A stretch of DNA of 64,000 nucleotides, taken from contig PADB01000009.1 in the NCBI GenBank assembly GCA_002700365.1, positions 62,001 through 126,000 on the forward strand, in the 5' to 3' direction. The DNA is from Kordiimonas sp. GTDB lineage: Bacteria; Pseudomonadota; Alphaproteobacteria; Sphingomonadales; Emcibacteraceae. The notes beneath the pieces are model-generated. The model saw nothing but the letters and a program-made list of their open reading frames with translations. It searched no databases and was not told the DNA's origin. Positions 1 through 64,000 of the stretch are shown here, in pieces (the stretch's first letter is position 1; each line of letters opens with the position of its first letter). The position numbers and the translations under genes were made by a program.

Positions 1-14
1 AAGCAAACAAGGAC

Positions 15-563
15 TTAGTCGACCCGTGTATAACCACGGCGGTTCTGTGCCCATGCACTTTCGCCCTGCCCCAGTACAGCCGGACGTTCTTTGCCATAAC
101 TAATGGTTTTGACCCGTGACGGGCTTACACCCAAGGCCACCAGATAGTTCTTCACCGCTGTTGCACGGCGATCACCCAATGCCAAGTTATATTCACGGGT
201 GCCCCGTTCATCACAATGGCCTTCTACAGTTACGTTAACATTATCATTTGACTGCAACCATTGCGCCTGTGCCTGCAACGCCGCGCGTGCTTCGGCAGAC
301 AGGTCGTAACGATCAAACCCAAAATAGACCAATGATCCGGCCGTACCGTCCAGGTCTTCCTGCGAACCGGCAACCGGACCTGTATCCACCATTTCTGAGG
401 ATTCGACGTCACCTGTCGGTGCAGCCTCAGTTGGGGGCGTTTCCTGCTCTGCTACAGGCTCTGCAGATTCCAATGCAGAATCTTGTGTGTTGGCACAGGC
501 TGTCAGCAGAAATGCTGTCGCAATAACAACCCATAATTTTTTGCCCATAAGTGTATCCAGCAT
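15..563 (-). CDS. pal: Peptidoglycan-associated lipoprotein Pal
   Basis: Outer-membrane lipoprotein that tethers the outer membrane to peptidoglycan as the terminal member of the Tol-Pal system, which constricts the envelope at division. The 182-residue protein has a lipoprotein signal ending in a lipobox (LLTAC, lipidated Cys23), an acidic/Pro linker to about residue 75, and a C-terminal OmpA-like domain with the peptidoglycan-binding stretch GHCDERGTREYN. An AAGGA stands nine bases before the ATG. It is the last gene of the tolQ-tolR-tolA-tolB-pal series, 116 bp after tolB. Family assignment is secure; the start could alternatively be Met6. Confidence 0.97.
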   Translation of the reverse strand: MLDTLMGKKLWVVIATAFLLTACANTQDSALESAEPVAEQETPPTEAAPTGDVESSEMVDTGPVAGSQEDLDGTAGSLVYFGFDRYDLSAEARAALQAQAQWLQSNDNVNVTVEGHCDERGTREYNLALGDRRATAVKNYLVALGVSPSRVKTISYGKERPAVLGQGESAWAQNRRGYTRVD

Positions 564-679
564 CCAGTTCGTTCCTTTAATTTGGATTCAATTTCCGCCC
601 TTAACACCGCCCCCCGCTAATGAGATGGTGTGGGATGATCTTCACAACGTGATACATTACAAACTATAAACGTACAACT

Positions 680-2044
680 CTACCTAATCAAGGGGGACCA
701 TGCAGGATCTGACGCTTCTATCGGTGTTATAATTTGACGTTCATTATAACCGGTTAAATCCACGGACCAAAGCTGCGTATCACCACCTCTGCCCATACTG
801 TCATATGGTTGCTGTCGGAAGAACATCAACACCCGTCCGTTCGGTGCCCAGGTAGGACCTTCATCCAGGTAGCTTTCCGTCAACAATCGTTCACCGCTGC
901 CGTCCGGCTTCATCACGCCGATATAAAAACGGCCTTTGTGCATCTTTGTAAAGGCGATTAAATCTCCCCGTGGTGACCAGACAGGCGTGCCATAACGGCC
1001 CTTACCGAAACTGATACGTTTGATATTTTTGCCATTACTATTCATGACGTATAATTGTTGACTGCCACCACGATCAGAATTGAAGACGACACGTTTCATA
1101 TCCGGTGCGTAACTGGGGGAAGTATCAATAGACGGGTGGCGTGTCAGGCGTTGAATCTTTCGCGTACGCAATTCCATGACGTAAATATCGGAATTGCCTT
1201 TTTCCGCCATGGACATAATGACTTTGTTCCCATCCGGTGAAAACCGCGGGGCAAATGTCATGCCGGGAAAATCCCCCAATACTTCTTGCTTGCCGCTATC
1301 AATATTAAACAAATAGACCCGGGGTTTATCATTATAATAGGCCAGATACGTTATTTCCTGCGTCGTCGGGGAAAAACGCGGCGTCAGAACCAGATAACTT
1401 CCATCCGTCAGGAATTTATGATTATGGCCATCCTGATCCATAATCGACAACCGTTTAATCCGCTGCGTATGCGGGCCATTTTCCGAAATATAGACGATAC
1501 GTGTATCAAAATACCCGCTTTCCCCGGTTAATCGTTTATAGATCGCATCGGAAATCAAATGCGCTACACGCCGCCAGTTTTTAGGTGTCGCAAAGTAACG
1601 TAAACCCGTCATTTGATTTTCCGACAAAACATCCCATAAGCGGAATTCGACTTTAATGCGTCCATCTTCCTGCAGTTCAACCAGGCCACTGGTCATGGCC
1701 TGCGCCCCTATCGCCCGCCAGTTCCCAAAAGCCGGACGGCCACGGATCATTTTTTCCTGAAAATAGGCCCTTTCATCCACCACGCGAAACAGGCCTGAAC
1801 GTTCCAGATTAGCACGGATCACCTGTGCGATATTCGCCCCTATTGAATCCACGGGTCCTTCCGGCGTCAAAGCAGGCAGCGCTGCTTTTAGACCGGGAAT
1901 GGCAATCGGCAACGGGTCCACATTACCCTGTGTGATATCCACCCGCAGCAACGCATGGGCAGGATTGGTCATCATGCCCCCTATTGCCAGAAATATCGCA
2001 GTCACAACCCATCGTATTACATTAGTTTTGCATGTCTTAAACAT
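680..2044 (-). CDS. tolB: Tol-Pal system beta-propeller protein TolB
   Basis: Periplasmic partner of Pal and TolA in the Tol-Pal envelope-constriction machine. The mature protein has an N-terminal domain followed by a six-bladed beta-propeller; TolB-type repeats such as [15 protein letters not shown] and PTWAPNGR are visible in order. The reading frame is open up to a TTG at 2131, but I prefer the ATG at 2044 because it directly begins a clean Sec signal peptide (about 31 residues, ending NPAHA) and has AGGA just upstream. An ATG at 2101, one base after the tolA stop codon, is an alternative that would couple translation to tolA but adds 19 residues before the signal. Confidence 0.95.
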
Positions 2045-2102
2045 TGCGTCCTGTCCCATTCCTGCTGCCTGTTCTACATAAACTCTATCAGAGGCATCCA
2101 TA

Positions 2103-2939
2103 CTATCCACCCAGCATCTTACGTGGATCAAATGTCAATTCTATTTCCCGCCACATTTCATATCTTTCCCGCGGCAATTTCAAGGGGGCACATTTTTGTA
2201 TGGCGCGGCGTGCACTTTCGGCGGCAATTCGGTAAAAGCCATCATCTTGCATCGCTTGCCTGTCCTGATCAACGATCACGGGCGGGCGGGCCAAATCACC
2301 ATCGGGACGCATATAAATGCGTATACGAACCTGCAGGTTTTCCGCATCCCGCGCCCCGGCGGGTACGCTCCAGCACGGCTCCACCTGCGAACGAATAGCA
2401 TCCTGTAATCCTGCCGTAATACGTAAGCTTTCCAGACGGCTGATCTGATGAGTGATTTTTTTATTATCCGCTTGCGGAGATGGTTCGGCCACCTCCTCTT
2501 CAGGCGTATCATCTTTATTCTGCAACTTTTTATTCAACAATGCAGAAAGTCGCGATGCATCAAAGCGACTTGGTGGCCTGGGTTTTTGTTTTAACGCCAC
2601 ATTCTGCGGCACCCGATCAGGAGTATCGATCTTTTCAGGCTTTTCTTGAGGGGGCAACTTATCTTCCAAAAGCGGCATTGTAGACGATTGTTTGACCACC
2701 GCCTGTTCCACACGACGAGGGGGTATCGGTTTTGCTTTCGGCGCAGGCGGCTCTTTATCCATTTTCGGTTGCGGTTTTTCAGCCTGTGGTGTTTTCCTTT
2801 CTTCGGATAACGTCACAACCTCTACCGGAATAATGCTGATATCCTCTTCAAGGCGACTCATCATATCGGGCAATCCCAGCACCACCGCCAGCACAACAGC
2901 ACTGTGAAAAACAACGGATATAATCAGCGACTGTCGCAA
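2103..2939 (-). CDS. tolA: Cell envelope integrity protein TolA (TonB-like)
   Basis: Inner-membrane protein that spans the periplasm and transmits TolQR proton-motive energy to TolB/Pal. The 278 residues show one N-terminal membrane anchor (about residues 5-24, [19 protein letters not shown]), a Pro/Lys/Glu-rich periplasmic spacer (about 45-130), and a C-terminal TonB/TolA-like domain with the PCWSVPAG and AIQKCAPL segments carrying two conserved-looking cysteines. The anchor-spacer-domain order and its place between tolR and tolB identify it. The spacer is shorter than in E. coli TolA, which is usual in alphaproteobacteria. Confidence 0.92.
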
Positions 2940-2966
2940 TATTCATTACCTGTCTTTATAAACAGC

Positions 2967-3410
2967 CTATAAATTTGGTTCCGTTACTAACGCCACCCGT
3001 GAGAACCCCGCGCCGTTCATGATGCCCATGACCTGCATTACCCGGCCGTAATCCACCTGCCTGTCACCACGCACATAGATCCGTCCATCCCGCCTGTTTT
3101 CAAAAATAACCGTCAGACGCGGCACCAATTGTTCCAACGGGATCACTTCCTCCTGAAGGTAGATTTCCCCTTGTTTTGTAATTGTCAAAGACAACGGTTC
3201 GTTATCTTCCGGTAAGGGCTGCGCAGAACTATTAGGCAAATCAACGGCCACCCCCACCGTTAACAATGGGGCCGCAACCATGAACACAATCAGCAACACC
3301 AGCATGACATCAACAAAAGGAGTCACGTTAATTTCACTCATGGGCCTGTGACGACGCGAAAAACCAGTACGGCCAACATGACGCCCTGATGACGGCAGAG
3401 AGGCTCCCAT
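2967..3410 (-). CDS. tolR: Biopolymer transporter TolR (ExbD family)
   Basis: Subunit of the TolQR proton channel that energises TolA in the inner membrane. The 147-residue protein has the family start SEINVTPFVDVMLVLLIVFM, in which the aspartate inside the single transmembrane helix is the proton-conducting residue of ExbD/TolR proteins, then a periplasmic domain with the motif IYVRGDRQVDYGRV. Its ATG overlaps the tolQ stop codon in a TAATG junction, implying translational coupling. About 24 residues precede the usual start (MSEINVTP), so Met24 is a possible shorter start. Confidence 0.95.
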   Translation of the reverse strand: MGASLPSSGRHVGRTGFSRRHRPMSEINVTPFVDVMLVLLIVFMVAAPLLTVGVAVDLPNSSAQPLPEDNEPLSLTITKQGEIYLQEEVIPLEQLVPRLTVIFENRRDGRIYVRGDRQVDYGRVMQVMGIMNGAGFSRVALVTEPNL

Positions 3411-4162
3411 TAAGACTGCCCTTCTTCTAACTGGCGTGACAGGATTGTACCGAATTCATCGGCAAAACTTTCCAGACGATTGGCATAACGCCCCAAATCA
3501 TTTGAAAGCTTATTATAAGCAACCACTGCCGGGATCGCGGCCACCAGCCCCATCGCGGTGGCAAACAGGGCTTCGGCAATGCCGGGGGCCACAACCGCCA
3601 AAGAGGTATTATGGCTCAGCGCGATGGACTGAAAACTGTTCATTATTCCCCATACTGTTCCAAACAGTCCGATGAACGGGGCTGTGGACCCAACAGTAGC
3701 AAGAAAGCTTAGATAGCTTTCCAAACGGTCCATTTCACGACTAACGGTGACCCGCATTACCCTATAGATACGGTCCTCCAGCCCTGTTGCGAAGCTTCCG
3801 TTTTTTGTCCCTGCAGAACGGGCCCATTCGCGCATGGCCGCAACAAAAAGTGCCGCCATCGGGTGATCCGGATTACGACGTAATCGCTCATATAAATCTT
3901 CCAATGAATGACCGGACCAAAATTCATTGTCAAAACTGTCGGCTTGGGCTGTTACGCGACGGATAAGACGGATTTTATCGACAATGATTGCCCAACACCA
4001 CACCGACGCCAGCAACAACAGGATCATAACGATCTGCACAACAATATCGGCCTGTGTGAATAATCCCCATAGGGTGAAATCCGGTAAGCTCCCCCCAAGG
4101 CTTGCGGCATCAACCGCACCGCTGGGGACTGCATCAATAGCCATCGATTGTTCCGCTGCCAT
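3410..4162 (-). CDS. tolQ: Proton channel protein TolQ (ExbB/MotA family)
   Basis: Inner-membrane proton-channel component of the Tol-Pal system, working with TolR to energise TolA. The 250 residues contain three membrane segments: one near residues 38-62, and a paired helical hairpin later, with the family signature TVGSTAPFIGLFGTVWGIM and then ALFATAMGLVAAIPAVVAYN. This is the normal length and topology. It follows ybgC by five bases and overlaps tolR by one base, so ybgC-tolQ-tolR are probably read from one transcript. Confidence 0.96.
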   Translation of the reverse strand: MAAEQSMAIDAVPSGAVDAASLGGSLPDFTLWGLFTQADIVVQIVMILLLLASVWCWAIIVDKIRLIRRVTAQADSFDNEFWSGHSLEDLYERLRRNPDHPMAALFVAAMREWARSAGTKNGSFATGLEDRIYRVMRVTVSREMDRLESYLSFLATVGSTAPFIGLFGTVWGIMNSFQSIALSHNTSLAVVAPGIAEALFATAMGLVAAIPAVVAYNKLSNDLGRYANRLESFADEFGTILSRQLEEGQS

Positions 4163-4167
4163 TACCC

Positions 4168-4701
4168 TTAACCTTTTTCATTAGCCGCCGCCCCATCTGC
4201 CATGACATAGGGCTGCAATTTTTTCCTGATGTGATCGGGAATGCGCGCGGGCCTTCCTTGCGCCTTTACACTCACCACAACAACTTCAGCTTTAGTAAGA
4301 GTTTGTGGCCCTTTTTTGACAGTTTGGCGCATTACCAATTTTGCGCCCCCCATTTCACGCAATTGCGTCCGCACTTCCAGCTCGTCTTCGATTTCAGCCG
4401 ATGCAAGATATTCAATATCGACGCGACGAACGACAAACAAGACATCATCTTGTCCACGCCGCGAAAGCATTTCCCGTTGATCCACCCCCACACAACGCAA
4501 AAAATTCGATCGGCCCCGCTCCATAAATTTAAGATAATTGGCGTAATAGACAACCTGCCCGGCATCCGTATCCTCATAATAGACCCGCAATGGCAACACA
4601 TGACATAGGCCATCAATCAATCCATCAAGACGATGGGAAGGTGAACCGCTATTATGTCCCAGTGTGTCGGCAGGCTCTCCCGCGCTATCCGTTGTCATCA
4701 T
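4168..4701 (-). CDS. ybgC: Tol-Pal system-associated acyl-CoA thioesterase YbgC
   Basis: Hot-dog-fold thioesterase that in the family hydrolyses short or branched acyl-CoA/ACP thioesters and is commonly encoded at the head of the tol-pal cluster. The motif [16 protein letters not shown] (residues 41-56) holds the catalytic aspartate and is followed by [11 protein letters not shown], typical of the 4-hydroxybenzoyl-CoA thioesterase family. The protein is about 30-40 residues longer at the N-terminus than E. coli YbgC; this extension is low in motifs. Its start overlaps the ruvB stop by 17 bases, joining the ruv and tol genes into one run. Confidence 0.93.
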
Positions 4702-5752
4702 CTACCTCAGCTTGCAAGAGGTCAAACTGCGACATTCTCCCTTCCGTGGAAACCGCCAGACCGATATGTGAGAAACCGGCAGGACTTAACATCCTTCCGC
4801 GCGGAGTGCGTTGAATCAAGGCCTGCTGAATCAGGTAAGGTTCGATAATTTCTTCGATAGCATCGCGTGGTTCCGATAGGGCAGCCGCCAATGTTTCGAC
4901 GCCTACAGGCCCGCCACCATAATCAAGTCCGATACATTTCAGATAACGATGGTCCATCGCGTCTAACCCGCGTTTATCCACTTCCAGCCGGTTCAGGGCT
5001 TTATCCGCAATTTCCGCCTCTATCACGCCGCTGCCTGCCACCAGGGCGAAATCACGTACCCGCCGCAATAGACGGCCCGCAATACGCGGCGTTCCACGGG
5101 CACGTGTGGCAATTTGCGCGGCACCTTCGGGGGTAATATCAACCCCCAGCACCCGCGCGCCTCGTATCACAATAGTTTGCAAATCTTCAGGTGAATAAAA
5201 TTCTAATCGTGTCGGAATGCCAAAACGGTCACGCAGGGGCGTTGTCAACAATCCCGACCGTGTTGTCGCACCCACCAATGTAAAAGGCGGCAGATCAATC
5301 CGCACAGAACGCGCTGCGGGGCCTTCGCCAATAATCAGGTCCAAATGAAAATCTTCCATCGCCGGATAGAGGATTTCTTCCACCGCCGGATTAAGGCGAT
5401 GAATTTCATCAATAAAAAGGATGTCATTTTCTTGTAAATTCGTCAGCAAAGCCGCCAAATCACCGGATTTTGCAATAACCGGCCCCGCTGTTGCACGAAA
5501 ATTTACCCCCAGTTCACGCGCCATTATTTGCGCCAAGGTAGTCTTACCCAATCCCGGAGGCCCAAAAAACAGCACATGGTCCAAAGCTTCCCCGCGCGTG
5601 CGGGCGGCTTCGATAAAAATTTTCAGATTTTCCCGCGCCTGCGGCTGGCCGATAAAATCATCGAGCGTTTTTGGCCGCAGCGTCAATTCCAGATCATCTT
5701 CATCTGTCACACTTCCCGCAACCAGACGTTCATCACCGTTCATTCCCGTCAT
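4685..5752 (-). CDS. ruvB: Holliday junction branch migration ATPase RuvB
   Basis: Hexameric AAA+ motor that drives Holliday-junction branch migration with RuvA during recombinational repair. The 355 residues show Walker [10 protein letters not shown] (64-72), Walker [10 protein letters not shown] (D115, E116), the sensor region [10 protein letters not shown], the arginine-finger segment LRDRFG, and the C-terminal winged helix with IQRTPRGR. Length is normal. It overlaps ruvA by four bases and ybgC by 17, so it sits inside a tightly packed operon. Confidence 0.98.
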
Positions 5753-6387
5753 TGGCTTAACTCCTGCAGTGCAACGCGGATCAGGCCTTGCAGATCGTCA
5801 TTGCCCCCCAATTGTTGCGCCGCACGGCTCACTGCTTGCAAGGCTTCTGCCGGGCGGTAGCCTAAATTTGTCAGGGCCGAAACCGCGTCCCCCATGCTCC
5901 CCATATTATCCTGCCCGCCGTTGCCGCCAATCGACGCATCACCGGACTGAACCGCCCCGGCCAGATTACTTGTTACCGCCAGTTTAGCGACCTTATCCTT
6001 AAGTTCATTGACAATTCGGGTTGCCATTTTCGGTCCGACGCCTTTTGCACGGGCCACAACCGTTTTATCTTGTGCGGCAATCCCCGCAGTTAATTCATCC
6101 GGACTAACCGTCGATAAAATCGTCAACGCTACTTTTGCCCCCACCCCTTGCACAGATTGCAACAACCTGAACCAGTCACGCTCTAACTCATGCCGAAAAC
6201 CATAAAGATGAATATGGTCTTCACGCACATGCGTATCAATTAGCAGCACAACATCTTCGCCAACGGGCGGCAGGCCTGACAACGTCCGCCCCGAGGCATA
6301 GACAAGGTATCCCACGCCCCCCACATCAACGAGACAATAATCATCACCTGAACTATCTAAAATTCCCCGCAACTTCGCAATCATCAA
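5749..6387 (-). CDS. ruvA: Holliday junction DNA-binding protein RuvA
   Basis: Tetrameric protein that binds four-way junctions, holds them square-planar and recruits RuvB. Visible domains are the N-terminal OB fold (about 1-64, [10 protein letters not shown]...), the helix-hairpin-helix region with [10 protein letters not shown] and [13 protein letters not shown], a flexible linker rich in Gly/Asn, and the C-terminal RuvB-binding domain ([12 protein letters not shown]). The 212 residues are a usual length. Four-base overlaps with both ruvC upstream and ruvB downstream indicate translational coupling. Confidence 0.98.
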
Positions 6388-6968
6388 CGATATCCCTTAA
6401 TCAGCACCTGCGCACCCGCGGGACCAGATCCGCCTTTAGCCTTACTACTGGACTGCGTCTTTTTTATTTCTTGGTGTAAGCTACTGTGCCCCGCCCCCTG
6501 ATGAGCATGACAGATCGCCACCGACAACGCATCTCCGGCGTCCTCGCCATTTATTTTCACGCCGGGCAATAGCACACGGACCATAGCCTCTGTCTGGCCT
6601 TTGGCCGCATGCCCTGACCCCACCACCGTTTTTTTAATCTGATTGGGGGAATATTCAAAAACGGGAATACCCGCTAATGCCGGAACCAGTAACGATACCC
6701 CACGGGCCTGACCCAGCTTTAATGTTGATGTCGGGTTTTTATTCACGAAGGTTTCTTCCACCGCCGCAGAATCCGGGTGCCATCTCGCCAGCACCTCCTG
6801 CAAACCATCATGAAGCATCACGAGACGTTCTGCCAACGAGACTTTATCGTCAGATCGCACAACGCCGTTGGCAACATGGCTCAAACGGCTTCCCTGAACA
6901 TCAATAATGCCCCAGCCGGTCTTCCGCAGGCCGGGGTCCAGTCCAATAAGTCGCCGTTTTGTCGTCAC
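6384..6968 (-). CDS. ruvC: Crossover junction endodeoxyribonuclease RuvC
   Basis: Dimeric resolvase that nicks Holliday junctions symmetrically. The RNase H-like fold is shown by [15 protein letters not shown] (catalytic Asp11), VEETFVN (Glu71) and GEDAGDAL (Asp143, Asp146), matching the four acidic metal ligands of E. coli RuvC. The C-terminal tail after about residue 160 is Ser/Lys/Gly-rich and longer than in E. coli. It overlaps yebC and ruvA by four bases each; the yebC-ruvCAB arrangement is common in proteobacteria. Confidence 0.98.
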
Positions 6969-7714
6969 CCGTTCAACTTCTCCATAACGTCTTCTGGCAC
7001 TTCATAATTACCATACACGTTCTGTACATCATCGTTATCATCCAGAACATCCAGCAATTTCAGCAAAGTGCGGGCCTGATCTTCCCCCACTTCGATAGTA
7101 TTTTGTGGCTTCCAGATCAATTTGGCTGAGGTCGGTTCATCACCTACGGCATCAACCAGTGCTTCACGCACGTTATTCAGCTCTTCCGCCTCACAATAAA
7201 TTTCGTGTGTTTCATCATCTGAACTGACATCATCCGCCCCGGCCTCCAATGCTGCTTCAAACATTTCTTCTGCAGACTTGGCACTGGCTGGATAGATGAT
7301 TTCCCCCACCCGATCAAACTGATAGGAAACTGAACCGGACTCCCCCAGGTTACCACCATTTTTACTAAAGGCGGTACGAATATCGGACGCTGAACGGTTA
7401 CGGTTATCTGTTAAAGATTCGACAATTAAAGCGACACCACCAGGGCCAAAGCCTTCATAACGGATTTCTTCATAATTATCCGCATCGCCTGCCTGCGATT
7501 TATTGATAGCACGTTCGATATTGTCTTTCGGCATACTATTGCCACGCGCATTCTGCACCGCAAGACGCAAACGGGGATTTGAATCAATATCCGGTCCCCC
7601 CATTTTCGCAGCCACAGTAATTTCTTTGGATAGTTTACTAAACAGGCTGGAACGTTTTTTATCCTGCGCCCCTTTGCGGTGCATAATATTTTTGAATTTG
7701 GAATGGCCTGCCAT
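6965..7714 (-). CDS. yebC: YebC/PmpR family regulatory protein
   Basis: Cytosolic protein of the YebC/PmpR family, described both as a DNA-binding transcriptional regulator and, in recent work on some members, as a factor that eases ribosome stalling at proline stretches. The 249 residues start with the invariant [21 protein letters not shown] and contain the central KDNIERAI and [15 protein letters not shown] signatures and the acidic C-terminal domain. It starts the ruv-tol gene run, 214 bp after the ymdB-like gene. The exact role in this organism is unknown. Confidence 0.95.
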
Positions 7715-7928
7715 TGTCTCACTTCACTTTCGGCGGACAGCGTGAATGACGCTAAGACGTGTATAACGTTACGCTACCCGCGTTTTTCTTTATTTTCTCA
7801 ACTCAAATGATGCTAGCACATCGCTACACTGATCTTGTAAAGCAATGCAGCCGCTTTGTGAACCGCCTTTCCATGCCGGATTATAAAGTTTCACCTCTCG
7901 TCCTGATTTACCCGCCACACCCCGACTC

Positions 7929-8744
7929 TTAATATTGTGGCCAGTGTTCCATTAACCGTCCCCCCAGACGTAGTGGTGCTACGAACTTTGCTTTCCCGGT
8001 ACGGTCATCACTTTCCACGAATACACCACAGACCGTTGCCTCCCCCAAAGCAGGCGTAAAGCGCCCCGTGGATATTTTGCGTGTAAAGCGCTGTAGCGGC
8101 TGCTCTTTCTCCATACCGATCACCGAATTATAGTCCCCGCACATGCCAGCATCCGTTTGGTAAGCTGTCCCCCCGTCCAGAATTTGTGCGTCGGCTGTGG
8201 GTACATGAGAATGGCTTCCCACAACAAGCGTTGCCCGACCATCAACAAAATGCCCCATCGCCATCTTTTCAGATGTGGCTTCACAATGAATATCCACCAG
8301 TACAAATTGGACTGTGCCGCCCAAAGTTGCCTTTTCCAACACCCGGGCCACCCCCGCAAAAGGGTCATCCAGCGGATCCATAAAGATACGGCCCATAACG
8401 TTGATAATCAGTGCTTTACGGCCACGCACGTCTTCAACAATAACGCTTCCCTGTCCAGCCGTCCCCGCGGGATAGTTAATCGGCCGGATCAGCCGGGGTT
8501 GTTGATTGATATAGCTTTGTGTTTCTTTCTGGTCCCAGGCATGATTTCCCGTGGTGATGACGTCAATGCCTGCCTCGAAGAAAGCATCAGCAATTTTTCC
8601 CGTGATACCAAATCCGGCCGCTGCGTTTTCACCATTCACGACCACAAGGTCAGGCTTCAATCGGGCTTTAATATCAGGAAGCCTTGCCAATACGGCCTCT
8701 CGTCCGGCGCGGCCAACGACATCCCCTAAATAAACAACTTTCAA
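7929..8744 (-). CDS. YmdB-family metallophosphoesterase (TIGR00282 type)
   Basis: Calcineurin-like phosphoesterase of the YmdB family; the Bacillus member hydrolyses 2',3'-cyclic nucleotides and affects biofilm switching, but alphaproteobacterial members are little studied. Metal-binding motifs are complete: GDVVGRAGR (Asp8), VVNGENAA (Asn37, Glu39), TTGNHAWD (His68) and VGSHSHVPTAD. The length, 271 residues, is typical. It follows the 5-FCL gene by nine bases and probably shares its transcript, a linkage often seen in alphaproteobacteria. Confidence 0.93.
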   Translation of the reverse strand: MKVVYLGDVVGRAGREAVLARLPDIKARLKPDLVVVNGENAAAGFGITGKIADAFFEAGIDVITTGNHAWDQKETQSYINQQPRLIRPINYPAGTAGQGSVIVEDVRGRKALIINVMGRIFMDPLDDPFAGVARVLEKATLGGTVQFVLVDIHCEATSEKMAMGHFVDGRATLVVGSHSHVPTADAQILDGGTAYQTDAGMCGDYNSVIGMEKEQPLQRFTRKISTGRFTPALGEATVCGVFVESDDRTGKAKFVAPLRLGGRLMEHWPQY

Positions 8745-8753
8745 AATGATATC

Positions 8754-9362
8754 CTATTTCTTTCCCGCCTGTGCCGGGGCCTTGCGAAAATCAAAAACCT
8801 GCTCTTCTGTAACTACATAATCCAGCACGTAATCATGTTTCTGGCGTGGTAAGGGGGCATCTGTCTGTTGGGCGGCAAAGGCTAATCCCACAGTGGTAAA
8901 GGGATGCCCTTTTTCTTCTAATGCTGCCAAGGTACGGTCGTAATAACCACCCCCATAGCCTAAACGGTGACCGGCTTCATCAAATGCCAGCAATGGCACC
9001 AATAAAATTGTTGGCTGCATGCGCGGGGCTTTTTCATGGGGAACTGGAATCCCGTACGCATCTTTATGCATTGGACTTACAAAATCCCAACTTCGGAAGA
9101 TCATCGGGCTATCTTTTCTTGCCACTACGGGCAATGCGACTGGAATCTGATAGGCATCCAAGGCTTTTAATAACAACATACAATCAACTTCGTCATGCAT
9201 GGGAAAATAGCCTGCCACCACATCCTCTTCATCAAGGGCAATATGCTCCAGCACATTTGCAGTGATGCGTTTACATAGACGGCCTTCGCTATCTTTTTTT
9301 ACCAATGCCCGATGACGGCGGGCTTCCTTACGCAATTCTTCTTTGCTCTGCATGGCAATCAC
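8754..9362 (-). CDS. 5-formyltetrahydrofolate cyclo-ligase
   Basis: Cytosolic folate enzyme (EC 6.3.3.2) that converts 5-formyl-THF to 5,10-methenyl-THF with ATP. The 202-residue protein has the basic N-terminal stretch KEELRKEARRHR, the mid-domain VAGYFPMHDEVD and the ATP/substrate loop RLGYGGGYYDRTLA, all diagnostic of the YgfA/MTHFS family. It lies directly downstream of the probable 6S RNA and zapA on the same strand, matching the zapA-ssrS-ygfA order of E. coli and alphaproteobacteria, so it may be co-transcribed with the RNA. Confidence 0.95.
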   Translation of the reverse strand: MIAMQSKEELRKEARRHRALVKKDSEGRLCKRITANVLEHIALDEEDVVAGYFPMHDEVDCMLLLKALDAYQIPVALPVVARKDSPMIFRSWDFVSPMHKDAYGIPVPHEKAPRMQPTILLVPLLAFDEAGHRLGYGGGYYDRTLAALEEKGHPFTTVGLAFAAQQTDAPLPRQKHDYVLDYVVTEEQVFDFRKAPAQAGKK

Positions 9363-9507
9363 ATAACTTCATCTCAAATGGATAATAACTGATAAAAGTG
9401 CTTAAATCGCTCACGGCCCCTTACCATGGCGCGCATGCCTAATCCCGAATCCCCCGCGACAATGCCCTGCAGAAAAGTCCACTTATGTGGATACATAATC
9501 ATCATGA

Positions 9508-9660
9508 CAAGTGACGGGACCGCTGCTGCCGTGTAGGTACTGTGTATATCCTCTGGTGCCAAAGCAACCAGGTGGGCGCCATTTACACGGACCACGGTCC
9601 GGGCAGGGACAGCTCCCATAGATAAAAATTATCGCCCCAGGGATAGTGTGTCCTACACAA
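9508..9660 (-). ncRNA. ssrS: Putative 6S RNA (ssrS)
   Basis: The 360-bp gap between zapA and the 5-FCL gene has no convincing coding sequence and is the conserved site of 6S RNA, which binds and inhibits the housekeeping RNA polymerase holoenzyme. On the minus strand the segment has an E. coli-like TGTCCCTG box preceded by GGGAGC, internal hairpin arms such as CTGGT...ACCAG, and a closing GGCAGCAGCGGTCCCGTC. The call rests mainly on synteny plus these blocks. Both ends are estimates to within roughly 10-20 bases. Confidence 0.62.
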
Positions 9661-9722
9661 ACAGAGCAGAAACCCGTCTCCTCTTATGTAAGCACTCTTG
9701 ATCAACGGAGCAAGAACAAAGC

Positions 9723-10085
9723 CTATTCTTCAATCTCTTCGAAACGCCGGGCCACACCGTTTACACGACTGACGGCATCCTCCAGGACATGAGACATATT
9801 GTTCAACCATTCAGGGGAGATCGTAACCTTATTATCGTCCGCTGAGCTGGTATCTATCGCCCCCTGGCTTTCTCCTGCAACTGCGCCTGCACCACCTAAT
9901 TCATCAGCCAACTGCAAAGCGGTCATCAACAACAGACGTCTTTCGCCCACATTTCCTAAAACACCGATCAATTGCTGCATGCGCGCATCTATCTGTGCCG
10001 CAAGCTGCTCCAGCCTTTCTTCATCTCCATCTTTGCATGCCAATTGATAAGGCTGGCCACCAACGGTTAGATGTAGCTGCGCCAT
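9723..10085 (-). CDS. zapA: Cell division protein ZapA
   Basis: Small cytosolic FtsZ-ring stabiliser that cross-links FtsZ filaments. The 120 residues contain the N-terminal ZapA beta-region (VGGQPYQLACKDGDEERL) and the coiled-coil segment with RRLLLMTALQLADEL. The C-terminal third is a helical extension with weaker similarity. Its ATG overlaps the stop of the upstream coiled-coil gene by one base. Placement next to the 6S RNA gap supports the assignment. Confidence 0.92.
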   Translation of the reverse strand: MAQLHLTVGGQPYQLACKDGDEERLEQLAAQIDARMQQLIGVLGNVGERRLLLMTALQLADELGGAGAVAGESQGAIDTSSADDNKVTISPEWLNNMSHVLEDAVSRVNGVARRFEEIEE

Positions 10086-10480
10086 TATTTCGCCCCCTGC
10101 TGATCGCTATCCAGGATCGCACTCAAGTCATTGATCGCCAGATCCAATTGCTGTCCTGCCGATTCGCTGCGTTCCTGTAAACTGAAATAATCCTGCTTCA
10201 ATTTTCGGAAGGCATCCTGAAGGCCGTCAAAATCTATCTGTAACTGATCCAGCTTTTCTCTCTGCTTGCTATTTTCGGTTTGCAAGGTCTCATTCTCTGC
10301 TTGTAACCGGGCATTTTCATCAGCCACTTCCTGCAGACGCAAGGCCAGCTTTTCTTCCCCCTCGCCCACATCCGCAGGACGCTGGGTCACATGGGCGGCC
10401 GCACGCTCCAAACGCGCCATGGCAGTCTGAAATTCTGCAAGACGTGCATCAATAACATTCTGTGAATTGTCGTTGGTCAT
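10085..10480 (-). CDS. Coiled-coil protein upstream of zapA (DUF4164-like)
   Basis: A 131-residue hydrophilic protein without signal peptide or membrane segment. Residues about 45-110 are almost entirely heptad-like coiled coil (ENARLQAENETLQTENSKQ and following). Short coiled-coil proteins of this kind, often labelled DUF4164, precede zapA in alphaproteobacteria, which suggests a division-related structural or ZapB-like accessory role; that role is inference. The stop codon overlaps the zapA ATG by one base, so the two are probably translated together. Confidence 0.8.
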   Translation of the reverse strand: MTNDNSQNVIDARLAEFQTAMARLERAAAHVTQRPADVGEGEEKLALRLQEVADENARLQAENETLQTENSKQREKLDQLQIDFDGLQDAFRKLKQDYFSLQERSESAGQQLDLAINDLSAILDSDQQGAK

Positions 10481-10818
10481 TTAACGGTTTCGTCCCTGTT
10501 TCGCCGTGTGTTGCATTTTTGCGCCAATATCACGCAAAGGCAATAGCATAAAGAATCGCCTGATAGACTCTAGCACATTTGGTGTAGCACACAGGCCCAA
10601 GATGGACGTAGCCTAACCGCAGGGAGGACTTAAAATCTACATTTTTTCCGTTCCTGAGTAGAAAATAACCTGAAAAAAAACTTTGTTATTATGAAAGAGC
10701 AATAAGCGGTTGACGGAAGACTTTGACCTGGTCCATGTTGCGCGCGATTATGCAGACTATTTATACCACTGCCTTGCGGTTAAGGCGGTACATAAGGATC
10801 AGAATTCGGAAGCAGATT
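10481..10818. other. Divergent intergenic region (zapA operon / tkt operon)
   Basis: A 338-bp region separating the leftward coiled-coil/zapA genes from the rightward tkt operon. The frame of tkt is open back to a TTG at 10723, but the extra 32 residues lack transketolase similarity and overlap a promoter-like sequence, so I treat the region as non-coding. Apart from that candidate promoter no RNA gene or repeat is evident. Confidence 0.6.
10723..10751 (+). promoter_or_regulatory. Candidate sigma-70 promoter for the tkt operon
   Basis: TTGACC (10723-10728) and GATTAT (10746-10751) are separated by exactly 17 bp, giving a plausible -35/-10 pair that would start transcription near 10758, about 60 bp before the preferred tkt ATG. 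This is pattern matching only. Confidence 0.4.
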
Positions 10819-12795
10819 ATGATGACATCACATGGCAATATGGCAAACGCCATTCGTGCCTTGTCTATGGACGCCGTCCAGCAAGCCAACTCAGGTCACC
10901 CCGGTATGCCCATGGGGGCAGCCGATGTTGCCACTGTACTCTTTACCCGTTTCCTGAAATATGACCCCAGTTGGCCCGAATGGCCGGGTCGCGATCGTTT
11001 TATTCTATCTGCCGGCCATGGCTCTATGTTGCTTTACAGCCTGCTGTATTTAACCGGCTACGAAAAACCCAGCATTGATGATATCAAAAATTTCCGCCAA
11101 CTACATAGTCCTTGTGCTGGCCACCCGGAACATGACGAACTGCCCGGCGTAGAAATGACCACGGGCCCGTTGGGTCAGGGACTCGCCACGTCCGTAGGCA
11201 TGGCGTTAGCGGAGCGGCTGCAAACGGCCCGTTTCGGAGAATTATTTTCCCATTATACATATGTGCTGGCCGGGGACGGCTGCCTCATGGAAGGTGTCAG
11301 CCAGGAAGCTATTTCTCTGGCCGGGCACCTTAAGCTTGGCAAGCTGGTCGTCTTATGGGACGACAATGAAATTTGCATTGATGGCTCCACCAGCATGACC
11401 ACATCCGATGACCAACGCGCCCGCTTTGAAGCCTCCGGCTGGCATGTACAGGCTGTTGACGGTCATGACGCCGAAGCGATCGCCGCGGCCATTGAAGAAG
11501 CGCAGACGGATGACCGGCCTTCCCTGATTTCTTGCCGGACGACGATCGGTTTTGGGGCCCCGAATAAACAAGGAACATCCGTCACACATGGTGCACCGCT
11601 CGGGGATGCTGAAATTGCCGCTGCGCGCGAAGCACTGGACTGGCCACATGCCCCCTTTGAAATACCTGAAAATATCTTAAATGCATGGCGTGCGGCCGGG
11701 GCCACGGGCACTAAGCTTGCCGCTGACTGGAAACTCGCCATTGACGCCTTGCCGGACGATGATAAGGCAGAAATTGAACGTCGCCTGTCCGGAGACCTTC
11801 CCGCTACGCTGACAGATGCCATTAACACCTACAAACGCGAACTTGTTGATACCCCTCAAAAGGTTGCGACTCGTAAAGCATCACAAATGGCCCTGGAGGT
11901 TATTAATCCAATTGTTCAGGAAACTATTGGTGGCTCTGCGGACCTGACCGGGTCCAATAATACACTCACAGCAGACATGGGTATTATTAACCGTGACGAT
12001 TTTTCCGGTCGCTATATACATTATGGTGTGCGCGAATTCGGCATGGCGGCGACCATGAACGGGCTGGCCCTGCATGGGGACTTTATTCCTTATGGCGGGA
12101 CTTTTTTGGTATTTACAGACTACTGTCGCCCGGCCATCCGCCTGTCCGCGCTGATGAAACAGCGTGTCATTTATGTCATGACCCATGATTCCATTGGTTT
12201 GGGAGAAGACGGGCCGACTCACCAGCCGATTGAGCATCTGGCATCGCTCCGCGCCATGCCAAATGTTGCGGTCTATCGTCCCGCGGACGTCGTGGAGACG
12301 GCAGAATGCTGGTTAGCCGCATTAGAAGACAAAACGCGCCCGTCAGTATTGGCGCTCAGCCGTCAGGGTTTGTCACAACTTCGTCTGGAACATACGGATG
12401 ACAACCTTTGCGCCAAGGGCGGGTACATTCTACGTGAGGCCGATAACGGCCCTGCACAGGCCGTTCTGATCGCCACGGGTTCAGAGGTTGAGCTGGCGGT
12501 CGCCGCCCGCGACATCCTTCAGGCTGATGGTATTCCAACCCGTGTTGTATCTATGCCCTGTACAGATAAATTTGACGCGCAGTCGGCAGCCTATCAGGAA
12601 AACGTCTTGGGACAAAATGCGGTGAAAGTCGCTATAGAAGCCGCCAGCACCTATGGCTGGGACCGCTATGTCGGAACGGACGGTGTTGTTCTGGGCATTG
12701 ATCGCTTTGGTGCTTCTGCGCCTATTAACGATCTTTATACTCATTTTGGGCTAACAACAGATGCGCTCGTCAGCGCAGTGAAAAATAAGCTGTAA
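10819..12795 (+). CDS. tkt: Transketolase
   Basis: Thiamine-diphosphate enzyme that transfers two-carbon ketol units between sugar phosphates in the pentose phosphate pathway (and the Calvin cycle where present). From the ATG at 10819 it has 658 residues, the normal length. Motifs run in order: [15 protein letters not shown], the substrate/cofactor histidine region [20 protein letters not shown], the ThDP-Mg motif [13 protein letters not shown], and the pyrimidine domain with [11 protein letters not shown] and [23 protein letters not shown] precedes the start. It is followed by gap after 32 bp, forming a tkt-gap-pgk-fba operon. Confidence 0.97.
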
Positions 12796-12827
12796 GAGAA
12801 GACTTCTTAAGAGACGGAGAAAAACAT

Positions 12828-13838
12828 ATGGCAATTCGTGTGGCAGTAAACGGATATGGGCGGATCGGACGTTTGGCTATACGTGCCCTGTTTGAAACAG
12901 CACGGGACGACATTGAACTGGTTGCTGTCAACAGCACTGCGGGACTAGAAAATAGCGCATACCTGCTTTATCGCGACTCCGTACACGGTACTTTTAATGC
13001 GGATATCAATACAGATGGCGGCACGCTGAACATTAATGATAAAAAAATCAAAATGTTTTCGACCCGCAATCCCGAAGAATTAAACTGGGGCGATCTGGGT
13101 GTTGATATTGTCTATGAATGTACTGGCAAATTTAACAGCAAAGAGGCCGCACAGGTCCACTTACAACAAGGGGCGAAAAAAGTGCTCTGTTCCGCACCAG
13201 CAAAAAATGCGGATATCACTGTTGTCTATGGTGTAAACCACGACCAGTTGAACAAAGAGCATCTCATTGTCTCTAACGCATCCTGTACGACAAACTGTCT
13301 GGCCCCTGTAGCCAAAGTTCTGGATGAAAACTTCGGCATCGAAAAAGGCTTTATGACGACAGTACACGCCTATACAGGCGATCAACGCATATTAGATGCC
13401 AATCACAAGGATCCCCGGCGCGCCCGGGCCTGCGCCATGAGCATTATCCCCACATCCACCGGGGCTGCAAAGGCCGTGGCACTAGTCCTGCCCCAACTTG
13501 CGGGCAAATTGGACGGCACGGCGGTACGCATCCCGACACCGAATGTTTCCATGATTGACCTGACTTTTAATGCCAAGCGTGACACCAGCGTTGAAGAGGT
13601 CAACGCGGCAATGAAGGCTGCGGCAGAAGGGCCACTAAAGGGCGTACTGGGTTATGTGGAAGATCCGACCGTTTCCATCGACTATAATCACGATGCGCAT
13701 AGCTCATCATTTGATTCTACGCAGACACAGGTTATGGGGGGCAACTTTGTCCGTGTCCTAAGCTGGTATGATAACGAATGGGGCTTTTCCGTTCGCATGA
13801 ACGATACCGCCGCCGCAATGGCAAAAGCCGGCTTTTAA
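12828..13838 (+). CDS. gap: Glyceraldehyde-3-phosphate dehydrogenase, type I
   Basis: Cytosolic enzyme that oxidatively phosphorylates glyceraldehyde 3-phosphate to 1,3-bisphosphoglycerate. The 336 residues include the Rossmann motif VNGYGRIGR, the catalytic ASCTTNCLAP (Cys153) and the C-terminal SWYDNEWGFS. Length is standard. A GGAGA lies just before the ATG. The gene is second in the tkt-gap-pgk-fba operon. Cofactor preference (NAD or NADP) cannot be settled from what I can read. Confidence 0.98.
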   Translation: MAIRVAVNGYGRIGRLAIRALFETARDDIELVAVNSTAGLENSAYLLYRDSVHGTFNADINTDGGTLNINDKKIKMFSTRNPEELNWGDLGVDIVYECTGKFNSKEAAQVHLQQGAKKVLCSAPAKNADITVVYGVNHDQLNKEHLIVSNASCTTNCLAPVAKVLDENFGIEKGFMTTVHAYTGDQRILDANHKDPRRARACAMSIIPTSTGAAKAVALVLPQLAGKLDGTAVRIPTPNVSMIDLTFNAKRDTSVEEVNAAMKAAAEGPLKGVLGYVEDPTVSIDYNHDAHSSSFDSTQTQVMGGNFVRVLSWYDNEWGFSVRMNDTAAAMAKAGF

Positions 13839-13890
13839 GAAAAACAGGCTTTTTATTCTCCTTCAATATAAATAGCGGAATATAAATTTC

Positions 13891-15090
13891 ATGTTGGTAA
13901 ATTTTAAAAGCATTGATGATCTGGGGGATCTGCGCGGCAGGCACGTCTTGCTGCGGGTTGACTTCAATGTCCCCATGAAAGATGGAAAGATTACGGATGA
14001 TACCCGCATCCGTGAACATGTCCCCACCATCCGCAAATTAAAAGAGGCTGGGGCAAAAACCATTATTCTTTCACATTTTGGCCGCCCTAAAGGACAATTT
14101 GTCGCAGAAATGTCACTGGCCCCGGTTGTCAGTGCCGTGTCTGTCGCATTAAAAGCACCGGTCGCTTATTTCAATGATTGCGTCGGCGAAAAAGTCCAAA
14201 CCGTCATCAGCGGCATGGAAGAAGGCGGCGTTGTCTTACTGGAAAATCTTCGCTTCTATCCGGGTGAAGAAGCCAACCATGAGAACTTTGCCAAGGAACT
14301 CGCCAGTCTCGGTGATTTTTATGTCAATGACACATTCTCTACATGTCACCGTGCCCATGCCTCTGTTGTCCAGCTCCCAACTCTTCTCCCATGTGCGGCG
14401 GGTGAATCTCTGGGCAAGGAATTAAAGGCTCTGGAAAAGGCATTAGGCCGGCCTGAACGCCCTGTTGCCGCATTGGTCGGCGGGGCGAAAGTCTCTACCA
14501 AACTTGAAGTATTGCTGCATTTAATTGATGGCGTTGACCATCTGATTATTGGCGGCGGCATGGCCAATACTTTTCTCGCGGCACAGGGGATGAATGTCGG
14601 ACGGTCACTTTGCGAAGTGGATCTGTTTGATACCGCCCGGGAAATTCTGGAAAAATCCGCCAGCAACGGCTGCAAAATTCATCTGCCAAAAGATGTTGTC
14701 GTCGCTAAAGAATTTGCAGAAAATGCAGAAAACAAAATTGTCGATATTCGTGACGTCGCTATGGATGACATGATTCTTGACGTTGGGCCTGAATCCGTTG
14801 ACTATCTGGCGTCCGTTCTGGAAACGTGCAAAACATTAATCTGGAATGGCCCTATGGGTGCTTTTGAAATAGAGCCGTTCCATAAAGCGACCATCGCGAT
14901 GGCTGAAAAGGCCGCTGAACTGACAGCGTCCGGGCAGCTGCTATCTGTCGCCGGTGGTGGCGATACTGCGGCCGCGTTAAAGGTGGCGGGCGTTACGAAA
15001 AAATTCAGTTATGTCTCCACGGCAGGAGGGGCCTTCCTTGAATGGATGGAAGGCAAACCGCTTCCCGGTGTAAAAGCATTAGAACAATAA
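13891..15090 (+). CDS. pgk: Phosphoglycerate kinase
   Basis: Cytosolic enzyme interconverting 1,3-bisphosphoglycerate + ADP and 3-phosphoglycerate + ATP. The 399 residues show the N-terminal substrate motif LLRVDFNVPMKDGKI, HFGRPKG, the hinge region ALVGGAKVSTKLEVL, and the nucleotide-binding SVAGGGDTAAAL near the C-terminus. Length is normal. It is 52 bp after gap; a hairpin follows its stop before the aldolase gene. Confidence 0.98.
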   Translation: MLVNFKSIDDLGDLRGRHVLLRVDFNVPMKDGKITDDTRIREHVPTIRKLKEAGAKTIILSHFGRPKGQFVAEMSLAPVVSAVSVALKAPVAYFNDCVGEKVQTVISGMEEGGVVLLENLRFYPGEEANHENFAKELASLGDFYVNDTFSTCHRAHASVVQLPTLLPCAAGESLGKELKALEKALGRPERPVAALVGGAKVSTKLEVLLHLIDGVDHLIIGGGMANTFLAAQGMNVGRSLCEVDLFDTAREILEKSASNGCKIHLPKDVVVAKEFAENAENKIVDIRDVAMDDMILDVGPESVDYLASVLETCKTLIWNGPMGAFEIEPFHKATIAMAEKAAELTASGQLLSVAGGGDTAAALKVAGVTKKFSYVSTAGGAFLEWMEGKPLPGVKALEQ

Positions 15091-15093
15091 AAC

Positions 15094-15115
15094 GACACCC
15101 CGGCAAACGGGGGTC
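15094..15115 (+). other. Intercistronic hairpin between pgk and fba
   Basis: An inverted repeat, GACaCCCCG - gcaaa - CGGGGGTC, begins three bases after the pgk stop codon. No T-run follows, so it is unlikely to be a strong terminator; an mRNA-stability or processing element is possible. Confidence 0.4.
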
Positions 15116-15169
15116 AGAATAATTGAAAAGTTGAATTCAACCCTATTGAACTGAGAAAAGGCCCAAGAG

Positions 15170-16090
15170 ATGAGCATGACCCCACAAGTAAAGGAAATTC
15201 TCTCCTGGTATGAAAGTGACAATCCCGGCACGAAAGCTAATCTTGCCCGCATTTTGATGCAAGGTAAATTGGGCGGCACAGGCAAAATGATCATCCTGCC
15301 TGTCGATCAGGGTTTTGAACATGGCCCCGCCCGCAGCTTTGCGCCAAACCCTGTCGCCTATGACCCACATTACCATTTCCAACTCGCAATAGATGCCGGG
15401 CTTAGTGCCTATGCCTCAACACTCGGTATGTTAGAAGCAGGCGCCGCCACCTATGCAGGCCAAATTCCAACTATTTTGAAAGTCAACAGCTCTAATAGCT
15501 GGGCGACCACACGCGATCAGTCTGTGAACGCATCGGTCAAAGACGCTTTACGCCTGGGCTGTGCAGCGATTGGCTTCACGATTTATCCGGGATCCGAATA
15601 TGCCCTGGATCTTATCGAAGAATTCCGTGCGCTGGCCGAAGAGGCCAAGTCCGTTGGCCTGGCGGTCGTGCTGTGGTCATACCCACGGGGTGGGGGTATC
15701 AGCAAGGCGGGTGAGACCGCCATGGATGTTGGTGCCTATGCCGCGCATATTGCCGCAGAGTTAGGCGCGCATATCATTAAAGTCAAACTACCGTCTGACC
15801 ATTTGGAACAACCGGAAGCCAAAAAGGTTTTCGAAGAAACCGGCATTGATATTTCTTCACAAGCCAAACGCGTTGAAGAGGTTATGCGTTCTTCCTTTAA
15901 TGGTCGCCGCATCGTCGTGTTCTCTGGTGGGGCGAAAAAAGGTGCCGACAGCGTCTATGAAGATGCACGTGCCATCCGCGATGGCGGCGGCAATGGATCG
16001 ATTATTGGTCGTAACACTTTCCAACGCCCACGGGACGAAGCCATTGCCATGCTTGATAAAATTATCAACATATATCAAGGTAACGAATAA
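15170..16090 (+). CDS. fbaB: Class I fructose-bisphosphate aldolase (DhnA/FbaB type)
   Basis: Schiff-base aldolase that cleaves or forms fructose 1,6-bisphosphate. The sequence is the prokaryotic/archaeal DhnA type, not the zinc class II enzyme: it has LPVDQGFEHGPARSF, LKVNSSNSW, and the HIIKVKLPSDHLEQ strand, where Lys204 or Lys206 is the likely Schiff-base lysine. The C-terminal GGAKKGADSVYEDARAIRDG and GNGSIIGRN regions fit the phosphate-binding end of the barrel. At 306 residues it is normal. It closes the tkt-gap-pgk operon, ahead of a strong terminator. Confidence 0.94.
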   Translation: MSMTPQVKEILSWYESDNPGTKANLARILMQGKLGGTGKMIILPVDQGFEHGPARSFAPNPVAYDPHYHFQLAIDAGLSAYASTLGMLEAGAATYAGQIPTILKVNSSNSWATTRDQSVNASVKDALRLGCAAIGFTIYPGSEYALDLIEEFRALAEEAKSVGLAVVLWSYPRGGGISKAGETAMDVGAYAAHIAAELGAHIIKVKLPSDHLEQPEAKKVFEETGIDISSQAKRVEEVMRSSFNGRRIVVFSGGAKKGADSVYEDARAIRDGGGNGSIIGRNTFQRPRDEAIAMLDKIINIYQGNE

Positions 16091-16119
16091 TCTTCCAGAC
16101 TGCCAGCTACAGTAACTTT

Positions 16120-16153
16120 AAAACCCCCTGTTGTATGACAACAGGGGGTTTTA
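16120..16153. terminator. Bidirectional terminator between fbaB and the chemoreceptor gene
   Basis: A perfect 15-bp stem AAAACCCCCTGTTGT / ACAACAGGGGGTTTT with a three-base loop (ATG). The A- and T-rich arms allow it to work for both convergent genes. Confidence 0.9.
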
Positions 16154-16179
16154 TGTACCCGGTCCGTCGTACCCCTCAA

Positions 16180-17811
16180 CTATTGATTCATGCGTTCGAT
16201 AAAGTCGCGAATGTCCGTCTGCAACTCATGGCTTTGTTGCGTTAGATTTTCGGAAACAGCCAAAATATCATTGGCATCACTGCCGAACTGCTCCGCAATG
16301 TTTGCCACATCCTGAATATTTTGTGACACCTCTAATGAATGCTGGGCCGCACGTTGTACATTTTCCGCAATCTCATTTGTAGCCGCCCGCTGCTCGTCAG
16401 AAGCGGCGGCAATGGCCTGCGTATAACTATCAACCTGATTAATATCTTCCCTGACTTCATTAATCACTGTCACAACCTGATCCGTTACCGTCTGCATTTC
16501 CTCAATCTGGGAAATAATTTGATCTGTTGCATCCGCCGTCTGATTTGCAAGGTTTTTAACCTCTGATGCCACCACAGCGAAGCCCTTACCCGCTTCCCCA
16601 GCTCTTGCCGCTTCGATAGTCGCATTCAACGCCAGTAGATTTGTCTGACTGGCGATATCATTAATTAATTTGACGATATCACCAATGCGCGCCGATGCCG
16701 CGGCCATGGACGCCACCGTATCAGACGCCTTTTCTACCTCCGATACGGCCTTACCAGACACCCCTGAGGATTGCCCGACCTGTCGACTGATTTCGGAAAT
16801 AGACGCGGACAACTCTTCTGCCGCTGCCGAAACTTGTTGAATATTCCCAGAAGATTCACTCGCCGCCGAACTTGCCAACGTTGCCTGTTGAAAAGCCTGA
16901 GTAGAGCCCGCCGCCAGCGAAGATGCGGCCTGCTTCATTTTGTCCGACTGATCGCTCACGACCGCCACCGTTTCCTCAACCTTTGTAGACAATGACATTT
17001 CATCGGTAACCAGTGACCACGTGGCCATAGCCCCAATATATTCATTCTCCCCATTATGAATAGCAGAAGCTTTCAGTTTCAGCGTTTCCCCGCCGTAATC
17101 AAATATCGCCGTATGTGGCAGGTAATCAGGATTACCAAGGATATTACGCTGATGGCTTGGGTTTTTATGAAAAATATCAATATTGCTGCCGACAATCTTC
17201 TCTACGGGCACAGGCAGAACATGCGCCAGTTTTTGCAATGTTGTTGCACTGGCTTTATTAATATATTTAATTTCCCCTGCCTTCGGATCGCAATACATTA
17301 CATTAAGCGGCATTTCATCCACCATATGCATCAAACGACTATTTGTTTCTTCCCGTTGCCGCCTTTCCGTGACCACGTCCCATGTCAGCACATATTGTAA
17401 TGCCTCTTCCTCCGTTTGCTGGGCTGCAGCCCTGATTTGTAGCTCCAGCACTTCGTCCCCAAGGCGAATATCGGACGTAAAAGGGAGATTATTAGGATCG
17501 GCTAACAACTGACGTTGATGATCCGGGTTCTTATGAAAGACATCAATACATGAACCGACAATATCATCAGCCTTTATTGGCAAATATTTCTCTAGTAATC
17601 GCAGTGTCTCAATACTTTTATTATTTGCATAGGTAATAATTAGACTTCCTGCATCACATATCATGATATTAATCGGCAACCCATCCAATACAGTCTGTGA
17701 AATTTTATTCTGCACTACATCTGCATCTGAATCTGAATCTGACCACACTTCTTTATCAGATAACTCATTGCTTTTATGGTTAGAAATTGTTTTCGCAATT
17801 AGCCCTTTCAT
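16180..17811 (-). CDS. Soluble methyl-accepting chemotaxis protein with tandem PAS domains
   Basis: Chemoreceptor that would control CheA/CheW. The 543 residues have no transmembrane segment, so it is probably cytoplasmic. Two similar PAS-type sensor modules lie at about 40-150 and 160-275; each carries a near-identical block, [14 protein letters not shown] and [14 protein letters not shown], pointing to an internal duplication. The MCP signalling domain follows, with the hairpin tip [20 protein letters not shown] from residue 391 and [10 protein letters not shown]. The ligand is unknown; PAS sensors often sense redox, oxygen or small molecules. It ends convergent with fbaB, sharing the terminator. 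Confidence 0.93.
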
Positions 17812-18096
17812 AGACCACCTCTATTACGGGATATATAATTATCCCTATTTTTATCCATTAGAAGTGTTTAAGGCTATAAGCTGATAGTTAATAAAAACTT
17901 AATAATTATTGAAACTAAATGTATTAAAAAGTAATTTTATAAATAAAAATAAGTATACATACAATAAATCTATATATAATTATATATGTACGGTATTTGT
18001 TTTTTAATATACCCGTCTTCAATAAGCAGCATAATTGTTGTTCATTAGGCATCATAAAGCTACACTGAAGTCTTTCAGATAACGAATGCCCCCTTC
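17812..18096. other. AT-rich intergenic region, divergent promoters
   Basis: About 285 bp of very AT-rich DNA between the leftward chemoreceptor and rightward thiE. It contains a full CtrA-like box (separate entry). No THI-box/TPP riboswitch consensus is visible before thiE and no coding sequence is convincing. Confidence 0.6.
17887..17902 (-). promoter_or_regulatory. CtrA-like box upstream of the chemoreceptor gene
   Basis: Read on the minus strand the site is TTAAGTTTTTATTAAC, an exact match to the CtrA consensus TTAA-N7-TTAAC, 76 bp before the chemoreceptor start. CtrA governs motility and chemotaxis genes in many alphaproteobacteria. The surrounding DNA is AT-rich, which raises the chance of a random match. 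Confidence 0.4.
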
Positions 18097-18735
18097 ATGA
18101 CCACGCCCACACGCCTTTACCTCATCACCCCCGCAAAAATAGACCTCGCCCAGTTCCCCCAACATCTGGAGCACGCCCTCAAAGGGGGGGATGTTGCTTG
18201 CCTGCAATTACGTCTGAAAGATTGTTCTGATGACGACATTCGCAAAGCCACAAAAATACTGATGCCTATTGCCCATCGCTATGATGTTGCGTTTTTGATT
18301 AACGACAGGCCCGACCTTGCCGCAGAATTACAAACAGATGGCGTACATATCGGGCAGGATGATATGTCATATGATGAAGCGCGCCGCTTCGTTGGTGATG
18401 ACGCCATTGTCGGCGTGACCTGTCATGATTCCAAACACCTGGCGATGGTCGCCGGCGAAAAAGGGGCCGATTACGTAGCTTTCGGGGCCTTTTTCGACAC
18501 GCCCACCAAAGACGCCAAAGCAAGGGCCATACCCGACATTCTAAGCTGGTGGTCTGAATTATTTGAAATCCCCTGCGTTGCGATCGGCGGCATTACCCAT
18601 GATAATTGCCCGGCCCTTATTACCGCTGGCGCAGATTTTCTGGCGGTTTGTGGTAGCATCTGGAATGACCCCCGTGGCCCTCATGATGCCGTGGCCATTT
18701 TTAATCAAAAAATCGCAAAACACCAAACACCATAA
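18097..18735 (+). CDS. thiE: Thiamine-phosphate synthase
   Basis: Couples 4-amino-5-hydroxymethyl-2-methylpyrimidine diphosphate to the thiazole phosphate to make thiamine phosphate. The 212-residue TIM-barrel protein has [34 protein letters not shown] (family motif usually GxSxH), FDTPTKD, and VAIGGI. These cover the usual active-site loops; the Cys in place of the common Ser in GVTCHD is a small departure. It stands alone from other thi genes; a position near the aldolase gene recurs in alphaproteobacteria. Confidence 0.93.
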
Positions 18736-18783
18736 TAAAGATGACCTTATGCGAAATAAGTGTATTTCTCGACCCGCCACATT

Positions 18784-18799
18784 ATGACCCATATCAATG
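18784..18799 (+). promoter_or_regulatory. FNR/FixK-like site upstream of the DUF3775 gene
   Basis: ATGACCCATATCAATG contains the CRP/FNR-family half-site pair TGA-N6-TCA and lies 76 bp before the start codon. An almost identical 16-mer occurs at 40656-40671, 83 bp before another uncharacterised gene. A TAAATT about 30 bp downstream could be the -10 box of a class II promoter. Confidence 0.45.
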
Positions 18800-18874
18800 C
18801 GATCACCTCTTCGTAAGTTCTAAATTTTACGATAGAATACAGGTAGCATTTCAGTTTGTGTAAGGAGGCCCATT

Positions 18875-19306
18875 ATGCTCGCCATTAACCCTGAAACAGT
18901 TCGCTATATCATCTCAATTGCTCGTGAATTTGAAGAAAGCGCACCGGCGATAGTCACCGAAGAAGTCGGCAAAGAGCTGGAAGCTCAGGAACGTGACTTT
19001 GATGAACTCAGCGAAGATATCGAAGATGGCCTCCAGGAAGAAGGAGCGGCAGACCCGGCCTTTCTTGAACTAATGGGGTTTATCGGGGCCCTGTCGGAAG
19101 AAGAACAAGTCGCTCTTGTCGCATTATCATGGATTGGTCGCGGGACATATAGCGCCGATGAAGTGGATGATGCCCTTGATGAAGCCCGTGACGCCGCCAA
19201 TGACCGTACAGGTGAATATCTGTTAGGGATGCCCATGTTACCAGATTACCTGGAAGAAGGCATGAACATTCTGGGTATCGAAGACGGCCTTACAGAAGAC
19301 GACTAA
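18875..19306 (+). CDS. DUF3775-family acidic protein
   Basis: A 143-residue, strongly acidic cytosolic protein with no signal or membrane segment. The N-terminal part (INPETVRYIISIAREFEES) and central ELMGFIGALSEEEQVALVALSWIGRG match the DUF3775 family, found mainly in alphaproteobacteria and without an established function. AAGGAGG lies seven bases before the ATG, an unusually strong ribosome-binding site, suggesting high expression. A candidate FNR-like site is upstream. It appears monocistronic, between thiE and RNase P RNA. Confidence 0.85.
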   Translation: MLAINPETVRYIISIAREFEESAPAIVTEEVGKELEAQERDFDELSEDIEDGLQEEGAADPAFLELMGFIGALSEEEQVALVALSWIGRGTYSADEVDDALDEARDAANDRTGEYLLGMPMLPDYLEEGMNILGIEDGLTEDD

Positions 19307-19567
19307 TTTGGAATATGGATATCTACGCCCCAGGGCTGTGCACAATATAGGCTTTTGAACCGTATTAACCTTCTGCCTTTTCGGGGGTAACCGGCTAGCC
19401 CGGCCCGCCCTTATCATGCAGCAATGCAACCCTTAATGACAGCACGCAGAGGCTATAACCCTTACCATTCATCGCGGCACCACAGCGGTTCAGAGAATGA
19501 TAAAAGAAGCTGTGTTTCCTGATAAATTTCAATATAACTAAAGATGAGTTTACTGAAATAAAGAAGT

Positions 19568-19938
19568 GTCAGATGGCCTGTAAGCCGGGTTCTGTCCCTG
19601 TCAAACAGGGGATGACCATTCATCTACGACGACGGTTACCCGCCGCCTCTTGCAACCAACCCGAATAACACCCCGGAAGCGGGGCTCTGTCCCGAAAACA
19701 GCGGTCATTCCTATTTGGTTTTGCTCCCGGTGGGGTTTACCCTGCCCCGGCTGTTACCAGACGGGCGGTGTGCTCTTACCACACCCTTTCACCCTTACCC
19801 CGCAAGCGAGGCGGTTTGCTTTCTGTGGCACTGTCCCTGAAGTTACCTTCGCCGGACGTTATCCGGCACCGTGCTTCCGTGGAGCCCGGACTTTCCTCTC
19901 CCCCACTGTGTGAGGCAGCGGCCATCCGGCCATCTGAC
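19568..19938 (-). ncRNA. rnpB: RNase P RNA component, bacterial type A (rnpB)
   Basis: Catalytic RNA that removes tRNA 5' leaders. Both ends pair as helix P1 (GTCAGATGGCC / GGCCATCTGAC). On the minus strand the conserved blocks occur in order: GAGGAAAGTCCGGGCTCCA, GGTAAGGGTGAAAGGGTG-like P-region sequence, GGTAAACCCCACCGGGAGCA, the AGATGAATG block and the ACAGAACCCGGCTTA near the 3' end. Ends are set by P1 and are accurate to a few bases. Confidence 0.95.
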
Positions 19939-20049
19939 CTATGCTATATGACCTGTACTGCACAAAAGTGCAAGAAAAAGGAAAATATCAAAAAATGCCC
20001 ATAACGCGCTTACCGTCTTGGGCATCGTAAAATTATCATTTATGGATTG

Positions 20050-20412
20050 CTAGATATCCGCGACAATTGGACCTAGCGTCTGTTGCACAACATCTGCGTC
20101 ATCATCGAAGCTCACACCCAAAAAGCCATCTGCATGCCACGCGACTTCCGCCGCCAGTTTGGTCTTATCCCGGATTTTTAATCTGACATGTGCGCCGACC
20201 TCTAATGGCAGGTCCATTTTAATACGCGCCCCGCCCAATGATATGTCATAAACTGTTGTTTTAAATGAATACTGCCCTACAAATAACGTGCCCGACCATA
20301 CCACCGTCCTGCGCTTATATTGCCGCATCGATGTCAGCACATATTTCACCATGTCCATATTGATGGTTTCCCTATTCTTCTTGATTTCTTTAATCGTCAT
20401 GATGGTCCCCAT
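20050..20412 (-). CDS. PilZ domain protein
   Basis: A 120-residue protein that is essentially a single PilZ domain, the cyclic-di-GMP receptor fold. The arginine motif (KRRTVVWSG, Arg34-Arg35) and the downstream DISLGGARI (D-x-S-x-x-G) of the c-di-GMP site are both present, though the classical RxxxR spacing is imperfect, so binding is likely but not certain. No membrane segment. It could start at Met5 (20400), which has a closer GGGGA. Divergent from the small lipoprotein gene. Confidence 0.85.
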   Translation of the reverse strand: MGTIMTIKEIKKNRETINMDMVKYVLTSMRQYKRRTVVWSGTLFVGQYSFKTTVYDISLGGARIKMDLPLEVGAHVRLKIRDKTKLAAEVAWHADGFLGVSFDDDADVVQQTLGPIVADI

Positions 20413-20584
20413 CTCATCTTAACCTTCAGATTGTTATACAAGATATTTCTAAAGAAAGTTCTAATCCACGTAACTACAAGTATATGCGTGGCAATGCGAC
20501 TCCTTCACAACACCGTCTTGCCTTGTGAACAGAAGTCGGGCACATTGCACATAGATACAGTTAAATAGCAAATGAGCCTGTCTT

Positions 20585-20794
20585 ATGTTTCTCTGCCGCC
20601 CCCTAAAAATCATCGCCATCTGTTTGCCCGTGACAATCCTCACTGTGTCCTGCGCGGATGATGAAAAAGGATACGTCTCCAGCTACGATGTGCAGAGCAT
20701 TGATACCGGCCAGGAACTTAAGGCTCTACCCAAGGGGCTGCCAGCAGATCATAAGAATGCCCGTCATATGGATGATAGCTTACAACCGCAATAA
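20585..20794 (+). CDS. Small predicted lipoprotein
   Basis: A 69-residue reading frame whose first 22 residues form a hydrophobic signal with basic start (CRPLKIIAICLPVTILTVSC); the TVSC end resembles a lipobox, giving a mature peptide of about 47 polar residues. No family is recognised. It fills a gap between two leftward genes and its ribosome-binding site is weak, so it could be a chance frame, but the signal-like N-terminus speaks for a real gene. Confidence 0.5.
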   Translation: MFLCRPLKIIAICLPVTILTVSCADDEKGYVSSYDVQSIDTGQELKALPKGLPADHKNARHMDDSLQPQ

Positions 20795-20800
20795 GCACGC

Positions 20801-21541
20801 TTATTGCTCAATCCCCGCAAGGTCCAAGAGTTGCTCTAGCCGCGCCTGCGTTAAGGCGGCGGCAATCCCGGTCATCTGATCCGGTACGAAATGCCGTTGA
20901 AAGGCCGTGACAACGGCCTCTGTTGTATCATCGTAAAAACCGCTGACACGTAGGCCATACCCAAAAGCCGCTAACTTACGCTGCAAATCTTCAACGGCGG
21001 GGCCGCTTTCCCCTGGCCGTAAAGACGGCCCCTGTGCCGACACCACATCCGGCCATAGCCCCACACCTTCCGCCGCCAGTCTGGACCAATCAAACTTTTC
21101 CCCTGGGTCTTTGCGGCGTGCTGGTGCAACATCTGAATGGGCCAATATAAAACGGTCTTCAATATCGTAGCGGGATTTTAGGGTCTGCAATAGCGGGATT
21201 AATGCCGTCATCTGCGCATCTGTAAAGTGATGATAATCGCCATGATATCCGTATTCCGGCGCGTCATGCCCTTTATTGACTAATTCAATGCCCATAGCAC
21301 AACTGTTAATGTCACGCTCCCCTGACCAAGACGACACCCCCGCATGCCAGGCTCGCTTTTCTTCGGCAACCAGCTGATGCACCGTTCCATCCAGATCAAT
21401 CAGATAATGGGCACTCACTTTCGCAGCGGGATCACACAACCGCGCTAAAGCCGCCGCCCCCGAAGACATCCCGGTGTAATGCAACAGAACCATCCAAATG
21501 GGCGATGTTCGATCATCAAAGTTGGGCGATGAATATAACAT
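20801..21541 (-). CDS. N-acetylmuramoyl-L-alanine amidase (AmiD-like)
   Basis: Zinc amidase that cleaves the bond between MurNAc and L-Ala, usually on muropeptides or anhydro-muropeptides. The Amidase_2 domain spans about 1-170, with zinc/active-site motifs LLHYTGM, WHAGVSSW, GIELVN and LAHSDVAPARRKDPG. A C-terminal PG_binding_1-like domain (about 175-240, VEDLQRKLAAFGYG) follows. No signal peptide is visible, so it may act in the cytoplasm on recycled muropeptides or be exported otherwise. It lies 40 bp after the TerB/DnaJ gene, a pairing common in alphaproteobacteria. Confidence 0.92.
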   Translation of the reverse strand: MLYSSPNFDDRTSPIWMVLLHYTGMSSGAAALARLCDPAAKVSAHYLIDLDGTVHQLVAEEKRAWHAGVSSWSGERDINSCAMGIELVNKGHDAPEYGYHGDYHHFTDAQMTALIPLLQTLKSRYDIEDRFILAHSDVAPARRKDPGEKFDWSRLAAEGVGLWPDVVSAQGPSLRPGESGPAVEDLQRKLAAFGYGLRVSGFYDDTTEAVVTAFQRHFVPDQMTGIAAALTQARLEQLLDLAGIEQ

Positions 21542-21581
21542 TACTAACCTTTGCCACTTTCTGCCTCAAAGACGTTTCACC

Positions 21582-22319
21582 TTACGACAATCCCCGCTGT
21601 TTACATACGGCATCATAGGCCGTATTGATCGCGGCCAGTTTGTCATTCGCCACATCAATAAACTCTGGTGGCATACCCTGCGCGATTAATCTATCCGGGT
21701 GATGTTCTTTAATCAGCTGCCGGTAATGCTTTTTCAATTCAGTGTCTGTGACAGAAGGCTCAACGCCCAAAACAGTATAGGGGTCTGCACGGTCGGCCCC
21801 TAAATGGCTGGCCCGTATACGTTCAAATTCTGTTTCGGGAAAACCAAAAATCGCGGCCACTTCGCGCAGGAATGTCAATTCAGCAGGGTGAATAACACCA
21901 TCCGCCCGCGCAATATGAAATAAAATATCCAGCAGGTCTTCCAACACCGCCGGGCGGTCCTGAAACAATGTGGCCAGCTGCCGGGCATAAGGCTCAAAAC
22001 CGCGTGCATCCTGCTTCGCCTGATTAAACAAACGCCCCACATTCTTCAGTTCATGCTCCGGCACATGAAAGGCCCGGCGGAAAACGTCTATTTCATCGCG
22101 TGTAACCTGCCCATCGGCTTTGGCCATTTTTGCGGAAAGCACAATGACCCCTATGGTAAAGGAAATTTGCTGTGTCCCCTCCGTATTTTCGCCCTCATTA
22201 TCCGCTTCGCGCATATGGCGATCCACAGCATGTCCCGCCAATGCCCCCAGCAGGCCACCAATCGGGCCACCAATGGCAAAACCCGCGGCGCCGCCAACTA
22301 CCTTTCCCCAAATAGACAT
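21582..22319 (-). CDS. TerB- and J-domain protein (DjlA-like co-chaperone)
   Basis: A 245-residue protein with a glycine-rich hydrophobic N-terminus (about 5-32, a possible membrane-associating glycine zipper), a TerB-like helical domain (about 55-170, with AKADGQVTRDEIDVF and ARADGVIHPAEL repeats), and a C-terminal J domain (about 180-245) carrying the HPD motif in IKEHHPDRL that stimulates DnaK. This order equals DjlA. It is probably the first gene of a two-gene unit with the amidase. Confidence 0.9.
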   Translation of the reverse strand: MSIWGKVVGGAAGFAIGGPIGGLLGALAGHAVDRHMREADNEGENTEGTQQISFTIGVIVLSAKMAKADGQVTRDEIDVFRRAFHVPEHELKNVGRLFNQAKQDARGFEPYARQLATLFQDRPAVLEDLLDILFHIARADGVIHPAELTFLREVAAIFGFPETEFERIRASHLGADRADPYTVLGVEPSVTDTELKKHYRQLIKEHHPDRLIAQGMPPEFIDVANDKLAAINTAYDAVCKQRGLS

Positions 22320-22421
22320 TTCAATGTTCTTCCCTTATGTTGTTGCCAACAACCTAGACTATAAAACAAATTTAATAACATCCAACGCCAATATAACAAT
22401 ATAATCAAGGCCGCCCCCTTT

Positions 22422-23642
22422 ATGTTCAATCGACAGAATACTTCCCCGGCAAATAACCAGAATTTATTGGTGATTGTTATTCTTGCCGTCACGGGATCAT
22501 TCGGGGCCTTGTCCATTGATGCGCTGGTCCCTGCACTGCCGGAAATAGCCCGTGAATTTCAGACAACGACCTTACAAACCCAATGGACGATCAGCAGCTT
22601 CTTGCTCGGCTTTGGCCTGGGGCAAATGTTAATCGGGCCACTGGCAGACCGCTTTGGCCGCCGCCCAACTTTACTCTGGGGCATTGCGCTTTATACCATC
22701 ACCAGTTTGTGCTGCATTCTTGTAGACAGTATTGAACTTCTAACAGCAATGCGCTTCTTGCAGGCCGTCGGGGCCGCCGCAGGGGCCGTCATAACACGTG
22801 CCGTTGTGCGTGACGTCTACACTTCTGACAAGGCGGCCAAGGCCCTCTCCGTCATGCTCAGCATCACTTTGCTCACCCCTTTTATCGCCCCAATTATTGG
22901 CGGACTGGCGGTCACTTATTTTCATTGGACACTCAGCCTATGGATCATGGCAGCCTGCGGGACTCTGTGTTTGCTGGCCAATGGTCATCATCTCGTTGAA
23001 TCACTGCCACCTGACCAACGGCACTCGTTGCATATTCTGCACATCATCTCTGTCTATAAAGATATTATCCGCAGCCCCGTTTTCCTGCGCCATTGCCTGA
23101 CCTATTCTTTTTGTTTTGCCGGCCTGTTTATCTATATTGCCAATGCTGCATTTATTATTGTCAATACAATGGGTTATGGCCCTGAAAGTGTTGGCTATTT
23201 ATTCGCCGGAACGTCATTGGGGGCCAGCCTTGGGGCTTATTTATCCCGACTTCTTTTGAACCGCAACCCGGTACATATCGTCCAGCGTTTGGGTATCCTC
23301 TCATTTATCATCGGCTGTATCTGCGTGCTGATCTTGGCCTTATTAGAAACCCACAATATCTATCTTTTTGGCTTCTCAATGGTTTTTTGCACCATTGGCA
23401 TGGGCATTTCATGGCCAAGCTGCACAAGCCGCGCCATGGCACCCTTTAAAAAATCCGCGGGCAGCGCCTCTGCTCTGTTAGGGGGGCTGCAATTTATTCT
23501 GGCTTCCGTGACCAGCCTTCTGGCAGCACGCTTTATTCAACAGGATTTTCTCATTATGGCCGTTGCCATGATGATATGCGCCGTCATGGTCGTAATTGTG
23601 TTTTACGGCCTGCGGCCGCTTGCTGATGATCAGGCGGACTAA
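22422..23642 (+). CDS. Bcr/CflA-family multidrug MFS transporter
   Basis: Inner-membrane proton-driven exporter of the drug:H+ antiporter-1 family. The 406 residues form 12 hydrophobic segments. The start SFGALSIDALVPALPEIAREF and the loop 2-3 motif GPLADRFGRRPTLLWG are characteristic of Bcr/CflA proteins. The substrate cannot be read from sequence; relatives export bicyclomycin, chloramphenicol, florfenicol or sulfonamides. It is divergent from the TerB/DnaJ gene with about 100 bp between. Confidence 0.92.
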   Translation: MFNRQNTSPANNQNLLVIVILAVTGSFGALSIDALVPALPEIAREFQTTTLQTQWTISSFLLGFGLGQMLIGPLADRFGRRPTLLWGIALYTITSLCCILVDSIELLTAMRFLQAVGAAAGAVITRAVVRDVYTSDKAAKALSVMLSITLLTPFIAPIIGGLAVTYFHWTLSLWIMAACGTLCLLANGHHLVESLPPDQRHSLHILHIISVYKDIIRSPVFLRHCLTYSFCFAGLFIYIANAAFIIVNTMGYGPESVGYLFAGTSLGASLGAYLSRLLLNRNPVHIVQRLGILSFIIGCICVLILALLETHNIYLFGFSMVFCTIGMGISWPSCTSRAMAPFKKSAGSASALLGGLQFILASVTSLLAARFIQQDFLIMAVAMMICAVMVVIVFYGLRPLADDQAD

Positions 23643-23737
23643 GACGCACATCAACACATCACAGTCGCCACCCACTAGGCCACAGACGCCTTATGTCATA
23701 AGCCCATAGCCCGTTATCCTGGCGGCAGCGATGCGTT

Positions 23738-24421
23738 CTACGATGTCGGCGACCCGTAAATACGCTTTATATCCGGCAATTCGGTCCCATAATAATGCAC
23801 CCAGATATAAAGGTGATTAAACGCCGCCAGGCACAATGCCGCCGCAGACCCCCACCATAAAGCCGGCACCCACAGCAGCAGGAAGCCATAGATATACATG
23901 CCGTTGCTGGTAAAGCGGAAAATACCCCGGCGCACAAAGGGCATAGTGCGATAGTCTTCTTCAAAATGATCGGCGCCAAAGGCCCGCTTAAATCCGAAAT
24001 ACCGTTTCACCGAATAAAACAGATATAATGACGGCAACAATAAAATAACCGCGACCAGTTTCATCAGGACACCATCCCCGGGCAATGTGCCCTGATTGGC
24101 ATAAGCCACGATAAAAACCGGTAACACACGACCAATACCCAAAAGCGCAAATAGCACAGCGTACAAGGGAAAACCTGCCGCCCCCAAACAGCGGGTAACA
24201 TACTGTCCATGCAATTGCAGCCGCCAGACAAACCAGACCAGCACCTGATGAGAAATGCTAATCCCCACGCCCAGCCATAACCAGAACAGGGTGTCCCGCC
24301 CCCAGGCCGCCCCGGTGCTGACCTGTTCCAACTCCACTGCCTGACACAGACCATATAACAGCAGTCCAAGACACAACGCATGCAACCATTGCCTCTCAAA
24401 GATCAACTTTAAAGACGCCAT
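23738..24421 (-). CDS. PEMT/ICMT-like integral membrane methyltransferase
   Basis: A 227-residue polytopic membrane protein with five or six hydrophobic helices. The C-terminal half (RRGIFRFTSNGMYIYGF ... YYGTELPDIKRIYG) resembles the isoprenylcysteine/phosphatidylethanolamine methyltransferase fold, whose last motif normally reads EEP-x(n)-YG; here it is TELPDIKRIYG. A phospholipid or lipid methylation role is therefore plausible but unproven. A strong GGAGGGG stands before the ATG. Monocistronic in appearance, convergent with the MFS gene. Confidence 0.65.
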   Translation of the reverse strand: MASLKLIFERQWLHALCLGLLLYGLCQAVELEQVSTGAAWGRDTLFWLWLGVGISISHQVLVWFVWRLQLHGQYVTRCLGAAGFPLYAVLFALLGIGRVLPVFIVAYANQGTLPGDGVLMKLVAVILLLPSLYLFYSVKRYFGFKRAFGADHFEEDYRTMPFVRRGIFRFTSNGMYIYGFLLLWVPALWWGSAAALCLAAFNHLYIWVHYYGTELPDIKRIYGSPTS

Positions 24422-24619
24422 CTTCCCCTCCCGTTTATCTCCCAGAGGATCAGTATAGCCTGAGAGTGCCTATCAAGGAAATTTAACGAAAACAGAATGA
24501 ACTATGCGCCATTACACTATTGCATTTTTAAAACTGCAAACTGTTTTACATTCGCCACTCCTAGGAGTTTAAGTTATCCTACAACAAACATTTATTTTTC
24601 GATATGGGGTATATGGATA

Positions 24620-25414
24620 ATGTTTGAGAGCATGACTGCAACAGAATGGATGGGAGTAATAGGAGCTGCTGCATGGACACCACATCTATGGCTACTCATT
24701 AAAAAGATTGTAGAAAAACCTTCCATACAAATCATCACCTCTCAGAATGTAGAACTGGGCTATACAATTCTCGGTCCAATTTTCAATTTTCATTTAGCTT
24801 TTGCAATTCAAAACAAGGATATTGTTGCAACGTCCCTTCAAGTCAGAATTATACACGAGGACGGTGATAAAAAAGTTTTCCAATGGAAAGCTGTACAACA
24901 GAACCTTATGGAGGTCAGTGCACCAGATGGTTCTATCCTTCCGTACAAAAAACAAAACTCTGTGTTAGCTATCAAGTTGAACCAAAAGAATATTGAAGAG
25001 CGCTTTGTCCAATTCCAGCTCCCCCCCTTTGAAGCGCAAAAAGATCAACATGAAAGAGAAGTGCTGGATTTTATTTCCTTTGAACAAGCGAAGGATAATT
25101 TCAGCACATCCACCACCATGGAATCTAAGGAAATGCAGAACCTAATCAGTTACATTAAACAGCAATTCTCATGGAAAGCAGGTCGCTACTCAGTAGAAAT
25201 TGAAATCACCTCTGATGAGGCATTCACTGTAACAGGAGATCGATATGAGTTTCTACTATCTCCACAAGACATAAGCAAACTTGAAGCAAACAAAGAACTA
25301 ATTGAACAACATTACAGAACAGCCGTCTTCCTAGATCATGAGCAAGGCCAAGATGAAAACGCGACATTCCCTAAATGGAACTGGGTCAATCCGACACTTA
25401 AACAAATAAAATAG
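24620..25414 (+). CDS. Unknown membrane-anchored protein in an AT-rich islet
   Basis: I do not recognise this 264-residue protein. It begins with one hydrophobic segment (MTATEWMGVIGAAAWTPHLW, then LLIKKI), which would anchor it with the C-terminal body probably in the cytosol. The body is polar: a beta-rich region (about 40-165, IQIITSQNVELGY onwards) and a helical, Gln/Glu/Lys-rich region (about 165-240). The frame is open back to 24497 but that extension looks non-genic. Codon use is clearly more AT-rich than both neighbours and a toxin-antitoxin pair follows, so horizontal acquisition is likely. A phage-defence or stress role is speculation. Confidence 0.75.
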   Translation: MFESMTATEWMGVIGAAAWTPHLWLLIKKIVEKPSIQIITSQNVELGYTILGPIFNFHLAFAIQNKDIVATSLQVRIIHEDGDKKVFQWKAVQQNLMEVSAPDGSILPYKKQNSVLAIKLNQKNIEERFVQFQLPPFEAQKDQHEREVLDFISFEQAKDNFSTSTTMESKEMQNLISYIKQQFSWKAGRYSVEIEITSDEAFTVTGDRYEFLLSPQDISKLEANKELIEQHYRTAVFLDHEQGQDENATFPKWNWVNPTLKQIK

Positions 25415-25545
25415 GATAGAACCTTCCAATATTATAGTGCATCCGCACCAGCTCCTTTCACTATGCTAATAACATAAATCCTCTTAGACCTTTGTTACAA
25501 GCTGACAATTTCAGGCAGGAGAAATTTGCAAGTGCGGTAGGCTAT

Positions 25546-25803
25546 CTAACCATAGTGAAACCGGCATTGAGCAATCAGGATTGCATCTTCCGTCACTTTG
25601 TAGACTAAACGATCTGTATGGCTAATACGCCGGGACCAGTAACCTTGCCAATTATGTTTAAGAGGTTCAGGTTTTCCCGTCCCTTCAAAAGGTGTACGCT
25701 TTACTTCTTTAATCAGAGCATTAATGCGCTTCAGCGTTCTTTTGCCCTGTTTCTGCAAATAAAGATAATCTTCCCAGGCATTTTCAGACCATATCAGCTT
25801 CAT
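25546..25803 (-). CDS. yoeB: YoeB toxin (ribosome-dependent mRNA endonuclease)
   Basis: Type II toxin of the YoeB/Txe branch of the RelE superfamily, which cleaves mRNA in the ribosomal A site. The 85 residues align with E. coli YoeB without gaps in the core: RTPFEGTGKPEPLKHNWQGY and SRRISHTDRLVY. The catalytic residues Glu46, Arg65 and His83 are all present, so the toxin should be active. It overlaps its antitoxin gene by four bases. Confidence 0.96.
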   Translation of the reverse strand: MKLIWSENAWEDYLYLQKQGKRTLKRINALIKEVKRTPFEGTGKPEPLKHNWQGYWSRRISHTDRLVYKVTEDAILIAQCRFHYG

Positions 25804-26054
25804 GCGTCAGCAAGCTCGCGCTCCGTACCACTACCGGATTCAAGCTCTGCAATACTTTCATTCAGCCGTTTGGCGTTCGCAGGGCTGGACAGTAAATACA
25901 TGGTTTCTTGTAAAGAATCATAATCGGCCTTGCTAACAATCACGACATCATCGCCGGATTTCTGTGTGACATGAAAAGGTGTATGGTCAGCATTTGCAGA
26001 CTTCATAAGATCTGCAAAATTCTGACGGGCTTTTGTATATGATAATGTTTGCAT
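25800..26054 (-). CDS. yefM: YefM antitoxin (Phd/YefM family)
   Basis: Antitoxin that binds and neutralises YoeB and represses its own operon. The 84 residues have the Phd/YefM N-terminal DNA-binding fold (TLSYTKARQNFADLM, VIVSKADYDSLQETMYLL) and a charged C-terminal tail expected to wrap the toxin. The four-base overlap with yoeB provides coupled synthesis. Three TGTACA operator cores lie 14-37 bp upstream of its start. Confidence 0.95.
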   Translation of the reverse strand: MQTLSYTKARQNFADLMKSANADHTPFHVTQKSGDDVVIVSKADYDSLQETMYLLSSPANAKRLNESIAELESGSGTERELADA

Positions 26055-26067
26055 TGCCGAATTCCTC

Positions 26068-26091
26068 TGTACAATTAACTGTACATGTACA
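26068..26091 (-). promoter_or_regulatory. YefM-YoeB operator with three TGTACA cores
   Basis: TGTACA occurs at 26068-26073, 26080-26085 and 26086-26091. The first two are 12 bp centre to centre, the same core and spacing described for the short and long palindromes of the E. coli yefM-yoeB operator; the third is directly adjacent. Confidence 0.8.
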
Positions 26092-26302
26092 ACTTTAATT
26101 TATCAAGCATTTCTTTACTGTATGGCAGCCGCTCCGCTTGTTTCGCATTGCCAGATACCCAATCACACCAAAATTTGCTACCACGTGTTAATAGTTTGTA
26201 AAAAAACGGGCGTCTAAACCATTAGAGAACATGACCTGAAAAGCCCGCGTAATTTTTTTAAAAAATTAAAATCGCAGAATAATGCGGTTTTTGGAGACCA
26301 AA

Positions 26303-29300
26303 ATGAGCAGAAAATGGCAATTCTGGATTGATCGTGGGGGCACGTTTACCGACATCGTCGCCCGCCAGCCCGATGGCCGGACCGTCACTCATAAGCTTCT
26401 CTCCGAAAACCCGGAACAATATGAGGACGCCGCCCTGCAGGGCATACGCACGCTGCTGGGTCTTTCCGGTAGTGCCAAACTACCCGCAGACCAGATCGCC
26501 AGTGTGAAGATGGGTACCACCGTGGCCACCAATGCGCTATTGGAACGCAAGGGGGAACCTACCCTTCTGGTCATTACCCGGGGATTTGGAGAGGCCCTGC
26601 ATATCGGTTACCAAAATCGTCCGCATCTTTTTGATCTGGACATTCCACCTCCCGACCTTCTTTACCAACAAGTCATCGAGGCCAATGAACGCGTCACATC
26701 GACAGGAGAAATCCTGACCCCTTTCACGCCTGAAGATCTGCGCCCGGCACTAGAAGCCGCCTATAACGCGGGTCTGCGCGCCGTTGCCATTGTCTTCCTG
26801 CATGGTGACCGCTATCCCGACCATGAACAGGCCGCCGCCCAATTGGCCCGTGACATTGGCTTTACACAGATTTCCACCAGCCACGAAACATCGCCCCTGA
26901 TCAAATTAATCAGTCGCGGTGATACAACTGTCGTGGATGCCTATCTGTCACCCATTTTGCGCCGTTATGTGGACCGGGTGCAGGCCCATCTAGGTGACAT
27001 CCCCCTGTATTTTATGCAATCCAGCGGCGGATTGACCAATGCCGGTCATTTTCAGGGAAAGGATGCCATTCTTTCAGGCCCCGCCGGGGGCATTGTTGGT
27101 CTGGCGAAGACCAGTACTGAAGCCGGGTTTGATAAATGTATCGGCTTTGATATGGGGGGGACATCCACCGATGTGGCCCATTACCGCGGGCAATATGAAC
27201 GCAGTTTTGAAACACAGGTTGCTGGCGTGCGTATGCGCGTGCCCATGATGGACATTCATACTGTGGCCGCAGGCGGTGGTTCTATTTTGCAATTTGACGG
27301 CCAACGTTTTCGGGTCGGCCCCCATTCTGCCGGTGCCACGCCCGGCCCCGCGGCCTATCGCCGCGGCGGGCCATTGACCCTCACTGACTGCAACCTGTTT
27401 CTAGGCCGCCTGTCAAAAGATGACTTCCCCGCCGTCTTTGGCCCCCATGCAAACCAACCGTTGGACACAGATATTGTCCAGCAAAAATTCACCGAATTAC
27501 ATAATACTGTCAATGCCGCCGGCTTCCGGCTCAGCTCACCCGAAGATATCGCGGAAGGATTTCTAACCATCGGCATTGAAAACATGGCCGCGGCGATCAA
27601 GAAAATCTCTATCCAGCGCGGTTATGATGTCAGCCAGTATACACTGGTCTGCTTTGGCGGGGCTGGCGGGCAGCATGCCTGCCGTGTGGCTGACCGTTTG
27701 GGGATGAGCCGGGTTTTCATTCACCCTTATGCGGGTGTCCTGTCCGCCTTTGGTATGGGGCTGGCAGACCTGCGGGCACTGCGTGAGCAGGGGATCAACC
27801 TTCTACTCAGCGAAGCAGATTTTCCTGCTGTAAAGGATCACCTGCAACGCCTTTGCCAAAATGTCTGCGATGAACTGGCCGCGCAAAACGTCAGCAGTCC
27901 CGATGTCAGCTATCAATTGCACATCCGCTATCACGGAAGCGACAGTCCGCTGCAAATCAATTTTGACCCCGGTCAACACGGTGTACCGGAATTGACACGC
28001 CTTTTTGAAACTGAACACTTAAAACAGTTTGGTTTCATTGATGCGGACACCCCCCTGATAATTGAGGCCGCCACTGTTGAAGCCGCCGGCGGCGGCGAAA
28101 AGGGCAACATTTATCAACATATCCCCCCCACGAGCTCGCCTGAAGACGATCAAAAGACGGCGCGCTTTTATGCCGGTGGGCAATGGGTTGCGGGCCCGCG
28201 ACGGCATCGCCACACGATCCTTCCCGGTCAGGTCATCCACGGGCCCGCCCTGATCATAGAAGACCATGGCACCAATTTGCTGGAACCCGGCTGGCAGGCG
28301 GAAACAGATACCCGAGGCAATCTCATTTTAACACGCGTCTCCCCCGCCCCCCGCCAACAGGCTGTCGGCACTGATGCCGACCCTGTAATGCTGGAAATTT
28401 TTAATAATCTGTTCATGAACATTGCCGAACAAATGGGAATTGTACTGGAAAAAGTCGCCCATAGCGTCAATATGAAAGAACGACTTGATTTCTCCTGCGC
28501 AGTTTTTGATGCGCAAGGCAATCTGATCGCCAATGCCCCCCACGTCCCTGTGCATTTAGGCTCCATGGGGGCCAGCGTCCGCAGCATTATACAGCAAAAT
28601 CAGGGACAGATGCAGCGCGGGGATGTCTATCTCTTAAACGATCCTTATCGTGGCGGCACCCACCTTCCCGACATCACCGTCATCACACCTTATTTTATTG
28701 ACAGTGCCCCTTCACAATCCCCGGATTTTTATGTTGCAACACGGGGGCATCATGCCGACATCGGCGGCATCACGCCGGGGTCCATGCCTCCCTTTTCCCG
28801 TCATATTGATGAAGAAGGCATTCTCTTTTCCAATTTTAAGTTGGTCGACAAAGGGCAGTTCCGGGAGACCGCCTTGCGGCAGCATTTAGCATCCGGCCCT
28901 TATCCCGCGCGAAACATTGACCAGAATATCGCCGATCTGAAAGCCCAAATCGCCGCGAATAAAAAAGGGTTGCAGGAATTAGTACATATGGTTGCCGAAT
29001 TCGGCGTGGACACTGTCCGCGCCTATATGGGCCATGTGCAGGACAACGCCGCACAATCCGTACGCCAGGTTATCACTCAGCTACGGGATGGGCGCTGCCA
29101 CTATAAATTGGATAACGGGGCAGAAATCCATATTGCGGTTTCTGTAAATACCACGGACAAATGCGTAACATTGGACTTTACCGGCACCAGCCCCCAGCTC
29201 GCGGACCTGAATTTTAATGCCCCGCGTGCCATTACCGAAGCGGCAATTCTCTATGTTTTCCGCTGCCTCGTCCAAGATGATATCCCTTTAAACGAAGGCT

Positions 29301-29926
29301 GTCTCAGCCCGGTAAAGATTATCCTCCCCAAAGGCTGCTTTCTGCACCCCTCGGCGCCTGCTGCTGTGGTGGCCGGTAATGTGGAAACGTCACAATGTAT
29401 TGTGAACGCACTGTTTCGCGCCCTTGGCATACAGGCCTCCTCTCAGGGAACCATGAACAATGTCACCTTTGGCAATGATGCTTATCAATATTATGAAACT
29501 CTCGCCGGTGGCATGGGGGCCACTGCCACAGCGGATGGGGCCAGTGCCCGTCAGGTTCATATGACCAATTCCCGCCTGACAGATCCGGAAGTCCTCGAAA
29601 ATCGTTACCCCGTGCGCGTAGAAGAATTCGCCATACGTCATAACAGCGGCGGGCGTGGGCAGCAGCACCGTGGCGGGGACGGTGTGGCTCGCACGTTACG
29701 CTTTACAGAAAGCATGACAGTCGCGCTCATCTCCAATCACCGGCAGACCGGACCCGCCGGCCTTAATGGCGGGCAAGACGGAAAACCTGGCGCAAATCAA
29801 TTGATACGGGCTTCGGGTGACAGGGAAGAACTGGACGGTTGCACACAAGTAGACGTTCTGCCCGGCGACCGTCTGGTCATAGAAACACCGGGTGGTGGCG
29901 GGTACGGCCCATTAGAAACACTATGA
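26303..29926 (+). CDS. oplA: 5-oxoprolinase / hydantoinase A-B fusion
   Basis: ATP-dependent hydrolase opening 5-oxo-L-proline (or a related lactam such as a hydantoin) to glutamate. The 1,207-residue protein joins a HyuA-like half (about 1-690, with DRGGTFTDIVA, VKMGTTVATNALLERKG and FDMGGTSTDVA) to a HyuB-like half (about 700-1205, with NDPYRGGTHLPDITVITP, RGHHADIGGITPGSMPP and the terminal ETPGGGGYG). That fusion and length match eukaryotic-type 5-oxoprolinase. The ATG at 26303 has GGAG seven bases before; an in-frame ATG at 26282 is less likely. It stands alone, so the substrate is not confirmed by neighbours. Confidence 0.9.
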   Translation: MSRKWQFWIDRGGTFTDIVARQPDGRTVTHKLLSENPEQYEDAALQGIRTLLGLSGSAKLPADQIASVKMGTTVATNALLERKGEPTLLVITRGFGEALHIGYQNRPHLFDLDIPPPDLLYQQVIEANERVTSTGEILTPFTPEDLRPALEAAYNAGLRAVAIVFLHGDRYPDHEQAAAQLARDIGFTQISTSHETSPLIKLISRGDTTVVDAYLSPILRRYVDRVQAHLGDIPLYFMQSSGGLTNAGHFQGKDAILSGPAGGIVGLAKTSTEAGFDKCIGFDMGGTSTDVAHYRGQYERSFETQVAGVRMRVPMMDIHTVAAGGGSILQFDGQRFRVGPHSAGATPGPAAYRRGGPLTLTDCNLFLGRLSKDDFPAVFGPHANQPLDTDIVQQKFTELHNTVNAAGFRLSSPEDIAEGFLTIGIENMAAAIKKISIQRGYDVSQYTLVCFGGAGGQHACRVADRLGMSRVFIHPYAGVLSAFGMGLADLRALREQGINLLLSEADFPAVKDHLQRLCQNVCDELAAQNVSSPDVSYQLHIRYHGSDSPLQINFDPGQHGVPELTRLFETEHLKQFGFIDADTPLIIEAATVEAAGGGEKGNIYQHIPPTSSPEDDQKTARFYAGGQWVAGPRRHRHTILPGQVIHGPALIIEDHGTNLLEPGWQAETDTRGNLILTRVSPAPRQQAVGTDADPVMLEIFNNLFMNIAEQMGIVLEKVAHSVNMKERLDFSCAVFDAQGNLIANAPHVPVHLGSMGASVRSIIQQNQGQMQRGDVYLLNDPYRGGTHLPDITVITPYFIDSAPSQSPDFYVATRGHHADIGGITPGSMPPFSRHIDEEGILFSNFKLVDKGQFRETALRQHLASGPYPARNIDQNIADLKAQIAANKKGLQELVHMVAEFGVDTVRAYMGHVQDNAAQSVRQVITQLRDGRCHYKLDNGAEIHIAVSVNTTDKCVTLDFTGTSPQLADLNFNAPRAITEAAILYVFRCLVQDDIPLNEGCLSPVKIILPKGCFLHPSAPAAVVAGNVETSQCIVNALFRALGIQASSQGTMNNVTFGNDAYQYYETLAGGMGATATADGASARQVHMTNSRLTDPEVLENRYPVRVEEFAIRHNSGGRGQQHRGGDGVARTLRFTESMTVALISNHRQTGPAGLNGGQDGKPGANQLIRASGDREELDGCTQVDVLPGDRLVIETPGGGGYGPLETL

Positions 29927-29999
29927 CGTCATCATGAATATAAGGGTGAATAGATGAAAAGAGCATATATTCACACTCTACGTCCCACGCAGACCCAAA

Positions 30000-30027
30000 A
30001 GAAAAGAGCCGCTTTAAGCGGCTCTTC
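30000..30027 (-). terminator. Terminator of the PEP-CTERM protein gene
   Basis: An 11-bp stem AAGAGCCGCTT / AAGCGGCTCTT; on the minus strand it runs into TTCTTTTGGG, so it best serves the leftward gene that ends at 30059. It may also halt read-through from oplA. Confidence 0.75.
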
Positions 30028-30058
30028 CTCATCACATCTTGGCAAAAGATATAGAAAA

Positions 30059-30718
30059 TTATTTTTGGCGACGACGGGCCAGACCAACACCCAGCAGGCC
30101 AGCACCCAGCAGGCCCAGTGTCAGTGGCTCAGATACGCCCTGATATTCCTGCACGCTACCGAAGAATTCAACTTCGCTCACAAACACCCATGAGCTCCGA
30201 CGGAAGAACTGCAGGTCGACGGCTGAACCTGACAGGTTCAGGTTACCGATTGTAAAGCTTGTGGGCGCACTACCTGCCGGATCAGCAAGAGCTACATTTG
30301 TCAGGCTACCACCGCTCAAACCATAGGACAGAGACGCCGGCGTGCTAACACCTCCAGCACCATTAGCATCATCAACATGAACTGTAATGCTGTTTACAAT
30401 CACAGGAGCAGCAAAATTAAAAGTGATCAGTGGATTACGTGTCCAGCCAACATAGGGCTGCGGTGTATTGAACCAGTTTTGTGTCGCAATCACACCATCA
30501 GTCAGATCACCTGTACCACCAGACAGTGGCGCACCGGATGTTGTCGTGCTGCCCGTACCGTTATAGCTGTCGTCCCAGTACGTGAAGCTACCAGTGTTAC
30601 CATTTAACATGTCATAGCTGGCCACACTCAACTGAGATACCGGAAGGGCCTGCGCCGCTGTTGCAATCAGTGACATCGCTACGCCTGCGAATGCAGCTTT
30701 TAAGGCAATCTTTTTCAT
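30059..30718 (-). CDS. Secreted PEP-CTERM-type protein
   Basis: A 219-residue exported protein. It has a Sec signal peptide (KKIALKAAFAGVAMSLIATA, cleaved after AQA) and a C-terminal sorting signal, VSEPLTLGLLGAGLLG followed by ARRRQK: motif, hydrophobic helix, basic tail, as in exosortase substrates. The motif reads SEP rather than PEP. The body is rich in Ser/Thr/Gly/Asn and has a discoidin-like feel (TFNFAAPVIVNSITVHVDD). The start at 30718 has GGAAG upstream; longer readings add 21 residues without support. No exosortase gene is in the window. Function unknown, probably surface or matrix. Confidence 0.85.
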   Translation of the reverse strand: MKKIALKAAFAGVAMSLIATAAQALPVSQLSVASYDMLNGNTGSFTYWDDSYNGTGSTTTSGAPLSGGTGDLTDGVIATQNWFNTPQPYVGWTRNPLITFNFAAPVIVNSITVHVDDANGAGGVSTPASLSYGLSGGSLTNVALADPAGSAPTSFTIGNLNLSGSAVDLQFFRRSSWVFVSEVEFFGSVQEYQGVSEPLTLGLLGAGLLGVGLARRRQK

Positions 30719-30887
30719 TAACTTCTTCCCACAAAATACAAAAATGTCTCTTTTCCCAACACAAAGCAACCTTTGTGCCAACTGTTACATACTGCGGCGT
30801 TTGGGGGTAGTTAGGGTTTCAAAATTCGAACTATGTAAGAAATGCTGACAGTTTTTTTCTTTCCGAAACGGCTCAGAACAGCCCCAC

Positions 30888-31517
30888 TTAGAACGGCCAA
30901 AGCCAAAAGCCTTTGTCCAGATCATCTTCGCAGCGGTGCAACTGCGCAGCATAACGTTTTGCGTCAGCCTGTAGCCGTTTGGCTTTTTTCATCAGCCAGG
31001 CCTTCTTCTTGTACGTGCCCCGTTTATATCCCCCATGTCCTTCATGATAGGCCAGATACTGATTATAAGCATCCCACTTGGAAATACCCAATGTCCGCTG
31101 ACTGATATTGCTATACCAACCGATGAACATGACGGCATCAGCAAAGTTATCGCGATCCGCACCACGATGTCCGCTTTTCTTACGATACCAGTCCCAGGTA
31201 CTGTCTTTGACTTGCGCATAGCCATAGGCTGACGACTTACGCCCCCAAGGGATCAGCCCCAAAATATATTCACGTTCCGGCCGCGCATGCTGTTTGAAAC
31301 TACTTTCATGTTTAATAATTGCCAGTTGCACATGGATCGGCGTCCCATACCGTTTTTTTGCGGCCCGCGTTGCCTTGTACCACCCGCTTTTTTCTTTAAA
31401 AATATCACAGCTGGAATTGATGTTGCGCGGCGGAGATGTACTACACCCGGCCAGAGCAAGCAGCAAAGCAACAATAATTGTCCGTTTCAATATGGATATT
31501 CCACAGGTCATGGCCAC
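30888..31517 (-). CDS. Lytic transglycosylase-like lipoprotein (SLT fold)
   Basis: A 209-residue predicted lipoprotein with a lipobox in LLLALAGCSTS (Cys25). The mature part resembles the SLT/lysozyme-like fold: AIIKHESSFKQHARP carries the expected catalytic glutamate (HES), and SAYGYAQVKDSTWDWY corresponds to the GLMQ-type substrate loop; LAYHEGHGGY follows. It probably cleaves peptidoglycan glycan strands at the envelope. The first codon is GTG; an in-frame ATG two codons later is an alternative. The divergence from classic Slt motifs keeps the catalytic activity an inference. Confidence 0.8.
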   Translation of the reverse strand: MAMTCGISILKRTIIVALLLALAGCSTSPPRNINSSCDIFKEKSGWYKATRAAKKRYGTPIHVQLAIIKHESSFKQHARPEREYILGLIPWGRKSSAYGYAQVKDSTWDWYRKKSGHRGADRDNFADAVMFIGWYSNISQRTLGISKWDAYNQYLAYHEGHGGYKRGTYKKKAWLMKKAKRLQADAKRYAAQLHRCEDDLDKGFWLWPF

Positions 31518-31602
31518 AGGGAATCAAAGTGGCCCGCCGCTGTCAAGCCTGTTTCCCACAGGTTACACACCGAACAGCTTCTGCCAGGTCTTTTTGACTG
31601 AC

Positions 31603-34248
31603 CTATCGGTCATAAGCCAGATTTGGCGCCAACCAGCGCTCCGCCTCTGTCAGGTCCAGACCGCGGCGGTTGGCATAATCTTCCACTTGGTCACGGCCGA
31701 TTTTGGCCACACCGAAATAATGGCTTTCCGGGTGGCTAAAATAATAGCCACTAACCGACGACACTGGCAGCATCGCCATGCTGTCTGTCAGGCTGACACC
31801 TGTGACCGCGGTGGCGTCTAGCAATTCAAACAGGGCGGGCTTTTCCGTGTGATCCGGACAGGCCGGATATCCCGGTGCCGGGCGAATACCCTGATATTTT
31901 TCCCGGATCAGCTCTTCATTGCTGAAGTCTTCACCCGTGGCATAGCCCCAGAATTCTGTGCGCACCCGTTCATGCATGTGTTCGGCAAAGGCCTCGGCCA
32001 AACGGTCCGCCAGCGCTTTCAGCAAGATATCGCTATAGTCATCATGCTGGGCCTTGAATTCCGCCAGCTTGCCTTCAATGCCATGACCGGCCGTGACCAC
32101 GAAGCCACCCACATAATCAGCCTTACCGCCTTCCGGCGCCACAAAGTCCGCCAGACAGGCATTGGCGCGACCGGCGCGTTTTTCACCCTGCTGACGTAAG
32201 AAGTGAATACGCTGCAATTCATTGTCACGGCCTTCATCCGTATATAGTGCCACATCGTCACCCACCGCATTGGCGGGCCAGAAACCCACCACCGCACGGG
32301 CCTGAAGCCATTTTTCCGCAATGATCTTCTGCAGCATGTCTTGGGCATCGGCAAATAACTGACGGGCCGTCTCACCCACCACATCATCTTCCAGAATTTG
32401 CGGATAATTCCCGGCCAGTTCCCAGGTGCGGAAAAACGGGGTCCAGTCAATGCGACCCACCAGTTCCGCCAGATCGTAATCTTCAAACACCCGGGTGCCC
32501 AGAAACCCGGGCTTTGGTGGCGTGTAATCGGTCCAGTCCACAGGCACAGCATTGGCACGTGCGGCCGCCACCGGCAGCAGACGGGCTTCGCGTTTATTGG
32601 CGGCATGACGTTCCTGCACCGCCTGATAATCAGCGGCGATATTTGCCACGAAATTATCACGCAGGGTTTCACTGACCAGACTACCGGCCACACCCACCGC
32701 GCGTGAGGCATCCAGCACATGCACCACCGGATGATCATATTGCGGGGCAATTTTCACAGCGGTATGCACCTTGGAGGTAGTCGCCCCACCGATCAGCAGC
32801 GGCACGACATAATCCTGTCGCTTCATTTCCATGGCCACATTGACCATTTCTTCCAGCGACGGTGTAATCAGGCCGGACAGGCCGATAATATCCACCTGTT
32901 CTTCCTTGGCCACCTTCAGGATCGTGTCCACTGGCACCATCACGCCCAGATCAATCACTTCAAAGTTATTACATTGCAGCACAACGCCCACGATATTCTT
33001 ACCAATATCATGCACATCGCCCTTCACCGTTGCCATCAGCACCTTGCCCTTTGCACCGCTGGCACCCCCGGCCTTTTCCTTTTCGATGAAGGGAATAAGG
33101 TGCGCCACGGCCTGTTTCATCACCCGCGCTGATTTCACCACCTGCGGCAGGAACATCTGACCTGACCCAAACAGGTCGCCGACCACATTCATCCCGTCCA
33201 TCAATGGGCCTTCTATCACCTGTAAAGGACGCCCCCCTTCGGCCGCCACCTTTTGGCGCGCTTCTTCGGTGTCTTCCACAATGTGACTGGTAATACCCTT
33301 AACCATGGCATGTTTCAGGCGTTCTTCCACGCTGGCCTCACGCCATGCAAGGTCTTCTTCCGGACGCTTGGCGCCAGCACCTTTAAACTGGTCGGCAATC
33401 TCCAGCAGGCGGTCTGTGGCATCATCGCGACGGTTGAGAATCACATCTTCCACCCGTTCGCGCAGTTCATCCGGAATTTCGGAATAGACCGTAATCATAC
33501 CGGCATTGACAATACCCATATCCAGCCCGGCCTGAATGGCATGATACAGGAAGACTGAATGCATGGCCTCACGGACCGGGTTGTTCCCCCGGAAAGAGAA
33601 CGACACATTGGAAATGCCGCCTGACACATGGGCGTGAGGCAGGTTTTCACGAATGCGGCGTGTGGCATTGATAAAGTCCACACCATAATTATTGTGTTCT
33701 TCAATACCAGTGGCGACCGCAAAGACGTTGGGGTCAAAGATGATATCTTCCGGTGGGAAACCCACCGTATCGACCAGCAAGCGGTAGGCCCGTTCGCAAA
33801 TTTCAAACTTACGCTCTTCTGTGTCCGCTTGGCCTGTCTCGTCAAAGGCCATCACAACAGCAGCAGCACCATAATTCTTGATTTTACGGGCCTGTTCCAG
33901 GAATGCCTCTTCCCCTTCTTTCAGGCTGATAGAATTGACAACACCTTTACCCTGCAGGCATTTCAACCCTGCTTCGATCACAGACCATTTGGAACTGTCG
34001 ATCATCACCGGGACTTTAGCAATATCAGGTTCTGACGCGATCAGGTTCAGGAAAGTGACCATGGCCGCCTCTGAATCCAGCATGGCTTCATCCATGTTCA
34101 CGTCAATGATCTGCGCCCCGGCGTCCACCTGCTGGCGGGCCACATCCAGGGCTTCATCAAACCGTTCTTCCAAAATCAGCTTCTTAAACTTTGCCGATCC
34201 GGTCACATTGGTCCGTTCACCGATATTGATAAAACTTGCCGTCTTCAT
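31603..34248 (-). CDS. metH: Methionine synthase, folate/cobalamin/reactivation part (split MetH)
   Basis: C-terminal three-quarters of cobalamin-dependent methionine synthase, carried as a separate 881-residue protein. Domains in order: pterin-binding barrel (about 1-280, [25 protein letters not shown]), the cobalamin cap and binding domains (about 330-560, with [16 protein letters not shown] holding the cobalt-ligand histidine), and the SAM-binding activation domain (about 580-880, [15 protein letters not shown]). It moves the methyl of 5-methyl-THF through B12. The homocysteine-binding module is the next gene upstream, 61 bp away. Confidence 0.96.
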
Positions 34249-34309
34249 ACATTCATACTAAACAGAGGGTTATTCTTTTACTATTCTTAAATGCTGCTAT
34301 GGGCGCGGG

Positions 34310-35371
34310 CTAAACCGCCTGAAATGTCTCGAGCCCAGCCAGGCGCATCACAGGGGGCTCATTCACTGGTTGGCGCGGGTCCAGCCCGTCCACCGCATCA
34401 GCGATGGCCCGTATATGCTCAGGTGTCGTACCACAACACCCGCCGACGATGTTCAACAGGCTGCTTTCCGCCCATTCCTGCAGGTGGGCGGCCATGGCAT
34501 CCGGGCTTTCATCATATTCACCCATTTCATTAGGCAGGCCAGCATTGGGGTGTGCCGAAATATAGGTATCGGCCACACGGGCAATAGTCTGTACATGCTG
34601 GCGCAACTCACCCGCGCCCAGCGCACAATTAAACCCAATACTGATGGGGTCAGCGTGTTTGACAGAATACCAGAACGCATCCGCTGTCTGCCCGGATAAT
34701 GTTCGGCCTGACGCATCGGTAATGGTGCCGGAAATCATGATAGGCAATTCGTGTTCCTGGCGTTCAAATACCGTCTTCACGGCAAAAATCGCGGCCTTGG
34801 CATTTAAGGTATCAAACACAGTTTCAATCAGGATGATATCTGCGCCACCATCGATCAGTGCCTCTGTGGCCTCCACATAATTGTCCACCAGTTCGTCAAA
34901 GGTGACATTACGGAAAGCCGGGTCGTTCACATCTGGTGAAATGGACGCAGTGCGGCTGGTTGGCCCCAAAACACCCGCGACAAAACGCGGACGGTGCGGG
35001 GTTTCACGGGTCATTTCATCGGCGGCTTCGCGGGCCAGTCGCGCCCCTTCACGGTTCAATTCGCCCACCAGATCCTGCATGCCATAATCTGCTTCAGAAA
35101 TGCGGGTGGCATTAAAGGTATTGGTTTCCAGAATATCCGCGCCGGCCTGAAGATAGTCGGTATGAATATCCTTGATAATATCCGGCTGCGTCAGGTTCAA
35201 AAGATCATTATTGCCCTTCACGTCCTGTCCCCAGTCTGCAAAACGTGCGCCACGATAATCAGCCTCATCCAGTTTATGCTGCTGAATCATGGTCCCCATC
35301 GCCCCGTCCAGCACGAGTATACGTTCTTCCAACGCCCGCTGCAGGGCGGTTATTCTTTGCTCACGTGTCAT
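34310..35371 (-). CDS. Homocysteine S-methyltransferase module (split MetH N-terminus)
   Basis: A 353-residue protein equal to the N-terminal homocysteine-binding barrel of MetH. Motifs: [13 protein letters not shown] at the start, [16 protein letters not shown], and the zinc ligands, one in IGFNCALG and a pair in [13 protein letters not shown]. It would pass homocysteine to the B12 protein encoded just downstream; the two must act together as one enzyme. I start at 35371 (GAGG nearby); the frame stays open another 41 residues that overlap metF and are unrelated to the family. The start is eight bases after the metF stop. Confidence 0.94.
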
Positions 35372-35379
35372 TATGTCCT

Positions 35380-36285
35380 CTATGCTGCGGGAGGGCGAAT
35401 GCCCAAAATATGACAAATCGTATAGGTCAGTGCCGCACGGTTCAGGGTATAAAAATGAAATTCCTTCACGCCCCCCTGATAAAGGCGCATACATTGTTCC
35501 GCCGCCACAGTCGCCGCCACCATTTGTCGTGTATTTGGGTGGTCATCTAATCCCGCAAATAAATCTTCCAGCCAGTCAGGCACAGACGTCCCGCAGGACG
35601 CACTGAATTTTTTTGCCTGCTTAAAGTTTGTTACCGGCATAATACCCGGCACAATCGGCACATCAATGCCCGCTGCCAGCACCCGGTCCATAAAGCGGAA
35701 ATACACATCCACATCAAAGAAGTATTGTGTGATGGCGCGGTTGGCCCCGGCATCTATTTTCCGTTTCAGATTATCAATATCCGCGTTCACGTCTGAAGAA
35801 TCCGGATGGCATTCCGGGTAGGCGGCGACAGAAATATCAAAATCGCCGATTTTCTTCAGCCCTTCCACCAGCGCGGCGGCATTTTCATAACCGCCCGGAT
35901 GGGGCTGATAAGCCGCTCCCAGCTCCGGCATGTCACCACGCAGGGCCACGATATGTCGCACACCTTCATCCCAATATTGCCGTGCCACCTCATCCACTTC
36001 GTCACGGGTGGCGGCCACACAGGTCAGATGAGCCGCAGGGGTCAATGATGTTTCTTTTAATATCCGTGTGACGGTACTATGCGTGCGTTCCCGCGTGGAG
36101 CCACCGGCCCCGTAAGTCACGGATACAAAAGATGGCTGCAAAGATTCCAGACTACGAATAGAGTCCCATAACGTCTGTTCCATTTTTTCCGTTTGTGGCG
36201 GAAAAAATTCAAATGACGCCGAAATCCCCTTTGCCTTTGCCGCAAACAAACTTGGCCGCAGCAAATCAATATTATTTGTACTCAC
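35380..36285 (-). CDS. metF: Methylenetetrahydrofolate reductase
   Basis: Flavoprotein that reduces 5,10-methylene-THF to 5-methyl-THF, supplying the methyl group for methionine synthase. The 301-residue barrel has [45 protein letters not shown] and [17 protein letters not shown], all typical of MetF. Length is normal. It lies between the ArsR-methyltransferase regulator (30 bp upstream) and the split metH genes (eight bp downstream), making one methionine-cycle operon. Confidence 0.97.
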
Positions 36286-36315
36286 CCTGTACTCCTTGAC
36301 ATGTCGTCTCTCTTA

Positions 36316-37257
36316 CTATGGCTTATCTGCTGCCCAGATCATCACAACCAGTTCTTTCCCATCCATCTGTATAACTGGCTGTGGCACAAGACCCGCCTGT
36401 TCGCACCAACGGCTGATTTCCTTTGCGCCAAAACCTAGTCGACGGTGGGCATGCTCATCACGCAAAAATTCCAGATTATGCGGGGCAAAATCCACAACTA
36501 TTACCCGTCCTCCCGCCTTTAACAGGCGCCCTGCTTCCCGTATGGCCGAAAGCGGATTATCGGCGAAATGCAACACCTGATGAAAAAGCACCAAATCCAT
36601 TGTTTCGCTGGACAGTGCCAAATCATACATATCCCCATGACGCACCTGGCAATTCCGCAGACCTTTTCGTTCCAGATTATCACGGGCAATCGCCAACATC
36701 TCATGGCTCAGGTCGACGCCAATGCCCCGGGTAATGCGCGGGGAGAACACCTCTAACATCCGGCCTGTTCCCGTCCCCACATCCAACATATCATCTATGT
36801 CACGCCCCTCCGTCAGCGACAACAAAGCCGCTTCCACCTGCCCTTCCGGCACATAAAGAGAGCGTATTTTATCCCATCGTTCCGCATTTTCCTTAAAATA
36901 GGTTGCGGCTACGGCATGACGTTCTTCTTTCACGGCAGACAACTGTTCCTGATCCGTCAGCAAAAGCTGGTCCTGTCGGGGCAACATATTAACAATTTGC
37001 AGTGCCAGACGGCCGGCCTCTCCACTATCGGCAAGACGATAAAATATCCATGTTCCCTCCCGGAAACGTTCCAGCAACCCCGCTTCGCAGAGCAATTTTA
37101 AATGTCGCGATACGCGCGGCTGACTTTGACGTAAGATTGTTGTCAATTCCGTCACGGTCAGCTCACCAAACGTCAACAAAGCCAGTATACGCAGCCGGGT
37201 TTGTTCCCCGGCAGCGCGCAAACTGGCCAAAACTTCTAATACGGATAATTCGGTCAT
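36316..37257 (-). CDS. ArsR-family regulator fused to a SAM-dependent methyltransferase domain (SahR-like)
   Basis: The 313-residue protein joins an N-terminal ArsR winged helix (about 1-95, LTVTELTTILRQSQPRVSRHLKLL) to a class I methyltransferase domain (about 140-300, with the SAM-binding MLDVGTGTGRMLEVF). No thiol metal-binding motif (ELCVCD type) is visible in the helix, so metal sensing is unlikely. Its position at the head of metF-metH and the palindrome just upstream fit a regulator that senses SAM or S-adenosylhomocysteine, as reported for SahR proteins. Whether the C-terminal domain catalyses or only binds ligand is open. Confidence 0.9.
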   Translation of the reverse strand: MTELSVLEVLASLRAAGEQTRLRILALLTFGELTVTELTTILRQSQPRVSRHLKLLCEAGLLERFREGTWIFYRLADSGEAGRLALQIVNMLPRQDQLLLTDQEQLSAVKEERHAVAATYFKENAERWDKIRSLYVPEGQVEAALLSLTEGRDIDDMLDVGTGTGRMLEVFSPRITRGIGVDLSHEMLAIARDNLERKGLRNCQVRHGDMYDLALSSETMDLVLFHQVLHFADNPLSAIREAGRLLKAGGRVIVVDFAPHNLEFLRDEHAHRRLGFGAKEISRWCEQAGLVPQPVIQMDGKELVVMIWAADKP

Positions 37258-37292
37258 CTTCCTGTAAATCGCCCCACAATCTTAGATATAAG

Positions 37293-37312
37293 ATATAAAG
37301 ATATCTTTATAT
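37293..37312 (-). promoter_or_regulatory. Perfect 20-bp palindromic operator of the met operon
   Basis: ATATAAAGATATCTTTATAT is its own reverse complement and sits 36-55 bp before the regulator start, where a promoter is expected. AT-rich palindromes around GATATC with AAAG/CTTT arms are what I recall for SahR-type ArsR regulators; autoregulation of the regulator-metF-metH operon is the likely use. Confidence 0.7.
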
Positions 37313-37441
37313 ATTTCAACAGAAATATGCGGCTGTGCGATTATCTTTATTTTCGCCATTAATAAAGCCTTCAGTATATGACGTTAAAATGACATCACTT
37401 TCGTCTATCAACACCAAATCTTAGAGGGCAGTCTGGCCAAT

Positions 37442-39664
37442 ATGATGGATCATCAGGAACGTCAGTTTTTCGCAAAACTGAATACACTATTGCTACAACT
37501 CGATGATGTTTCAGGCGAGAACTTCTTTCATCAGATCACATCTGCCCTGATGCAAATGAGCGGTCATGTGATTGACTATGCCTTTATCGCATCAGCAGAT
37601 AATGATGATCAGGATGTCATGACCATACTGTCAATACAGGGCCATGACGGTCTATTACAGAATTTCCGTTATGACTTAAACGGCACTCCCTGTGCCAAGG
37701 CCATGCATGACTCCCACTGTTTCTACCCTGATAATGTGGCAGACCTCTATCCCGAAGATAAAATTCTGCAGGATATGGATATACGCGGTTATACGGGTAT
37801 TCGTCTGTCAGATAACAATGGTAAGGCCATCGGTGTTCTTGGCCTGCTGAGTCACGCGTTATTGACGGAAGAAGCATATTTAATGTGCCTGTTGCAGATA
37901 TTCGGAGCCAAAACAGCGAATGTGCTGGAAAAAAATATATTTGATAACCGGTTAGAGCTTTCATCCCGGACAACCCAACATGCCCTCTTGGAATTGGCAC
38001 AGATTAAACTGGCCCTTGATGAACATGCGACACTCGCCATCACCACGGAAGACGGTATTTTAAAATACGTCAACCAACGCTTCTGTGATCAAGCCAGATA
38101 CAGCCGCGCTGAATTAATGGGTAAGCCTTTCGCCTTTCTGAAGCCCGGTCATCAGGATCATGAGACATACAGTGCCCTACAGGAGTCCATAAAAACCAAA
38201 TCTCCCTGGCAGGGTGAAATTCAATACATAGATAGCCGCGTGGGTGACATTGCCTTCGACACCACCTGTTACCCCCTCAAAGCTGCGGATGGCAGCATTG
38301 AGGAAGTTGTCTTCATCATGACCGATATCACAGACCGCATACATAAGGAAAAAGCCTTAGCCCACGCCCTGCGCGCGTCTGAAGAAGCCAATAGAGTAAA
38401 GAATAATTTCCTCGCCGTCATGAGCCATGAAGTACGTACCCCCATGAACGGTATTCTTGGCATGGCGCAATTGCTTCACCAAAGTGACTTAAATCCGGAA
38501 CAGGAAAAAAATGTCAGTGCGATCTTGTCTTCCGGCTGGGCCCTATTGAATCTATTAAACGAAGTATTGGATAGTTCAAAGCTGGAAGCTCAAAACCTGC
38601 GGCTGGAAAACAGCCCCGTTGACCCAGTTGCTCTGTTACAGGAAATTGAAAATACGCTTGCACCGTCTGCCCGGCTCAAAAATCTGGATTTTACCGTTCA
38701 CGTGGATCAGAATATTCCCGTTGTCATGGCAGACCCCTACCGACTGCGCCAAGTGCTGTTAAATCTGGTAGGTAACGCGATAAAATTCACCAATGAAGGA
38801 CAGGTCTTAATCTTTTTGCGGCAGCAAAACGCTGACAAGCCTGATATCACACGCCTCATTATTGATATACAAGATACCGGTATTGGCATTCCTGCCGACC
38901 AACAAACAAAAATATTCGAACGGTTTTATCAAATCGATGATAGCACCCGACGCCAATACGAAGGTAGCGGTCTGGGGCTCGCTATTTGTAAAGACTTGAT
39001 AGACCTTATGCGCGGCACTATTCAGGTCAAAAGCGAAGAAGGAATGGGTACGTCATTCAGCCTAACTCTGGATTTACCATTAGCCAAGGCAGACGATAAA
39101 GAAATACCCTCACAACACGCTGAACAGACCGCAATGAATACACCACCTGTAGGCGACCATGCCGCAGTATATAACAATGGAAGCCAACCCCTCCCACAAA
39201 TGGCAGCAGGTCACATGCCGACTGTAGAAGGGAACACGGACGAAGACTTTACCCCGGTGAATAGCGGTCACATTCTGCTGGCCGAAGATAATCACATCAA
39301 TCAGCTTTTTGTCACGACCTTGCTGAAAAAAGCGGGCTACAGCATCACCACGGCCGATAACGGGCAACAGGTTTTGGACCTGCTACAGGCCCAGCCCGAC
39401 AGCTATCACTTAATCCTGATGGATATCCAAATGCCCGTGCTTAATGGCTTGGACACAACAAAGGTCATTCGTGTACAAGAAGCTCCCTATGCCGAAATAC
39501 CTATCATTGCCTTAACCGCCAACAGCCATAAAGATGACGAAGACCTTTATCTCAAAAGCGGCATGGACGCGTATGTCCCTAAACCCCTGCAGCCCGAAGA
39601 TCTGTTCAACACTATTGCCAAATTATTGAACCGCAATGCCCCCTACAGTGCGGCAACCAACTAA
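37442..39664 (+). CDS. Hybrid sensor histidine kinase/response regulator
   Basis: A soluble 740-residue signalling protein. A GAF-like sensor fills about 1-170, a PAS domain about 190-310 (LAITTEDGILKYVNQRF), then HisKA with MSHEVRTPMNG (phospho-acceptor His329), HATPase with N box LRQVLLNLVGNAIKFT, G1 box DIQDTGIGIP and G2 box GSGLGLAICK, and a C-terminal receiver with LMDIQMP (phospho-Asp661). All catalytic motifs are intact. No transmembrane helix, so it senses a cytosolic cue. No partner regulator or phosphotransfer protein is next to it; it is divergent from the met operon. Confidence 0.94.
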   Translation: MMDHQERQFFAKLNTLLLQLDDVSGENFFHQITSALMQMSGHVIDYAFIASADNDDQDVMTILSIQGHDGLLQNFRYDLNGTPCAKAMHDSHCFYPDNVADLYPEDKILQDMDIRGYTGIRLSDNNGKAIGVLGLLSHALLTEEAYLMCLLQIFGAKTANVLEKNIFDNRLELSSRTTQHALLELAQIKLALDEHATLAITTEDGILKYVNQRFCDQARYSRAELMGKPFAFLKPGHQDHETYSALQESIKTKSPWQGEIQYIDSRVGDIAFDTTCYPLKAADGSIEEVVFIMTDITDRIHKEKALAHALRASEEANRVKNNFLAVMSHEVRTPMNGILGMAQLLHQSDLNPEQEKNVSAILSSGWALLNLLNEVLDSSKLEAQNLRLENSPVDPVALLQEIENTLAPSARLKNLDFTVHVDQNIPVVMADPYRLRQVLLNLVGNAIKFTNEGQVLIFLRQQNADKPDITRLIIDIQDTGIGIPADQQTKIFERFYQIDDSTRRQYEGSGLGLAICKDLIDLMRGTIQVKSEEGMGTSFSLTLDLPLAKADDKEIPSQHAEQTAMNTPPVGDHAAVYNNGSQPLPQMAAGHMPTVEGNTDEDFTPVNSGHILLAEDNHINQLFVTTLLKKAGYSITTADNGQQVLDLLQAQPDSYHLILMDIQMPVLNGLDTTKVIRVQEAPYAEIPIIALTANSHKDDEDLYLKSGMDAYVPKPLQPEDLFNTIAKLLNRNAPYSAATN

Positions 39665-39730
39665 GCTTAGTTGAATTTAGTCCACGTATCCTATAAAAAA
39701 GATCAGTAAACAATAAAGTCCGAGATAAAC

Positions 39731-40561
39731 ATGACCCTTTTCACGGCTCCCTCTCTTCTCTCAATCCGCAAAGGACGCTTTTCCTTAAAAGGAGCCGTCC
39801 CGCATGTTTTTCTGATTTTATTACTGGTGACACTATTATCGGCATGTGCGACCCGCCCCCCTGCAAGCGACCCGGAAGCCGTGCAAATATACGAAGAAAT
39901 TAACGATCCTTTTGAACCGTTTAACCGCGCCGTGTTCTCATTCAATCGCACGATTGATGCCTATCTTCTGGAACCCGCCGCCCGGGTATATCGTAAATAC
40001 GGCCCCCCTGAGCTGCGCGAAATTGTTACTAATGTCGTCCGCAACTGGCTGGCACCGCTCACTTTCGTCAACGACCTACTACAGGGCGAATTAAACCGTG
40101 CTGCCGTCACATTGAAACGTTTCGCAACGAATACAACCGTGGGGCTTTTGGGCATTATGGACCCGGCCACAGATTTCGGCCTCCCCTATCATAGCGAGGA
40201 CTTTGGACAAACCTTAGCCAGTTGGGGCGTCGGAGACGGTCCATATATCGTTTTACCTATCCTGGGTCCTTCCGGCCTGCGCGATACCTCTGGAACAGTT
40301 GCAGAATTTTTCTATGACCCCGTTGGTCTTTATCTGGAACATGAAGGCTGGACCTATGTCAGCTATACACGCACGGGCTTACGCGGTCTGGCCTCACGGG
40401 AACGCAATTTGGAAACACTTGATGAACTGGAAAAAAGTTCTGTTGATTTCTACGCTACGCTGCGCAGTGCCTATCGGCAAAACCGGGCATTTGAAATTAG
40501 CAACGGGCGCATAAGCACAGAAGAAGATGAAGACGCCCTTTTTGATGAGCCTATGGATTAA
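39731..40561 (+). CDS. mlaA: Phospholipid-transport outer membrane lipoprotein MlaA (VacJ)
   Basis: Outer-membrane lipoprotein that removes mislocalised phospholipids from the outer leaflet in the Mla pathway. The 276 residues include a long signal with lipobox LLSAC (Cys39) and the family core DPFEPFNRAVFSFNRTID, RFATNTTVGLLGIMDPA and GDGPYIVLPILGPS. The acidic C-terminal tail is outside the domain. The mlaBCDEF partners are not in this window. A strong terminator follows. Confidence 0.95.
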   Translation: MTLFTAPSLLSIRKGRFSLKGAVPHVFLILLLVTLLSACATRPPASDPEAVQIYEEINDPFEPFNRAVFSFNRTIDAYLLEPAARVYRKYGPPELREIVTNVVRNWLAPLTFVNDLLQGELNRAAVTLKRFATNTTVGLLGIMDPATDFGLPYHSEDFGQTLASWGVGDGPYIVLPILGPSGLRDTSGTVAEFFYDPVGLYLEHEGWTYVSYTRTGLRGLASRERNLETLDELEKSSVDFYATLRSAYRQNRAFEISNGRISTEEDEDALFDEPMD

Positions 40562-40591
40562 CCGCCTGACTGTCTTTTTATTGCTGTTTTG

Positions 40592-40617
40592 AAAAGAGGG
40601 CATATGCCCTCTTTTTT
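40592..40617 (+). terminator. Rho-independent terminator after mlaA
   Basis: Stem AAAAGAGGGCAT / ATGCCCTCTTTT with a following T-run, 31 bp after the mlaA stop codon. Confidence 0.9.
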
Positions 40618-40655
40618 ATCGAAAAAAGGCTTTCCCCTCACTTGTTAAACAACAT

Positions 40656-40671
40656 ATGATCCATATCAATG
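40656..40671 (+). promoter_or_regulatory. FNR/FixK-like site upstream of a membrane protein gene
   Basis: ATGATCCATATCAATG matches TTGAT-N4-ATCAA at nine of ten positions and lies 83 bp before the start at 40754. It equals the site at 18784 except for one base. Confidence 0.5.
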
Positions 40672-40753
40672 TCGTAAAGAAATAAAAAATAAATAGTTAT
40701 CTTGAATCAGAAAAGACCGGCTTCCACAAAGGGGGAGGCAAAAGGAGAAAATA

Positions 40754-41353
40754 ATGGTTGATTACACGTCTGGCGCCCCAACTGAAGATTCCATAACGGC
40801 GGAATATGCCGTCAAAGGGCGCGGTCACCTGAAAATGCAATGGCCCGCCCTAATGACTTTAGGGCTTGTCGGGGTATTATTCCCCATACTTTCCCGTTAC
40901 ACCGCCCCCGTAGAAGCTCAAGCCATTCTGGTTGAACACCTGACAATCAAATTTGTCGGTACCTTGCTATTATTACATGGCCTGATGATACTATGGTTTA
41001 CTGTACACTATGGCATGAAGCCCGGCTTTTCCTGGCGCGCGGGCATGACCATTTTCACCCTGTTTGTCGCTTCCGGCGTGCTGATTGATCCTCTGGACCT
41101 GCATATTCCGATTGCCGTGAGTGTAGCCAGTTATATTATCGCCACCGCAATTTATCTCATCGTGGAAGGCAAAACTGTCTTCGTCGGTGAAAGTTCCCGC
41201 CCCCTCTTCATCAATGCAGGGATCAGCATTTTGCTAGGCTTCAGCCTTATACCGGATTTGCCAATGCCTGAATTCTGGCGCCCCCCATTTGTGCTGGGCT
41301 TGTATTTTGTCTTATTAGCCCTGGGCCTAAGATCCGTATCAAGTGATGCCTAA
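40754..41353 (+). CDS. Unknown five- or six-helix membrane protein
   Basis: I do not recognise this 199-residue protein. After a polar start of about 30 residues it has hydrophobic segments near 31-47 (ALMTLGLVGVLFPIL), 62-80, 93-108, 117-136 (IAVSVASYIIATAIYLIV), 150-165 and 176-193. No charged catalytic motif stands out. AAAGGAG is well placed before the ATG. It is bounded by terminators on both sides, hence monocistronic, and has a candidate oxygen-responsive site upstream, so a role under low oxygen is a testable guess. Confidence 0.8.
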   Translation: MVDYTSGAPTEDSITAEYAVKGRGHLKMQWPALMTLGLVGVLFPILSRYTAPVEAQAILVEHLTIKFVGTLLLLHGLMILWFTVHYGMKPGFSWRAGMTIFTLFVASGVLIDPLDLHIPIAVSVASYIIATAIYLIVEGKTVFVGESSRPLFINAGISILLGFSLIPDLPMPEFWRPPFVLGLYFVLLALGLRSVSSDA

Positions 41354-41381
41354 TTCTTAAACGGATTATACAATGATAGTA

Positions 41382-41414
41382 AAAAGGGCCGGGGCTTTTA
41401 GACCCGGCCCTTTT
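41382..41414. terminator. Bidirectional terminator between the membrane protein gene and ettA
   Basis: Twelve-base arms AAAAGGGCCGGG / CCCGGCCCTTTT around a nine-base loop, placed between two convergent genes; A- and T-rich ends suit both directions. Confidence 0.9.
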
Positions 41415-41438
41415 ACTACATCACAAAAATGACATTCA

Positions 41439-43118
41439 TTAACGCGTCAGCTTTTTATACTGAATGCGGTGTGGACGGTCAGCCGCAGCCCCCAAACGAC
41501 GGCGGCGGTCTGCTTCATATTCCTGATAATTGCCTTCAAACCACACCACTGTTGAATCCCCCTCATATGCCATGATGTGGGTTGCGATACGGTCCAAAAA
41601 GAAACGATCGTGCGAAATTATTACCGCGCAACCGGCAAAATCTTCTAACGCATCTTCCAATGCAGATAACGTTTCTACATCCAAATCGTTGGTCGGTTCA
41701 TCAAGCAAAAGAACATTACACGGTGTTCTTAACATCCGCGCCAAATGCACCCGGTTCCGTTCCCCACCGGAAAGCAAACCAACTTTCTTTTGTTGATCCG
41801 GACCGCGGAAATTAAAATTGGCCACATAAGACCGGGTCTGCACCATACGGCCATTGAAATCAAAGACATCATCACCGCCGGAAATGACCTCCCAGACATT
41901 CTTATCATCTTCCAAACCGTCACGGCTCTGATCCACATAGCCAAGAACAACGGTCTCACCAATTTTTAACGTGCCACCGTCCGGTTTTTCCTGTCCTGTA
42001 ATCATCTTAAACAATGTTGACTTACCCGCGCCGTTCGGCCCGATAATACCCACAATCCCCCCCGGAGGCAGACGAAAGTCCAGGTTATCGATCAGCAGCT
42101 TATCTTCAAAACCTTTGCTCAACTTTTCGGCGGTAATTACTTCATTGCCCAAACGCGGCCCCACAGGGATAACAATTTGCGCTTTACCCGGATCACGTTC
42201 CTGCGCCTTCGCCAACAGGTCATCATAGGCCTTGATCCGCGCCTTACTTTTCGCCTGACGGGCCTTTGGTGACTGTCTAATCCATTCTAATTCTCTATCC
42301 AAAGTCCGTTGGCGCGCCTCTTCGGTGCGACTTTCCTGGGCCAGGCGTTTTTGTTTCTGTTCCAGCCAGGAAGAATAATTCCCTTCATAAGGAATGGCAT
42401 GGCCACGGTCCAATTCCAACACCCAGCCGACAACATTATCCAGGAAGTATCGATCGTGGGTCACCAGAATGACCGTTCCCGCATATTCTTGCAGATAATT
42501 TTCCAACCATGCGACAGACTCCGCGTCCAAATGGTTGGTCGGCTCATCCAGCATCAGGATATCCGGTTTTTCCAGCAACAAGCGGCACAACGCCACCCGG
42601 CGTCTCTCCCCGCCGCTTAATGTTGTCACATCCGCATCCCCCGGCGGACAACGCAAGGCGTCCATCGCCAGTTCTACCCGGCTGTCCAGATCCCACGCGT
42701 CAGCATTATCAATTTTTTCCTGCAGCTCCCCCTGCTCCATGATGAGGTTATTCATTTCATCATCATCCATGGGCTCTGCAAACTTCAGGCTGATTTCTTC
42801 GAAACGTTCCACCAACGCTTTCAAAGACCCCAGACCTTCCATTACATTGCTAAAGACGTCCTTATTGGGGTCTAATTCAGGTTCCTGAGACAAATACCCG
42901 ACTTTAACGCCATCCGCCGCCCAGGCTTCACCACTAAAATCTTTATCCCGACCGGAAATAATCCGCATTAAGGTGGACTTACCCGCACCGTTCACACCAA
43001 TGACAGCAATTTTTGCCCCCGGCAGAAAGGATAAAGTCACATCTTTTAGGACATGCTTTCCCCCGGGATAGGTTTTATTCAACCCCTTCATTACATACGA
43101 ATACTGATAAGATGCCAT
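41439..43118 (-). CDS. ettA: Energy-dependent translational throttle protein EttA (ABC-F)
   Basis: Cytosolic ABC-F ATPase that binds the ribosomal E site and gates the first elongation steps according to ATP/ADP ratio. From the ATG at 43118 it has 559 residues, as in E. coli EttA. Two ABC cassettes are complete: Walker A GVNGAGKST and GPNGAGKST, signatures LSGGERRRV and LSGGERNRV, Walker B MLDEPTNHLD and LLDEPTNDLD, with the interdomain arm and linker between. The 27 upstream in-frame residues (to 43199) are unlike the family and were excluded. Confidence 0.96.
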   Translation of the reverse strand: MASYQYSYVMKGLNKTYPGGKHVLKDVTLSFLPGAKIAVIGVNGAGKSTLMRIISGRDKDFSGEAWAADGVKVGYLSQEPELDPNKDVFSNVMEGLGSLKALVERFEEISLKFAEPMDDDEMNNLIMEQGELQEKIDNADAWDLDSRVELAMDALRCPPGDADVTTLSGGERRRVALCRLLLEKPDILMLDEPTNHLDAESVAWLENYLQEYAGTVILVTHDRYFLDNVVGWVLELDRGHAIPYEGNYSSWLEQKQKRLAQESRTEEARQRTLDRELEWIRQSPKARQAKSKARIKAYDDLLAKAQERDPGKAQIVIPVGPRLGNEVITAEKLSKGFEDKLLIDNLDFRLPPGGIVGIIGPNGAGKSTLFKMITGQEKPDGGTLKIGETVVLGYVDQSRDGLEDDKNVWEVISGGDDVFDFNGRMVQTRSYVANFNFRGPDQQKKVGLLSGGERNRVHLARMLRTPCNVLLLDEPTNDLDVETLSALEDALEDFAGCAVIISHDRFFLDRIATHIMAYEGDSTVVWFEGNYQEYEADRRRRLGAAADRPHRIQYKKLTR

Positions 43119-43274
43119 AATCTGGTTTCTCCACTGACGCCGCTTCGGCAAACCAATAAAATCTGCGTTCCTTCTAAACAATCGCAGCAGATCAGGCAAT
43201 GCCGTTTACAGCACAGCTCATAATAAAAGGCGATTTGCTTAAAACTTCAGCGGACATACGGCCCTATGGCTGCT

Positions 43275-44285
43275 CTATGGGTTCACGTTCAACACTGTCC
43301 GAAAACCCACATGCCCTGTTCCCAGCCCTGTATCCTGGGCATGGCGGGCGGATGGCCGGTAACGCATACAATAATTCGGCGCGCATAAGAACGACCCCCC
43401 CTTGATGACCTTAACAGGAATGTTGGGTTGGCGCGGATCATATCCCATCGGGGCTGCGTCATTCGCAAAGTCATGGGCAGGGTAATAAACGTCACGGGTC
43501 CATTCCCAAACATTGCCGATCATATCATAAAGGCCATAACCATTTGCCGGGAAGCATCCCACCGGGGCCATGCCGCTATAGCCATCGTCTTTTGTATTTT
43601 GCACCGGAAATAGCCCCTGCCAATGATTTGCTCTGGGCTTTCCGTCAGGCATTAGCTCCTCCCCCCAGGCATAGGTATTTTGCTCTAGCCCACCGCGTGC
43701 CGCATATTCCCATTGTTCTTCTGTCGGCAAATCACGTCCAGCCCATTGGGCATACGCCACGGCATCGGCATATGCAATATGCACCACGGGCATATGATCC
43801 CTGCCGGCCAAATCGCTATCCGGTCCGTCTGGATGACGCCAGTTTGCCCCGGGCACAAACTGCCACCAGCTCAGTGGATTAAATCCCCTGGAAAAATCAG
43901 AGGGTGGTGTAAATAAAATCGACCCCGCCACCAGCTTGTCTTTTGTGACACCAGGAAAGTCTTCAGGCTTTGGCGTCTGTTCCGCAACGGTCACATATCC
44001 GGTTTCAGCAACAAAACGGGCAAACTGCGCATTTGTCACTTCATAGGCATCAATCCAGAAGGGCGTGACGGTCACAGGCCGGACCGGACCTTCTTCAGGG
44101 TATTGTCCTTCTGCCCCCATCAGAAAAGAACCGCCCGCAATATAAACCTGATTGTCGTGACTGACCGTGTCAGGAACGCAGGCCACTAATCCCGCAGACT
44201 GCGGCCTGTTTGATATAACATAAACCGCCGTCACGCCCATCATCAATACAGTCAAAAAGACGATGGCCGCAGTCTTACGGGACAT
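43275..44285 (-). CDS. Formylglycine-generating enzyme (SUMF1 family)
   Basis: Copper-dependent oxidase that converts the active-site Cys of sulfatases to formylglycine. The 336-residue protein has an N-terminal signal anchor (KTAAIVFLTVLMMGVTAVYV), then the FGE domain: GGSFLMGAEGQYPEEGP, VTNAQFARFV, PTEEQWEYAARGG, GNVWEWTRD and GGSFLCAPNYCMRYRPSARH. Both catalytic cysteines (301 and 306) are present, so it looks like an active FGE rather than a generic paralogue. The arylsulfatase it would mature is the adjacent upstream gene. The ATG at 44285 has AAGG upstream; a GTG three codons earlier is possible. Confidence 0.93.
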   Translation of the reverse strand: MSRKTAAIVFLTVLMMGVTAVYVISNRPQSAGLVACVPDTVSHDNQVYIAGGSFLMGAEGQYPEEGPVRPVTVTPFWIDAYEVTNAQFARFVAETGYVTVAEQTPKPEDFPGVTKDKLVAGSILFTPPSDFSRGFNPLSWWQFVPGANWRHPDGPDSDLAGRDHMPVVHIAYADAVAYAQWAGRDLPTEEQWEYAARGGLEQNTYAWGEELMPDGKPRANHWQGLFPVQNTKDDGYSGMAPVGCFPANGYGLYDMIGNVWEWTRDVYYPAHDFANDAAPMGYDPRQPNIPVKVIKGGSFLCAPNYCMRYRPSARHAQDTGLGTGHVGFRTVLNVNP

Positions 44286-44362
44286 ACATGTCACCTTTCA
44301 GGATTAACTTATATTGGTCTTATGAGAAGAACCACATAGGGGATAGAGATAGAAATGCGTAC

Positions 44363-44397
44363 GCGGGAGCCTCCACAAAGACTGCACAGGCTCCCGC
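44363..44397. other. Intercistronic hairpin between sulfatase and FGE genes
   Basis: GCGGGAGCC and GGCTCCCGC form a nine-bp stem around a 17-base loop, 12 bp after the sulfatase stop. No T-run follows in either direction; it may attenuate or protect the transcript. Confidence 0.45.
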
Positions 44398-44409
44398 TAT
44401 CTTATGGCC

Positions 44410-46188
44410 TTAGTCCAAATAACGTTTTTTGAACTTCATAAAGGCAATGCCTGCCTTCATCATCAGCTCTTCTGACCATGTAAATGTCTGAATATTGTGA
44501 TTAGCTTTATATTCTTCCCACACCGCCATCATTTCCTTGAATTTAGCCGGGTGTGTATCAGACAAGTCATGTCTTTCAGAGGGATCATCGGCAATATTAA
44601 ACAATTCCCACTGAATACCATCCATCGACGGGCTATAGACCAATTTCCACGACCCTTTACGTACAGCGGCACGACCATGGACCTCCCAGCCCACTACATC
44701 TTCATCACTGCGCACGGCATCTGCATTGTTTTGCAGCACAGGCAGCAAGGATTTCCCGGTAATCGGATGCGGGACTGTATCCTGTGGGGCCATCACACCA
44801 GCAAGTCCCAATAAAGTAGGGGCCAGATCACTAACATGGCTAAAGGCGCGTGTTATACCCGTGCGTGACACCCCTGGTCCTGCCACAATCAACGGGGCGC
44901 GAATGCCCCCATCATATGTTGTTCCCTTGAAGTTATTAAAGGGGACAGATCCCGCCTGCGCCCATCCCGGGCCATAGGCAATAAAGGAATTCGGACGACC
45001 ATAATTTTCCGGGCGGTTGTCAAAGTCTTCCTCTGGGAAGCCATAGAAATTGGCCCCTAATCCGCCAGCAGCCCCATTATCAGACATAAAGAAAATCACA
45101 GTATTATCCATTTTCCCGTGTTCTTCTAAAAATGCCAACAGGCGCCCGATTTCGCGATCTAACACTTCCAGCTTTGCTGCATAAATTTCCATAAACCGCG
45201 CTTGTGTTTTCTTTTCATCGGCGGATAAGTCATCCCATGCGGGCACGTTAGACATACGCGCCGCTCCTTCCGCGTCTTCCGCCACCAGTCCCAATGATTT
45301 CATTTTGGCAAGGCGACGTGCCTTAATAACCTCATAACCAACATCATATTGCCCTTTATACAGATCAATATCCTGATCCGGGACATGCAGCGGGTCGTGC
45401 GGCGCTGTCGGGGCTAAATAAGCAAAAAACGGATTTTCATCTCCGGCGGCAAAACTATCTGACAACCAGCCAATCATTTTATCGGCATATGCCGTTGAAG
45501 AATAAAAGTCATCCGGGATGAAAGCATAGTCGCCATCTTCTACATAGATCGAAGGACCAGGCTTTGGAAAGCCCTTCCAGTCATCTTTAAAGTGGCTCGC
45601 CAATCCCTCCAGCATCACAAATGAACGATCAAAACCGCGCTTATCCGGCCAATATTCTTCGGTGAGGCCTATATGCCATTTCCCCGCCATGAAAGTATTA
45701 TAGCCCGCCTCTTGTAATAATTTTGGGAAGGAAATAACGCGATCATTTAAATGGCCTTCGTAACCGGGCACCCCTTGCATACGTTCTGCCAATTGCTTCA
45801 CCGGGCGCGGCAGGCCTTCCAGATCAATTCGTCCCGACACCATTTCCTCCATAGCCCCCAAGCCCGCCAGATGATTGTCCGTTCCGGAAAATAACATCGA
45901 ACGGGTCGGAGAGCAGCTCGGCGCCACGTTAAAATCCGTAAACTTCAGCCCACGCGCGGCCAGCGCATCAATATTCGGGGTGCGTATTTCGCCCCCGAAT
46001 GCGCCTAATTCCGCATATCCCATATCATCAACGATAATCAGCAAAATATTGGGCCGCTGTTGCCCATCGCCCTCTGCTGCCATCGCCGACAGAGGGAGCA
46101 TTAGCCCCATCAGCATCGCCAATAAGATAACAACCTGACGCAAAGCTCCCCTCCGCATTTGCATCTGTTCTTTTCTATGAGGTGTCAT
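44410..46188 (-). CDS. Periplasmic arylsulfatase (formylglycine type)
   Basis: Hydrolyses sulfate esters. The 592-residue protein has a signal peptide (to about residue 37, ending LSAMA), then the alkaline-phosphatase-like sulfatase fold: NILLIIVDDMGYAE (metal ligands Asp54, Asp55), the formylglycine motif CSPTR (Cys92, modified by FGE), AGKWHIG, and MSDNGAAGG. Length and motifs resemble Pseudomonas AtsA-type arylsulfatases. It lies between an FGE gene and a TonB-dependent receptor gene on the same strand, so it probably serves uptake and desulfation of a sulfated compound; the natural substrate is unknown. AGGG precedes the ATG. Confidence 0.93.
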   Translation of the reverse strand: MTPHRKEQMQMRRGALRQVVILLAMLMGLMLPLSAMAAEGDGQQRPNILLIIVDDMGYAELGAFGGEIRTPNIDALAARGLKFTDFNVAPSCSPTRSMLFSGTDNHLAGLGAMEEMVSGRIDLEGLPRPVKQLAERMQGVPGYEGHLNDRVISFPKLLQEAGYNTFMAGKWHIGLTEEYWPDKRGFDRSFVMLEGLASHFKDDWKGFPKPGPSIYVEDGDYAFIPDDFYSSTAYADKMIGWLSDSFAAGDENPFFAYLAPTAPHDPLHVPDQDIDLYKGQYDVGYEVIKARRLAKMKSLGLVAEDAEGAARMSNVPAWDDLSADEKKTQARFMEIYAAKLEVLDREIGRLLAFLEEHGKMDNTVIFFMSDNGAAGGLGANFYGFPEEDFDNRPENYGRPNSFIAYGPGWAQAGSVPFNNFKGTTYDGGIRAPLIVAGPGVSRTGITRAFSHVSDLAPTLLGLAGVMAPQDTVPHPITGKSLLPVLQNNADAVRSDEDVVGWEVHGRAAVRKGSWKLVYSPSMDGIQWELFNIADDPSERHDLSDTHPAKFKEMMAVWEEYKANHNIQTFTWSEELMMKAGIAFMKFKKRYLD

Positions 46189-46304
46189 ATTCCCTGCTCC
46201 CTTTTTATTCTGTGCGCTATGTTCTCTTACTCGCCCTGAATTTGCAAATGTTTATCGGCCGATTAAGACTAAAAAAATATATTTTTTCACCCGCATACAA
46301 CAAA

Positions 46305-46332
46305 GAAAGCCCCCGAAAATTCGGGGGCTTTC
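46305..46332 (-). terminator. Terminator after the TonB-dependent receptor gene
   Basis: Perfect stem GAAAGCCCCCGAA / TTCGGGGGCTTTC with a two-base loop; on the minus strand it leads into TTTGTTGT. It separates the receptor from the sulfatase gene, so the two are probably transcribed separately. Confidence 0.85.
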
Positions 46333-46382
46333 CATATTTTATATAAACGTTGTTACACGCTGGGTTTTATCCCGCGGCCCGC

Positions 46383-47459
46383 TTAGAAATTAAAGCGACC
46401 CTGCAGCGCGACCGTGCGCGGACGGTCAAACATCACCAAACGTGAGCCCGTCGACGTAGGGTTATCGTTCAGGTAGAACGGCGTATCCTTGTTCGTCAGG
46501 TTTTTACCAACAATGGCAACTTCCCAACGCTCATCCGCAGGTGAGAGAGCAACACGAAGGTCAATTTTCGCAAAGCTGTCAACCTTTGAACCGGGATCCA
46601 GATCCGCCTGAATGAAGTATGAACTTGTAAAGAACAGGTTCGGCTGGAAGGACAAGACATACTCATTTGCCAAAGGCATACGGATGTCCGCAAAGATATT
46701 ACCGCTAAACTCAGGTGAGAATGGGCGGTCAGAACCGGACAGGTCCTGCGACGTTAACCCTAAGAAGACCTGTTGTGCCGTTGGCGTCGCACCAACGTAT
46801 TCAATAAATTTGGAATCCAGATAACTTAAATTACCGCCGATCATCACATTTGATGACGCAATCCAGTTAAAGTCAAATTCTACACCTTCTGAACGGGATT
46901 TACCTGCATTCTGCACACGGAAGCTAACACCATCTGCTAACAATGTACTTTGCTGCAAATTGGAATAGGTACTTCTGAACACATTCAGGTTTGTCGTTAA
47001 ACGACCATCCAGCCATTTTGCCTTAACACCAGCTTCGAAAGCATCCACAGTCTCAGGATCGAATGTGAAGTTTTCAAGTTCCGCAGGGCTGTCAGGAAGC
47101 AGGTTCATATTCAAGTCATCAAAGGCACTTGCTGACATATCGAAGCCACCGGCTTTAAAGCCATCAGAATAGCTTGCATAAACCATAATGTCTTCAGCCA
47201 AGTCATATTCGACGCCTATGGACGGGGTCCAGTCGTTATCGCTTCTATCAAATGTTAGATCATAAAACGCACCTGCACCGATCCCTGCCGCGATACCAGT
47301 CTGCACTGGTAGTGGGTAGATATCCACGAACGAATCAACATTGATATCATCTATGCTAGATGTCGTCCCCAATTGTGAATTACGAACAATGGACTTTTCA
47401 ACCTCTGTGTAACGTAAGCCCGCATTGACCCGGAATTCATCTGTAATATTAAAGGTCAA
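46383..47459 (-). pseudogene. TonB-dependent receptor, C-terminal fragment (after frameshift)
   Basis: A 358-residue frame encoding the second part of an outer-membrane beta-barrel: DEFRVNAGLRYTE, GVEYDLAEDIMVYASYSDGFKAGGF, VDAFEAGVKAKWLDGRL, RSEGVEFDFNW and the final strand RPRTVALQGRFNF with the terminal Phe expected of barrel proteins. Its only start is a TTG inside the barrel and it has no signal peptide, so it cannot be a gene by itself. It is the continuation of the fragment just upstream in another frame. Confidence 0.88.
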
Positions 47460-48826
47460 TGACAGATACGCCGAATAGGTATCTTCTTCTTGTCACTATT
47501 CAACCGGTGTGTCACCGCAGTACCTGGCGGGAAGCCCAGCGGCGTCAGGAACCATGGCACGAAGAAGAAGCCTAGATGCCGGTCAACACCAAGTTCACTG
47601 TGCTGATAGTATAAGCCCGCTGTATATTCCAGGAATTGGTCTCCCGGTGATGTCAGGCGGAATTCCTGACTGAACTGTGTGTTTTCTTCACCACCAAAGG
47701 CAGGAAAGGCCGGCATGCCGCCACTTTCACTTGTGACAAAACCGGGCAGAGATGAACCATCCAAATCATACAGCTGGTCTGTTGAATAATCTGAATAACC
47801 GGTCACACTGGTCACTGTGTGGTCTGCCACCTGCCAATTGATCGTGGCACTAGTCTCAAAGAATTTATCTTTATCGTACCCATCTGTGTCTAGGCTCGTG
47901 ACCCGGTCTGCCTCGGCTTCAAAACCTGGCACCGTAAGTGCCCCGGCGCAAGAAGGGGAGGGAGGACCAGAATAGAACGCTGGATTTGGCGGACAATCAA
48001 TCCATTCAAATGGTACTGACAGTTTTGAAGTGGAATCACCATATTCCGCCCGCAATGTCACATCAACATCATCTGTAGCCTGCCAAACAGCAGTAACGCG
48101 GCCAAAATAATCCTCGGCCCCCATCAAGTCATCACCGTTAAATGCATTTTTAACTGTGCCATCAAAGTCATAGACACGCCCTGCCGCACGAACAGACAGA
48201 TCTTCTGTAATCGGCACGGTTACCGCAGCTTGCAGATCCAGTTCATTATATGTGGGCTGATACAGACCAGAAACAAAACCTTCGAATTCACCGCCCGGCG
48301 TAGGCGCATTTGTGTGAATATTTAACGCACCGGCAATGGTATTATAACCAAAATAAGTTGACTGCGGGCCTTTCAGCACTTCAACCCGTGAAATATCAAC
48401 GAAAGCATTACGTGATGTCCGCGCACGGCCCCGATAGATACCATCCACGAATGTCCCCACAGACTGTTCAAAGCCGGGGTTTGTTCCAGAACCAACACCA
48501 CGAATAGACAAACTATCCGCCGCGGCACCCTTGGAAATGTTCACCGCTGGCATGCGGCTGCGCAAATCCTGCAGGTTTTTAAAACCACTACGTTCAATGG
48601 TCCCGCCGTCTGTTACCAGAATCGAAATCGGCACATCCTGCAGACTTTCGTCCCGCTTACGCGCAGACACGACAATTTCGTCCATACTAAAGAAACCTTC
48701 GCCGGACGCCTCTACGGCCTCTTCGGCAAAAGCCATTGGTCCCGCAATCGCCGTCATAACGACGGCACTCACAGAACAACACAGCCGACGGCGGAAGCCA
48801 CCAGCCAACACTGTTGGATTAGACAT
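47456..48826 (-). pseudogene. TonB-dependent receptor, N-terminal fragment (frameshifted)
   Basis: Encodes a signal peptide, a TonB box (DEIVVSARKRDESLQDVPIS), the plug domain (LQDLRSRMPAVNISKG, GFEQSVGTFVDGIYRGR) and the first barrel strands of a receptor for energised outer-membrane uptake. GGAGG stands before the ATG at 48826. The frame ends early with KKIPIRRICH; one base appears missing in the AAGAAGAAGA run near 47482-47493, since the next frame reads EEDTYSAYLSLTF and then joins the C-terminal fragment. The repaired protein would be about 813 residues. A real mutation or a sequencing error are both possible. Confidence 0.9.
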
Positions 48827-49381
48827 ATATTCCTCCCTGTTATGCCTTAAGACGGAATTATTTTTTCTCCGTTCAGAGGCAATTACACGCGGTATCTTTA
48901 AACTCCTCCGCAGATCCACGCTCTTATACTATCGTATAATTACGGAAAGGTAGATATGTCCAAAATTCTAATTAGGTTATCCAATATCTGAATTGTCTCA
49001 CCTGTCCTGCCCGATAACCATAAGCCATTACCGCATGATTATCGGAAGTTAATGATGAACTTTAACATAAAAATTCATTCAATATTAAATCGGTGAAATA
49101 TATATATTTGATTGTATATGCATTAAATATAATCCAAAAGACTTCAAACAAACGGCTGTCTGATGAACTTACCCCCGTACCAAACAGTCCGGTACTGGCA
49201 TGAGGCACTAAGGAAAAAAATTGAAAATGAAGCACTTGATTTTAGGATGGTGGAGCCGGATAGAAAACGTTCGAACCCGAAGGGTTCGCAAACGCGACTG
49301 CGCGCCGGCCGGACAGGCCGCCCTATCGGAGGCGCGAGCGCGGCAAGCTGCCGCGAGATATGTAACGCAAGATTTGTAAAA
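48827..49381. other. Long intergenic region upstream of the receptor and downstream of tRNA-Ile
   Basis: A 555-bp stretch. The part at about 48950-49170 is very AT-rich and presumably holds the receptor promoter. The part at about 49270-49356 is a GC-rich cluster of hairpins (separate entry). A 94-codon frame at 49163-49447 runs through the hairpins and the tRNA and is not believed. Confidence 0.6.
49272..49355. repeat. GC-rich cluster of palindromes (REP-like)
   Basis: Three stem-loops in 84 bp: CGAACCC-GAA-GGGTTCG (49272-49288), CGCGCC...GGCGCG enclosing GGCCGGACAGGCC, and CGCGGCA-AGC-TGCCGCG (49339-49355). Base composition is sharply different from the AT-rich sequence beside it. It lies just past the tRNA 3' end. 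Confidence 0.5.
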
Positions 49382-49458
49382 TGGTGGGCCTGGCAGGACT
49401 CGAACCCGCGACCAAACCGTTATGAGCGGTCCGCTCTAACCACCTGAGCTACAGGCCC
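49382..49458 (-). tRNA. tRNA-Ile (CAU anticodon, lysidine-modified type)
   Basis: A 77-nt cloverleaf with acceptor GGGCCTG / CAGGCCC, D-loop AGCTCAGGTGGTTAGAGC, anticodon loop CTCATAA, T-arm GCGGGTTCGAGTCCTGC and encoded CCA. The CAT anticodon with the flanking arms resembling E. coli tRNA-Ile2 indicates the isoleucine AUA-reading species (C34 modified to lysidine by TilS) rather than a methionine tRNA. Confidence 0.92.
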
Positions 49459-49555
49459 ACCGCACGCTGGACAGCGTGATGAAATGCTCAATAACAAATT
49501 CAGGAACAAGAATACAGAGAAGTTTTACTTACCCTCGTTATTTTTTTATCTGCCC

Positions 49556-51625
49556 TTAAGTATCCAGGAAACTACGCAATTTACGCGACCGGCTGGGGTG
49601 TTTTAATTTCCGCAGGGCCTTTGCTTCAATCTGCCGGATACGTTCGCGGGTTACCGAGAATTGCTGGCCCACCTCTTCCAGCGTATGATCCGTGTTCATA
49701 CCAATCCCGAAACGCATCCGCAGCACCCGCTCTTCGCGGGGTGTCAATGTCGCGAGCACACGGGTTGTCGTTTCCCGCAAATTGGATTGAATGGCACTAT
49801 CAATGGGTAAGATCGCATTCTTGTCTTCGATAAAGTCGCCTAAGTGACTATCTTCTTCATCACCAATCGGCGTTTCCAGCGAGATGGGCTCCTTGGCGAT
49901 TTTCATCACCTTGCGGACTTTCTCCAAGGGCATACCCAGCCGTTCGGCCAATTCTTCCGGTGTCGCTTCACGGCCAATCTCATGCATCATTTGCCGCCCT
50001 GTGCGGACTAATTTATTAATCGTCTCAATCATATGGACAGGAATACGAATGGTCCGCGCCTGATCCGCAATTGATCGCGTAATGGCCTGGCGGATCCACC
50101 ATGTCGCATAGGTTGAAAACTTATATCCACGACGATATTCAAATTTATCAACCGCCTTCATCAAACCAATATTACCTTCCTGAATCAGATCCAGGAACTG
50201 CAATCCACGGTTTGTGTATTTCTTGGCGATGGAAATCACCAGACGCAGGTTGGCTTCCACCATTTCTTTCTTGGCAATACGGGCTTCTTTTTCACCTTTT
50301 TGCACCATTGTCACAATGGTGCGAAACTCTGAAACTGTTAGCCCGACATCCTGTGCAATATCCGCGACCTGTGAGCGCATATTGCGTAGAACATCTCCTT
50401 CACGTTCAATGAAGTCCGACCAGCCCTTACCGGTAAAAGAGCCAGCCTGATCGACCCACTCCTCTTCCAATTCACGGCCGATATAATTCTGCAAATAGCT
50501 ATCCCGCTTGATTTTATAACGCTCTGCCAACCGCAGCATCTTACCTTCCAGCCCCATCATGCGACGGTTCTGGTTATAAAGTTGATCGACCAGAGCCTCG
50601 ATACGGGCATTATTGAAACGTATGCTTTTCACCAGCACAATCAATTCTGCCTGTAGTTTCTGGTAACGTCTTTCCTGCGCAGTACTCAACACTTCGTTTC
50701 GCGTATGTGCCTCGTGACGGCTATCCTGCAGCTTTGCCAGCTTCTTGTATGTCGATGTAATTTGGCTAAAGGTCTCAAGAACTTTCGGCGCAAGAGCCTC
50801 TTCCATCGCCGCCAATGACATATTATTTTCGGCGTCCAGATCTTCGTCCTCGTCAGAGCCCTCTTCATCCGTACTTTCATCGTCATCGGCATCATCATCT
50901 TCGGACGCTGCATTTGACGTTTCCGCAGGCTCTTCGTCTTTATCTTTATCCACACTAGCGACCGGTTTTTCCGGCACCTCACCGCCTTCGCCTTCAACGC
51001 CCGGATCATTCCCATACATGGCATCAAGGTCGATAATATCGCGCAGCAAGATCTCTTCTTCTTCCAGCATCTGCGCCCATTCCACCAGCGCCCGGAAGGT
51101 CAACGGGCTTTCACACAGCCCGGCAATCATCGTTTCACGACCCGCTTCAATCCGTTTTGCAATGGCGATTTCACCTTCACGGGATAACAACTCCACGCTG
51201 CCCATCTCGCGCAAATACATGCGCACCGGGTCGTCCGTGCGGTCAACGGTTTCGGCTTTTTCGTTGCTGACTAATTCCGTTGTCTCTTCAGACTCCGTTT
51301 TATCGCTTTCTTCGGCCTTGTCTTTCTCTTTGGCTTTGCCATTTTTTAAGGCAGCTGCGGCGGCCTCTTCTTCTTCGGCTTCTTCATTATCAATTACGTT
51401 AATGCCCATTTCTGATAACATGGTCATCACGTCTTCGATCTGCTCCGAAGACATTTCATCTTGTGGCAAGGCCGCATTAAGCTCATCATAAGTGATGTAT
51501 CCCCGCTCCTTCGCAGCGGCGATCATTTTTTTGATGCTTTCTTCGGTAGTATTTACTAGAGGGCTTTCAGTCGTTTCTTCGCGTCCTGACTTGTTCTCTT
51601 TAGCTTGGGAAGCCATCGTAGACAT
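49556..51625 (-). CDS. rpoD: RNA polymerase primary sigma factor RpoD (sigma-70)
   Basis: Housekeeping sigma factor directing promoter recognition. The 689-residue protein contains region 1.1 (about 25-90), a long acidic non-conserved region (about 200-290, Glu/Asp-rich), region 1.2 with [21 protein letters not shown], regions 2.1-2.4 ([34 protein letters not shown]), region 3, and region 4.2 with [20 protein letters not shown]. It follows dnaG by 113 bp in the usual dnaG-rpoD order. The extra acidic insert is typical of alphaproteobacterial RpoD. Confidence 0.98.
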
Positions 51626-51738
51626 AAACCTCTATCTCCTAAGGGCGTTTATCGCTTCTCTTGTGCCACATTTAATGTCGGCACATCCATGTTACAACCC
51701 ACGTTCAGGACCACCACTGCAATTCATTCATTGCACTT

Positions 51739-53583
51739 TTATCCCGATGCCTGCTCTATTTCTGCCTTTAAAGCCTGCAAACGTGCGAAATTCTCGGGCG
51801 TTAATTGATCCGCCAGTTCCTTTTCCAGTTGGGCAAGTTCTTCCTCTAACTGCACCCGCCTGTGTAAATTCATGGTATCCATAAAACCCTGCGCTGCATC
51901 CGTTAGGGACGCATCCGGCCATGCATACCGTTCGAGTTTCGACACGCCTTGTTCAAAAATGATTTCTAAAGCCTTGGCATAGCCATTGTTTTCTAAATGG
52001 CGAATGAGGCTTTCACGTTCAAGGTCCGAGTCGCGATTTGTAATACGTATGATTTCACTTCTAAGGTTGTCAAGCTCCGTTGTACGAAAATCGAGAGCCG
52101 CCAACTCTTCCTGATAGCTATCCAGCAATTCGGGATGATTAATCATGACTAAAAGAAGCAACCGTTCACGGCGCAATGATTGCTCCCTCACGCCCTGAAC
52201 ACCATAGCCTTGCTTAAGTTTACTGGGGTTACCTGAAAGGTAACGCCCCCCTTTACCCTGCGACCACCTTGCCGCCCGCCCGCCCGCAGGCGATGCCACA
52301 TCCCCCAACAGAGAAATGAGACGTTTTCTATAGTCAGTGCGGTAATATCCCTTCAGCTTTTCATCGCGAATCTCATTGAGTCGCTTATAGACCTTCTGTT
52401 CCAGCCCGGCCCGCTGTTCCGGTGTCTCAATTCCCCCGGCACCAGCATCACTGACAAGCCCTCGCCAAAGCACATCTGCCAACGGCTTGCTTTGCGCAAG
52501 CAAATCCTCAAAGGCAGCCTGTCCTTGCCCCTGAACGAAGCTATCGGGATCCTCGCCTTCCGGCAAATGCAGGAAGCGCAATGAATATCCCGGCTTTAAC
52601 AACGGCAGGGCACGATCAACCACGCGAAGTGCGGCCCGTTGTCCGGCCTTGTCTCCATCAAAACATAACGTTGGTTCTGGCGTGAGACGCCACATCTCGC
52701 CGATCTGCTCTTCTGTGACCGCCGTCCCCAAAGGGGCCACCGCTTCTGAGAACCCCGCCTGCGCCAAGGCAATAACATCCATATAACCTTCCGCCACCAA
52801 TAATCGCTGATGGTCAAAAGCCGCTTTACGCGCCTTATCCAGATTATACAGAAGGCGGCCTTTATGAAATAAAGTGGTTTCTGGTGAATTTAAGTATTTG
52901 GCGCGTGCATCTTTATCTAACGCCCGCCCGCCAAAGGCGACGATGCGACCTTGGCGATCACAAATGGGGAACATCACTCTATGACGGAAACGATCATAGC
53001 TGTCTTTGTTCGCCTCTTCCGGCTGGATCAACATCCCGGCAGCCACCAACATTTCTTCTGTGATTCCATCGCGGGCCAAAAGGCTGTCTTTTAATGCCGT
53101 CCGACCCGCCGGGGCATACCCCAATCGAAATCTTTTAATAGTTTCATCTTTTAAGCCACGATGACGTAGATAGGACAAGCCCTCCTGGCCCTGCTGGCTG
53201 CGTAACTGACTTTCGTACCAGCGGGCGACCAGCTCCATAACGTCGAGCAATGATTTACGTTGTGCGCTTCGTTCGCGATCTTCCGGGCGGCTTTCCGGAA
53301 TGGCGAGACCTGCTTGTTCTGCCAGTCTTTCGATCGTTTCGGGAAACGATAAACCTTCCGTTTCCATGACAAATTTAATGACATCGCCATGCGCCCCACA
53401 ACCAAAACAATGGTAGAAGGATTTATCATCATTAACCGTAAAAGACGGGGTCTTTTCATTATGAAACGGGCAAAGTCCGCTATGTTCGCGACCTCGGCGA
53501 ATAAGCTTCACCCGGCGCCCCACCACATCACTCAGTGGTAGTCGTGCCCGTAATTCATCTAAAAAATCAGGTGTAAATGACAT
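51739..53583 (-). CDS. dnaG: DNA primase DnaG
   Basis: Synthesises RNA primers at replication forks. The 614 residues contain the N-terminal zinc ribbon (Cys38, His41, Cys59, Cys62 in CPFHNEK and YHCFGCGAHGD), the polymerase core with LLVAEGYMDVI and the TOPRIM metal motif CFDGDKAGQRAA, and a C-terminal helicase-interacting domain. Length is normal. Upstream is yqeY, downstream rpoD: the macromolecular-synthesis gene group seen across alphaproteobacteria. Confidence 0.98.
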   Translation of the reverse strand: MSFTPDFLDELRARLPLSDVVGRRVKLIRRGREHSGLCPFHNEKTPSFTVNDDKSFYHCFGCGAHGDVIKFVMETEGLSFPETIERLAEQAGLAIPESRPEDRERSAQRKSLLDVMELVARWYESQLRSQQGQEGLSYLRHRGLKDETIKRFRLGYAPAGRTALKDSLLARDGITEEMLVAAGMLIQPEEANKDSYDRFRHRVMFPICDRQGRIVAFGGRALDKDARAKYLNSPETTLFHKGRLLYNLDKARKAAFDHQRLLVAEGYMDVIALAQAGFSEAVAPLGTAVTEEQIGEMWRLTPEPTLCFDGDKAGQRAALRVVDRALPLLKPGYSLRFLHLPEGEDPDSFVQGQGQAAFEDLLAQSKPLADVLWRGLVSDAGAGGIETPEQRAGLEQKVYKRLNEIRDEKLKGYYRTDYRKRLISLLGDVASPAGGRAARWSQGKGGRYLSGNPSKLKQGYGVQGVREQSLRRERLLLLVMINHPELLDSYQEELAALDFRTTELDNLRSEIIRITNRDSDLERESLIRHLENNGYAKALEIIFEQGVSKLERYAWPDASLTDAAQGFMDTMNLHRRVQLEEELAQLEKELADQLTPENFARLQALKAEIEQASG

Positions 53584-53669
53584 GTGTATAATTAGACGCT
53601 ATGACAGTGGGGCGGACAAGCCCTGATTATATAAGAGCCCCAAATCCCAGGAAATTTATCCCAAAGTCA

Positions 53670-54125
53670 TTAGCCCAACAACGCCTTTACTTTCTTGCTG
53701 GCCATCGCAAAATCCATCGTACCTGCATACTGCCCTTTAAGGACAGCCATGACTTTACCGATATCTTTCAATCCCTTTGCCTCAACTTCAGCAATCGCTG
53801 CCTGTACCGCGGCTTCTACCTCAGCCTCATCCATCTGGCGCGGCAGAAATTCCTGAATGATGACTGTTTCATCGCGCTCTTGCTCGGCAAGCTCTAATCG
53901 GCCACCCTCTTCATAAGCTTTTATGCTCTCTCTGCGCTGTTTGACCATTTTGGATAAGATTTCGATAATTTCCGCATCACTGACGGTTTTATCCCCCTCC
54001 GCGGTCCGTTTGCAGATCTCACGATCTTTAATGGCTGCGAGAATCAATCGTATAGTTGACACTCTCCGCGAATCTTTTGCCTTAAGAGCAAGTTTTACCG
54101 CTTCAGTTAGCTTATCGCGCAACAT
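53670..54125 (-). CDS. yqeY: GatB/YqeY domain protein
   Basis: A 152-residue cytosolic protein matching the YqeY family, which is related to the tRNA-binding tail of the GatB amidotransferase subunit; its own job is not settled. Motifs: MLRDKLTEAVKLALKAKD, RVSTIRLILAAIKDREI, and the C-terminal KGQYAGTMDFAMASKKVK. I chose the ATG at 54125, which gives the family length; a GTG at 54170 adds 15 residues. It lies between dnaG and the divergent carAB operon. Confidence 0.93.
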   Translation of the reverse strand: MLRDKLTEAVKLALKAKDSRRVSTIRLILAAIKDREICKRTAEGDKTVSDAEIIEILSKMVKQRRESIKAYEEGGRLELAEQERDETVIIQEFLPRQMDEAEVEAAVQAAIAEVEAKGLKDIGKVMAVLKGQYAGTMDFAMASKKVKALLG

Positions 54126-54451
54126 CTTGTTTTCTTTTCTGTTTTTATGGCCAGCCAGTCCCTGCGCCACAATACATGGAGGCTGCAGAACCGGAAGCTG
54201 AAGACTCTATAGCAAAGGCCGCCATAAGGCAAATAGGTTTTTACCTTCTAACCTATTGATTTATAAGTAAATTTTTTGTTACGGTATTTCTTGACGATAA
54301 CGAAGCAATTGCTTATCTTCCGGCCAATTTGCGTAACAGACTGCATTTTTTTACAGAAAACCCCCCTTTAAATCATTTAAGGTGGGGCCATATGTCACAG
54401 ACATAATGTCATGTAGATTGATGCGAACCCGTGGAAAGACGAGACGAACCT

Positions 54452-55630
54452 ATGGCAGACAGCACCCCCCCAGTCCTCAGCCCACCACATTCAGCAATTA
54501 CAGCGGCACTCGTCCTTGCGGACGGAAAAGTTTTTTGGGGATACGGCATTGGTGCAGAAAATAGTGCTGTTGGTGAGGTTTGCTTTAACACGGCGATGAC
54601 CGGATATCAGGAAGTCCTGACCGATCCTTCCTACGCGGGACAGATCATCACATTTACCTTTCCTCATATTGGCAATGTCGGCACCAATGAAGAAGATATA
54701 GAAACCATCACCCCTGTGGCACGCGGCCTTGTCATTCGCGAGCCGATCACAGAACCTTCTAATTTCCGGGCCACCGCACATCTGGACACGTGGTTGAAAG
54801 ATCATAATCTGGTGGGGATCTCAGGCATTGATACCCGCCGTCTGACCCGCTATATCCGTGAAAATGGTGCGCCAAACGGCGTCATCTGCCATAGCCCTTC
54901 GGGTGAATTCGATATCCCCGCCCTCATCGCGCAGGCCAAAGCATGGCCCGGTCTGAAAGGTATGGACCTCGCCAGCGAAGTCACATGCAAAGGGGCTTAC
55001 GACTGGAACGAAAAACGCTGGTCTCTTGCAGACGGCTACACCCGGCAGCAAGACGGGAATTATCATATTGTAGCCATTGATTATGGCATCAAACGCAATA
55101 TTCTGCGATGCCTGACATCGGCAGGGGCCAAAGTAACCGTAGTTCCCGCCACCACCAGCGCCGAAGAAATTCTCTCCCTTGGCCCTGACGGCATATTTTT
55201 GTCGAATGGTCCGGGCGATCCCGCCGCGACAGGGGCATACGCCCTGCCGATTATTAAAAGCCTGATTGACAGCGGCAAACCTATTTTTGGTATCTGTCTG
55301 GGACATCAGTTACTAGCCTTAGCCCTGGGCGCAAAAACATCAAAAATGCACCAGGGACACCGCGGTGCCAATCACCCGGTCAAAGATTTGACCACGGGCA
55401 AAGTGGAAATCACTTCCATGAATCACGGCTTCATGGTTGATATGGACAGCCTGCCGGATCAACTACGGGCCAGCCATATTTCCCTCTTCGACCAAACGCT
55501 TTGCGGGCTCGAAGTCACAGACAAACCGATATTCTCTGTCCAACACCACCCGGAAGCCAGCCCAGGGCCTCAGGATAGTCACTATCTCTTTGATCGCTTT
55601 ATGGAGCAGGTCGCCGCACACGCGACATAA
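54452..55630 (+). CDS. carA: Carbamoyl-phosphate synthase small subunit
   Basis: Glutaminase subunit that supplies ammonia to CarB for carbamoyl phosphate, feeding arginine and pyrimidine synthesis. The 392 residues hold the N-terminal CPSase domain ([23 protein letters not shown]) and the class I amidotransferase domain with the nucleophile in [14 protein letters not shown] (Cys282), and the His/Glu part in [12 protein letters not shown]. The ATG at 54452 is preferred over an in-frame GTG at 54431. carB follows 63 bp downstream. Confidence 0.97.
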
Positions 55631-55693
55631 ATCGTCTCTAACAATAAAAAAAGCCGGATACTCAAAACATTAAATGCAAGGTCACTGACGAAA

Positions 55694-58600
55694 ATGCCTA
55701 AAAGAACCGACATAAACAGCATTCTCATTATCGGCGCAGGACCGATCATCATCGGCCAGGCCTGCGAATTTGATTATTCCGGCAGTCAGGCCTGTAAGGC
55801 CCTGCGCGAAGAAGGCTACCGCATTATTCTGGTGAATTCCAACCCCGCCACCATCATGACAGACCCGGATATCGCGGATGCCACCTATGTGGAACCCATT
55901 ACGCCGGAAATGGTGGAAAAAATTATCGAAAAAGAAAAACCCGATGCCATTTTGCCAACCATGGGCGGTCAGACCGGATTGAATACTGCACTGGAACTCT
56001 CTCGCAGAGGCGTTCTCTCGAAGCATAATGTTCAGTTGATCGGCGCCAATGAAGACGCCATTAATATGGCCGAAGATCGCCAGCTTTTCCGCGATGCCAT
56101 GGACCGCCTGAACTTGGGCACTCCACGCAGTGCAGTCGTCAGCACACTGGCCGAAGCCGAAGCCGTCCTCCCGGATATTCGCCTGCCTGCAATTATTCGC
56201 CCTTCCTTCACCATGGGTGGTACAGGCGGCGGCATTGCCTATAACCGTGAAGAATATAATGAGATTATCTCCAACGGACTGGAAGCGTCCCCCGTGAACG
56301 AAGTTCTGGTGGAACAATCAGTTTTGGGCTGGAAAGAATACGAGATGGAGGTCGTGCGCGACAAAAACGATAACTGTATCATCGTTTGCTCCATCGAAAA
56401 TGTTGACCCCATGGGGGTCCATACCGGCGACTCCATTACTGTTGCCCCCGCCCTGACACTGACCGACAAAGAATATCAAATCATGCGGGATGCTTCTATT
56501 GCTGTCTTGCGGGAAATCGGTGTTGAAACCGGGGGGTCCAACGTCCAGTTCGCTGTGAACCCGGAAAATGGCGAGCTTATCGTCATTGAAATGAATCCGC
56601 GGGTCAGCCGCTCTTCCGCACTGGCATCAAAAGCAACAGGCTTTCCGATTGCAAAAATTGCCGCGAAACTTGCCGTGGGTTATACGCTGGATGAACTGGA
56701 TAACGATATCACCGGGGCGACACCGGCCTCATTTGAACCGACCATTGATTATGTCGTGACAAAAATCCCACGTTTCACCTTTGAAAAGTTTCAGGGCACA
56801 GAGCCTTTATTGACCACGGCGATGAAATCTGTCGGTGAAGCAATGGCCATTGGCCGATCATTCCCTGAAAGCCTGCAAAAAGCATTACGCTCACTGGAAA
56901 CCGGATTGAACGGTCTGAGCGAGATTGATGTCCCCGGGTTAGATCATGACAGCGATGATCTACTGCCGCTCAAGGCAGCCTTGTCACGGCCGACACCTGA
57001 CCGACTACTGGTCATGGCACAGGCATTACGGCTTGGCATGTCTCCGGAAGAAGTTCACAGCATCACCAAATACGACCCTTGGTTCATCGCCCAATTAAAA
57101 CGTATTACCGATGCGGAAAAAGAAATTAAAGAAAATGGCCTGCCAACCGAAAAGGCTGATTTTAACCGCCTGAAAGCCCTTGGCTTCTCCGATAACCGCC
57201 TTGCAGAACTTGCGGGCCAGGAAGAAAACGCCGTTACCGCACAACGCACGGCTCTTAATGTTCATCCCGTCTATAAGCGCATTGATACCTGCGCAGCGGA
57301 ATTCGAAGCCCGCACGCCTTATATGTATTCGTCATACGAAACCGATGCCGAAGGCCACGCAGAATGTGAATCTGTCCCAACAGACAAGAAAAAGGTCGTC
57401 ATTTTAGGAGGAGGCCCCAACCGTATCGGTCAGGGTATCGAATTTGACTACTGCTGTTGTCATGCCGCCTTTTCTCTGTCTGATAATGGCATTGAAACCA
57501 TCATGGTCAATTGCAACCCCGAAACCGTCTCTACGGATTATGACACATCTGACCGTTTGTATTTTGAACCGCTTACGGCTGAAGACGTCATCGAATTAAT
57601 CCGCAAAGAACAGACATCCGGCAACGTCTTGGGCGTTATCGTTCAGTTTGGCGGACAAACACCGCTGAAACTGGCACATGCATTAGAAGCTGCAAATATT
57701 CCTATCCTTGGCACATCACCCGATGCCATTGATCTGGCCGAAGACCGTGAACGTTTCCAGGACCTTCTGGAACGGTTATCCCTGCGTCAGCCTAAAAATG
57801 GTATTGCCACCTCCACAGAGCAGGCCGTTGAAATTGCCGAACATATTGGTTACCCGGTCCTGATCCGTCCATCATATGTTTTAGGGGGACGGGCCATGGA
57901 AATCGTCCATGACACCACCGCATTGCGCCGTTATATGAAAGAGGCGGTCTCCGTCTCTGGCGACAGCCCTGTGCTGATTGACAGTTACCTGTCCGGCGCG
58001 ATCGAAGTAGATGTCGACGCTCTCTGTGATGGTGAAGATGTTTATGTGGCAGGCATCATGCAACATATTGAAGAAGCCGGCATTCATTCAGGTGACTCCG
58101 CCTGCTCCCTGCCGCCATATTCCTTAAGCGACGATGTCCTAGAGGGCATCCGCGCCCAGACCAGACAATTGGCCCTGGCACTGAATGTCGTTGGTCTGAT
58201 GAATGTGCAATATGCTGTCAAGGATGGTGACATCTACCTGATCGAAGTTAACCCCCGCGCCAGTCGTACTGTGCCTTTTGTTGCAAAAACCATAGGTGCG
58301 CCAATCGCAAAGATCGCGGCACGCGTCATGACTGGCGAAAAACTATCGACCTTTGACCTGCCACAAACAACCACAGATCATATTGCCGTCAAGGAAGCCG
58401 TCTTCCCGTTTGCCCGCTTCCCCGGCGTTGATATTCTGCTTGGCCCGGAAATGCGCTCTACTGGCGAAGTCATCGGCCTTGACCGCAGCTTTGCCCGTTC
58501 ATATGCCAAGGCACAAATGGCGGCAGGCTCCGTCCTTCCGCTGAAAGGCACTGTCTTCATTTCCGTACGTGACAGCGACAAACCCGCAATTACGGCCGCA

Positions 58601-58939
58601 GCGAAAAAATTGCTGGGTATGGGTTTTGATATTATTGCAACCGGCGGAACGGCCACCCATTTGCTGGAACAGGGCCTGACCATCACACGGGTGAATAAAG
58701 TGCTGGAGGGCCGCCCACATATTGTTGATGAAATGAAAAATGGGGCTGTCAATCTGGTGTTTAATACCACGGCGGGCGCACAATCCATCAAAGACAGCTA
58801 CGAATTGCGCCGCACCGCGCTGATGGAAAAAATCCCTTATTACACAACTGTTGCCGCCGCTTTGGCCGCAACCGAAGCCATCGAAGTGTTAAAAACAGGC
58901 ACTCTTGGCGTTGAACCCTTGCAGTCTTATGCAAAATAA
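55694..58939 (+). CDS. carB: Carbamoyl-phosphate synthase large subunit
   Basis: Large ATP-grasp subunit that makes carbamoyl phosphate from bicarbonate, ammonia and two ATP. At 1,081 residues it is full length: the two homologous synthetase halves each begin with a GGPNRIGQG-type loop ([19 protein letters not shown] near residue 12; [20 protein letters not shown] near 570), separated by the oligomerisation domain, and end in the methylglyoxal-synthase-like allosteric domain ([30 protein letters not shown]). Co-transcribed with carA. Confidence 0.98.
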
Positions 58940-59066
58940 GTATTGTAGATTAATTGCGTAGATTCGCACGAAAACACGCACAACCTTTGTATCATGCCCA
59001 TGTTGCTGGCAGAAACAAAGATGATGTGGGTGTTTTTTTTGTTGCTAGAAACAGACGAATAAGAAG

Positions 59067-59543
59067 ATGATAGTAGATAAAGTCCCAATGACCCTCGCGG
59101 GGTTTACTGCCCTGGAGGCAGAATTAAAGCAGCTTAAACATGTGGACCGCCAAGAAGTTATTCAGGCTATTGAAGAGGCCCGTGCACATGGTGATTTGTC
59201 CGAAAACGCCGAATATCATGCGGCAAAAGAACGTCAGGGCATGATCGAAGCCCGCATTCAGGAATTGGAAGACAAAACCTCACGTGCTGACATTATCGAC
59301 CCGACAACACTGGACGGATCGACCGTAATGTTTGCGACGACAGTCACGCTAGCCGATGAAGATGACCAAGAAGTCCGCTATCAGATCGTTGGTATTGAAG
59401 AAGCTGATGTCAAAGCTGGCAAAATTTCCAACAGCTCCCCTCTTGGTCGCGCACTCATTGGCCGCAAAGTGGGCGATGAAGTGGAAGTTAAAACGCCAAG
59501 CGGCGAAAAATATTATGAGATCATCAAAATCGAATGCATCTAG
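59067..59543 (+). CDS. greA: Transcription elongation factor GreA
   Basis: Secondary-channel factor that stimulates RNA cleavage by back-tracked RNA polymerase. The 158 residues show the N-terminal coiled coil ([36 protein letters not shown], with the acidic tip Asp/Glu pair) and the C-terminal FKBP-like domain ([16 protein letters not shown]). Length is normal. It sits after carB, as in many alphaproteobacteria, and ends in a strong terminator. Confidence 0.98.
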
Positions 59544-59590
59544 GGCCTCGTGCATAACCCCTACTGCATATCACATCATCATGATCTTTC

Positions 59591-59616
59591 AGGCCACCCC
59601 ATGGGTGGCCTTTTTT
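59591..59616 (+). terminator. Rho-independent terminator after greA
   Basis: Stem AGGCCACCC / GGGTGGCCT with a short loop followed by TTTTTT, 48 bp after the greA stop. Confidence 0.92.
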
Positions 59617-59691
59617 ATGCTAACCTGCTAGCGTCACACCACAAAGCCAATAAAAAATATATAAACCCACATTCAATATAGGACAGACATC

Positions 59692-60126
59692 ATGGATCTC
59701 ACATTTGGACAATCAGAAATTTTTGCGCCGGCCGTTGTTGTTGCCGCTCTATATTTTGTGACGCTGATACGCCTCATGTCAAAGCGGATCCCCGCCATTA
59801 ATGCCGCAAAACTGCAACCGGATGAGCTAAAAACCAGTAGTTACCGCCAACAGCTTGCCGCTAACGTAGACGTTCCGGCGCAACACCTGACCAACCTCAC
59901 AGAATTCCCGCCGCTCTTCCTGATATTGGCTGTAATGTTTTATGTCACGGGTAACGTTGATGATACCGTCATGTGGATGGCATGGGGATATGCCGGGCTA
60001 CGTATCATTCACAGTGCCATACATTTAGGCTACAACAATCCCATGCACCGTGCCATCGTCTACCTGCTGTCCATGGTGATACTGTTGGCACTATGGATCA
60101 AATTTGCACTGGATGTAGTATTTTAA
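59692..60126 (+). CDS. MAPEG-family membrane protein
   Basis: A 144-residue inner-membrane protein with four hydrophobic helices (about 12-28, 78-95, 98-113 and 122-142). The pattern AANVDVPAQHLTNLTEFPPLF matches the MAPEG family (membrane-associated proteins in eicosanoid and glutathione metabolism), in which N...E residues after helix 1 contact glutathione. Bacterial members are generally uncharacterised, so enzyme activity is not claimed. Monocistronic, between two terminators. Confidence 0.85.
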   Translation: MDLTFGQSEIFAPAVVVAALYFVTLIRLMSKRIPAINAAKLQPDELKTSSYRQQLAANVDVPAQHLTNLTEFPPLFLILAVMFYVTGNVDDTVMWMAWGYAGLRIIHSAIHLGYNNPMHRAIVYLLSMVILLALWIKFALDVVF

Positions 60127-60181
60127 TTTTCACAATCTTGATCGCATAATACGCCGCCACAAGGCGTCACTTATAAATACA

Positions 60182-60210
60182 AAAACCCGGCACCATAACG
60201 CCGGGTTTTT
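60182..60210. terminator. Bidirectional terminator between MAPEG and Lrp-family genes
   Basis: Stem AAAACCCGGC / GCCGGGTTTT around an eight-base loop, between two convergent genes, with A and T tails for both strands. Confidence 0.9.
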
Positions 60211-60276
60211 TATACTTTCACCGTGAAGATCTGTTTCTTTGAATTATTGTCCGCTGTGGATTATTTTCCACTACGC

Positions 60277-60762
60277 CTAAAGGTTTGCGCCCATATCTAA
60301 CGGCACACCATGTTCATTTTTGCTGGTTCGAATGGTCAGGGATGTTTTAACATTGGCAACATTAGGAGCGGGTGTCAGCTGCGTTGTCAGAAAATGCTGA
60401 AATTGCGACAAATCTTTTGCGACAATTTTCAAAATAAAATCAATTTCACCATTCAGCATATAAGCTTCGCGCACCAAAGGCCAACTGGCCACCAACTCTT
60501 CAAAAGACTGCAAATCATTTTCTGCCTGACTGTGCAACCCCACCATCGCAAACACCGTCAAGCTATACCCCAATGCTTCGGCATTTAAATCCGCGTGATA
60601 ACCACGAATATAGCCATCCTCTTCCAACGCCCGCACACGACGCAAACATGGTGGTGCGGTAATGCCAGACTTTTCCGCCAATTGGACGTTTGTAATACGG
60701 CCATCGTCCTGAAGATATTTCAGGATACGCCAATCAATTTCGTCAAATTTTACACGATGCAT
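60277..60762 (-). CDS. Lrp/AsnC-family transcriptional regulator
   Basis: DNA-binding regulator that typically responds to an amino acid. The 161 residues begin with a helix-turn-helix (about 8-60, DEIDWRILKYLQDDGRITNVQLAEK, with TAPPCLRRVRALEEDGYIRGY) and continue into the RAM ligand-binding domain (about 65-150, ALGYSLTVFAMVGLHSQ). The target genes and ligand are not indicated by neighbours: MAPEG is convergent and the kinase-like gene divergent. A leftward promoter must lie in 60763-61000. Confidence 0.93.
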   Translation of the reverse strand: MHRVKFDEIDWRILKYLQDDGRITNVQLAEKSGITAPPCLRRVRALEEDGYIRGYHADLNAEALGYSLTVFAMVGLHSQAENDLQSFEELVASWPLVREAYMLNGEIDFILKIVAKDLSQFQHFLTTQLTPAPNVANVKTSLTIRTSKNEHGVPLDMGANL

Positions 60763-61089
60763 GGGTCTCTCACGGTTTATATTTATTATGCCTCTTTGTA
60801 CTTTTAATACAATTCTCTACTATTTTCAGCAATAAAATGACGTTTTTTTATAAGATTATATTAGAACACATCGCAAACAACCATTGCCTGCGAAATCACA
60901 ACAGCCCTATCTTTCCTCTCTGTCCCGTAACGATACAGCATTTACGCAGATGTCAGACAACTGTCCCAACTTAGGTCAGTCTTTAAGTGTATTTTGTATA
61001 GAATCGAAGATTCGAACACTATATACTGTTGCTCAGGATGATCAGGGGCGATCGAATTCGCTCTCTCATTGTTGTAGGGGCGCCGGACG
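60763..61089. other. Divergent intergenic region (Lrp regulator / kinase-like gene)
   Basis: A 327-bp region with no believable gene; a rightward 83-codon frame from 60884 lacks a start signal and overlaps the kinase-like gene. It contains a palindrome made of two GANTC sites at 61001-61013. Confidence 0.6.
61001..61013. promoter_or_regulatory. Palindrome with paired GANTC (CcrM/GcrA-type) sites
   Basis: GAATCGAAGATTC is an inverted repeat with a GANTC at each arm, nested within a wider AGTGT...ACACT pair (60986-60990 and 61016-61020), 77-90 bp before the kinase-like gene. GANTC is the CcrM methylation sequence in alphaproteobacteria. Confidence 0.45.
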
Positions 61090-63369
61090 GTGGACAATCG
61101 TTTCACACAGTTTGATGATAAAATACGGAATTTAATTGAACTGGCTCAGGACAGCTCAAAAGAAAGCCGCACGTTACTTTTTCATCATATATGTGATCTG
61201 TTTTTGCAGGGCCGCGTCCCGAATGCCAAAAGCCAGCGGCGCATGTTACGGGAAATTATGTATGAACTTCTCTCCCGGGTTGATTTAACCGTCCGCCGGG
61301 AAATTGCCGCCCAGATATGTGATATTTCCAATCCCCCTTCAGATCTGGTGCAGGTTTTATCAGAAGACGAAATTGCCGTGGCGGGCCCCCTACTCGACCG
61401 GGCGATTATCCCCGACGAACAGCTCATTTACATTATTCGGCATGGCAGCGAAGCCCACCGCCTGCGCATCAGCCGTCGTTTTGGCCTGTCCCCCATGGTC
61501 AGGGCTGAACTCGAACGGATGGAAAGCAAAACCCAGGCAACCGGTGTGGAAAGCGAAGATGACAGCCCTGCAATGGCACCGGAACTTCTGGACGAACAAA
61601 CCACTGCGGATATTCTGTCAATTATACGCCAACAAGTGACACAGGAACAAAACGACCTGATGAGGCCTGATACATCCACGCATGATGTTGAGCATAAGGT
61701 TCCGCAAGGCGGCCCAAGCCACCCTGAAGGGCAGTCCCCAAAAGGTACGCCCCCCCCCGCTTCAACACATCAATTTCACCGTCCCCTCGCCCGTAGTATT
61801 CAGGAACTGACACAATCAGACCCCACGGGCAACACGGCATCAACAAAAAAAGATCAACAGAAAACGGGCGTCACCGCATCTGAATATGCCCCTCAGACTC
61901 ATACGGCCTCTCGCCAAACACCGCCTGAGGACACACCCCCGTCGTTACACCCCTCTAATGAAAATCGCCGCCCACAACAAACAACAAACACGCAAAAGCC
62001 CACTGCACCGGAAACACCTTCCCACGATCACAAGCCCAAGGTCACATTGGTCGGCGAAGACCCCGGTTTGCAAAAAGACATAAATGCGCGGCTGCATGAT
62101 ATTCAATCCACCTCCCAACAGCAGGCCGATTACGGCCGTGCATCCGCAGATTGGTACTGGGAAGTTAACCGCGCCGGCACCGTCAGCTTTATTTCCGATC
62201 AGGCTTTTGTCCCCTTTGGCCGCCCGCCACAAGCCTTGGTCGGTGAATATTTTGCCGATTTATGCCAAATTGCCGCGACCGAATTATCAGAACACAATCC
62301 CCATGATGGTTTTGATGAACTTTTTGAAAAACGCAGCTCTTTCCGTGACATCCCCTTTACGGTGATTTCTGCAGATGGTCTGGCGTCTTCCTGGTTATTG
62401 AGCGGCGTTGCCGTATTTGATACCCATTCCGGCCGCTTTCGCGGCTTCCGTGGCAGCGCCCGACAGGACCAGATGAAACTGTCCGATGACATCACAGATG
62501 ACACGAATACGCCCCCCGCGCCAGAAGACGCCGCCGCCCGCCAAATGACGATGCCCGCCAATGGCACAGACGGCACTACTCACCCGCTTCATATCCCAGA
62601 AGCAGCAGAAACCGGACATACTGATCACTCTCCACAAGTCGCCGCTCATCAGGCGGTAGAGATGATGCAGCAACTGAGTCACGAATTTCGCACCCCGTTA
62701 AATGCCATTATCGGATTTTCAGAAATGATCGACACAGAAGCGTGGGGGCCCATTAATGACCGCTATCACAAGCAAACCCACAATATCTTGTCTGCAGCCC
62801 ATAATTTGAAAAATGTCGTGAATGACATTCTGGACGCAGCAAAGCTGGATGCACAAATAGAAGAATTACACCCTGAGTCTTTTTCCTTAAAGGCACTGCT
62901 TAAAGACTGTCTACAGACAATAGAGGCCGAGGCACGAGACAGGCGCGTAAGCATAGAAAGTGGTGACAATAATATTGATGTTATCGTTCACAATGACCCG
63001 AAAGCCATTGCCTTTTGCATTACGAAAATGCTAATCGCCTCCATAGAAGGCGCACAGGCGGGGGACAGCATGTCTTTATCTATTTTGGTCAACAGTGATG
63101 GCCATATTAGAATCGAAACTCCCCTTCTCGGCGAAAAAATAACAGATTCAGAACAGGAAAACCTGTTTATCGAACCTGATTTCCTCGACAAAAAAGACAA
63201 TAATAGACCTGCACCGGATATTTTTTCAAAAAAAATTGGCCCCGGTTTCGGGCTAGCCATCGCCAGGAAAATGGCCGAACGTCTTGGCGGCACACTGAAT
63301 GTCGTCAGTCAGGACGGGCTGGTCACTCATCTGGCCCTGCAAATAAGTAACCTGCCAAAAAATCCGTAA
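61090..63369 (+). CDS. Histidine-kinase-like protein with degenerate ATPase domain
   Basis: A soluble 759-residue protein. Residues 1-160 are helical and DUF2336/HEAT-like (RMLREIMYELLSRVDLTVRREIA); 185-340 is a Pro/Thr/Gln-rich disordered linker; about 350-450 resembles a PAS domain (DWYWEVNRAGTVSFI); 520-590 is HisKA with LSHEFRTPLNAIIGF (His531). The C-terminal HATPase-like part keeps the G2 box (GPGFGLAIARKMAERLGG) but has no recognisable N box Asn (KAIAFCITKMLIASIEG) and no D-x-G-x-G G1 box (IRIETPLLGEKI). It starts with GTG. It may be a pseudokinase or a phosphatase/scaffold; target unknown. Confidence 0.85.
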   Translation: MDNRFTQFDDKIRNLIELAQDSSKESRTLLFHHICDLFLQGRVPNAKSQRRMLREIMYELLSRVDLTVRREIAAQICDISNPPSDLVQVLSEDEIAVAGPLLDRAIIPDEQLIYIIRHGSEAHRLRISRRFGLSPMVRAELERMESKTQATGVESEDDSPAMAPELLDEQTTADILSIIRQQVTQEQNDLMRPDTSTHDVEHKVPQGGPSHPEGQSPKGTPPPASTHQFHRPLARSIQELTQSDPTGNTASTKKDQQKTGVTASEYAPQTHTASRQTPPEDTPPSLHPSNENRRPQQTTNTQKPTAPETPSHDHKPKVTLVGEDPGLQKDINARLHDIQSTSQQQADYGRASADWYWEVNRAGTVSFISDQAFVPFGRPPQALVGEYFADLCQIAATELSEHNPHDGFDELFEKRSSFRDIPFTVISADGLASSWLLSGVAVFDTHSGRFRGFRGSARQDQMKLSDDITDDTNTPPAPEDAAARQMTMPANGTDGTTHPLHIPEAAETGHTDHSPQVAAHQAVEMMQQLSHEFRTPLNAIIGFSEMIDTEAWGPINDRYHKQTHNILSAAHNLKNVVNDILDAAKLDAQIEELHPESFSLKALLKDCLQTIEAEARDRRVSIESGDNNIDVIVHNDPKAIAFCITKMLIASIEGAQAGDSMSLSILVNSDGHIRIETPLLGEKITDSEQENLFIEPDFLDKKDNNRPAPDIFSKKIGPGFGLAIARKMAERLGGTLNVVSQDGLVTHLALQISNLPKNP

Positions 63370-63542
63370 CATATTGTTTTTTAATGTGAAACGTAGTAGC
63401 CCCCCTACCGGCCGCGCATACATATATTATCACGCGGCAAATAGATAAAATTTTAATCAAATTCGCCTTTATTTTTAGCAGTATTTTCTCGGCTTTTTAT
63501 GCAATAAACTATTGATATATTTAGATAATTTAGAACAACGGA

Positions 63543-63558
63543 TTAACGTTTTGTTTAC
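63543..63558 (+). promoter_or_regulatory. CtrA-like half-conserved box upstream of the Flp pilin gene
   Basis: TTAACGTTTTGTTTAC has TTAA-N7-TTTAC, one mismatch from the CtrA consensus TTAA-N7-TTAAC, 51 bp before the pilin start. CtrA activates pilA in Caulobacter, so the position is sensible. Confidence 0.35.
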
Positions 63559-63608
63559 ACCTCTCCTGCATATTGTAGCCATCACAACTTGGCAGATGGA
63601 GAAAAACC

Positions 63609-63794
63609 ATGAAAACTCTTATTCATAAATTACGTAAGTCAGAAAAAGGTGCAACTGCGATCGAATACGGTCTGATTGCTGCTCTGGTTGCTGTTGCAGC
63701 TATTGGTTCTATGGGCGCTATTGGTGACGGCGTAGGCGAAGCCTTTACAGACGTTAAGACTGAGCTGGCTAACGAAGGCTTTGACGGTACTTAA
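63609..63794 (+). CDS. Flp family type IVb pilin
   Basis: Major subunit type of tight-adherence (Tad/Flp) pili. The 61-residue prepilin has a short basic leader and a TadV-type cleavage site after Gly14 (KSEKG / ATAIEYGLIA), with the invariant Glu19 (mature position 5) and Tyr20, then a hydrophobic helix (LIAALVAVAAIGSMGAIG). GGAG precedes the ATG. The next gene encodes another TadV-type precursor; the rest of the tad/cpa cluster is presumably beyond the right edge. Confidence 0.96.
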   Translation: MKTLIHKLRKSEKGATAIEYGLIAALVAVAAIGSMGAIGDGVGEAFTDVKTELANEGFDGT

Positions 63795-63824
63795 GATCCG
63801 TTATTGCTAACTTAAACGGCATAC

Positions 63825-63860
63825 ACGCCCCTGTCATGACCGTCATGGCGGGGGCGTTTG
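63825..63860 (+). terminator. Hairpin after the Flp pilin gene (terminator or attenuator)
   Basis: ACGCCCC / GGGGCGT outer stem with an inner CATGA/TCATG pairing, followed only by TTTGT. A leaky terminator would make pilin mRNA more abundant than the downstream genes, as is usual for flp loci. Confidence 0.6.
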
Positions 63861-63898
63861 TCTTCCTGCCCCTACCCTTAAAGTTAAAGGAGACTGAA

Positions 63899-64000
63899 AT
63901 GCGTACCCTCACATACATACGTTTCCTGCAAAACCTGTTGCAACGGGACCTGCGCCATAATCAGACCGGGGCCACCGCGATCGAATATTCCTTGACACTC
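63899..64000 (+). CDS. Second Flp/TadE-like pilin precursor, 3' end outside the window
   Basis: Starts with ATG after a well-placed AAAGGAG and runs off the edge. The 34 visible residues have a longer basic leader than the first pilin and the site QTG / ATAIEYSLTL, cleavage after Gly24, Glu29 being the invariant mature Glu5. It could be a second Flp pilin or a TadE/TadF-type pseudopilin; the cut prevents a choice. Leader length and Ser in place of Gly after the Tyr separate it from the first pilin. Confidence 0.8.
   Translation, partial: MRTLTYIRFLQNLLQRDLRHNQTGATAIEYSLTL

Follow-up and report, generated by a model that had tools for sequence, protein, structure and literature searches.

The window, a 64,000-nucleotide stretch of Kordiimonas DNA, carries on its reverse strand a gene for an ArsR-type regulator, sahR, followed by metF and the two genes of a split methionine synthase. 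The genes and the sites upstream of them are as follows.

37290–37319, reverse strand: weak sigma-70-like promoter, TTGAAA - 18 - TATCTT, spacer mostly occupied by the operator
37293–37312, no strand: predicted SahR operator, perfect 20-bp palindrome ATATAAAGATATCTTTATAT
36316–37257, reverse strand: sahR, 313 aa, ArsR-type helix-turn-helix (HTH), helical linker and class I methyltransferase-like effector domain
35380–36285, reverse strand: metF, 5,10-methylenetetrahydrofolate reductase
34310–35371, reverse strand: metH1, homocysteine S-methyltransferase half of the split methionine synthase, with MTREQRI taken as its start
31603–34248, reverse strand: metH2, the part of the split methionine synthase with its pterin-binding, B12-binding and activation domains

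The genes follow each other in the order sahR, metF, metH1 and metH2, and because the successive gaps are only about 30, 8 and 61 bp they look like one operon, which measures 5655 bp from the start of sahR to the end of metH2. The sequence-only reading had placed the regulator at the head of a metF–split metH operon, and this arrangement holds. A hybrid PAS histidine kinase with a receiver domain (37442–39664) is divergent from sahR and shares the intergenic region with it. Elsewhere in the window are a secreted protein with a PEP-CTERM-like C-terminal tail (EPLTLGLLGAGLLGVGLARRRQK, 30059–30721) and, both on the reverse strand and at the gathering threshold, class A RNase P RNA (19565–19937) and 6S RNA (9513–9675).

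The palindrome ATATAAAGATATCTTTATAT sits 36–55 bp upstream of the sahR ATG at 37257, exactly where it had been reported from the sequence. It occurs only once in the window, even with up to three mismatches allowed. The window holds two perfect 20-bp palindromes where 0.1 would be expected per 64 kb. In the 184-bp AT-rich intergenic stretch upstream of sahR, one would arise by chance with a probability of about 0.0006. This probability, together with the recurrence of the palindrome in relatives above the reversed control, leads us to reject a chance palindrome. The promoter-like pair straddling the operator would suit a repressor, but pairs like TTGAAA-18-TATCTT are just as frequent by chance in the promoter scan, and the promoter itself is no better than chance. 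The second of the window's two perfect palindromes, AAGAGGGCATATGCCCTCTT at 40594–40613, lies between an MlaA-like lipoprotein gene (39731–40561) and position 40754, and is perhaps a terminator or an operator.

The sahR product consists of an HTH domain (residues ~6–76), a helical linker (97–132) and an effector domain (~138–313). The N-terminal half matches HTH_5 with an E-value of 1.8e-12 and the C-terminal half matches Methyltransf_11 with an E-value of 1.2e-22. Two features pointed out in the sequence-only reading are borne out. The SAM-binding motif of the C-terminal half, VGTGTGRM, is intact, and residues 32–38 of helix α3 read ELTVTEL in place of ELCVCDL, with the metal-binding cysteines absent. 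The AlphaFold2 model is confident (pLDDT 89.7, pTM 0.76) and folds into a winged helix (residues 6–75), a long helix (97–132) and a Rossmann-type domain. The effector half superposes on the class I methyltransferases YcgJ (1xxl) and BH2331 (1vl5), which lack an ArsR domain, with Z of about 23 and an rmsd of 1.6–1.7 over 173–175 residues. A sequence search found no solved chain spanning the full two-domain architecture; the top two-domain Foldseek match is the methyltransferase Rv2258c, with a TM-score of only about 0.48.

An alignment of homologues, first of 23 sequences and then enlarged to 77, shows where the family is conserved. Conserved elements are QSQPRVSRH in the region of the recognition helix, the SAM motif DxGTGxGRxL and the acidic residue D182. 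A second set, H226, H230, D256, H260, R266 and R272, with which H271 is also listed, is at least 97% conserved in alphaproteobacteria. No cysteine column is conserved among the 77 homologues, the best one reaching 53/77.

Across the whole 2.4-Mb genome there are exactly three sites within three mismatches of the palindrome, upstream of sahR, ahcY and metK. The ahcY site, GCATAAAGAAATCTTTATAT, is 123 bp upstream of the ahcY ATG, and the metK site, ACATAAAGAAATCTTTATGT, is 59 bp upstream of the metK GTG. The sequence-only reading had proposed looking for further copies upstream of ahcY, metK and metE; the first two genes each have one, so the motif recurs twice at methionine-cycle genes, and the same search gave no site before metE. 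A looser search with a 16-bp core gives 25 matches against 9 for the reversed control, and only the three known sites among these 25 have the exact core. No Rfam riboswitch matches at these SAM-cycle operons at the gathering threshold, and riboswitch control is rejected on this ground. Genes for HPr-like and EIIA-like PTS proteins adjoin ahcY (L002:1557-2242), and an HPr-like gene is close to ahcY in several relatives too.

The same arrangement is found in other alphaproteobacteria. Palindrome sites are present in all 40 genomes searched among relatives, that of Kordiimonas included, with 112 sites in total against 27 for the reversed pattern. Five of these related genomes (G001–G004 and G013), each examined in full, have one site each upstream of sahR-metF, ahcY and metK. 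Twenty sites were fetched from relatives, and 16 of them are upstream of sahR-metF, ahcY or metK. The sites at L092, L098, L100 and L107, with three mismatches each, adjoin no SAM-cycle gene and are put down to chance; that at L107 falls inside an open reading frame. A full-length sahR homologue is present in single copy in 79 of 143 alphaproteobacterial genomes. Among the best 29 of these 79 loci, metF adjoins the homologue in 28 and the palindrome, with up to four mismatches accepted, is upstream in 27. In a separate set of 29 loci, the palindrome is again upstream of sahR in 27. The copies at ahcY and metK and this conserved arrangement support the early suggestion that the gene encodes a methionine regulator of the SahR type and that the palindrome is its operator.

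Outside the class, a sample of the phylum contains full-length two-domain homologues with 29–35% identity. Their neighbourhoods are sahR-metK, sahR-metK-ahcY-metF, or a homologue adjoining metH1-metH2, and in three of them (L168, L169 and L176) a palindrome or near-palindrome of the type ATATCAAAA..TTTTGATAT is directly upstream of the homologue. These homologues appear to match what has been published on SahR of gammaproteobacteria and on SamR of Xanthomonadales. SamR is a distant homologue (~30% identity) beside metH1-metH2, and L172–L174 are likely its relatives. Between the clades the SAM/SAH-binding glycines and D182 are kept, and H226, H271 and R272 vary in the gammaproteobacterial-type homologues. 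This pattern is as expected if the common function were ligand binding and not one reaction.

SahR is described as an SAH-responsive regulator of the ArsR family with a 20-bp palindromic motif and a core regulon of sahR, ahcY, metH, metH2, metF and metK (Leyn et al. 2014, PMC4239095). Family, motif length and the targets sahR, metF, metH, metH2, ahcY and metK of the alphaproteobacterial SahR regulon are all matched here. We find no essential difference, and Kordiimonas is just another genome with this regulon. SamR of Xanthomonadales differs from the Kordiimonas regulator in its 24-bp motif and in a larger regulon without ahcY (PMC4239095). Judged by its sequence, the Kordiimonas regulator is an ordinary member of the described SahR family. 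The domain architecture, the predicted operator, the three-member regulon and their conservation are established here. Novichkov and colleagues reportedly described SahR in 2014 as a repressor that SAH releases, with an effector domain akin to SAM-dependent methylases. Because of this description and the full-length two-domain relatives, we regard the methyltransferase-like half as the ordinary SahR effector domain and not as a new fusion. The sequence-only reading, which took this domain for an addition to SahR, is corrected in this respect.

The sahR product is thus very probably a repressor at three SAM-cycle operons whose methyltransferase-like half senses SAH, with SAH releasing the protein from the DNA. 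Repression, the identity of the ligand and the release are carried over by analogy from the published SahR family. SahR would bind the palindrome at its own operon (sahR-metF-metH1-metH2), at ahcY and at metK, and when bound at all three would keep the whole SAM cycle down. The methyltransferase-like half would act as the sensor, with accumulating SAH occupying the SAM/SAH pocket. The SAH-loaded dimer would then come off the DNA, and the freed genes would clear SAH and regenerate methionine and SAM.

The alternative that survives best, itself improbable, is a bifunctional regulator and enzyme, in which the C-terminal half methylates arsenite or another acceptor and the SAH produced feeds back on DNA binding. 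It draws on work by Li et al. (2023, PMC10190100), who present the ArsR-M protein from Brevundimonas sp. M20 as an enzyme that methylates arsenite. ArsR-M heads the metRFHH operon (arsRM-metF-HMT-metH), which has the same gene order as the sahR operon and a length of 5649 bp (5655 bp here), and it binds its own promoter, in a segment containing CTTTATATAAAG (PMC10190100). Seven of the eight distinct ArsR-M pocket residues checked have a counterpart here at a constant offset of 3; H223, Q224, H227, Y228, F254, R263 and H268 correspond to H226, Q227, H230, F231, F257, R266 and H271. C134 of ArsR-M, assigned in that paper to the arsenic site, aligns with a proline here. Compared through the published operon and residues, ArsR-M is, we infer, a SahR, a name that occurs nowhere in the paper (PMC10190100). 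Unlike SahR, it is described as an arsenite methyltransferase, and its activity comes from an assay kit that counts the SAH produced (PMC10190100). Catalysis claimed for a protein apparently of this same family counts against a SahR that is purely a sensor, and the second conserved residue set of the alphaproteobacteria also favours methyl transfer. Against this stand the lack of a conserved cysteine in the family, the NCBIfam arsenite methyltransferase model, which scores 58 bits where its curated cut-off is 263, and the variation of H226, H271 and R272 between clades that keep the SAM/SAH glycines and D182. On the first two counts an ArsM-type arsenite methylase is rejected, and from the sequence both metal sensing and ArsM-type arsenite methylation by the sahR product are unlikely. 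We give a similarly small probability to alphaproteobacterial SahR being also an active methyltransferase that makes the SAH it senses. If it were, the conserved acceptor-side residues H226, R266, H271 and R272 would serve an unknown acceptor, and the arsenite activity in Brevundimonas would be a side reaction.

It is very unlikely that the same regulon responds instead to SAM as a co-repressor, as proposed for SamR of Xanthomonadales. The motif of the pocket suits SAM and SAH alike and the effector of SamR is unknown (PMC4239095), but ahcY, whose presence in the regulon the published analysis links to SAH sensing, is a member here, and metK is the only SAM-cycle gene in SamR regulons (PMC4239095). 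That the protein is a common ArsR repressor sensing metal or arsenic and stands before methionine genes by accident, as its NCBIfam name (metalloregulator ArsR/SmtB family; score 78.6 bits with a cut-off of 55) might suggest, is so improbable that we reject it, given an α3 and a family without the cysteines, the conserved metF linkage and the sites upstream of ahcY and metK.

SAH-responsive repression by SahR is therefore the reading we retain. ArsR-M, published as an arsenite methyltransferase, is apparently a SahR itself, and its reported activity bears on how far the effector half of SahR might act as an enzyme besides sensing. The metalloregulator name, given to proteins with no conserved metal ligand residues, is liable to mislead annotation throughout the family. 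For the Kordiimonas lineage, the regulator gene is settled as SahR, with a clean regulon of three operons.

Follow-up and report, generated by a model that had tools for sequence, protein, structure and literature searches.

The gene at positions 61,090 to 63,369 of the window, meaning the whole 64,000-nucleotide stretch analyzed here (positions 62,001 to 126,000, forward strand, of contig PADB01000009.1; Kordiimonas sp., Emcibacteraceae; assembly GCA_002700365.1), is predicted from its motifs and from a structural model to encode a pseudo-histidine-kinase of the RetS/DivL kind, in which the DHp-CA fold has been kept and the ATP-binding motifs have been lost. We tentatively read this protein as one half, the phospho-acceptor, of a kinase for Tad pili that is shared between two proteins (split or heterodimeric), at a probability somewhat short of even. 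All features given below lie on the forward strand unless otherwise indicated, and families of the order are referred to by handles (f1, f2, and so on).

Protein architecture and the lost ATP site

The open reading frame encodes 759 amino acids and begins with GTG, a codon that is also present at the equivalent site in the listed f1 orthologues, one codon nearer to the anchor motif. An earlier note, made from the sequence, had described a DUF2336-like helical N terminus. The helical part of this description stood: residues 1 to 152 (61,090 to 61,545) form an all-helical repeat domain resembling the N-terminal part of SpbR/DUF2336, predicted with high confidence by AF2 (block pLDDT of at least 86 over residues 21 to 150). 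The DUF2336 part needed correction. PF10098 matched residues 97 to 141 only (Pfam E value = 4.5e-6; 46 of 262 profile positions) and reached 26.7 bits versus a gathering cutoff of 34.6. SpbR (NF052659) matched residues 17 to 146 (E value = 3e-10; positions 8 to 136 of the 358-residue model) with 39.8 bits versus a curated cutoff of 400; judged by these profiles, the N terminus fits SpbR better than DUF2336. Its approximately 150 residues share homology with the first third of SpbR, the only part found here, which is fused to PAS-DHp-CA. Stand-alone SpbR-like copies in the same genome align to most of the SpbR model. The N-terminal fold of the pseudokinase had no confident PDB match (best E value = 0.02), and therefore no function was drawn from it.

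Downstream, the linker of about 150 residues that the note had reported was found at residues ~181 to 335 (61,630 to 62,094); it has a high content of P, T, and Q and is weakly constrained (dN/dS of 0.15 to 0.37). A PAS-like domain at residues ~336 to 458 (62,095 to 62,463) had been overlooked. Pfam is blind to this domain in the pseudokinase itself but recognizes PAS families in some orthologues (PAS_9 in 3 of 13). The DHp/HisKA domain (residues ~516 to 590; 62,635 to 62,859) was recognized by Pfam HisKA at residues 524 to 588 (E value = 1.5e-14) and resembles those of PleC/DivJ/PdhS-type kinases (NCBIfam PdhS, 9.4e-20; DivJ, 5.9e-16). The phospho-acceptor, His531, was present as claimed, within an H-box of sequence SHEFRTP (residues 530 to 536; core from His531 to Thr535 at 62,680 to 62,694) that keeps the HExxT motif. 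In the pseudo-CA (HATPase-like) domain (residues ~600 to 756; 62,887 to 63,357), HATPase_c matched residues 636 to 746 with an E value of 1.3e-4, under the Pfam cutoff. The former N-box, KMLIA (residues 646 to 650; 63,025 to 63,039; within ITKMLIASIE), has its Mg-ligand Asn replaced, and the former G1 box, LLGEK (residues 679 to 683; 63,124 to 63,138; within IETPLLGEKI), is without DxGxG; the G2 loop is retained (GPGFGLAIA; GPGFGLAI region at 63,238 to 63,261). No Response_reg match was obtained in the pseudokinase, which ends past the pseudo-CA domain at residue 759.

The losses, which the note had also proposed, extend well beyond this protein. In motif alignments of 44 H-box-bearing homologues (20 from f1, 4 from f4, and 20 from f6), the Mg-binding Asn and DxGxG were absent in all 44, and all 44 kept the His-Glu of the H-box, followed by the Thr in 42 and a Ser in 2. 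The H-box residues are invariant in f1, where the G2 loop is also kept; in f4 that loop is gone. The decay of the ATP site is old and not a local lesion: the motifs are missing from every one of these homologues, across three families of the order. The motifs are intact in all 8 of the paralogous "pair" kinases and in 5 kinases of the same genome. Purifying selection acts on the dead domain, with dN/dS well below 1: in f1, values were 0.03 to 0.06 for the DHp domain, the most constrained part of the protein, and 0.07 to 0.16 for the pseudo-CA domain. These ranges exclude the pair L019/L021 (0.44 in the pseudo-CA domain), because the C terminus of L021 is broken by N runs or a frameshift, and several other pairs had saturated dS. 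The suggestion of a pseudokinase or phosphotransfer scaffold is supported by the uniform motif loss, the uniform His-Glu, and this selection.

The AF2 model has the DHp-CA fold. RetS of Pseudomonas aeruginosa was both the best PDB sequence match and the best Foldseek match of the model; with VIA-align, DivL ranked first in a tie, RetS was among the ties, and ThkA CA structures also fit. ChpT-type histidine phosphotransferases likewise consist of a DHp domain and a degenerate CA domain and do not use ATP. However, a ChpT-like gene lies elsewhere in the genome (C3:39540), and PF10090 (HPTransfase) had no match to the pseudokinase at an E value of ≤1.

The Tad cluster and its second histidine kinase

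In f1 and f4, the pseudokinase gene opens a Tad (cpa) cluster, and an ATP-competent PAS kinase gene, here called TadHK, closes it. In the genome under study, the Flp/Fap pilin gene, first of a cluster that runs past the window, lies at 63,609 to 63,794, and TadHK follows the cluster at G000:C3:137570-138679. TadHK was found at the cluster end, on the same strand, in all 16 of the loci (of 18) where this end was visible and in 2 further loci. Among 61 genomes, close orthologues (E value of ≤3.1e-74) were present in 5 of 5 from f1 and 4 of 4 from f4, and in none of the 52 genomes of five other families, where the best match was 1.1e-54. Two f1 genomes carry a deletion that begins within the pseudokinase gene and reaches into TadHK, so that the cluster is gone and in-frame fusions are left; both deletions are contiguous and occur in metagenome-assembled genomes, and neighboring genes would vanish in this way whatever their function.

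TadHK of f1 carries a lesion of its own. The acid that follows the phospho-His was missing in 16 of 16 f1 genes (13 of 13, then 3 more), whereas f4 TadHK keeps it (HD in 3 of 3). Among 98 distinct DHp stretches from across the loci, 82 kept E or D, and all 14 of the His-bearing stretches without it were TadHK. Of the remaining two rows, one was a gap and the other had Y instead of H; a regular-expression follow-up on the Y row was empty. According to the portion of PMC7005713 available, the acid next to the phospho-His is the general base in HisKA kinases. The His-Asn H-box of f1 TadHK may accordingly be regarded as a putative defect reciprocal to the loss of the ATP site in the pseudokinase.

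On the reading that we tentatively prefer, the pseudokinase would be a conserved cytoplasmic protein of the Tad pilus locus that keeps a phospho-acceptor and phosphatase face (DHp, HExxT) and whose own CA domain gives it no use of ATP. The ATP-competent TadHK at the opposite end of the cluster would be the likely partner. TadHK would supply ATP, and the pseudokinase would supply the His531-Glu532 acceptor, response regulator docking, and the phosphatase face, with trans-phosphorylation taking place in a physical pair of the two proteins. The SpbR-like N terminus would place the pseudokinase, perhaps at a pole, and would link this domain to kinase signaling; Caulobacter SpbR has reportedly been tied to cell-pole development. 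The output would set the production or position of Tad pili, by way of either a response regulator whose gene lies elsewhere or CpaE with its receiver-like domain, in which D and K are kept. Two points against this reading are that no response regulator gene adjoins the pseudokinase or TadHK and that TadHK may be self-sufficient in f4, where the acid is kept. A more specific proposal is doubtful, though worth stating: that a reciprocal two-protein HisKA kinase runs the Tad pili of Emcibacteraceae, that only the heterodimer phosphorylates, on the His of the SpbR-like-tethered, ATP-dead partner, and that it arose by stepwise degeneration from an f4-like state. If the lesions are truly reciprocal, this would be a HisKA heterodimer useless without its partner and tied to a surface-attachment organelle.

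Split kinases do exist, as the section of PMC3591291 consulted describes for CheA3/CheA4 of Rhodobacter sphaeroides; the sharing of phospho-acceptor and ATP site between two proteins that is proposed here would resemble that system. In that system, however, whole domains are missing, whereas the pseudokinase and TadHK are both full DHp-CA proteins with point defects, and of HisKA rather than CheA type. Several observations count against a pairing. Of 80 genomes of the order tested with RcpC (PF16976), 79 had Tad regardless of whether the kinase module survived, and so the RcpC test does not discriminate whether this module occurs only where Tad exists. Conserved gene order does not amount to contact, and f1 and f4 could just be sister families. 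In addition, 20 of 21 f6 members keep the pseudokinase H-box in genomes with no close TadHK orthologue and with no Tad genes beside the pseudokinase; retention of the His-Glu thus needs no TadHK. Searches on DUF2336, on SpbR with PopZ, and on the CpaE receiver domain/TadZ found no paper, and the portions of the literature on Tad pili and CpaE retrieved described no flanking kinases, which does not imply their absence from print.

Alternative explanations and the history of the module

The likeness to RetS raises the possibility of an antagonist that forms a heterodimer with TadHK or another histidine kinase, blocks its autophosphorylation, and acts through HExxT as a phosphatase while remaining unphosphorylated itself. 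As the excerpt of PMC5992135 puts it, RetS has a degenerate HATPase domain but retains HExxT; it inhibits the autophosphorylation of GacS and also acts on that kinase as a phosphatase. Both proteins combine a DHp domain bearing HExxT with a CA fold without usable ATP motifs, and the top PDB and Foldseek matches, together with the uniform retention of HE and of T or S, are in keeping with this role. However, the likeness extends over the fold and over histidine kinases in general, with nearly tied VIA-align ranks, and the pseudokinase differs from RetS in having no C-terminal receiver domains, an SpbR-like N terminus, a single PAS domain, and a link to Tad. Its presumed partner also has an H-box defect of its own, so that an antagonist would leave the missing acid of f1 TadHK unexplained and its target already crippled; we consider this rather unlikely. 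The DivL family is defined by Tyr (or another residue) in place of the His and by multiple PAS domains. A DivL-like reader, whose DHp domain would bind a phosphorylated single-domain regulator of the DivK type or the receiver-like domain of CpaE and which would signal through the PAS and pseudo-CA domains with no phosphotransfer, is consistent with the shared alphaproteobacterial PAS-DHp-CA pseudokinase fold, with the tied first rank of DivL, with the PdhS and DivJ matches of the DHp domain, and with the D and K of CpaE. DivL itself, which has neither kinase nor phosphatase activity, binds DivK~P, as stated in the text seen of PMC4211667. In contrast, the pseudokinase has one PAS-like region, lacks the N-box Asn and DxGxG, and keeps His-Glu, which suggests chemistry, and a reader of this kind seems decidedly unlikely.

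The other families show graded decay. At the carB-greA-lrp locus, the kinase part is unrecognizable in f5, where 26 of 26 lack an H-box, the His is lost in f2 (2 of 2), and the kinase part is shortened in f8; in all three, the N terminus and PAS domain remain. This would fit a vestigial module on a scaffold in which the N-terminal repeat and the PAS domain do the work and the kinase part decays at family-specific speeds. Such a history is improbable: in f1, the DHp and pseudo-CA domains are constrained and the H-box is invariant. Less probable still is a kinase that remains active because its ATP-site motifs have been displaced, the outcome that the note had named as refuting its own proposal: HATPase_c is weakly recognized, the G2 loop is kept in f1, and ThkA CA structures fit, but the Asn and DxGxG are missing throughout, the G2 loop is gone in f4, and no replacement motif is evident, leaving this with very little probability. 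The stages of decay run from the ATP site only to the G2 loop, the His, and then the whole module. Pseudo-histidine-kinases such as DivL and RetS have been known as individual cases; a whole order with one at a fixed locus offers a test of why a dead kinase is kept.

As to origin, the best-matching kinase paralogue in the same genome is a neighbor of the best-matching nonfused DUF2336 paralogue (C1:281-284 kb), and a pair of SpbR-like and PAS-kinase genes was found in 8 of 8 loci examined. This is suggestive of a pseudokinase that arose as a fused copy of such a pair. The tree, in which long branches were flagged, does not group the pseudokinases with the pair kinases; these two and the other kinases of the genome form three separate groups.

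The upstream region

The upstream palindrome that had been reported, GAATCGAAGATTC, was found at 61,001 to 61,013, 77 to 89 nucleotides upstream of the start codon; it holds two GANTC sites with a 3-nucleotide spacer and is the sole GANTC-N3-GANTC within the window, in which 83 GANTC sites were found versus approximately 247 expected from base composition. CcrM/GcrA control, which had been proposed from it, was not supported by comparison with relatives. A paired GANTC was upstream of none of 22 other orthologues, any GANTC lay within 320 nucleotides upstream in only 6 of these 22, and the intergenic region between lrp and the target gene was depleted of the site in 25 f1 loci (9 found versus 19.4 expected). 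GANTC as a conserved control element, the test for a CcrM/GcrA-regulated gene, was therefore rejected. Because GANTC is neither conserved nor enriched in relatives, the proposed link to the cell cycle found no direct support; the context is that of Tad pili. The CtrA box TTAA-N7-TTAA was also rejected (1 found versus 2.6 expected in the intergenic region of the 25 loci). The genome encodes both GcrA and a RAMA-domain (CcrM-type) protein. The divergent neighbor (60,277 to 60,762, reverse strand) encodes an Lrp/AsnC-type regulator, and lrp is present in 78 of 79 loci from six families.

Domain architecture and ATP-site motifs

The pseudo-histidine-kinase gene at window positions 61090-63369 (+ strand) is a genuine open reading frame with a GTG start, encoding 759 amino acids, and the start was found at the matching place (within one codon) in the listed orthologues of the source genome's family (f1, taken as Emcibacteraceae). 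The protein, here the target, comprises an all-helical N-terminal domain (aa 1-152), a P/T/Q-rich linker (aa about 181-335), a PAS-like domain (aa about 336-458), a HisKA/DHp domain containing His531, and a C-terminal CA-like domain; a transmembrane segment is unlikely, since the highest 19-residue mean hydropathy was 1.49. The earlier note described the N terminus as DUF2336-like. Such a match exists but is weak (46 of 262 positions), and SpbR (NF052659; E 3e-10) was the closer match, through its N-terminal part, both scores lying under the curated cut-offs; a PDB search with this domain gave no confident match. Pfam detected no PAS domain in the target itself, and among 13 family members it detected PAS_9 in 3 and PAS_4 in 1.

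Sixty relatives were searched, and full-length orthologues were present in most f1 genomes. All fetched homologues with a recognizable phospho-His motif (H-box) were aligned (20 from f1, 4 from family f4 and 20 from f6). None of the 44 had the Mg-ligand Asn or an intact DxGxG, while every one retained His-Glu and 42 the phosphatase Thr, the other 2 having Ser. The G2 loop is present in f1, and f4 lacks this motif too. In the same alignment, ATP-site motifs were intact in five other kinases of the source genome and in 8/8 canonical PAS kinases adjoining a paralogous SpbR-like gene. Over computable pairs (Nei-Gojobori; several were saturated, and one with a broken C terminus was excluded), dN/dS was 0.03-0.06 in the DHp domain, 0.07-0.16 in the pseudo-CA domain and 0.15-0.37 in the linker. 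The counts bore out the earlier claim that the N-box Asn and D-x-G-x-G are lost with the His retained, and with the low pseudo-CA ratio they make ATP-site loss a conserved trait of the family, not the decay of a single genome.

Residues 500-759, modelled with AlphaFold2 (pLDDT 77), had a DHp-CA fold. The best Foldseek matches were to the kinase region of RetS (E 5e-16), with DivL also among the matches; VIA-align placed DivL first (4q20; Z 18.7, rmsd 5.3, 224 aligned), RetS (6dk7) scored Z 17.9 (rmsd 3.5, 216 aligned), and ordinary kinases came within 1, a tie. The model thus has a kinase fold, which, with DivL and RetS scoring level with ordinary kinases, does not alone choose a mode of action.

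Stages of decay at one locus

The gene order carB-greA-lrp (divergent)-target was found in f1, f2, f4, f5 and f8, and the f6 gene adjoins lrp. Of the 79 loci retrieved, 78 have lrp (f1, 23/24; f4, 4/4; f8, 2/2; f2, 2/2; f5, 26/26; f6, 21/21). The H-box was retained in 4/4 f4 loci, 20/21 f6 loci and 20/24 f1 loci, the four f1 exceptions being contig ends L048 and L051, a deletion (genome G027) and a split gene (G003). At the same locus it was absent from 26/26 f5, 2/2 f2 and 2/2 f8 loci (one of the latter, L166, is cut by a contig end). The kinase part at this one locus thus varies among families as a graded series of decay stages.

Loci L133-L155 and L157-L161 (f5, apart from L137 of f8 and L141 and L152 of f2) have the N-domain, with the kinase module lacking its His or gone. 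In G003 (L045:2075-4494), the target is present as two overlapping ORFs of 532 aa (N-domain and PAS) and 276 aa (DHp-pseudoCA), which may reflect a frameshift, or the gene may have undergone fission naturally. G017, an f1 genome that is 99% complete, had no match to the target or to its N-domain. Among 385 genomes of the class, strong N-domain matches were almost all to stand-alone proteins of about 400 aa. Six cases with long frames were retrieved, and among these the f6 gene of G036 alone clearly resembled the target. An SpbR-like/DUF2336 gene followed by a canonical PAS kinase is conserved across the order (in the source genome, G000:C1:281046-283834, L038:3032-5868; also L206-L212), some genomes having a second SpbR-like gene nearby; this conserved adjacency suggests that SpbR-like proteins work with kinases.

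Tad cluster, TadHK and mode of action

Downstream of the target lie genes for Flp pilin, prepilin peptidase and CpaB-F/TadB-C. A second small, Flp-pilin-like ORF (63900-64000) starts with ATG at 63900, contains ...TGATAIEYSLTL... and runs past the window end. The cluster is closed, 12 kb further along, by an intact-looking PAS kinase gene (TadHK; C3:137570-138679 of the source genome) that shares the target's strand. TadHK held this position in all 16 sufficiently long loci (13 f1, 3 f4) of the 18 given, L254 and L255 ending too early to show it, and also in L264 and L265. Among 61 genomes searched, close orthologues (E <= 3.1e-74) occurred in 5/5 of f1 and 4/4 of f4, and in 0/52 of f2, f5, f6, f7 and f8, where the best match was 1.1e-54. 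The f4 genome G051 has TadHK on a different contig. Since 79 of 80 genomes from the order have Tad pili, what sets f1 and f4 apart is the gene arrangement, not the pilus.

TadHK retains the N-box Asn, DxGxG and G2. Its f1 H-box reads HHNF(K/R)TP or HHTFRTP, and the acid after the phospho-His was missing from 13/13 f1 genes and 3 more; the f4 H-box, SHDLRTP, keeps it (3/3). Among 98 distinct DHp stretches from all loci collected, 80 had HE and 2 had HD, and the 14 with His but no acid were all TadHK (the source genome's gene being counted twice). PMC7005713 assigns this acid the role of general base in HisKA kinases, activating the His. The f1 lesions are thus reciprocal: the ATP-dead target carries acceptor and base, and the ATP-competent TadHK has no base.

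This reciprocity favours, in f1, a split kinase with the phospho-acceptor on the target and the ATP site on TadHK, a reading that we put forward tentatively, at somewhat below even odds. In CheA3/CheA4, as described in PMC3591291, one protein supplies the acceptor and the other the ATP site; the same paper gives up to 1.7% as the share of HisKA proteins that could be split and bifunctional. Against such a division, f6 keeps HE without TadHK, and the f4 TadHK keeps its acid. Ranked behind it is RetS-like inhibition by the target, which resembles RetS in combining a degenerate HATPase with HExxT; toward GacS, RetS is described as a phosphatase and an inhibitor of autophosphorylation (PMC5992135). 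DivL, for its part, is reported to read DivK~P (PMC4211667).

Two natural deletions bear on the link between target and TadHK. A remnant in G013 (L261:12934-13464) joins the first ~64 target residues in frame with the TadHK CA domain (matching L247 residues 314-420 at 81% identity), and one in G027 (L262:8312-9598) joins the target N-domain and PAS in frame with the last 22 TadHK residues (91% to L251); the intervening Tad cluster is gone in both. The breakpoints differ, indicating two events, but they are supportive only, because both genomes are MAGs and a contiguous deletion removes neighbours whatever their function.

No receiver gene lies next to the target or TadHK. The nearest receiver-like domain, a weak match, is that of CpaE; in f1 (L039:10934-12172 and orthologues) assignment by eye suggests that it has kept the acidic pair, an Asp and a Lys, and in f4 the acidic pair is altered. 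Caulobacter CpaE is described as having an atypical receiver domain and as required for polar localization of the pilus machinery (PMC13170226, PMC6581867).

Upstream region

The lrp-target intergenic region occupies window positions 60763-61089. The palindrome with two GANTC sites exists at 61001-61013, the sole pair of such spacing in the window, and CcrM-type and GcrA genes are present in the source genome, but the proposed CcrM/GcrA control is not supported among relatives: a close pair occurred in 0/22 other orthologues, any GANTC within 320 nt upstream in 6/22, and across 25 f1 intergenic regions GANTC was depleted (9 observed versus 19.4 expected). Two other elements are conserved in these regions: a box of the ATTATATTA type, and TTTTAACTGGCT with a TATATT-like box after it, the second element being poorly preserved in the source genome. 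Both are better regulatory candidates than GANTC, and ATTATATTA is found at 60855 in the window.
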